A stretch of DNA of 28,292 bases from assembly GCA_004298675.1 (NCBI GenBank), contig SCRI01000076.1, positions 1-28,292 of the forward strand, given 5' to 3'. The first letter of the stretch is position 1. Every line of letters begins with the position of its first letter. The notes under the pieces are model-generated. The model worked only from the letters and a program-made list of their open reading frames with translations. It had not been told where the DNA came from and did not search any database. This stretch comes from a bacterium. GTDB lineage: Bacteria > Vulcanimicrobiota > Vulcanimicrobiia > Vulcanimicrobiales > SCRA01. Positions 1 through 28,292 of the stretch are shown piece by piece. A program made the translations under genes and the position numbers.

Positions 1-113
1 CGCGTGCCACCGGCCCTTCATGAATTGTTTCGTACGTCTCTCACCACTTCCGTAGTAAAAGACGCCCGAGAACCCACAGACTTTATGCGCTTCTGTCCTG
101 TTCAGTTTTCAAG
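1..113 (-). other. Possible rRNA operon spacer/flank running off the left edge
   Basis: Read on the minus strand, positions 114 to 99 give CCTTGAAAACTGAACA. This resembles the conserved motif found in spacers and leaders of many Firmicute and cyanobacterial rRNA operons, where it forms part of the processing stalk about 90 nt before the 23S gene. About 85 nt further on, the window edge reads GGGCCGGTGGCACGCG. That is partly like the 23S start (GGGC..CGGTGG) but departs from the nearly universal GGTGGATGCC, so the rRNA itself is not proven. The motif could also be the 3' side of a stalk in the opposite orientation. No protein-coding gene is visible here. The edge may have been set by a repeated rRNA operon in assembly; this is inference. 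Confidence 0.3.
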
Positions 114-117
114 GAGC

Positions 118-133
118 CGCCGCTTTCGCGGCG
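118..133 (-). terminator. Hairpin downstream of recN
   Basis: A perfect 6-bp stem encloses a tetraloop. On the minus strand it reads CGCCGC-GAAA-GCGGCG, so the loop is a stable GNRA type. It lies 40 bp after the recN stop. No U-rich tail follows, so it is either a weak or Rho-assisted terminator for the long operon, or a structural element of the adjacent rRNA-like leader. Confidence 0.4.
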
Positions 134-173
134 CTTGTGAGACCGGCCGAGGCCAGCCGCACAAGAGGCTACT

Positions 174-1868
174 TTACTCGCTTACTTGGGCCTTGTCAAG
201 CGCCCGAGCGGCTTCTTTCAACATTTCCCGCGCATGGCGCACGCCGGCATCCGATTCCGGCGCACCGGCAAGCATGCGCGAGATCTCCGCAACCACGTCG
301 CGGTCGCGCGCCAGACTCTCCGACTCGATCAGCGTGGCACCTTGAGCTTCACGCTTGCGCAGCACGTAGTGCTCGTTGGCATAGACGGCGATTTGGGCAA
401 GATGCGTCACGCACAGGATTTGACCGCCGGCGGCCAACCGTGCCAAGCGCAAGGCGACCTGCCGCGCGGTCTCACCGCCGATACCGGCATCGATCTCGTC
501 GAACACGAAAGCTCGCCCCGATTCCGAGGTCACCACCGCCAGCGCCAGCAGCACGCGCGAGAGCTCCCCGCCCGAGGCCGTCTTCGCCAGGGGTCGCGGC
601 GGCTCACCACGATTGCTTGAGAGCAGGAGCTCGATGCGCTCCGAACCATCCGGGCCCGGCTCACCCTGATGCACGGCGACGCGGACTTCGGCACTGCCCA
701 TGGCAAGGTCCGCGAGCTCGAAGGCCATGCGCTGCTCGAGTGCACGAGCCGCCGACTCTCGCAGGGCACTCAAGGCCCCGCACTCCTCACGCAGTTGCCG
801 CTCCGCCTCTGCTCCAGTGGCGCCCAGCATGGTCAAGCGCTCACCACGGCTCTCGTATTCCGTTAGGGTGCGCGCAAATGCGGACTCCGCCTCGAGCACA
901 CGCTCCAGCGTTCCACCGTACTTCTTCTTCACGCGATCGAGCGCGGCCAAGCGTGCGGTGATCGCGTCGAGTTCCGTGGGATCGTATTCGGTCCGCTCGA
1001 GTTCGTCGGCCACTTCGAGCGCCAAACCGGCCGCCTCGTCCTGCAGCGTACGCGCGCGTGCCGCGAGCGCGGCGAGCCGGCCGTCGAAGCGTTCGATCCC
1101 GCCCAGACTCGCGGCCGCGGTGCCCAACTCGTCGGCCGCACACGGGGTGCCCTCGCCCTCGCCCAGCGCAGCGTGAGCCGAGCGCAGCGCCTCCGCGATC
1201 CGCTCGACGTTGCTCAGGAACTCCCGCCGGCCGCGCAGCGATTCGTCCTCACCCGGCTGGGGGCGCAACTCGCGAATCTCGCCGAGCGCAAACTCCGCGT
1301 AATCCCGCTGCTGGAGCGCAGCGGCCTCGCTCGCTTCAAGTTCCGCACGCTCGCGCCTGAGGGCCGCTGCCTGCTGGTAGGCGGCACGCACGCGCTCGCG
1401 GGCGGCCAAGGCCTGGCCTCCGGCAAAGCGATCGAGCAGGTCCAACTGATAGGCCGGCTCCGTGAGCCGCTGCTGCTCGTGCTGCCCCACATACTCGATC
1501 AGCCGCTCGCCCAGCGCGCGCAGCTGCGCAACGGCCACCGGCTGCCCGTTGACGCGCGCCGACGACTTCCCCGCCGCGGCAATCTCGCGCGAGATCACCA
1601 CGCAATCTTCCTGCTCCCCGTCCACGCCGAACTCGGCCAGCAGATCGCGCACCGGCGCGGGATCGAGTTCCAAGGCAATGCGCGCACGCGCCGATCCCCG
1701 GCGCACCAAATCGGATCCGCCGCGCCCGCCCAGCACGAACGTCAACGCACCGAGCACCATCGATTTTCCGGAGCCCGTCTCACCGGTGAGACACGTGAGC
1801 CCGGCCCCCAGCGCAAACTCGGCGCGTCCGATCAGCCCGAAGTTCTCGATCGTCAGCCCGCGCAGCAT
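174..1868 (-). CDS. recN: DNA repair protein RecN
   Basis: RecN is an SMC-like ATPase that acts early in double-strand break repair by homologous recombination. The 564 residues match the usual family length. The Walker A motif GETGSGKS is at residues 29-36. An ABC signature TASGGELSRV lies near 430-440, and Walker B (FVFDEIDAGIGG) near 455-465. The long middle part is rich in Glu, Arg and Ala, as expected for the coiled-coil arms. The ATG overlaps the nadK stop by one base (TGATG), so translation is probably coupled. It is the last gene of the long minus-strand operon, as recN often is after nadK or argR in Terrabacteria. No LexA-type box lies directly before it, so any SOS control would have to act further upstream. 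Confidence 0.96.
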   Translation of the reverse strand: MLRGLTIENFGLIGRAEFALGAGLTCLTGETGSGKSMVLGALTFVLGGRGGSDLVRRGSARARIALELDPAPVRDLLAEFGVDGEQEDCVVISREIAAAGKSSARVNGQPVAVAQLRALGERLIEYVGQHEQQRLTEPAYQLDLLDRFAGGQALAARERVRAAYQQAAALRRERAELEASEAAALQQRDYAEFALGEIRELRPQPGEDESLRGRREFLSNVERIAEALRSAHAALGEGEGTPCAADELGTAAASLGGIERFDGRLAALAARARTLQDEAAGLALEVADELERTEYDPTELDAITARLAALDRVKKKYGGTLERVLEAESAFARTLTEYESRGERLTMLGATGAEAERQLREECGALSALRESAARALEQRMAFELADLAMGSAEVRVAVHQGEPGPDGSERIELLLSSNRGEPPRPLAKTASGGELSRVLLALAVVTSESGRAFVFDEIDAGIGGETARQVALRLARLAAGGQILCVTHLAQIAVYANEHYVLRKREAQGATLIESESLARDRDVVAEISRMLAGAPESDAGVRHAREMLKEAARALDKAQVSE

Positions 1869-2749
1869 CAGCGGCGCCCCTCCTCCTTGATCGAGTGGCC
1901 CCAGTGCAGTTTCTGTTCGATGAGGCTGAAGAAGCGGACGGGCTTGACGCGGACGAAGCGCACCGGCCTGGGGCTACGCGCTACCTCGACGGTATCCCCC
2001 GGCGAGAGGTCGCGGGTGAAGCTGCCGTCGGTCTCCAAATTCGTATGCACGAGCGTCGAATCGACCCGGATGCGCACGCGCTCGCCGCCGTTGACCACGA
2101 GCGGGCGCGAAAAGAGCGTATGCGGCAGGAGCGGAACGATGCAGAACGCGTCGACTCCCGGTGCGATGATCGGTCCTCCGGCTGAGAGCGAGTACGCGGT
2201 GGAGCCGGTTGGGCTGGCTACGATGACGCCGTCGGCTGGGATGTCGACGACTTTCTCGCCGGAGAGCCAGAGACCGAAGGGGACCAGCCGCGAGGATGCC
2301 CCCTTGCGAACGACGACTTCGTTGAGCGCGAACTGCGGCTCGTAGCCGTTAACCCGTGCCTCTAGCGCGATGCGCGATTCGCAGTCGAAGGCATCGTGCA
2401 GCAGTTCCGGGAGATGAGCCAACAGCTCTTGCGAGCCCTCGAGCTCGGTGAGAAAGCCGAGACGGCCCGTGTTGACGCCCAGGATCGGCACGTCGTGGGC
2501 GACGGCTAGGCGCGCCGTGCGCAGGAGCGTGCCGTCGCCGCCGATCGAAATCAGCATCGCTGCTTCGTCGAGAGCCCCGGTGGGTACGTCGAGGTCGAGC
2601 TGCGCACGCTGAACCTCCGGGAGCGCGACCACGAACCCGTGCTCGTGAATCAAGCGCGCTGCGTCGCGCGCGGTCTCCCGTGCATGCGGCCGATGCAGAT
2701 CCACGTAGAGTCCGACGGTCTTCGTCGCGACCACACAACGATCGATCAC
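1868..2749 (-). CDS. nadK: NAD kinase (ATP/polyphosphate-dependent)
   Basis: NAD kinase phosphorylates NAD to NADP in the cytoplasm. The 293 residues carry the family's hallmark GGDGT motif (residues about 70-74), the LGVNTGRLGFLT segment, the FALNEVVV stretch with the conserved Asn-Glu, and the glycine-rich TGSTAYSLSAGGP motif. The start is GTG within the tlyA stop (GTGA, 4-bp overlap). It is preceded by a strong GGGAGGTGA ribosome-binding site, which decides the start. It sits between tlyA and recN, a common order in Gram-positive and related bacteria. Nothing in the sequence looks truncated or unusual. Confidence 0.96.
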   Translation of the reverse strand: MIDRCVVATKTVGLYVDLHRPHARETARDAARLIHEHGFVVALPEVQRAQLDLDVPTGALDEAAMLISIGGDGTLLRTARLAVAHDVPILGVNTGRLGFLTELEGSQELLAHLPELLHDAFDCESRIALEARVNGYEPQFALNEVVVRKGASSRLVPFGLWLSGEKVVDIPADGVIVASPTGSTAYSLSAGGPIIAPGVDAFCIVPLLPHTLFSRPLVVNGGERVRIRVDSTLVHTNLETDGSFTRDLSPGDTVEVARSPRPVRFVRVKPVRFFSLIEQKLHWGHSIKEEGRR

Positions 2750-3552
2750 GACTCACCTCCCGGCAGAGCATGCGCGCGCTTCACGACGATTGCGATCTCC
2801 TCGTCACGAGGGCCCTCGCCGCGCTCGGACGCGAAGAGCCCTAAGAATTCGACGTTCCCCGCGGGGCCCCGCAGTGGCGAGGCATCGAGCGCCCGCAGGC
2901 GCAAGCCCCGTGCCGCCGCCCCATCCCGTACCTCGTGCAGGATGGCGTCGTGCACCTCGGGATCTCGCACCACGCCTCCAGAACCCACGCGCCTTGGGCC
3001 CGCCTCGAACTGCGGTTTGATCAGTGCCACGATCTCACCGCCAGGGCGCAGCACGGCACGCGCGCGCTCCAGCAGCAGCAGCAACGAGATAAAGGACGCA
3101 TCGATCGTGATGACGTCGAACGGTTCGGAGAAAAATGCCGGCTCGACGGTCCGGAAATTCGTGCGCTCCACCACCTGCACGCGCGGATCATTACGCAGGG
3201 ACCAAGCCAACTGGCCGTAGCCGACGTCCAACGCAGTCACGTGCTCCGCGCCGGCCTGCAACAACGCATCGGTGAATCCGCCTGTCGACGCACCTACGTC
3301 GAGGCAACGCTTGCCGTGGACGTCGAGCTCGAAGACGCGCAGCGCGTGCGCGAGTTTCTCGCCGCCACGGCTCACGAACCGGGGCCCCTCGCTCACGTCG
3401 ATCTTCGCGCCGCGGTCGGCGAGCGCTCCGGGTTTGGTCGACCGGCGGCCGTCAACGCTCACCCGCCCAGCGATGATGAGGCCGCGCGCACGCGCCCGCG
3501 TCACGCCTATGCGCTCGGCGACGGCGGCGTCGAGGCGCACGCGCTCCTTCAT
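2746..3552 (-). CDS. tlyA: TlyA-type rRNA 2'-O-methyltransferase
   Basis: TlyA-family proteins have an S4 RNA-binding domain followed by an FtsJ/RrmJ-like methyltransferase fold. Characterised members 2'-O-methylate 16S and/or 23S rRNA; others were named haemolysin A for historical reasons. Here the S4 domain covers residues 1-65 (RARARGLIIAGRVSVDG). The SAM-binding motif CLDVGASTGGFTDALLQAGA lies at about 83-102, and the later motif DVITIDASFISL is present. The 268-residue length is typical. The ATG overlaps the xseB stop (ATGA). The exact methylation site cannot be told from sequence alone. Confidence 0.93.
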   Translation of the reverse strand: MKERVRLDAAVAERIGVTRARARGLIIAGRVSVDGRRSTKPGALADRGAKIDVSEGPRFVSRGGEKLAHALRVFELDVHGKRCLDVGASTGGFTDALLQAGAEHVTALDVGYGQLAWSLRNDPRVQVVERTNFRTVEPAFFSEPFDVITIDASFISLLLLLERARAVLRPGGEIVALIKPQFEAGPRRVGSGGVVRDPEVHDAILHEVRDGAAARGLRLRALDASPLRGPAGNVEFLGLFASERGEGPRDEEIAIVVKRAHALPGGES

Positions 3553-3776
3553 TGCTCCGCGGGGGACCCCTGCGCGGACTCCTCCGCCAGCGCCTCCGCA
3601 ATCTGGGTTTGCGCCCGCTCGAGCATGGCCTTGCAGCGCTTGCTCAGCGCCATACCCTCCTTGAACAGCGCCAATGCCTCGTCCAGCGAGGTTTCTTCGC
3701 TTTCGAGCCGTTCGACGATTCTCTCCAGACGCTCGATATCGCCTTCGAAGGTGGGCTCTTGCGAGGACTCAGCCAT
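3549..3776 (-). CDS. xseB: Exodeoxyribonuclease VII small subunit
   Basis: XseB is the small helical subunit of exonuclease VII, which degrades single-stranded DNA and pairs with XseA, encoded just upstream. The 75-residue product has the typical FEGDIERLERIVERLES...SLDEALALFKEGMAL pattern and an acidic tail. The chosen ATG (complement of 3774-3776) has GGAGG five bases upstream, on the complement of 3782-3786. An in-frame extension to 3818 lies wholly inside xseA and is not convincing. The start overlaps the end of xseA by 8 bp, and the stop overlaps the tlyA start by 4 bp. Confidence 0.94.
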   Translation of the reverse strand: MAESSQEPTFEGDIERLERIVERLESEETSLDEALALFKEGMALSKRCKAMLERAQTQIAEALAEESAQGSPAEQ

Positions 3777-5046
3777 GGTCGCCTCCTTCGACGCGCGCTG
3801 CAAGCGTCCCGCGCGCAAGACGCGCCTCGATCAGCGCGCCCAGCCGCACCTCCGCCGCCTCGCGCACGACGCGCCCGGCGTGCGTGACGATGGCGTAGCC
3901 GCGCTGCAGGATGGCCTCTGGATCGAGTACGGCAAGCTTTGCCGCCAGCACGTTCAAGCGTTGCGCGCGGCGCGCGACGACGCGCACCCCGAGGTCCGAC
4001 AGGTGACGTTTGGTCACCAACAGGCGTCCATGCGCCGCGGCCAAGCCTGCGCGCGGGCTACGGCGCGCCAACCGCATCTCGGCGGCCGCCAGCAACTCGC
4101 GTCGCTCGGCGAGCGCACCGCGCGTCCGCGTGACGAGGTCCGCGAGCGCGTAGTCCAGGCGCTGGCGGCGTTCGTCGATGATGGCATTGCGCTGCCGCAC
4201 GAGGCGGCCGCGCAGTTGCTCCACGCGCCCCAGCAGCTCTTTGCGCGCCGGAGCGATGGCGCGCGCCGCCGCGGTGGGCGTCGGCTCGCGCAAATCGGCC
4301 GCGAAATCGGCGAGCGTGACGTCGCTCTCATGGCCAATGCCCGTCACTACCGGCACGCGCGTTTGCGTGATCGCCCGTACCACCGGCTCCTCGTTGAACG
4401 CGAAGAGGTCTTCGAAGCTGCCGCCGCCGCGGATCAGCGCGATGGCGTCGACCTCGAGAGCCGAAGCGCGCTCCAGCGCCGCGGCGATCCCGGCCGCGGC
4501 CTCGCGCCCCTGTACCGGCGTCTCGACCAGGAGCAACGAGACGTACGGAGCGTGGGCCGCCATCGTTCGCAAGAAATCTTGATAGGCCGCGGCCGCGGGC
4601 GACGTGACGACCGCGATGCGTCGTGGATAACGCGGCAACGCGCGCTTACGCTCGAGCGCGAAGAGGCCTTCGCGCTGTAGACGCTCGCGCAGCTCCTCGT
4701 AACGCGCGTGGAGATCACCCTGCCCGACGGTCCGTATCCGGTCGACGATGAGCTGGTAGCTACTTCTCCGAGGATACGTCGAGAGCCGCCCGTCCGCGTC
4801 GACCTGTGCGCCGTTGGCGAACTCAGGCGGCAGCACCACGCCGTTCGACCCCCACATCACGCAGTTGAGCAACGCCTGATCGTCCTTTAAGTCGAAGTAG
4901 GCGTTGCCGTTGGCGTGGATGCCGCGGAAGTTCGAGATCTCGCCGCGCACGGTCACCCGGCGCAGCCGCTCGTCGCCCTCGATCAGCGTGCGTACGTAGC
5001 GCGCGACGTCCCCCACCAACAACACCGGCGGCCCGGCAGCGTTCAT
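3769..5046 (-). CDS. xseA: Exodeoxyribonuclease VII large subunit
   Basis: XseA is the catalytic subunit of exonuclease VII. The N-terminal OB-fold nucleic-acid-binding domain is at about residues 8-105 (VRGEISNFRGIHANGNAYFDLKD). The catalytic domain follows, with the conserved IAVVTSPAAAAYQDFLRT, IRGGGSFEDLFAFNEE and GIGHESDVTLADFAADLREPTPTAAA segments. A long helical region comes next, and the C-terminal LDPEAILQRGYAIV signature is present. The 425 residues are normal for the family. The ATG overlaps the stop of the penicillin-binding protein gene (ATGA), and the 3' end overlaps xseB, as usual for this pair. Confidence 0.96.
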   Translation of the reverse strand: MNAAGPPVLLVGDVARYVRTLIEGDERLRRVTVRGEISNFRGIHANGNAYFDLKDDQALLNCVMWGSNGVVLPPEFANGAQVDADGRLSTYPRRSSYQLIVDRIRTVGQGDLHARYEELRERLQREGLFALERKRALPRYPRRIAVVTSPAAAAYQDFLRTMAAHAPYVSLLLVETPVQGREAAAGIAAALERASALEVDAIALIRGGGSFEDLFAFNEEPVVRAITQTRVPVVTGIGHESDVTLADFAADLREPTPTAAARAIAPARKELLGRVEQLRGRLVRQRNAIIDERRQRLDYALADLVTRTRGALAERRELLAAAEMRLARRSPRAGLAAAHGRLLVTKRHLSDLGVRVVARRAQRLNVLAAKLAVLDPEAILQRGYAIVTHAGRVVREAAEVRLGALIEARLARGTLAARVEGGDHG

Positions 5047-7046
5047 GGCGTCACCTCCGCGGACGGCTCTGGGGTAGCGGGCTCGGGAGTAGGCTCCGAG
5101 GCGTCCACCGGAACCCGCCCGTAACAGTACCCCAACGGCTCCGTTCCATTGAGGAAGTACTCCAGGTAGCCCGGCTCACCCGGCAACGCGCGCCGATGGT
5201 CGGCGTTGCAGATGCGCAAAGCCTGCACCTCACCGGTGGGAAAGGTGAAGTCGTGCTTGGGAGACTTGGCCAGCGCCGCCTTCATAAAGCGGGCCCAGAT
5301 GCGAGCAGGCACGTCGCCGCCGTAGGACTCGTGCATCGGCGTATTGTTATCATTGCCGAGCCATACTGCGGCGACCAAGTCCGGCGTAAAGCCCACGAAC
5401 CAGGCGTCACGGAAATCGCTCGTCGTCCCCGTCTTACCGGCTGCCGGGCGCCCGATCCCGGCATTGGGGTAACCCGTGCCGTGCTTGATCACGTCTTCGA
5501 GCATCGTCGTGACCACGTAGGCCGTGCCCGCGCTGACGACTTCGCGCTGTTGAGGATAGCGGTTGTCGTATAGATCTGAGCCCAGCGAGTCTTTGACTTC
5601 TTTAATGGCGTAAGGCGTGATCGCTACCCCTTGGTTGGCGATCGTGGCATAGCCCGCGGCCTGTTCGAGCGGGCTCACCACCGACGTTCCCAGCGCGAGC
5701 GACAGATCCTGACCCAGCGGCGACTCGATGCCCATGCGATGGGCGTACTCGATCACACGATCGACGCCCACCCGCTGCAGCAGCTTCACCGCAACGACGT
5801 TGCGTGACTGCGCCAGCGCGTAGCGCAGCGTCATCCCCCCCCAGAAGCGATGGTCGTCGTTGTTCGGACACCAGTTCCCACCGTCGCCCGCCGGAAAGCA
5901 GATCCGCGAGTCGTCGATGATCGTCGTCGGCGGCAGCCCCAGATCGATCGCCGCCGTGTACACGTAGAGCTTGAACGACGAGCCCGGTTGACGGCGCGCC
6001 TGCCAGGCGCGGTTGAACTGATTGCGAAGGTTGAACCCGGTGCCGCCGACCAGCGCAAGAATCTCACCGGTACTGGGGCGGATCGCGACCAGCGCGCCCT
6101 CATCGGCGCCGATGCTCTCGCGCGCCGCCTGCCCAACGCCCCATTGCACGTCGGTCAGCGCCTCGCGCTGTAGGGCGGGATCGAGCGTGGTGTCGACCTG
6201 CAGCCCACCGTCGTACGTCGCGGTCCGGCCGAAGAGATCCTCGAGCCGGTGCACCGCATAGGTCGTGAAATAGGGAGCCTTCCAGCCCAAGATACCGGCC
6301 GGGCGTTCCCCCGCCAGATTCAGCGGCGCCGAGCGCCAGTACGCCGCTTGCGCCCGCGTGATGTAGCCATCGGCGGCCATCCGCTGCAGTACGTGGGCCT
6401 GGCGCTGGCGCGCGGCCTTCGCATTGACGTAGGGCGAATAGTCCGACGGCGCGGCGTTGATGCCGGCCAGCAGCGCCGCCTGCCCGACGCTGAGATTCCA
6501 AACATCCGTGCCGAAATAGGTGTGCGCCGCCGCCTGCACGCCGTACGCACCCGAACCGAGATAGATGAGATTGAGATAGCGCTCGAGGATCTCGCTCTTC
6601 GTGTAGAAGCGCTCGATTTGGATGGCCAGCATGGCCTCTTCCACTTTCCGTGCGAGCGTCTTCTGGTCGTTGAGGAACAACAGGCGCGCCAACTGCTGGG
6701 TGATCGTGGATGCGCCTTGTACCGCCGCATCGTGATGGTAGTCGGCAAGCGCGGCGCGTACGATACCGCGTACGTCGATGCCGTGATGACGGTAGAAGTC
6801 GCGATCTTCCGTGGCGATGAAGGCGTCGCGTACGACGGCGGGAATGCGATCGATCGAAACCCAGACGCGATCCTTCTGATAGACATTGGCCAGCAGGGTC
6901 CCATCACGCGCGTAGATCTGCGTCGCACGCTGCGGCTGATACTCCGCCATCCGCGTGATATCGGGAAGCCGGCGTGAATACGCGGCCACCATGCCGGCGG
7001 CGAGACCGCCCAGCACGAGCAGCAGCACGAGCAGGCCTCGCAGCAC
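5043..7046 (-). CDS. mrcA: Class A penicillin-binding protein (PBP1A-type)
   Basis: This bifunctional enzyme polymerises and cross-links peptidoglycan outside the cytoplasmic membrane. Counting from the chosen start, a signal anchor covers residues 2-24. The glycosyltransferase domain has EDRDFYRHHG (catalytic Glu about 80) and GASTITQQLAR (about 111-121). The transpeptidase has SSFK (Ser about 356), SRN (about 414) and KTGTT (about 538). A Pro/Glu-rich tail ends the protein. The start is uncertain. GTG at 7046 has GGAG four bases upstream and lies 16 bp after nusB. A TTG at 7082 would overlap nusB by 20 bp. An ATG at 7157 would overlap it by 95 bp and is unlikely. The stop overlaps the xseA start by 4 bp. 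A wall synthase between nusB and xseA is not part of the Bacillus order. Confidence 0.92.
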   Translation of the reverse strand: MLRGLLVLLLVLGGLAAGMVAAYSRRLPDITRMAEYQPQRATQIYARDGTLLANVYQKDRVWVSIDRIPAVVRDAFIATEDRDFYRHHGIDVRGIVRAALADYHHDAAVQGASTITQQLARLLFLNDQKTLARKVEEAMLAIQIERFYTKSEILERYLNLIYLGSGAYGVQAAAHTYFGTDVWNLSVGQAALLAGINAAPSDYSPYVNAKAARQRQAHVLQRMAADGYITRAQAAYWRSAPLNLAGERPAGILGWKAPYFTTYAVHRLEDLFGRTATYDGGLQVDTTLDPALQREALTDVQWGVGQAARESIGADEGALVAIRPSTGEILALVGGTGFNLRNQFNRAWQARRQPGSSFKLYVYTAAIDLGLPPTTIIDDSRICFPAGDGGNWCPNNDDHRFWGGMTLRYALAQSRNVVAVKLLQRVGVDRVIEYAHRMGIESPLGQDLSLALGTSVVSPLEQAAGYATIANQGVAITPYAIKEVKDSLGSDLYDNRYPQQREVVSAGTAYVVTTMLEDVIKHGTGYPNAGIGRPAAGKTGTTSDFRDAWFVGFTPDLVAAVWLGNDNNTPMHESYGGDVPARIWARFMKAALAKSPKHDFTFPTGEVQALRICNADHRRALPGEPGYLEYFLNGTEPLGYCYGRVPVDASEPTPEPATPEPSAEVTP

Positions 7047-7062
7047 GAGGCTCCAGCCGCGA

Positions 7063-7482
7063 TTACGTGCGGGCTTGGCCAACGCGTGAAAGGACCCCGT
7101 TGACGAAGCGGCCGGAGTCCGCCGTGGAGTACTTTTTCGCCAGCTCCACGGCCTCATTGATCGCCACGGCGCGCGGCGTCTGACCGTCGATCAACTCGTA
7201 GACCGCCATGCGCAGGATGAGGCGGTCGATCGTCGGCAGACGTTCGATCGTCCAGTCCTTCAAGAGCGGCGCGATCGTCTCGTCGCTGCGCGCAACGTGC
7301 TCGAGCGTCCCGAGCACCAACTGTTTCACGAACGGTTCCTGGCCGCGCGCGTTTGGCGTCTCGAACGCCTCCGTCAGCGCCTCTCCGGGATCGCGCCGCC
7401 CGACGTCGATCGCGAAGAGTGCTTGCAGCGCCGCTTCTCGTGCCTCCCGCCGCCCCGCCATGCCCAGCGCCCCGGCCCTCAA
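7063..7482 (-). CDS. nusB: Transcription antitermination factor NusB
   Basis: NusB binds boxA RNA together with NusE/S10 and supports antitermination of rRNA operons. The all-helical 139-residue product has the typical start MAGRREAREAALQALFA and the conserved later segments IERLPTIDRLILRMAVYEL and AVAINEAVELAKKYST, followed by GRFVNGVL. I chose the TTG inside the accC stop (TTGA overlap) because neighbouring genes use the same arrangement. An ATG at 7461, giving 132 residues, starts closer to the usual family N-terminus and is also possible. The accC-nusB order is conserved in many Terrabacteria. Confidence 0.95.
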   Translation of the reverse strand: MRAGALGMAGRREAREAALQALFAIDVGRRDPGEALTEAFETPNARGQEPFVKQLVLGTLEHVARSDETIAPLLKDWTIERLPTIDRLILRMAVYELIDGQTPRAVAINEAVELAKKYSTADSGRFVNGVLSRVGQART

Positions 7483-8846
7483 CGGGCTGCGGCCGCCTCC
7501 ACGCGCGCATCCCGCACGAGGAAGCGTGGCAGATATCCGATATCGACGCCACCGGCGAGATACTCCGGATCGGTGAGCACGTCGATGCAGAACGGGACCG
7601 TGGTCCGCACGCCCTCGATCACGGTCTCACGCAGCGCGCGCACCATCCGCGAGATCGCCTCCTGGCGATCGGCACCGTGGGCGACGATCTTCGCCAGCAT
7701 CGAGTCATAATAGGGCGGAACCACCGAGCCTTCGTACAAGTGCGTGTCCACGCGGATGCCGGGACCACCCGGGAGCTGTACGGTCTCGAGCGTGCCTGCG
7801 GCCGGGGCGAAATTGCTCGCCGGGTCTTCGGCGTTGACGCGCACTTCGATGGCATGTCCCTGCGCGTGCAGATCGTCCTGCGTGCGCGAGAGCGCCTCGC
7901 CGCGCGCGACGCGCAACTGCTCGGTCACCAAGTCGATGGAGAAGATCTCCTCGGTCACCGGATGCTCCACTTGGATGCGCGTGTTCATCTCCATGAAGTA
8001 AAAGCGCTCGCCGTCGCCGAGAAACTCGAGCGTTCCCGCGTTGACGTAGCCCACCGCCTTGACCGCTTCCCGCGCGACGCCGTAGAGCGAGGAGCGAAAC
8101 GCTGCGCTCAAGCGCGGCCCGGGAGCCTCCTCGATGAGCTTCTGGTGCGAAGGCTTTTGGATCGAACAGTCGCGCTCGCCGAGGATGAGGATGCCGCCGT
8201 GCGTGTCGGCCAGAACTTGCACCTCGATGTGGCGTGGATTGGAGATCAGTTTCTCCAGATACACGCGTCCATCGCCGAACGCCGCTTGAGCCTCGTTGCT
8301 GGCGGAGTTGAGGGCCTGCTCCAGCTCCTCCGGCGCATGCACGGCCCGCATGCCTTTACCGCCTCCGCCGGCCGTCGCTTTGATGAGGACGGGGTAGCCG
8401 GCTTCCGCCGCGAACGCGCGCGCCTGCTCCAGATTCTCGACGATGTCCGTTCCCGGCGTCACCGGTACGCCGGCTTCGACCATGATGCGCTTGGCCGTGG
8501 CCTTATCGCCCATGGCGCGAATGGCGTCGGGCGAGGGTCCGATGAAGGTGATGCCGTGATCCCGGCAGATCTCCGCGAAGCGCGCGTTCTCCGCCAGGAA
8601 ACCGTAGCCGGGATGGATCGCGTCGGCACCCGAGATCAAAGCCGCGGAGATGATGTTGGGGATGTTGAGATACGAGCGCGCCGAGGGCGCGGGGCCGACG
8701 CAGAAGGCTTCGTCGGCGCGCTTGACGTGCAGCGAATCACGGTCGGCCTCGCTGAATACGGCCACGGTGGGGATGCCGAGATCGTGACACGCACGATTCA
8801 CGCGTAACGCGATCTCGCCGCGGTTGGCGATGAGAACCTTCTTCAA
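7479..8846 (-). CDS. accC: Biotin carboxylase subunit of acetyl-CoA carboxylase
   Basis: AccC uses ATP and bicarbonate to carboxylate biotin carried on a biotin carboxyl carrier protein, the first half-reaction of malonyl-CoA synthesis. The 455 residues start with KKVLIANRGEIALRV. They contain the glycine-rich ATP loop KATAGGGGKGMR, the active-site segment FYFMEMNTRIQVEHPVTE, and the HQKLIEEAP motif. That motif is preceded by Lys-Pro-Ser, where E. coli has Arg-Arg, so there is one extra residue. The TTG start overlaps the stop of the AccB-like gene (TTGA) and has GAGG upstream. The protein looks fully active, but its adjacent carrier protein lacks the biotin-accepting lysine. Confidence 0.96.
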   Translation of the reverse strand: MKKVLIANRGEIALRVNRACHDLGIPTVAVFSEADRDSLHVKRADEAFCVGPAPSARSYLNIPNIISAALISGADAIHPGYGFLAENARFAEICRDHGITFIGPSPDAIRAMGDKATAKRIMVEAGVPVTPGTDIVENLEQARAFAAEAGYPVLIKATAGGGGKGMRAVHAPEELEQALNSASNEAQAAFGDGRVYLEKLISNPRHIEVQVLADTHGGILILGERDCSIQKPSHQKLIEEAPGPRLSAAFRSSLYGVAREAVKAVGYVNAGTLEFLGDGERFYFMEMNTRIQVEHPVTEEIFSIDLVTEQLRVARGEALSRTQDDLHAQGHAIEVRVNAEDPASNFAPAAGTLETVQLPGGPGIRVDTHLYEGSVVPPYYDSMLAKIVAHGADRQEAISRMVRALRETVIEGVRTTVPFCIDVLTDPEYLAGGVDIGYLPRFLVRDARVEAAAAR

Positions 8847-9283
8847 ACGTCAACCTCGATCCCGAAGAGGGGCTGTCCGTACTCGACGGGGTCACCGTCG
8901 CCGACGAAGACCTCCGCAATCGTGCCGGCGCGTCCCACACGCACGGGGTTGCGGATCCCCAGCGCCTCCACGTAGCCCAGCTCGCGGGCCGCGGCCACCG
9001 GCTGACCCAGCGCAGCCTGCGGACGGCTGACTCGGAACACGCCGACCACGTCCGCCGCAACCACGTCGACGGGGCGCGGTGCGAGCGCTGGAGCCTGTTC
9101 CGCCGCCGCGGCCACGTGCTCCGTCGCACGGCTGGGGCGCAAACGGCGCACGAACTCGAGGCCGAACTCTTCCTCGTCCACGGAGAGCCGCGTCAAATCA
9201 CTGTCGTCAAATGCCTGGAGCAGCGGACGCACCAGGCGTTCGATCTCTCCCTGCACGTCGATCTCGTCATTCTCACTCTGCAT
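8843..9283 (-). CDS. AccB/BCCP-like protein without biotinylation lysine
   Basis: The gene is in the normal accB position immediately before accC, with a 4-bp overlap. The 146 residues have BCCP architecture: an N-terminal helical part (residues 13-50, with IERLVRPLLQAF and SDLTRLSVDEEEF), an Ala/Pro linker (about 52-75), and a biotinyl/lipoyl-like C-terminal domain (about 75-146) ending in DPVEYGQPLFGIE, which closely matches BCCPs. The biotin site, normally Glu-Ala-Met-Lys, reads Glu-Ala-Leu-Gly at 106-109. The whole protein contains no lysine, so biotin cannot be attached. This resembles the plant BADC proteins, which are BCCP-like, lack the lysine and regulate acetyl-CoA carboxylase. A regulatory or scaffolding role towards AccC is inference. 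The reading frame is intact, so this is not an obvious pseudogene. Confidence 0.88.
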   Translation of the reverse strand: MQSENDEIDVQGEIERLVRPLLQAFDDSDLTRLSVDEEEFGLEFVRRLRPSRATEHVAAAAEQAPALAPRPVDVVAADVVGVFRVSRPQAALGQPVAAARELGYVEALGIRNPVRVGRAGTIAEVFVGDGDPVEYGQPLFGIEVDV

Positions 9284-10580
9284 CGGCTGGCTCGGCTTCG
9301 ACAGTCTCTTCCGCGCGCCCTGGAACGGGGTCGGCGACGACCACGCTCACATCAAAGTCGAGCACGTAGCGCCGATCTTGCAGCCACGCGCGCAATGAAT
9401 CGAGTCCGGCGGCGAAATCCTCCGGGGCCATCACGTGGAAGGTGGAAAGGAACTTCCCCTCCACGCGTTCCAGTAGACGCGCACCGTCCTGTTCCTTGCG
9501 AGTCCGCACGCGCTGCATCGTCACACGCGCAAAGCCGGCGTCGAGCAGCTCGCCGCGCAGCGCGGGCAGAGCCGGAAAGCGCGAGAGCTCGACGTCGAGA
9601 AACCCCGGAAAGATCCCGGCGAAGGGGTGCTCGCAGAAATAGCGATGCGAGAAAGTCGCGATGACCAGCGGACCGTCAAGGACGTCGCGCAGCCGGGCGA
9701 ACGTTTCGCGGCGCTCGCCTGCGCTGAGATGGTGGATCACGAAGAGGCTGTAGGCGGCACCGAAGTGCTGCTTGGGGATGCCCGCGGGGAGCCGCCCCTC
9801 CAGCCAATGCATCTCGGGCGCCTTTGCACGCGCGCGTGCCAGCATGGCCGGGGAGCCGTCCAGGCCCGTGACGGCGGAGCCGCGCGCAGCAAACCAGAGC
9901 GCATAGCGGCCCGTTCCACAGCCCACGTCGAGCAGGCTGGCAGGCCAGCCTGTGCGCACTCCGCACGCCGCCTCGACCGCTTCGGCTAGCAGCACCTCAT
10001 CCGCCGTGAGCGGTCTGAGGCGATCGTAGTCAGCCGCCGCCTCTTCGTAGTTCGTGCGTAACGCCCCGAGCATTCCGCGCGAGCGCTCCAACCGCGTGAC
10101 GCTCGCGCGCTCGCCCGGCGGCAGCGCCGTCGCCAACGCCGCCACGCTCGCGTTGTCGCGGGGATCGTTGAGGGACGGCGCGATCTCTAAGAGCGGCACG
10201 AGTGCGAAGGCGCGCTCGCGCAAGCGCGCATGAGGAACGTGCAGCTCCGGCTCCTCGACGGTGACGCCCTCGATCGCGAGGATGTCGACGTCGATGGCGC
10301 GCGGTCCCCAATGGTAGCTCCGTACGCGTCCCAACTCTTGCTCGACGCGCTTGCAGGCCGCCAGCAGCTCGCGCGGCGTCAGCGCGCTCTCGTAGAGCGC
10401 CGCGGCGTTGTAGAATTCCGGCTGGCCGGTCACCCCCCAGGGCCGGCTGCGGTAGAGGTCGGAGCGCCCGGTCAGCGCGCCGATCACCCGCATGCGCTCG
10501 ATGGCGGTATGAATCGCCCCCGGCGCATCGTCGAGGTTGGCGCCGAAGCCAAGCGCTACCCGGCGCAGCGCCTCGCTCAA
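9273..10580 (-). CDS. folK: HPPK (FolK) fused to a SAM-dependent methyltransferase
   Basis: Residues 1-155 are 6-hydroxymethyl-7,8-dihydropterin pyrophosphokinase (folate synthesis). They show the start VALGFGANLDD, PEFYNAA, the metal-binding DVD at 97-99 within WGPRAIDVDIL, and VPHARLRERAFALVPL. From about residue 172 to 435 the same frame continues as a class I methyltransferase. Its SAM motif is LLDVGCGTGRYALWF (216-230), followed by VTGLDGSPAMLARA and a specific C-terminal part. Its substrate is unknown. The start is a TTG inside the folB stop (TTGA); the open frame extends further upstream but only as an overlap with folB. An internal ATG at 10073 could give the methyltransferase alone, but no good ribosome-binding site precedes it. 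The 3' end overlaps the AccB-like gene by 11 bp. Confidence 0.9.
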   Translation of the reverse strand: MSEALRRVALGFGANLDDAPGAIHTAIERMRVIGALTGRSDLYRSRPWGVTGQPEFYNAAALYESALTPRELLAACKRVEQELGRVRSYHWGPRAIDVDILAIEGVTVEEPELHVPHARLRERAFALVPLLEIAPSLNDPRDNASVAALATALPPGERASVTRLERSRGMLGALRTNYEEAAADYDRLRPLTADEVLLAEAVEAACGVRTGWPASLLDVGCGTGRYALWFAARGSAVTGLDGSPAMLARARAKAPEMHWLEGRLPAGIPKQHFGAAYSLFVIHHLSAGERRETFARLRDVLDGPLVIATFSHRYFCEHPFAGIFPGFLDVELSRFPALPALRGELLDAGFARVTMQRVRTRKEQDGARLLERVEGKFLSTFHVMAPEDFAAGLDSLRAWLQDRRYVLDFDVSVVVADPVPGRAEETVEAEPADAE

Positions 10581-10927
10581 CGCGTTCGCTCCAGCGTCAC
10601 CACCGGCGTGGCGCCGTCGAGTAGCCGTGGCTTGGCGATCGAGACGCGCACGCGCCGCACGCGCGCGTCGCGCAACGCCAATGCCGCGATCTCCCCAGCC
10701 AGACGCTCGAGCAAGTCGAAGGAGCGAGTCTGGATCAACGCCACCACCGCGCGGTGGAGCGCGCCGTAGTCCATGGTATCCGCAAGCACGTCGCTGCGTT
10801 CGGCGGCGGAGAGATCGGCCTCCAACAGCAAGTCGACGTCGAACGGCTGCGCGCGATCCTTCTCGCCGGGATCGGCGCCGTGCCGCCCCCAGGCGCGGAC
10901 GCCGCGCAGTTCGACGGTGTCGCTCAC
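10577..10927 (-). CDS. folB: Dihydroneopterin aldolase
   Basis: FolB splits dihydroneopterin into 6-hydroxymethyl-dihydropterin and glycolaldehyde, the step before FolK. The 116-residue product has ELRGVRAWGRHGADPGEKDRAQ..., matching the family's 'G..G...E...pQ.f.vdl' pattern. It also has DTMDYGALHRAV, TRSFDLLERLAGEIA and RVSIAKP. The GTG start lies in the folP stop (GTGA), and the stop overlaps the folK start (TTGA), so folP-folB-folK are tightly coupled. The length is typical. Confidence 0.94.
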   Translation of the reverse strand: MSDTVELRGVRAWGRHGADPGEKDRAQPFDVDLLLEADLSAAERSDVLADTMDYGALHRAVVALIQTRSFDLLERLAGEIAALALRDARVRRVRVSIAKPRLLDGATPVVTLERTR

Positions 10928-11817
10928 CGCAGGCGATCTCTCCAGTCTTCCGGACGCCAGCCGTGCTCGATCGCATCGCTGACGCGGACCACGTCGACCA
11001 TCTCCGCGACGTCGTGAACGCGCACGACGTCGATCCCGGCCGCCACGGCCAGCGCCACCGTCGCCGCCGTACCCCAAGCCCGCTGGGGACCAGCGGGCTT
11101 CCCCGTCAGAAAACCGATGGTCGACTTCCGCGACGTCCCCAACAGCGTCGGGAAGCCGAGAGCCACCACGCGCGGCAGGCCGCGCAACAGGGCGATGTTG
11201 TGCTCCTGGGTCTTGCCGAACCCAATGCCCGGGTCCAACATGATCGACTCGGCTGGAACGCCTGCATCTACGGCCTCGTGCGCTTGACGCTCGAGCCACT
11301 CCACGACCTCGTCGACCACGTCGCCCTCGTAGACGGCAACACGCTTGTTATGCATGAGAATCGCCGGCGCGCCGTGGGAGGCGGCGACCTCCAGCATGCC
11401 GCGCGTCCAACCCCACACGCTGTTGAGAATATCGGCCCCCGCCTCGAGTGCCGCCGCCGCGACCTCGGCCTTGTAGGTGTCGACGCTGATGAGCGCCTCA
11501 GGGCAACGCTCGCGAACCCCCGCGATCACCGGCAGGATGCGCCGCAGCTCAGTTGCTCCGTCGACTGGGACGTGGCCGGGACGGGTCGACTCCCCACCGA
11601 TGTCGAGGATATCAGCACCCGCCGCCAACTGACCGAGCGCGTGGGCAACCGCGCCATCCGGATCGTCTACCCCGTCTCCGGAGAACGAGTCCGGCGTGAC
11701 GTTGACGATGCCGGCGACGTAGGTACGCGCGCCCCACGCGAGGCTGCGTCCCCGCGCTCTCAGGGCGCCGCGTTCAAACTTGGGATTGCGGACTGGATAC
11801 GGTAGAGACGTTGGCAA
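10924..11817 (-). CDS. folP: Dihydropteroate synthase
   Basis: FolP condenses p-aminobenzoate with hydroxymethyl-dihydropterin pyrophosphate and is the sulfonamide target. Conserved segments are GIVNVTPDSFSGDG, ADILDIGGESTRPG, ISVDTYKAEVA, MLDPGIGFGKTQEHN, LLGTSRKS and the final DVVRVHDVAEM. The start is uncertain because the 5' end runs into folC. TTG at 11817 (297 residues, 44-bp overlap) has GGGAG seven bases upstream and is preferred. TTGs at 11841 and 11847 are alternatives. The stop overlaps folB by 4 bp. Confidence 0.94.
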   Translation of the reverse strand: MPTSLPYPVRNPKFERGALRARGRSLAWGARTYVAGIVNVTPDSFSGDGVDDPDGAVAHALGQLAAGADILDIGGESTRPGHVPVDGATELRRILPVIAGVRERCPEALISVDTYKAEVAAAALEAGADILNSVWGWTRGMLEVAASHGAPAILMHNKRVAVYEGDVVDEVVEWLERQAHEAVDAGVPAESIMLDPGIGFGKTQEHNIALLRGLPRVVALGFPTLLGTSRKSTIGFLTGKPAGPQRAWGTAATVALAVAAGIDVVRVHDVAEMVDVVRVSDAIEHGWRPEDWRDRLR

Positions 11818-13111
11818 GCCACCACTCCCGGAGCTCGGCAACGACAAACGTCGAGCCGGTGACGACCACGATATCGTCCGCCTCGGCCATACGCCGCGCG
11901 ACGGCCAAGGCCTCTACCGGATCGTTGATCGCTCGGCTCACCCGCCCTCCGGCCTGTGCATAGCTCTGTAGACGCTGCAGACCGGTGGCCGGACGCCCCG
12001 GGACCTCGAAGGACGTAAACACGAAGCTCACGGGCAACTGCGCCCAAACCGCGATCATCTGCTGGGCATCCTTCCCCTTGGCCACACCCACCACGAAGGT
12101 GAAACGGCGGCCAGGCCACTCCTCGCGTAGCGCATCCGCCAGGGCGCGGGCCTTGTCGGGATTATGGGCCACGTCGAAAACGACCACCGGACGCGATGGG
12201 TAGGACTCTACCCGCCCGGCCAGCGAGACCTCGGCCAAGCCCTGCTCGACGGCTTCGCGAGTGGGCCGGAGCCCCGGCCGTAGTTGCTCCAGCATGAGGA
12301 TCGCCGTAGCCGCGTTGCGCAACTGAAAGCCGCCTAACAACGGTAGATCGACGCGATACTCGGCCACTGGCGTGGCCACCAGCGCCTGCCGGCCGTGGCG
12401 CCCGCCGCCCGCATAGGGCTCCACACGCACGAGGTCGCGAACGCTGAGGAACGGTGCGCCGGCTTCAGCGCAACGCCGCTCGATCACGGCACGGGCCTCC
12501 GGCCGGTCCACGTCGCTCACCAGAGGGACGCCGGGTTTGGCGATGCCCGCCTTGTCGAACGCGATCTTCTCCAACGTGTCGCCCAGGATTTCCATGTGAT
12601 CGAATCCGACGTTGGTGATGGCGCAGACTTCGGGGTGCAGCACGTTGGTGCCGTCGAGCATGCCCCCCACACCCACCTCGATCACGGCGACATCGACGGC
12701 CTGCCGCGCGAAATGCAGAAACGCCAGCGCCAGCAACGTCTCGTAGTAGCTCGGACGTGACTCAACCGCCGCGGTGGCGTCGATGGCGGGCATCATCTCC
12801 TCGAGCAGATCCGCGAACTCTTGCTCCCCGATCGCGACGCCGTCGATGCGAGCGCGCTCGGTCACCGAGCGCAGATGAGGCTTCGTGTGTAGGCCGACGC
12901 GCAGCCCCTGCGCGCGCAGGACCGACGCGGCCATGGCGCAGGTCGAGCCCTTGCCGGAGGTTCCCCCGACGTGCAGCGTGGGATAGCGGTCCTGCGGATC
13001 GCCCAGATACCGCAACAGCATGCGCATCCGCTCCAGGCGGCCCGGCTGCCGGCGGGAGACGGTCTCGTTGATGGTCCCAATCAGGTACTGCCGGGCGTCT
13101 GCGAATGTCAC
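11774..13111 (-). CDS. folC: Folylpolyglutamate/dihydrofolate synthase
   Basis: FolC adds glutamate to dihydropteroate and/or to folates. The Mur-ligase-like ATP loop HVGGTSGKGSTCAMAA is at about residues 47-62, with the later family motifs YYETLLALAFLHFA, VIEVGVGGMLDGTNV, ITNVGFDHMEILG and VVVFDVAHNPDKA. The length of 445 is normal. Whether it has both activities cannot be told from the sequence. The GTG start lies in the stop of the receiver-domain gene (GTGA), and the 3' end overlaps folP. Confidence 0.95.
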   Translation of the reverse strand: MTFADARQYLIGTINETVSRRQPGRLERMRMLLRYLGDPQDRYPTLHVGGTSGKGSTCAMAASVLRAQGLRVGLHTKPHLRSVTERARIDGVAIGEQEFADLLEEMMPAIDATAAVESRPSYYETLLALAFLHFARQAVDVAVIEVGVGGMLDGTNVLHPEVCAITNVGFDHMEILGDTLEKIAFDKAGIAKPGVPLVSDVDRPEARAVIERRCAEAGAPFLSVRDLVRVEPYAGGGRHGRQALVATPVAEYRVDLPLLGGFQLRNAATAILMLEQLRPGLRPTREAVEQGLAEVSLAGRVESYPSRPVVVFDVAHNPDKARALADALREEWPGRRFTFVVGVAKGKDAQQMIAVWAQLPVSFVFTSFEVPGRPATGLQRLQSYAQAGGRVSRAINDPVEALAVARRMAEADDIVVVTGSTFVVAELREWWLANVSTVSSPQSQV

Positions 13112-13470
13112 GATGCCTCTGCGATGATGCCCCGCATCCGTTCAACCAGGCGTTGAGGGTCGAAGGGCTTTGACATGTAATCGGCGTCCTCGACGTGGAC
13201 TTCACCCCCGCGCGCGGAGAGGACGATGACCGGCGTCAGGCGTGTCTGCTCGGCTTCGCGCAGACGCTTGAGAACCTCCCAGCCTGAGAGTCCCGGCAGC
13301 ATCAGGTCCAAGAGGATGAGATCGGCGTTGCCCTCGAGCGCGCGCTGCAGTCCGGCCAGCCCATCCCTCTCTACCCACGCCTCCCAACCCTCCATCTCCA
13401 GCAGCAACGAGAGCAGACGGGTCAAGTGTGGGTCGTCGTCGATCACGAGGACTCGCGCTGGATCAGCCAT
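13108..13470 (-). CDS. Stand-alone response regulator receiver domain
   Basis: The 120 residues form a single CheY-like receiver with no output domain. The acidic pair is Asp11-Asp12, the phospho-acceptor Asp55 lies in LILLDLMLPG, Ser85 takes the Thr/Ser position, and Lys101 is in MSKPFDP. All residues needed for phosphorylation are present. No histidine kinase is nearby. The gene lies between mog and folC with 8-bp and 4-bp overlaps, so it is expressed with cofactor genes. What it signals to is unknown. Confidence 0.93.
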   Translation of the reverse strand: MADPARVLVIDDDPHLTRLLSLLLEMEGWEAWVERDGLAGLQRALEGNADLILLDLMLPGLSGWEVLKRLREAEQTRLTPVIVLSARGGEVHVEDADYMSKPFDPQRLVERMRGIIAEAS

Positions 13471-13945
13471 CCCTCACCTCTCCGGTCAAGAGATCGAGTG
13501 CGTGCGGCAACGCGGGCCGAATGATGGCCAGGTTTTCTCCTACGGCCTTCGGGCTCCCCGGTAGGTTAACGATGAGCGTCGTCCCGCGGACGCCCGCGAC
13601 CGCTCGCGAGAGCATCGCCGTCGGAACGAGCCGCAGCGCGCCCGCGCGCATCGCCTCGGCGATGCCGGGGACCTCGTAGTCGAGGACGGCCAGCGTCGCC
13701 TGCGGCGTGCGATCGCGCGGGGCTAGCCCCGTCCCGCCGCAGGTCAGCACCAAGGCCAGGCCGTCTTCGTCGGCGAGCTTGCGCAGCCGCACGTCGAGGG
13801 CGGCGGGATCATCGGGCATCACCGTCTCTTCCACGATCGCGAAGCCGGCCCCTAAACCCGTGCGCACGACCGGGAGGCAAGCGTCGGGACGAACTCCCGC
13901 GGCGGCGCGATCGGAGAGCACGATGACGGCGGTGCGGTACGCCAT
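13463..13945 (-). CDS. mog: Molybdopterin adenylyltransferase, MogA/MoaB family
   Basis: MogA/MoaB proteins adenylylate molybdopterin before molybdate insertion. The 160 residues have AVIVLSDRAAAG at the N-terminus, the MPT-binding LVLTCGGTGLAPRDRTPQA motif, VPGIAEAMR, and the GTTLIVNLPGSPKAVGENL motif. The ATG overlaps the moaC stop by one base (TGATG). A longer frame to 14158 lies inside moaC and was not used. Together with moaC it suggests that the organism makes molybdenum cofactor; the other moa/moe genes are outside the window. Confidence 0.92.
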   Translation of the reverse strand: MAYRTAVIVLSDRAAAGVRPDACLPVVRTGLGAGFAIVEETVMPDDPAALDVRLRKLADEDGLALVLTCGGTGLAPRDRTPQATLAVLDYEVPGIAEAMRAGALRLVPTAMLSRAVAGVRGTTLIVNLPGSPKAVGENLAIIRPALPHALDLLTGEVRDG

Positions 13946-14439
13946 CAGCGCGCCGGCGCCGTCCAACTGCCGCTCTTGCCGCCGTGCTTCTCTAGCAGCC
14001 GCAGCGACTCGATCACCACGCCCTTCTCGACCCCCTTCACCATGTCGTAGATCGTCAGCGCGGCGATCGACGCCGCCGTCAACGCCTCCATCTCCACCCC
14101 GGTCTGGGCCACGGTCTTGGCTACGGCGCGAACCTCGAGCCGCCCGGGAGCGGGCCACGCGAACGTCACCTCGACGGAGGAGAGCGGGAGGCTATGACAG
14201 AGCGGAATCAACTCGGCCGTGCGCTTTGCCGCGAGGATGCCGGCTACTTGCGCGCAGACCAGGGCGTCGCCCTTGGGCAGCGCCTGCTCGCGCACCAGCG
14301 CCTCGGTCGCCGGGGAGAGTATCAGAACCGCCGCGGCCACGGCTCTGCGCTCGGCAGCGCTCTTCGCGCCAACGTCAACCATCCTGAGGTGTCCGTCGGA
14401 CGTCAGGTGCGAGAAGGCCCCAGGCTTGCTGTTGCTCAA
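13945..14439 (-). CDS. moaC: Cyclic pyranopterin monophosphate synthase
   Basis: MoaC converts the GTP-derived 3',8-cyclo intermediate (made by MoaA) into cyclic pyranopterin monophosphate. Conserved parts are FSHLTSDGHLRMVDVGAKS near the N-terminus, KGDALVCAQVAGILAAKRT, the active-site ELIPLCHSLPLSSVEV, GVEMEALTAASIAALTIYDM and the catalytic KGVEKG. I chose TTG at 14439 (164 residues) because it gives the usual family N-terminus. A longer frame, with an ATG at 14508, would overlap the divergent HD-GYP gene. It is the first gene of the long minus-strand operon. Confidence 0.92.
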   Translation of the reverse strand: MSNSKPGAFSHLTSDGHLRMVDVGAKSAAERRAVAAAVLILSPATEALVREQALPKGDALVCAQVAGILAAKRTAELIPLCHSLPLSSVEVTFAWPAPGRLEVRAVAKTVAQTGVEMEALTAASIAALTIYDMVKGVEKGVVIESLRLLEKHGGKSGSWTAPAR

Positions 14440-14465
14440 TGTACGCTCGATCTCTACCGATGCTC

Positions 14466-14493
14466 TATGTACGGAAGCGATGACTCTTTTCAA
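14466..14493 (-). promoter_or_regulatory. Weak candidate promoter for the moaC-recN operon
   Basis: On the minus strand, TTGAAA (complement of 14488-14493) is a good -35 match. TACATA (complement of 14466-14471) follows at 16 bp but matches the -10 consensus poorly. It would place the transcript start about 20 nt before the moaC TTG. Only 40 bp separate the two divergent genes, so the promoter must lie partly inside the HD-GYP coding region. Confidence 0.3.
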
Positions 14494-15733
14494 GGGTTCC
14501 GGTGGCATTCCTAGCCGTAGCGCGAGCGGCGCCGCAACGGCACTCACCCATGTGCTTGCATCCATCGCCGACCTCGCCGAAGGCCATCGCCTAGGCCACG
14601 GGCGGCGCATCGCGTGGCTTGCGCTCAAGCTCGCGCCCTTGTGCGGCATCGAGCCAAGCGAGTTCGAGGCGCTCTACTATGCAGGACTGCTGCACGATGT
14701 GGGCGAGCTGTGGGTCAGTTCCGAAGTGTTCCATCGCGCTGGGCCCGCGTCGCGCAGCGAGTCGATCGGCGTACGCGAACACCCCGTGACCGGCGCCGAG
14801 TTCCTCGCGCGCTTTGCGCCGCTCCCCGCGGGCGTTGCCGAACTCGTACGCTGGCACCATGAGTGGTGGGACGGGACCGGCTACCCCGACCAGCTGCACT
14901 GGACGCAGATCCCTCCAGCGGCCCAAGTTCTACGGCTCGCCGATACCTTCGTCTCCTCGCTCTCCGATCGCCCCAACCGCCGCTGCCTGCCGCCCGAGGA
15001 TGCCTTTGGGGAGATCATCTCCGGCGCCGGACGCGAGCTGGGGCCACAGTTCTGCCGCATGTTCGCGCTGCTCTTTCAGAGCGACGCGGAAGTGGCACAG
15101 CTCGCGGACAAGCAAAACGATCTTGGCACGAAGCCCGGCGTAATGTACGCGCTGGAGCGGGCCACGCCCGACGACGTCGAGCAGTTGATGCTCGCGATTG
15201 CAGACTGCGCCGACGCGCGCCACCCCGTGCTGGCCGGCCACTCGCGGCGCACCGGAAATCTCGCGGCGCGCATCGCTGAGCGTGCCGGCTGGGAGCCAAC
15301 GGAGATCGACCGCGCACGGCTCTTAGGCTACGTTCACGACATCGGCATGGCGGCGATTCCCAGCGGCATCATCGCAAAGACCGACCGGCTGACCTCCCTG
15401 GAACGCGCGGCGATGCAACGCCACGTCCTGTACGGCGCGGAGATCCTGCGCAACATCCCCGAGTTGGAGGAATACGCGGACGAGGCGCGCCACCATCACG
15501 AGCGCGTAGACGGCTCCGGGTATCCCGACGCCTTGGCCGGCCCGGCCATTCCTCTGCTCGCGCGCCTCGTCGCCGTCTGCGACGCGTACGACGCGCTCAC
15601 GACCGGACGCCCCTACCGCACGACGCTCGATTCCGACGCGGCCCTCGCCCGCATCGAGCGCGACGCCGGTTACGCGTTTGATCCCACGCTCGTGCAGGCC
15701 CTCGCAAGCTCCCTCCCGGCCACGACGATATGA
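14480..15733 (+). CDS. Tandem HD-GYP domain protein
   Basis: HD-GYP domains are metal-dependent phosphodiesterases that hydrolyse cyclic-di-GMP. This 417-residue soluble protein contains two copies and no sensor, receiver or membrane domain. Copy 1 has HD at 72-73 (LLHDVGELW), His101, HH at 126-127 and GYP at 134-136. Copy 2 has HD at 286-287 (VHDIGMAAI), His315, HHH at 338-340, GYP at 347-349, and the closing DAYDALTTGRPYR. Metal ligands are present, but the lysine of the usual HDxGK motif is Glu in copy 1 and Met in copy 2, so activity is uncertain. The ATG at 14480 is divergent from moaC; longer upstream frames would overlap moaC. Confidence 0.88.
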   Translation: MTLFKGSGGIPSRSASGAATALTHVLASIADLAEGHRLGHGRRIAWLALKLAPLCGIEPSEFEALYYAGLLHDVGELWVSSEVFHRAGPASRSESIGVREHPVTGAEFLARFAPLPAGVAELVRWHHEWWDGTGYPDQLHWTQIPPAAQVLRLADTFVSSLSDRPNRRCLPPEDAFGEIISGAGRELGPQFCRMFALLFQSDAEVAQLADKQNDLGTKPGVMYALERATPDDVEQLMLAIADCADARHPVLAGHSRRTGNLAARIAERAGWEPTEIDRARLLGYVHDIGMAAIPSGIIAKTDRLTSLERAAMQRHVLYGAEILRNIPELEEYADEARHHHERVDGSGYPDALAGPAIPLLARLVAVCDAYDALTTGRPYRTTLDSDAALARIERDAGYAFDPTLVQALASSLPATTI

Positions 15734-15737
15734 ATAC

Positions 15738-15764
15738 CACGAACGCAGCGCAGCGGAGTGAGTG
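15738..15764 (+). repeat. 27-bp quasi-palindromic repeat, copy 1
   Basis: This unit begins CACGAACGCAGCG and ends AGCGGAGTGAGTG. It recurs at 15810-15836 with one mismatch (base 13, G against C). The unit is itself a loose palindrome (CAC...GTG ends, several paired bases between). It starts 5 bp after the HD-GYP stop. Its family is not known to me. Confidence 0.8.
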
Positions 15765-15768
15765 CAGT

Positions 15769-15786
15769 CCGGGGCGAGTGCCCCGG
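15769..15786 (+). terminator. GC-rich hairpin after the HD-GYP gene
   Basis: A perfect 7-bp stem CCGGGGC-GAGT-GCCCCGG has a 4-nt loop and is followed by AACCTTT, which is a poor U-tract. It lies between the two 27-bp repeats, 35 bp after the HD-GYP stop. It may end or weaken transcription from that gene. Confidence 0.45.
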
Positions 15787-15805
15787 AACCTTTCAAGGAT
15801 TGGGG

Positions 15806-15840
15806 TCCCCACGAACGCAGCCCAGCGGAGTGAGTGGGGA
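15806..15840 (+). promoter_or_regulatory. Repeat copy 2 inside a hairpin covering a start codon
   Basis: The second 27-bp repeat copy (15810-15836) is framed by perfect 7-bp arms: TCCCCAC at 15806-15812 and GTGGGGA at 15834-15840. The folded RNA would enclose GGAG (15827-15830), the likely ribosome-binding site. Its right arm includes the A of the ATG at 15840. This could limit translation of the downstream gene; that role is inference. Confidence 0.45.
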
Positions 15841-16742
15841 TGATCGAGTTGAGAGAAGGTAAGCGGCGGAAGTCGGCCTCGCACCTCTACGAGATCTGCC
15901 GCGCGCACGACGTGCGCAGCGTGCTCGACCCGTTCATGGGATTACCCGTGCATCTCAACTATCTCAAGCGCAAGGGCATCGCGGTGCACGGCGCGGACCC
16001 GCTCGAGTGGTTCGTGCGAGTCGGCGAGGGAATCGTCGTGAACGACTCCGTGATCTTGCGCGACTTCGAGATCGGCGAGATCGTCGAGGTGACACCCGGC
16101 CGCATCTATCCGCCCGATCGCTTTCGCGCCTGGGAGGGCGTTTTCTTCACCGACGAGCAGTGCCGCTACCTCAGCGCTTGGCACGAGAACGTCAAAGGAT
16201 TGCGCAGCGACGGCCAGACGGGCCTGGCGATTCTGGGGCTGTGGTGGGCCTTCGCCTACTGGCTGCAAAAGATGGTCTGCCCAGACGACCTGCTAGACGT
16301 CGCCCCCAGCGAATTGGCCTATGCCTACATCCGCAAAACGGAACGCTGGGTTGGGGACAATGCGCGCCATAACACGATTTTCCACGGCGCGCCATTGGAG
16401 GCGATGCAGCGAGTCGCAGCAGACGCCGTCATTCTCACGGCGCCGGAGCTGGAGGCGGACGACCGCAGCGATGCGCGCACGTGGATGTGGGAGGCGTGGT
16501 GGAAGGGGAATCCCTACCAGAACGTCGCACCGCACATCGCCCCCGCTGCCCACGCGGCCGACCGCGCGGATTGGCGCGCCGCCTTCGCCGAGCAATTGGA
16601 GACCGCACGCAAGTATCCGCTGGCGATCGTACCTACGAGCGCCGGCGAGCGCGAGCACGTCGAGACTCTCTTGCGCGAGTACCGCTCCAGCATCCGGACG
16701 CGTGAGTTCTCGCCCGAGGAGATCTACGTCATCGCCTCCTAG
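15840..16742 (+). CDS. D12-class DNA adenine methylase-like protein, probably inactive
   Basis: The 300 residues resemble the D12/FokI-type N6-adenine methyltransferase fold, though the match is distant. SVLDPFMGLPVHLNYLKRKG (28-47) corresponds to motif I ('DPF.G.G....lk..G'). It is followed by VHGADPLEW and VVNDSVIL, and by FFTDEQCRYLSAW (102-114), as in that family. The expected catalytic Asn/Asp-Pro-Pro-Tyr is not seen: the corresponding strand reads DAVILTAPEL (195-204). A later Trp-rich stretch (215-221) leads to GNPYQN (223-228). It may therefore be a non-catalytic relative. The start could also be GTG at 15834. Both starts lie in the right arm of a hairpin. No restriction endonuclease is adjacent. 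Confidence 0.6.
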   Translation: MIELREGKRRKSASHLYEICRAHDVRSVLDPFMGLPVHLNYLKRKGIAVHGADPLEWFVRVGEGIVVNDSVILRDFEIGEIVEVTPGRIYPPDRFRAWEGVFFTDEQCRYLSAWHENVKGLRSDGQTGLAILGLWWAFAYWLQKMVCPDDLLDVAPSELAYAYIRKTERWVGDNARHNTIFHGAPLEAMQRVAADAVILTAPELEADDRSDARTWMWEAWWKGNPYQNVAPHIAPAAHAADRADWRAAFAEQLETARKYPLAIVPTSAGEREHVETLLREYRSSIRTREFSPEEIYVIAS

Positions 16743-16756
16743 AACCCGCCGCGTTC

Positions 16757-16945
16757 CTAACTCTCCGCGCCGCTCTGGAAGCGCGTCCAGATCAGTGCGA
16801 GAATGGCAAGCCCGAAGAAGAGCACGGCGTGCTTCCCTCGGTGCATGCCCAGGAATGCGCCATGCGGATCGGTCTGCGCGATGAAGCCATAGTAGATGCC
16901 GATGGCGAAGAGCACGATGGCGAGCAGCACGGCGATGATTTTCAC
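16757..16945 (-). CDS. Small two-helix membrane protein
   Basis: The gene encodes 62 residues. The GTG start (complement of 16943-16945) has a strong AAAGGAGA ribosome-binding site seven bases upstream. A longer frame to 17338 runs inside uppP and is spurious. The product has one hydrophobic helix at residues 2-22 and a second at 40-54. A short polar loop with DPHGAF and HRGKH connects them, and the end is charged (TRFQSGAES). It follows uppP by 29 bp and is probably co-transcribed with it. I do not recognise a named family. Confidence 0.75.
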   Translation of the reverse strand: MKIIAVLLAIVLFAIGIYYGFIAQTDPHGAFLGMHRGKHAVLFFGLAILALIWTRFQSGAES

Positions 16946-16974
16946 GGGCGATTCTCCTTTGAGGACTCGGACCT

Positions 16975-17817
16975 TCAGCGAAAGAGCAGGATGCAGACGA
17001 TGCCGGCGGCCACGCAATACCAGGCGAACGGAATCAGCGTTTTGGTCTGGAAGTAGCGCACCAGATATGCCACCGAGAGGTAGGCGGTCACGCCCGCGAG
17101 GACGGCACCGACCAGCGCTTCCATCAGGGCGAGGTGAACCCCCGGCGCGAAGAGGTTGGGCAGCTCGAAGAGCGTTGCGGCGACGATCACCGGCGTGGCG
17201 AGCAGGAACGAGTAGCGCGCCGCCTCGGCATGCGTCAAGTCCAACAGCAGCCCCGCGACCATCGCGCTGCCCGAGCGGCTGATGCCCGGGAGCAGCGCGA
17301 GCGCCTCGGCGAACCCGACTTTGACGCCGTCGATCCAAGGCAGAGAGTCGAGCTTACGGTAAGGACGCCCCGGACTGCGGTGCTGCCGGACGCGCAGCGA
17401 CTCCCCGAAGAACATAATGCCGCCATTGATCGTCAGGAAAATCGAGGCCGCCAACGGGTTGGCGAAGAGCGCGCGAACGGGCTGTTCTAAGAGTCCGCCC
17501 AGCAGACCCACGGGTATGGTGGCCGCCACCAGCAGCCAAGCCGTGCGCTCGTCCAACGAGTGCGACATCTTCCCACGCGCGATGCTGCGAAAGAAAGCCG
17601 CGATGAGACCGCGCCACTCCGACCAATAGTAAACCACCAGGGCCAGAGCGGTGCCGAAATGCAGGACGACCACAAAGGCCAGGAAGCTCGGGTCGGCGCG
17701 ATCGACGTGCCAGCGCAGAATCGCGGGGACCAGGACGATGTGACCGAGACTCGATACCGGAAAGAGCTCGGAGAAGCCCTGGAGGATCGCGAGGAACATG
17801 GCTTGCGCAAAGGTCAC
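16975..17817 (-). CDS. uppP: Undecaprenyl-diphosphatase UppP (BacA family)
   Basis: UppP removes a phosphate from undecaprenyl diphosphate on the outer face of the membrane to recycle the lipid carrier for peptidoglycan and polysaccharide export; overproduction gives bacitracin tolerance. The 280-residue polytopic protein has the family motifs AILQGFSELFPVSSLGHI near residues 10-27 and LLPGISRSGSAM near 180-190. The start is GTG with GGGGAG close upstream; an ATG six codons later is less likely. It is transcribed with the 62-residue membrane protein downstream. Confidence 0.95.
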   Translation of the reverse strand: MTFAQAMFLAILQGFSELFPVSSLGHIVLVPAILRWHVDRADPSFLAFVVVLHFGTALALVVYYWSEWRGLIAAFFRSIARGKMSHSLDERTAWLLVAATIPVGLLGGLLEQPVRALFANPLAASIFLTINGGIMFFGESLRVRQHRSPGRPYRKLDSLPWIDGVKVGFAEALALLPGISRSGSAMVAGLLLDLTHAEAARYSFLLATPVIVAATLFELPNLFAPGVHLALMEALVGAVLAGVTAYLSVAYLVRYFQTKTLIPFAWYCVAAGIVCILLFR

Positions 17818-17871
17818 GGCTCCCCAGGTACGCCCCGTGCGCAGACTCGACCTGCTCGACGCGTTCCGTGC

Positions 17872-17908
17872 TTGAAGGAGTCCACCGCGCGGGCCCGTGA
17901 ACCTTCAA
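17872..17908. repeat. Spaced inverted repeat between uppP and the PilZ gene
   Basis: TTGAAGG at 17872-17878 and CCTTCAA at 17902-17908 are perfect 7-bp inverted arms with 23 bp between them. They lie in the 122-bp divergent region that must hold promoters for uppP and the PilZ gene. It could be an operator or a chance pair. No clear -35/-10 pairs are visible here. Confidence 0.3.
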
Positions 17909-17939
17909 ACGAGCATTCTTCACAGCGGGGCCAGGCGTC

Positions 17940-18308
17940 ATGAACGGATCCCCAGACAACCGTGCCGATTACCGCTTGGGCGAGGCACTGCTCGTGTCAT
18001 ACTGGGTGCACGACGATGCGCCACCGGAGATCACCGAGACTTACGACATCGCGCCGGGCGGCATCGCGCTTTTGACGCACATCCAACTCGCACGCGGAAC
18101 ACACGTCCACATGCAGTTGGAGTTGCGGGGCGACGCCCATCCGCCGCTCCAGATCACCGGCGTGGTGCGCTGGTCGCAGAACGATCCGGCGATCGCGCGC
18201 TACCGGACGGGCATCGAGTTCGAGCCGCTGGCGGAGGATTCGGCCGGCTTATTGACCTGCTATATCGATGCCGTCAGGCGCATTCGCGACTTGGGCATCT
18301 ATACCTGA
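17940..18308 (+). CDS. PilZ domain protein
   Basis: PilZ domains bind cyclic-di-GMP. The 122 residues are one domain with no other module. The N-terminal arginine motif RxxxR is Arg8-Ala-Asp-Tyr-Arg12. The second motif is DIAPGG (36-41), where the usual serine of D/NxSxxG is alanine. The rest is the expected beta-barrel pattern with VRWSQNDPAIARYRTGIEFEP near the C-terminus. Binding is likely but the serine change weakens it. The gene is monocistronic and convergent with tonB. With the HD-GYP gene 2 kb away it suggests c-di-GMP control of some surface function. Confidence 0.85.
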   Translation: MNGSPDNRADYRLGEALLVSYWVHDDAPPEITETYDIAPGGIALLTHIQLARGTHVHMQLELRGDAHPPLQITGVVRWSQNDPAIARYRTGIEFEPLAEDSAGLLTCYIDAVRRIRDLGIYT

Positions 18309-18344
18309 GCCGAATCCCGCGGCAGCCCCGGTCTCTGGCCGGCT

Positions 18345-19112
18345 CTATCCGTTGTCCGGCGAGAAGACCACTTGGAAGATGTAGACGCCCCCCACCGCCT
18401 TGCAGTTCGCAATCTGCGGCGAGAACGAGGATTGCTTGGCAGCGGCCATCGCTGCTTGATCGAGCAACGGATTCCCAGCCGACTTCGCGATCTTCGTGGC
18501 GACGACGTGCCCGGTGGTGTCTAGCGTCACGGCGATGTCCGTCTCACCCGATGCCCCCTGCTGCTTGGCCATCTCCGGATAATCCGCCGGCACCTTATTC
18601 GTCGGCTGCGGATCCCGGTTAGGCATCGCGCACGCGGGCGCCGGCGGCTGCGTCGCCGGCGGTGCGGTGGGCGCCTGCGGAGCGGCCGTGGCAATGGGGC
18701 CAGCAGCCGGCGGAGCCTCAGCTCCCTTAGAGCTTGCGTTTACCGCGCTCCCGCCCGTCGTCCCCGCGGTGTTGCCTTGGAGGCGCTGGACGTTGACCTT
18801 CACCTGTTGAGGTTTGGGCTGGTGTTTAACCGGCTTTGGGGTGGCAGGCTGCGGGGTAGATGGCGGAGGCGTCGGGGTTGGCGGGGGCGTGGGAGGAGGC
18901 GTCGGCGGCGGTTTGATCTTCATCTTCTGCACGGTCACCTTGGAGACTTGCTCCTGCTGATGCTCCGGCTGAATTTTGAAGAATTGCGTCAGCAGCGGCG
19001 TCGCAACGGCGTGGAAAAGCAACGATAACGCGAACGCCGTGTAGATGAACCTCCACGCCCAGGCATGCTTGCGATCCGGCTGCGCCGATGGATTGGGTTG
19101 CTGCTGGGCCAC
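18345..19112 (-). CDS. tonB: TonB energy transducer
   Basis: TonB spans the inner membrane and periplasm and passes proton-motive energy from ExbB/ExbD to outer-membrane receptors. The 255 residues have a short cytoplasmic start, one membrane helix at about 21-45 and a proline-rich spacer at about 65-105 (repeats of PPPTP). A low-complexity Ala/Pro region follows. The C-terminal TonB domain begins near 170, with VPADYPEMAKQQGASGETDIAV, a DTTGHVV turn and SSFSPQIANC. The GTG start overlaps the exbD stop by one base (TAGTG). Its presence is evidence for an outer membrane. Confidence 0.92.
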   Translation of the reverse strand: MAQQQPNPSAQPDRKHAWAWRFIYTAFALSLLFHAVATPLLTQFFKIQPEHQQEQVSKVTVQKMKIKPPPTPPPTPPPTPTPPPSTPQPATPKPVKHQPKPQQVKVNVQRLQGNTAGTTGGSAVNASSKGAEAPPAAGPIATAAPQAPTAPPATQPPAPACAMPNRDPQPTNKVPADYPEMAKQQGASGETDIAVTLDTTGHVVATKIAKSAGNPLLDQAAMAAAKQSSFSPQIANCKAVGGVYIFQVVFSPDNG

Positions 19113-19528
19113 TACTCCGTCGCTCCCTCAGGCGTGCCCTCGATATGGTTTGCCAGCCCAAATTCATTGAGGCCGGCCGTCTTAGCGGCATCCATCACTT
19201 GCAGGATGATGCCGTAGTGAGCCTTTGGATCCGCCTTGATGATGATGTCCTTCAGGTCGGGGAAGAGCGTGTGCATCTGTGCGAACTTGGCGCTCGCGTC
19301 GCGTACGTCCACGTTGTCATGACCGATCTGAATCTCACTCTTGCCGTTGATGATGACGACGATCTGCGAGTCCTTGACCTTGTCCCGGTTCTTGGCATCG
19401 GGCATTCTGGGCTCTTTGATGACGGAGGCCAGGATGATGAAGATGATCAACAGCACCAACAACACGTCCGTGAACGGCGTGATGTTGATGGCCGACATCA
19501 CCTCTTCTTCCCCGCCACCAGTGGACAT
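19112..19528 (-). CDS. exbD: ExbD/TolR-type biopolymer transport protein (second copy)
   Basis: ExbD is the single-pass subunit of the ExbB/ExbD proton channel. After EEEVMSAINITPFTDVLLVL comes the membrane helix (about residues 18-38), which contains the conserved aspartate of the NITPFTDV segment. A periplasmic domain follows, with IIIKADPKAHYGIILQVMDAAKTAGL. The product is 138 residues from ATG at 19528. A GTG two codons upstream (19534) has a G-rich sequence in ribosome-binding position and is possible. The periplasmic part differs clearly from the first exbD, so the two copies are not a recent duplication. Confidence 0.93.
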   Translation of the reverse strand: MSTGGGEEEVMSAINITPFTDVLLVLLIIFIILASVIKEPRMPDAKNRDKVKDSQIVVIINGKSEIQIGHDNVDVRDASAKFAQMHTLFPDLKDIIIKADPKAHYGIILQVMDAAKTAGLNEFGLANHIEGTPEGATE

Positions 19529-19552
19529 ACCCACGGTTTGCTGCCCCCCTGC

Positions 19553-19963
19553 TTACTGGCTCACGAAGCCGACGTCGGTGAGTCCCGCTAACTTCGCAGC
19601 GTCGAGGATGCGAATGATCACGCCGTAGTCGGCCTTCGCATCGGCCACGATGGAGACGTGGCGGTTCCCACGCTGTTTTCTCACGTTGCCCATCGTGGTG
19701 TAGATCTGCCTCTCCAAGGTCCTCTGGCCGTCGATGTAGATGAGGTCCTTGGCTGTTACGTCGACCTCGATGTCCTGTTTGCTCTGCTGATTGATTTGGC
19801 TCGGGTTCGAGTTCGCCGGCAGCTCCTTCTGGAAGCCCGGCGGGGTGACCAGAGCCGCAAGGATCATGAAGATGATCAACAATACCAACAGCACGTCCGT
19901 GAACGGCGTGATATTGATCTCCGACATCACTTCTTCGTCTTGCCGCGCCGCAAGCAACGACAT
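19553..19963 (-). CDS. exbD: ExbD/TolR-type biopolymer transport protein (first copy)
   Basis: The 136 residues begin with a short cytoplasmic part ending DEEVMSEINITPFTDVLLVL. A membrane helix (about 22-42) follows, then a periplasmic domain ending IVADAKADYGVIIRILDAAKLAGLTDVGFV, all typical of ExbD. An AGGAGG ribosome-binding site ten bases upstream fixes the ATG. It follows exbB by 53 bp and precedes the second exbD by about 24 bp. Two different ExbD subunits with one ExbB may form a mixed complex. Confidence 0.94.
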   Translation of the reverse strand: MSLLAARQDEEVMSEINITPFTDVLLVLLIIFMILAALVTPPGFQKELPANSNPSQINQQSKQDIEVDVTAKDLIYIDGQRTLERQIYTTMGNVRKQRGNRHVSIVADAKADYGVIIRILDAAKLAGLTDVGFVSQ

Positions 19964-20016
19964 CTGCTACTTCCTCCTAGTTCCGCACGGAAGCGGGCCC
20001 GGACGCTTGCGCCGGA

Positions 20017-20691
20017 TCAGTGGCGCGCGGCCTGCGGAGTGTAGAGCTCCGTGGGGATGGCGGCACCGGTATTGTGGAAGTGCAGCATCTCGGCCAACTT
20101 GTTGGCGGCGACGATCATCTCCTGATTGTACGCCTTGATGCGCGCCTTGTAGTAGTTGAAGAAGATCACGGCGACCACGGCCACGGCAAGGCCGGCGGCC
20201 GTGGTGATCAGAGCCTCGGCGACGCCCGCCGAAACGACCGCGGGCGAGGCGTTGCCCTTGAGCGCGATATCCTGGAACGCGCGAATGATGCCCAGCACCG
20301 TGCCGAAGAGCCCGACGAACGGCGCGATCACGGCGATGGTACCGATGGCCGGCAAATTGGCCTCTAGCGTGTTGAGCTGCTCGAGCAGCGCAATGGAGAG
20401 CGCGTCGGTGATGTCGGCGCGGCTCTTCTCGCCGCGCAGCAAGCCGAATGCGAGCACCTTGGGTAGCATGCCACGAGACTTGTTGCAGAAGTCGATCGCG
20501 CCTTTGATGTCGTTGGTCGCGATGCGCTGGCCGATCTGCCTGAGCAGCCCCATCGAGTCGCCGTGCTGGCGCGCGAAGAACACATAGCGCTCGATCACGA
20601 CCGCAACCGTGATGATCGAGAGCAGGAGCAGGATCCACATATCGAATCCGCCCTGCCTCATGAAGGCGAAGAATTGTTCGAACAGGCTCAC
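20017..20691 (-). CDS. exbB: ExbB/TolQ-type proton channel protein
   Basis: ExbB forms the pentameric membrane channel that powers TonB. From the GTG at 20691 the product has 224 residues with three membrane segments: about 19-37 (WILLLLSIITVAVVIERYVF), about 118-140 and about 160-182. The conserved IAPFVGLFGTVLGIIRAF and AGVAEALITTAAGLAVAV motifs are present. The GTG has GGGAGGGG ten bases upstream. A TTG ten codons earlier lacks such a site. It is the first of the exbB-exbD-exbD-tonB set. Confidence 0.93.
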   Translation of the reverse strand: MSLFEQFFAFMRQGGFDMWILLLLSIITVAVVIERYVFFARQHGDSMGLLRQIGQRIATNDIKGAIDFCNKSRGMLPKVLAFGLLRGEKSRADITDALSIALLEQLNTLEANLPAIGTIAVIAPFVGLFGTVLGIIRAFQDIALKGNASPAVVSAGVAEALITTAAGLAVAVVAVIFFNYYKARIKAYNQEMIVAANKLAEMLHFHNTGAAIPTELYTPQAARH

Positions 20692-20844
20692 AGGATCTGT
20701 ACCCCTCCCAAAGGGCTGCAAACACGAGGCAAGGGCTCCTGAAGAACCCCGCGCCGAAGGCCGTGCTCATTTGCCGTGTGCACGAGCGGTTCCTCGTCGT
20801 GTTTCGCTAGAGTGTTCAATGGTGGACGACTCCACGGCTCGAGG

Positions 20845-22179
20845 CTACGAGCCACCTTGCAGTTGTTTGAGCGTCTTTTCGACGGAGGAAGCCAGGGCAG
20901 AGTCGCCGGCCGCGGTTGCGGCGGCGTCAGCCTGCTTGAGAGCCGAGATCGCCTCGTCCTTCTTCCCCTGATTGGCGAGGACCGCACCCTGCGCGTAGAG
21001 CGCGGCTGCAAACTTCGGCTGTGCCGCCAAGGCTCTGTTTACGTCGGCCAGCGCCGCATCGTACGTAGGGGCGGCTGTTTTAGGATCTTGGTCATGCGCG
21101 ATCGAAAGGTATTGAAACGCGGCGTTCGTGTACGCCGTCGCCGCGTTCTTGCCGCTCAAACCCGCGCCGGCCTGCTCGTAGAGCTTAGCGGCGCCGGCGT
21201 AATCCTTGCTCTCCGCCTTGGCTCGAGCCTGCAGGAGATACACCGCGCCGAGCACGCCCGTGGTATCGGCGTTAGAATCGAGGCCCTTGGCTTCGTTGAC
21301 GTATTTCTGCGCGTTCTCGGCGTCACCGGCGTTGGCATAGGCACGGGCCAAGTTGACGTCGATCGTGGCGCGGTCCGACGGAGCCATCTTCGCCGCCGCC
21401 GCCCCGTCACGCGCGCGCGAGATGTCGCCGACAGCTGCTTTGAAGTCCCCGGCGGCGATCTCCGCGCCGCCGAGAAGATTGTAGAGCGCCGGCGCCGGCG
21501 CCAGCGCCACGGCGCGCTTCGCCGAGACCAGGGCACCTTGCCCGTCGTTCTTGGCGAGGTTTGCTTGCGTCACGTGCGCGTAGGCGTCGGCCGCCACGGC
21601 TTTATAACTGGTGGGAATTGCCGCGCCCGCCTGGTCGAAGGCGGCGGCGGCGGCTGTGTAGTCCTTGAGGTAGTACTGTGCGATACCGAGCAGCGCTTGC
21701 GCCTTACCGTCACCAGGATTCTGCTGCACGTACGGAGCGAGCGCGTCGCGCGCGGCGGCATATTCGCTCTTGTTGATGGCGACGATCGCCGCGTCGACAG
21801 GGCCTTGAGTTGCGACGCCTCCGGCGGCGCTGAAGAGCAGCGTGAAATCGTAGAAGCCCTTCTGCGCCTTTGCCTTCTGCTCGCTGGGACCGCGTCGCGC
21901 CGGGGCATACTTCGAGCGGCGCGCGATGTCGAGGGCCGCCGCCTCATCACCGGTATTCGTCGAACTGATGATGCGCGTCCCCGCGACGTTGCCGCGCTCG
22001 TCGAGCAGCACCTGAACCACGACCTTCCCTTTGCCCTGAGCCGGGACGGCCGTGGCCGCGCGCGAAATCAGCTTCGGAGGAAAGTAATATTGGTATGCGT
22101 TATCGGCCGACGCCGCGGCGAGCGATCCCGCAACGAACGTAACGGCGCTCAGCACCGCAATCAAGCGAACAAATGACAA
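20845..22179 (-). CDS. Exported TPR protein with N-terminal TonB-C-like domain
   Basis: The 444-residue product begins with a signal peptide (residues 1-25, RLIAVLSAVTFVAGSLAAASA) and has no other membrane helix. Residues about 26-115 look like a TonB C-terminal domain: YQYYFPPKLI, KGKVVVQVLLDERGNVAG and SKYAPARR. From about 130 to the end there are tetratricopeptide-like helical repeats rich in Ala (for example ALLGIAQYYLKDYTAAAAAFDQAG and AALYAQGAVLANQGKKDEAI). The start is TTG with AGGAG ten bases upstream. It lies 153 bp before exbB, so it may share the TonB operon or have its own promoter. A role as periplasmic partner of the TonB system is inference. Confidence 0.85.
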   Translation of the reverse strand: MSFVRLIAVLSAVTFVAGSLAAASADNAYQYYFPPKLISRAATAVPAQGKGKVVVQVLLDERGNVAGTRIISSTNTGDEAAALDIARRSKYAPARRGPSEQKAKAQKGFYDFTLLFSAAGGVATQGPVDAAIVAINKSEYAAARDALAPYVQQNPGDGKAQALLGIAQYYLKDYTAAAAAFDQAGAAIPTSYKAVAADAYAHVTQANLAKNDGQGALVSAKRAVALAPAPALYNLLGGAEIAAGDFKAAVGDISRARDGAAAAKMAPSDRATIDVNLARAYANAGDAENAQKYVNEAKGLDSNADTTGVLGAVYLLQARAKAESKDYAGAAKLYEQAGAGLSGKNAATAYTNAAFQYLSIAHDQDPKTAAPTYDAALADVNRALAAQPKFAAALYAQGAVLANQGKKDEAISALKQADAAATAAGDSALASSVEKTLKQLQGGS

Positions 22180-22248
22180 GAAAATCTGCTCCTGCGCAAC
22201 TATCCGTTAGGACAACAACGTACGACCCCGGTGAAAAGTCTCCAGACC

Positions 22249-22272
22249 AGCGCCCCCGGTTCGGATGGCGCT
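22249..22272 (-). terminator. Hairpin at the end of the aromatic operon
   Basis: Arms AGCGCC (22249-22254) and GGCGCT (22267-22272) are perfect. An inner CCG/CGG stem (22256-22258 and 22262-22264) shares the same loop. It overlaps the last base pairs of the tyrA stop region. No U-tract follows on the minus strand. It is a plausible boundary between tyrA and the TPR gene. The remaining 70 bp up to the TPR gene show no clear -35/-10 pair. Confidence 0.4.
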
Positions 22273-23122
22273 AGGCTGAATCCTGGCCGCCTTCCGCATC
22301 TTCCATATGGTGAAATAATGCTCCCGAGAGCATGGCGCCTTCGTCGAATGCTGCACGCAGCAACTCCTCGTCACCCGCGCGCAACGTGCGCGCGAAGGCC
22401 TCCAGACGGGCGGCTACCTCGTCCAGCAGCTCGGCGTCACGGCTGCGTTGGGCCTCCAGGAGCGGCCGCCACATCGTCCAGCGGGCATTGGCCAGGCGCA
22501 AGGCACTCCGCAATCCCGGGCCGGCGGCCTCGCACACACCGGGCTCCTCGCGGTGCCGGCTCACGCAGTGCGCGAGCCCTAGCGCCAGTAACTGCGGCAG
22601 GTGGCTGGTAATCGCAACCGCGCGGTCGTGGCTCCGGGCCTCCATGGGGAGTGCGCGCGCACCCGTCTCCCCGATTAGCCGCAGCGCAATCGCATGCGCC
22701 GCACCGCTGCCCGGCTCGTAGATCCAGGTGCGGCCACGGAAGAGTTCCGCCTCCGCGAGACCGGCGCCACCCCCCTCCCGCCCGGCCATCGGGTGTGTGG
22801 CAACAAGCGTAGAGAGGCCGCGGCCGGCACGGAGCACCGGCTCTTGCAGCGATGCCACGTCCAGCACGAGCTCCGGCGGCTGGCGCAGCGCGACGAGCTC
22901 GGTCAACATGGCACAGACGGCATCGAGCGGCATCGCCAACACCAGCACTTGCGCCTCGCGGGCTTGGGCGGGCGTGACTACGGCATCGAGGGCTCCCCGC
23001 TCCAGCGCCGTCTTCAGTGCGCTCGGGTCACTGTCGGCGCCGGCTACCCAGTGGCCCGCGGCGCGCCAGGCTAAGCCGAGCGAAGCCCCGATGAGGCCGG
23101 TGCCGACGATCGCAATGCGCAT
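22271..23122 (-). CDS. tyrA: Prephenate dehydrogenase
   Basis: TyrA oxidatively decarboxylates prephenate to 4-hydroxyphenylpyruvate for tyrosine synthesis. The 283 residues start with the NAD-binding loop [18 protein letters not shown] and contain the family's THPMAG motif and the all-alpha C-terminal dimerisation domain ([21 protein letters not shown]). There is no ACT domain, so no feedback site of that kind. The ATG at 23122 gives the exact Rossmann start; an upstream extension would overlap aroF. It follows aroF by 13 bp. Confidence 0.92.
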
Positions 23123-23135
23123 CGCGGCGGCCGGG

Positions 23136-24179
23136 TCAGGCGGCGGAGCCCACGACCGGGAGCTCGCGCCCAAGAGCCTCGGCGATGGGGCCCACCGAGC
23201 GTACGATGGCGCCGAATTCGTCCGGCGTGATCGATTGCGGCCCGTCGGACTTGGCCTGCGCGGGGTTGGGATGGACCTCCAGCATCAGCCCATCGCCCCC
23301 CGCCGCCACGGCAGCGCGCGCCATCGGTGCGATCAAATCTCGGCGGCCGGTGCCGTGCGAGGGGTCGACGATTACCGGCAGGTGGGTGAGCAGGTGCACG
23401 AGCGGCACGGCGCTGAGATCGAGCGTATTGCGCGTGGCGGTCTCGAACGTGCGGATACCGCGCTCGCAGAGCACCACGTCGTGGTTGCCGCCGACGTAAA
23501 TGTACTCCGCGGCCATGAGCCACTCTTCGATCGTGGCCGAGAGGCCACGTTTCAGTAGTACCGGCTTGCGCATGGCGCCAACTTCCCGCAAGAGGTTGAA
23601 GTTCTGCATGTTGCGCGCGCCGATCTGCAGCACGTCGGCATGGGTTGCCACCAGCTCCACGTCGCGAACATCCATCACTTCGGTGACGACCGCCAGACCG
23701 TACGCATCGGCGCAGGCGCGCAGGTACCGCAGCGCCTGCTCGCCCAAGCCTTGGAACGCATAGGGCGAGGTACGCGGCTTGAAGGCTCCACCGCGAAGAA
23801 AATTGGCACCGGCCTGCGCTACCGCACGCGCCGTCGTTTGGATCTGCTGCTCCGACTCCACGCTGCAAGGTCCGGCCATCAGGGCCAGTGCGGTGTCGCC
23901 GATCGTCGCGCCGTTGGCGCAACGCACGACCGTCGTTCCCTCTTTGCCCTCGCGGCTGACCATTTTGTACGGGCGCGAGATGGGCACCACGCGCTCGACC
24001 TCCTCGAGCTGTCCAAAGCGCTCGGCCAGCTCTTCCTTGTCGGTGGTAACGCCGACCACACCGATGATCGTGTGTTCGCTGCCCGCGGACACGTGTGCAT
24101 CATACCCCGCTTCGCGCACCTCGGCGACAACGCGGGCGACGGCCTCTGACGGGAGGCCTGGCAGGAGCACCAGGATCAT
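23136..24179 (-). CDS. aroF: DAHP synthase, type I-beta
   Basis: This enzyme condenses phosphoenolpyruvate and erythrose 4-phosphate to DAHP, the first step of the shikimate pathway. The 347 residues comprise an N-terminal ferredoxin-like domain (about 1-70), which in Thermotoga mediates feedback inhibition by Tyr/Phe, and the catalytic barrel. The barrel has MAGPCSVES (101-109), [33 protein letters not shown] and [13 protein letters not shown]. The ATG overlaps the aroH stop (ATGA). With aroH and tyrA it forms an aromatic amino acid operon. Confidence 0.95.
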
Positions 24180-24553
24180 TGGGCGACCTCCGGATGGCTG
24201 ATATCGGGTCGAAGAGCGACCGCGCCGTCGAGGTAGACGTGGCGGATCGCCTGCTGGGCGCGCTCGGTGTTCCAGTGGAGCAGGACGCGAATGCAGCGCG
24301 GCAAGCTCCCTGAAACGGGAATCTCCGTGGAGCAGAGCAATGGCACCTTCTCCCAGCCAAGCTTGCGCGCGGCCTCGGCGGGGAAGGTGGAGCGCAGATC
24401 CGGCGTTACCGTGAAGATCGCGCTGCAGATGTCCTCCGGGCGCAATTGGTTCTCGTGCGTGATGGTCTGGAGCAGCCGCGTCGTGGCGGCGAGGATCTCC
24501 ACCGGATCGTCGTGCTCGACGGTGATGGCGCCGCGAATCCCCCGCGCGATCAT
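24176..24553 (-). CDS. aroH: Chorismate mutase, AroH type
   Basis: AroH converts chorismate to prephenate. The 125 residues follow the Bacillus subtilis AroH pattern: [10 protein letters not shown] at the start (with the active-site arginine), [17 protein letters not shown], the active-site stretch [18 protein letters not shown] (Glu and Arg), and [15 protein letters not shown]. This trimeric type differs from the more common AroQ fold. It is placed upstream of aroF and tyrA with 4-bp overlaps on both sides (ATGA). Confidence 0.95.
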
Positions 24554-25299
24554 CGCACCACCCCCCGCGCCAGTGCGCGCTCCCGGATCTCCTGTAGCGC
24601 CCGCAGCTCGCGCTCGGTGAGGTCGCGCGTCGTACCCAGTGGGAGATCGCCTAACGCGACCGGACCGAAGCGCACGCGCTCCAACGCCACGACCGGGTGC
24701 CCCACCGCGTCGAACATGCGGCGGACCTGCCGGTTTCGTCCCTCGTGAATAGAGACGTCCACCACCGACTCGTCGCGCCGTTGAGCGATCACGCGAATCT
24801 TAGCAGGGCGGGTCTTCGTTCCGTCGTCCAAAACGATGCCTCCGTCTCGCAGCCGCGCGAAGGCGGCGGTCTCCATTTGACCGCGCAGCGTCGCACGATA
24901 CGTCTTCTCCACGCCGAAGCGCGGATGCGTCAACGCGTGTACCATCTCGCCGTCGTCGGTGAGGATCAGCAGCCCCGACGTGTCCCAGTCGAGCCGTCCG
25001 ACGGGAACCAGCCGCCCCTTCGCGGCGGGAACAAAATCGGCCACCGTCGTGCGCCCTTGCGGGTCGTCGAGCGTCGTCACCACTTCGAGCGGTTTGTTCA
25101 GCGCGAGGTACGCGTGCTCCGCGCGCGGCGCGACGGCGTGACCCTCCACCTCCACCACGTCGCCCGCGGCGACACGTCGTCCCAAGTCCCGTACCACTGC
25201 GCCGTTGAGGTGAACGACGCCGCGAGCGATCAGACCGTCCGCGGCGCGCCGCGAGCAGACTCCGGCCTGCGCGATGTACCGGTTTAGACGCAGGTCCAC
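24550..25299 (-). CDS. rluB: RsuA/RluB-family pseudouridine synthase
   Basis: These enzymes isomerise uridine in rRNA. The 249 residues have an N-terminal S4 domain (about 1-60: [19 protein letters not shown]), then [13 protein letters not shown], the catalytic [17 protein letters not shown] with the essential aspartate, [12 protein letters not shown], and the C-terminal [18 protein letters not shown] motif. The family covers RsuA, RluB, RluE and RluF; context (as in Gram-positive bacteria) favours RluB. The start is GTG without a strong ribosome-binding site. It is the first gene of the operon with aroH, aroF and tyrA. Confidence 0.92.
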
Positions 25300-25319
25300 A
25301 ACTCAAGCCCCAGTACGGC

Positions 25320-25346
25320 GAGAGGCGAGCCGTGCGCTCGCCTCTC
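25320..25346 (-). terminator. Strong hairpin between rho and rluB
   Basis: Perfect 11-bp arms GAGAGGCGAGC (25320-25330) and GCTCGCCTCTC (25336-25346) enclose a 5-nt loop. It lies 23 bp after the rho stop in the 70-bp gap before rluB. No T-tract follows on the minus strand, so it is a hairpin-only terminator or a Rho-related pause. Confidence 0.6.
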
Positions 25347-25369
25347 TTAGCCGGAGTGCAGCGAGCGCG

Positions 25370-26572
25370 CTATCGATCCTCATCGTACCCGCGAGAGAGC
25401 GAGAGCGCTTCCTTGGTGATGGTCTGGAGAAACTCTTCGTTGGTCCGAGTCTGCGCGAGCTTATCCAACACCAATTCAGTCATCTCCGACTCTTTGATGA
25501 TGTTAAAGGCGCGGCGCAGCATCCAGATCTTGCGCAACTCCAGCTCGCCCAGCAGCAGCTCCTCGTGACGCGTGCTGGAGCGCTTGATGTCCACGGCCGG
25601 GAAGACGCGGGACTCCGCCAGCTTGCGATTGAGGTTGAGCTCCATGTTGCCGGTGCCTTTGAACTCCTCGAAGATCACGTCGTCCATCTTCGAGCCGGTA
25701 TCCACGAGCGCCGTGCCGATGATCGTCAGCGAGCCGCCTTCTTCGATCTTGCGAGCGGCACCGAAGAAGCGCTTGGGTTTGTGGAGCGCCGCAGTATCGA
25801 GTCCGCCCGAAAGCGTGCGCCCTGAGGTTGGGATGACCTGGTTGTAGGCACGCGCCAGGCGCGTGATCGAGTCCAGCAGGATCACGACGTCCTTGCCCAT
25901 CTCGACCAAGCGCTTCGCGCGCTCCATGGTCAACTCAGCGACGGCGGTGTGATTCTCCGGATGCTCGTCGAAGGTCGACGCCACGACCTCGCCGTCGATC
26001 GAACGGCGCATGTCCGTAACCTCCTCGGGCCGCTCGTCGACGAGCAGTGCGATGAGGACGGCGTCGGGATGGTTGATGGAGAGGGAATTGGCGATGTTCT
26101 TCAGGAGTGTCGTCTTACCAGCCTTGGGCGGCGAGACGATCAGCGCGCGCTGGCCCTTACCGATTGGACAGAAGAGATCGATGATGCGCGTGGAGAGCTG
26201 CGTGGCGCGAACTTCGAGCTTGTAGCGCTCCTGCGGATAGATCGGCGTGAGCTTGTCGAAGTTGGGGCGCTGCCGTACCGCTTCCGGATCGAGGCCGTTG
26301 ATCGCGTCGACCTTGATGAGCCCGTAGTACTTCTCGCCCTCCTTGGGGCGGCGCACCTGGCCGGCCACGTGGTCGCCGCGGCGCAGCTCGAAGCGCCGGA
26401 CCTGCGACTGACTGACATAGATGTCGTCCGTACCTGGCAGGTAGTTCTCGCGGCGTAGAAAGCCGTAGCCCTCCGGCAGGACATCAAGGATGCCCTCCGC
26501 CAGCTCCAGGCCCGAGCGCTGCGCTTGGACCTCGAGAATCTTGGGGATCAGCTCTTCTTTCTTAAGCTTCAC
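25370..26572 (-). CDS. rho: Transcription termination factor Rho
   Basis: Rho is the hexameric RNA helicase that ends transcription of untranslated RNA. From the GTG at 26572 the 400 residues include the cold-shock RNA-binding domain (about 25-90: [34 protein letters not shown]), the Walker [12 protein letters not shown] (147-157), [27 protein letters not shown] with Walker B, and the Q/R-loop region [24 protein letters not shown]. This start has no ribosome-binding site and would cut the N-terminal Rho domain in half, because the same frame upstream encodes its missing helices. The true protein is therefore probably longer, up to about 486 residues. Confidence 0.95.
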
Positions 26573-26830
26573 CGGGCTTGCGATCTCGAAACTCTTCGCT
26601 AGTTCGTTGAGCTCGGTCTTTGATTTCTCCGCGAGCTGAGCGGCGGTCAGCAGTTGCGCCGCGCTCTCCTGGTACTCGCGTTCGAGTTGGGCGAGCTGCC
26701 CATGCTCGCTGATCTTGTGCCGGTTGCGTGAACGCGAACGCCGGCGCCGACCGCCGCCTGAACGGCCAATGTCCTGTGGGCGCGTATCGACTTGCAGTGG
26801 TGTTCTCTCTCGTGTCGATGAGTGATCAAT
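26573..26830 (-). other. rho: In-frame upstream extension of rho (N-terminal domain)
   Basis: Read in the rho frame, this stretch has no stop until the TAG at complement 26870-26872. It encodes an Arg/Gly/Ser-rich segment (RSGGGRRRSRSRNRHK) followed by LTAAQLAEKSKTELNELAKS. The latter is the typical first helices of the Rho N-terminal domain and joins directly to [15 protein letters not shown]. No in-frame ATG, GTG or TTG exists. Candidate starts are ATT (26830) or CTG (26797). A TTG at 26829 opens a different frame that ends at 26647. A one-base sequence error would also explain this. Confidence 0.65.
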
Positions 26831-26855
26831 GGACGCGGTGGAAACGCTCCGAGCA

Positions 26856-26870
26856 GGCGCGTTGCGCGCC
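26856..26870 (-). promoter_or_regulatory. Hairpin in the rho leader
   Basis: GGCGCG and CGCGCC form a perfect 6-bp stem with a 3-nt loop (7 bp if the flanking A-T pair is counted). It lies about 25 bp before the earliest possible rho start. Rho is autoregulated through its leader in several bacteria, so an attenuation role is possible but not shown. Confidence 0.35.
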
Positions 26871-26969
26871 TAGAGCGGCGAGGATTGGACCCTCAACCGG
26901 GAACGGACCGCTTTTTCTATGCTTGTGGGGCCGACGCCGGGGTTCAGAGAGCCGACCGACGTCCCAGCC

Positions 26970-26998
26970 ACTATACCATAGCCCTCAAGCGAGGTAAA
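26970..26998 (-). promoter_or_regulatory. Candidate sigma-70-type promoter of rho
   Basis: On the minus strand, TTTACC (complement of 26993-26998) lies 17 bp before TATAGT (complement of 26970-26975), which matches the -10 consensus at five of six positions. It overlaps the end of the DNA glycosylase gene. It would give a rho leader of about 130 nt or more, containing the hairpin at 26856-26870. The rest of 26873-26969 shows nothing further. Confidence 0.5.
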
Positions 26999-27597
26999 GG
27001 GGACGAGACGAAGCGCGAACCCGCGAGGGTGAAGCGCAGCGGCAGATCCTTTGCGGACGAGATGCCGACGCGGGGCGAGGCCACGACACGCGCGGCGAGG
27101 CCAGGATCGTAGAGACAGATCCGGCGCCTGGGGCCGACCGCCGCGCCGTTGTCGTCGCCGGCGATAGCCAGCGCCTGTGCGAGCCGCCCGGGGCCGCGCG
27201 CAAGATCGCGCAGCGGCTGTCCCGCGCGCCGCGCCTGCATGACGTCGATGCCGGCGAGCGGCTCGAGCGCTCGCAACAAGACCGCAGCCCCCGTCCCGGC
27301 CGCTTCGCTGGTAAGGTTGAGGCACCAGTGATTACCATAGATGAAGTACACGTAGGCGTGGAACGGCGGCCCGAACATCGCGGCATTACGCGGGGTTTGG
27401 CCGCGATAGGCGTGCGAAGCGGGATCGCTCTCGGGTAAGTACGCCTCGACTTCGACGATCCGCCCGCCCACGATCCCCTCACGCGAGCGCACGCCCAGCG
27501 AAAGTCCGACGAGTGCGCGTGCCAGCGCCTCCGTCTCTATCGGGAGATCTGCGACGCGCAACGGCGTGCCTAGCGTCGAGTGACTGCGGTGCATCAT
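26971..27597 (-). CDS. mpg: 3-methyladenine DNA glycosylase (AAG/MPG family)
   Basis: The enzyme removes alkylated purines such as 3-methyladenine from DNA to start base excision repair. The 208 residues have the AAG-family active-site segment GRIVEVEAYLPESDPASHAYRG with the catalytic glutamate. They also have PRNAAMFGPPFHAYVYFIYG, NHWCLNLTS, and the later LARGPGRLAQALAI. I chose ATG at 27597 (a second ATG follows directly), 16 bp after the upstream gene's stop; longer frames would overlap that gene. It is most likely transcribed from the LexA-type promoter before the 139-residue protein, giving damage control of expression. Confidence 0.93.
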   Translation of the reverse strand: MMHRSHSTLGTPLRVADLPIETEALARALVGLSLGVRSREGIVGGRIVEVEAYLPESDPASHAYRGQTPRNAAMFGPPFHAYVYFIYGNHWCLNLTSEAAGTGAAVLLRALEPLAGIDVMQARRAGQPLRDLARGPGRLAQALAIAGDDNGAAVGPRRRICLYDPGLAARVVASPRVGISSAKDLPLRFTLAGSRFVSSPLPRLRAMV

Positions 27598-27613
27598 CCC
27601 GCCGTGCGAGTCC

Positions 27614-28033
27614 TTACGCGGAGCGGCGATACCCAGCCGTCCCTCGCAGTGCCAGCAGAGCCGCAGGCTCTGCCGCTCCCACGCGTGCCTCCGCGAATCG
27701 ATTGAGCGCGCAACCCAATGTGATGTACGGCACAACCAACGAACTCGGCAGCCGGCGCCTCGTCACCACGTCCTCCGCCAACTCGCGCTCCGGTCCCAGC
27801 AACTCCACACGGCGCAGGCCCTTGTCCGCCAACCGCAACGCCAACGCCGTTGCCGCCGCGTAGGCGGCGATGCGCCCGTCCAAGTCGGAGCCGGGGCGGT
27901 ACGAGAACCCAACTCGCAGCCGCTCCAACTCGAGCGGACCCTGGCTCAACCTGGCGACGAGTGTACCCCGCCCGTTGCCGGTGCTGTAGGTATAAGTCGC
28001 GCGGACCACGTTTCGCGGATCTGCGGTCGGCAT
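27614..28033 (-). CDS. Uncharacterised protein in an SOS-type operon
   Basis: The 139 residues match no family I can name with confidence. The pattern GRIAAYAAATALALRLADKG, then RRVELLGPERELAEDVVTRR and LGCALNRFAEARV, resembles the core of RNase H-like folds (helix, strand, helix, with 'lv..v' after a short strand). The usual catalytic acidic set is not clear, so this is weak. There is no signal peptide or membrane helix. The ATG has GAGGAG eight bases upstream. It is the first gene after a promoter with a LexA-type box, and the DNA glycosylase follows by 16 bp. This context suggests a DNA repair or stress role, by inference. Confidence 0.75.
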   Translation of the reverse strand: MPTADPRNVVRATYTYSTGNGRGTLVARLSQGPLELERLRVGFSYRPGSDLDGRIAAYAAATALALRLADKGLRRVELLGPERELAEDVVTRRRLPSSLVVPYITLGCALNRFAEARVGAAEPAALLALRGTAGYRRSA

Positions 28034-28053
28034 CGTTGCGCTCCTCTGCCAAC

Positions 28054-28082
28054 AGCATAAACGAACATGCGTTCGATGTCAA
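28054..28082 (-). promoter_or_regulatory. Sigma-70-type promoter of the repair operon
   Basis: On the minus strand, a perfect -35 TTGACA (complement of 28077-28082) and a -10 TATGCT (complement of 28054-28059) are separated by exactly 17 bp. Transcription would start near 28047, leaving a leader of about 14 nt that carries the GAGGAG ribosome-binding site. The -35 overlaps the stop codon of the upstream glycosyltransferase gene. Confidence 0.75.
28062..28075. promoter_or_regulatory. LexA-type SOS box (Gram-positive form)
   Basis: The site reads CGAACATGCGTTCG on the plus strand, that is GAAC-N4-GTTC with flanking C and G. It fits the Bacillus/Gram-positive LexA (Cheo) box core GAAC-N4-GTTC. 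It sits wholly inside the 17-bp spacer between -35 and -10, so a bound repressor would block RNA polymerase. lexA itself is not in the window. Confidence 0.7.
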
Positions 28083-28292
28083 CTGGCGGGCGCGAGCGGC
28101 TCGCGCCGCAGTTCGCGATAGAGGCGCTCGATGCGTTGCGCGATGCGCTCTAGCTCGTAGTCCGCGGCAATACGGAGCCCCGCCTCGCGCCTGCGGGCTC
28201 CCTCCCCAGCGGCGCCGGTCACGCCGCGCACGGCCTCTGCCAACGCACCGGGATCGCTAGGGCAGAGTCGCGCAGCCCCACTCGTGACTTCA
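28079..28292 (-). CDS. Glycosyltransferase family 4, C-terminal end (partial)
   Basis: Seventy codons run off the right edge; the start is missing. The visible part reads SGAARLCPSDPGALAEAVRG, then RREAGLRIAADYELERIAQR and IERLYRELRREP. This is the usual C-terminal end of GT-B glycosyltransferases of group 1 (small residues followed by 'P.d...la.av..', then 'lY..l'). Donor and acceptor cannot be told. The TGA stop (complement of 28079-28081) overlaps the -35 of the next promoter. Confidence 0.6.
   Translation of the reverse strand, partial: EVTSGAARLCPSDPGALAEAVRGVTGAAGEGARRREAGLRIAADYELERIAQRIERLYRELRREPLAPAS

Follow-up and report, generated by a model that had tools for sequence, protein, structure and literature searches.

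Within the window, a 28,292-nt stretch of bacterial DNA (contig SCRI01000076.1), a minus-strand run of genes comprises folP, folB, a folK–methyltransferase gene, a paralogue of the gene for the biotin carboxyl carrier protein (BCCP), accC, nusB and a PBP1A-like gene, the identities of folP, folB and the PBP having been assigned by eye from the translations. The order accB–accC–nusB is conserved in other bacteria, and the place before accC is the classical position of accB. The paralogue and its immediate neighbours are:

7063–7482, minus strand: nusB, the next gene after accC (PF01029, E=1.6e-32)
7479–8846, minus strand: accC, biotin carboxylase, 455 aa, TTG start, 4-bp overlap (8843–8846) with the paralogue stop (TIGR00514, 650.6 bits vs. 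a cut-off of 626.5)
8843–9283, minus strand: accC-linked, predicted non-biotinylated BCCP paralogue, 146 aa, no lysine (open reading frame, profile matches and orthologues)
9273–10580, minus strand: FolK (HPPK) and class I methyltransferase in one joint gene, with a 3′ end that overlaps the paralogue start (PF01288 and Methyltransf_25 in one frame)

The genus relatives that were compared (L009/L011, L012 and L013) likewise have FolK and methyltransferase in one long frame. The paralogue itself is read from an ATG at 9283 to a TGA at 8845–8843, and the plus-strand frame over 8843–9283 was rejected as meaningless. Its product ends in GDPVEYGQPLFGIEVDV and has the following parts:

9143–9247, minus strand: N-terminal BCCP-type region, about residues 13–47 (hhalign; coordinates derived from residue numbers)
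8855–9067, minus strand: biotinyl/lipoyl-like domain, about residues 73–143 (PF00364 at residues 86–142 and alignment with the true BCCP)
9023–9028, minus strand: point between S86 and R87 where the thumb is deleted, true BCCPs being 5 residues longer here (loop lengths and a 5-column alignment gap)
8945–8968, minus strand: EALGIRNP, replacing the biotinylation hairpin EAMKMMNE (sequence; E106, L108 and G109 do not vary among the order's 90 sequences)
8957–8959, minus strand: Gly109 codon GGG (CCC on the plus strand) at the position of the biotin-accepting lysine (sequence, column counts and codon variety)

The initial annotation, made from the sequence, described a protein with the whole AccB layout, Glu-Ala-Leu-Gly instead of Glu-Ala-Met-Lys at residues 106–109, no lysine in 146 residues and a 4-bp overlap with an intact accC, and each of these points was borne out. 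Alignment of the paralogue family with the true BCCP family by hhalign runs from N- to C-terminus (142 columns, E=1.7e-16), and the biotinyl-domain fold is supported by a PF00364 match of 25.3 bits (cut-off 22.1). Against TIGR00531, the paralogue scores 56.2 bits (E=5e-15) where the cut-off is 115.2 bits, and thus does not qualify as a functional BCCP by the equivalog criterion. With the acceptor lysine absent, this cut-off missed and a thumb region of 12 rather than 17 residues, the paralogue is, judged on these sequence criteria, not a functional AccB. A structure predicted from the window protein and a single relative (L009) reached a mean pLDDT of 33 and was discarded.

The rest of the carboxylase is encoded in the same genome (3.03 Mb, 98.5% complete), which carries a true BCCP on another contig (C86, locus L003; 160 aa, motif EAMKMM), a single accC above the curated cut-off, namely the neighbour of the paralogue, one accD with accA adjoining (C68) and one birA. 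The earlier suggestion that the real BCCP, with an EAMKM motif, lies elsewhere was therefore correct: a paralogue occupies the accB position, and the working BCCP is encoded at another locus. By eye, the true accB precedes a gmhA-like gene in this genome and in three relatives inspected, and in the relatives represented by L145, L156 and L075 it follows a hisS-like gene, precedes hldE-like genes and is unlinked to accC. Among 26 true BCCP loci fetched, 25 lay away from accC; the exception is a second accB–accC pair in one genus member (G003, contig C292, L014), where a second BCCP (EVMKLMN) is followed by another accC-like gene, a pair absent from the window's own genome. Annotating by position, with accB expected before accC, hence mislabels the biotin carrier in this phylum.

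Orthologues of the paralogue were found in all four genomes of the genus (66–78% identity), none with lysine at the site. More broadly, the biotin-lysine column holds glycine in 90 of 90 paralogues of the window's order and lysine in 27 of 27 true BCCPs. The Lys-to-Gly change is thus fixed throughout the order, close relatives included; neither a lysine-bearing close relative nor a genome devoid of another BCCP, the two outcomes that had been named as refuting the initial annotation, was found. On this sequence basis, biotinylation of the paralogue at the canonical site is impossible in the order. The other sampled family of the class (f3, n=14) has lysine in eight and arginine in six members, and close relatives differ (lysine in G007, arginine in G008); such swapping indicates that the biotin-accepting lysine is not required there. 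The lysine-bearing copies (eight of 14 in f3, and G129) might be biotinylated. In f3 loci (L041–L054), the motif reads EAL[K/R]L or EAL[K]V, and the proteins have a C-terminal extension mostly ending in E-P-P-R-[ILM]. Other, deeper lineages show glycine, asparagine, serine or arginine at the site, and lysine once.

The total absence of lysine was given more weight in the initial annotation than it can bear. Orthologues of the order contain zero to four lysines each, and 25 of the 90 have none, so that “no lysine” is not a defining trait. Lysine makes up 0.74% of residues in the paralogues vs. 3.2% in the true BCCPs of the class, an about fourfold depletion that is perhaps due to avoidance of stray modification or to composition. 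By eye, the depletion is mostly in favour of arginine. Some neighbouring genes are lysine-poor as well (xseA 1.2%, recN 1.6%, accC 2.6%). We consequently gave no weight of its own to the complete loss of lysine, a residue that is scarce family-wide and in these neighbours too. Of the original argument that an intact frame devoid of lysine speaks against decay, the conclusion stands, on account of purifying selection, and the appeal to lysine loss does not.

The paralogue is under purifying selection: genus medians of dN/dS range from 0.11 to 0.36, Gly109 is encoded by all four glycine codons among the 90 sequences of the order, and V80, G81, R100, E106, L108, G109, V133, L139 and F140 are invariant in them. 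Full-length frames are conserved in about 100 genomes, and a pseudogene or decaying accB was rejected. The thumb region comprises 12 residues in all members of families f1, f2, f3 and f6 vs. 17 in the BCCPs of E. coli and of the phylum. Several deeper families have a thumb of normal length, and thumb loss is thus not general, representing a later or separate change.

In a tree built from all columns, one branch (SH-aLRT 90) separates the accC-linked paralogues from the true BCCPs, including E. coli AccB. When the motif and thumb columns were removed, the paralogues of the class (52 rows) grouped in one clade with support of 98/94 and its true BCCPs in a second with 100/100; one outer row (G139) moved, and some outer branches were long. 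This split places the duplication before the origin of the class. A single clade for all accC-linked copies was neither rejected nor proven (p-AU 0.53); from the sequences, the duplication is probably as old as the phylum.

Across 149 genomes of the phylum, 136 matched the paralogue query and 143 the true-BCCP query, each query partly retrieving the other family. About 120 loci from genomes across the phylum were fetched for neighbourhood comparison, and the paralogue adjoined accC on the same strand at all 122 loci tested, mostly at gaps of –8 to +48 bp (124 and 139 bp in two cases). Four deep-branching genomes with weak matches (ESMR, ESMN, ETVN and RCMN) likewise have a non-lysine copy just before accC, and the paralogue was missing from the search matches of five out of five tested genomes with merely weak ATP-grasp matches to accC (E 1e-4 to 1e-8). 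Beyond the phylum survey, a close-relative search of genome contigs returned the genus relative L009 alone, viral contigs yielded no relatives of the paralogue, and plasmids gave partial biotinyl-domain matches alone, mostly to ordinary BCCPs where annotated. Searches of a collection of open-access papers found no bacterial non-biotinylated BCCP, nor was such a protein found in the passages retrieved from a paper on the Chloroflexus acetyl-CoA carboxylase.

One carrier of the paralogue (G104, locus L030) is a single contig of 3,508,363 bases with two Photo_RC genes. Vulcanimicrobium alpinus, an anoxygenic phototroph, was the first cultured member of the Eremiobacterota (PMC9758169). The paralogue is probably carried by a cultured organism, and, if so, the gene would be open to study in a cultured host.

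Acetyl-CoA carboxylase is the enzyme at which carbon becomes committed to fatty acids. Judging from sequence conservation and gene position, we consider the paralogue to be, with somewhat better than even likelihood, a non-biotinylated structural or regulatory subunit of the AccC–AccB subcomplex, with an assembly role like that of plant BADC. A duplicated BCCP would have become a dedicated non-catalytic subunit of the heteromeric carboxylase that would be co-translated with AccC and whose retained BCCP surfaces may serve binding to AccC, pairing with the true BCCP, or both. It would fill those positions of the biotin carboxylase (BC)–BCCP subcomplex that need no biotin and set complex assembly or stoichiometry, as reported for plant BADC, so that biotin would be spent on catalytic copies alone.

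Restraint of the enzyme, the function that the initial annotation had placed beside a scaffold, is a doubtful alternative. As a negative regulator, the paralogue would compete with holo-BCCP for AccC, carboxylase activity falling with its expression. The same sequence facts can be read this way, as loss of the lysine with the fold core kept suits a competitor, and an inhibitory model of BADC exists in the literature (cited in PMC11926652). However, fixation throughout the phylum and a near-fixed proportion to accC, from overlapping or adjacent genes, fit a constitutive subunit better, and recent plant work opposes the inhibitory model (PMC11926652). With its fixed proximity to accC pointing to a subunit more than to a variable brake, a scaffold or assembly function is favoured over restraint of the carboxylase.

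A role in controlling the operon, the N-terminal region sensing the balance of BCCP and AccC and acting on transcription, would be in keeping with the retention of that region and with a position just before accC. E. coli AccB has been reported to autoregulate transcription of the acc operon. Such an autoregulator appears very unlikely here: it fails to explain why the biotinyl-domain core (E106, L108, G109, V133, L139, F140) is the most conserved part of the protein, and scans against Pfam and NCBIfam reported no DNA-binding family. Still less probable is a relic left at the old accB position when the active copy relocated, drifting since then and retained chiefly for its translational coupling to accC. 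The classical accB–accC position and the looseness of the site among deep lineages (G, N, S, R or K) would suit a relic; dN/dS well below 1, the invariant columns and the full-length frames argue against it, and a relic would not keep Gly109 via four different codons. An artefact of sequencing, assembly or a frameshift can be dismissed, given that independent assemblies, including the single-contig 3.5-Mb G104, carry the paralogue.

The preferred reading, a non-catalytic subunit of the AccC–AccB subcomplex, can be set against three known systems. With AccB/BCCP (TIGR00531), the paralogue shares domain order, length, linkage to accC and a C-terminal biotinyl domain; it differs in missing the acceptor lysine, scoring below the cut-off, having a shortened thumb and falling into a clade apart from that of the true AccB encoded in the same genomes. 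The epsilon or E subunits of actinobacterial acyl-CoA carboxylases (e.g. TfAcCCE) are, as is proposed here for the paralogue, non-catalytic assembly helpers of a biotin-dependent carboxylase (PMC7835884). TfAcCCE is a protein of 8.7 kDa that associates with the carboxyltransferase (CT)-bearing B subunit (PMC7835884), whereas the paralogue is BCCP-derived and linked to BC.

The closest parallel is with plant BADC proteins, non-biotinylated relatives of BCCP with 25–30% identity to it. They have been called a feature of the plant enzyme alone and are reported to promote BC–BCCP assembly as “glue” and to make contact with the BCCP thumb (PMC11926652). Their role is disputed between assembly and inhibition, the latter having also been proposed (PMC11926652). 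Like BADC, the paralogue is a BCCP homologue devoid of the biotinylation motif, in an organism that also has a true BCCP and BC; unlike BADC, it is bacterial, encoded beside accC and thumb-deleted in the window's class, and its interaction with BC and BCCP is predicted. In bacteria, it appears to correspond to the BADC-type non-catalytic subunits so far described as plant-only. At the biotin site, plant BADC reads “...Gln-Leu-Gly...”, resembling the EQLGIRNP of some paralogues. A more far-reaching reading strikes us as unlikely: that bacterial BC–BCCP complexes have required the paralogue as a third component since ancient times, and that it shares common descent with plant BADC, which would then have been inherited from bacteria instead of arising in plants. 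Under this reading, it may be hidden as “AccB” in other phyla. As a phylum-wide, accC-coupled counterpart, the paralogue would lend independent support to the usefulness of a BCCP position devoid of biotin, and would provide a simpler bacterial system in which to decide between glue and brake.
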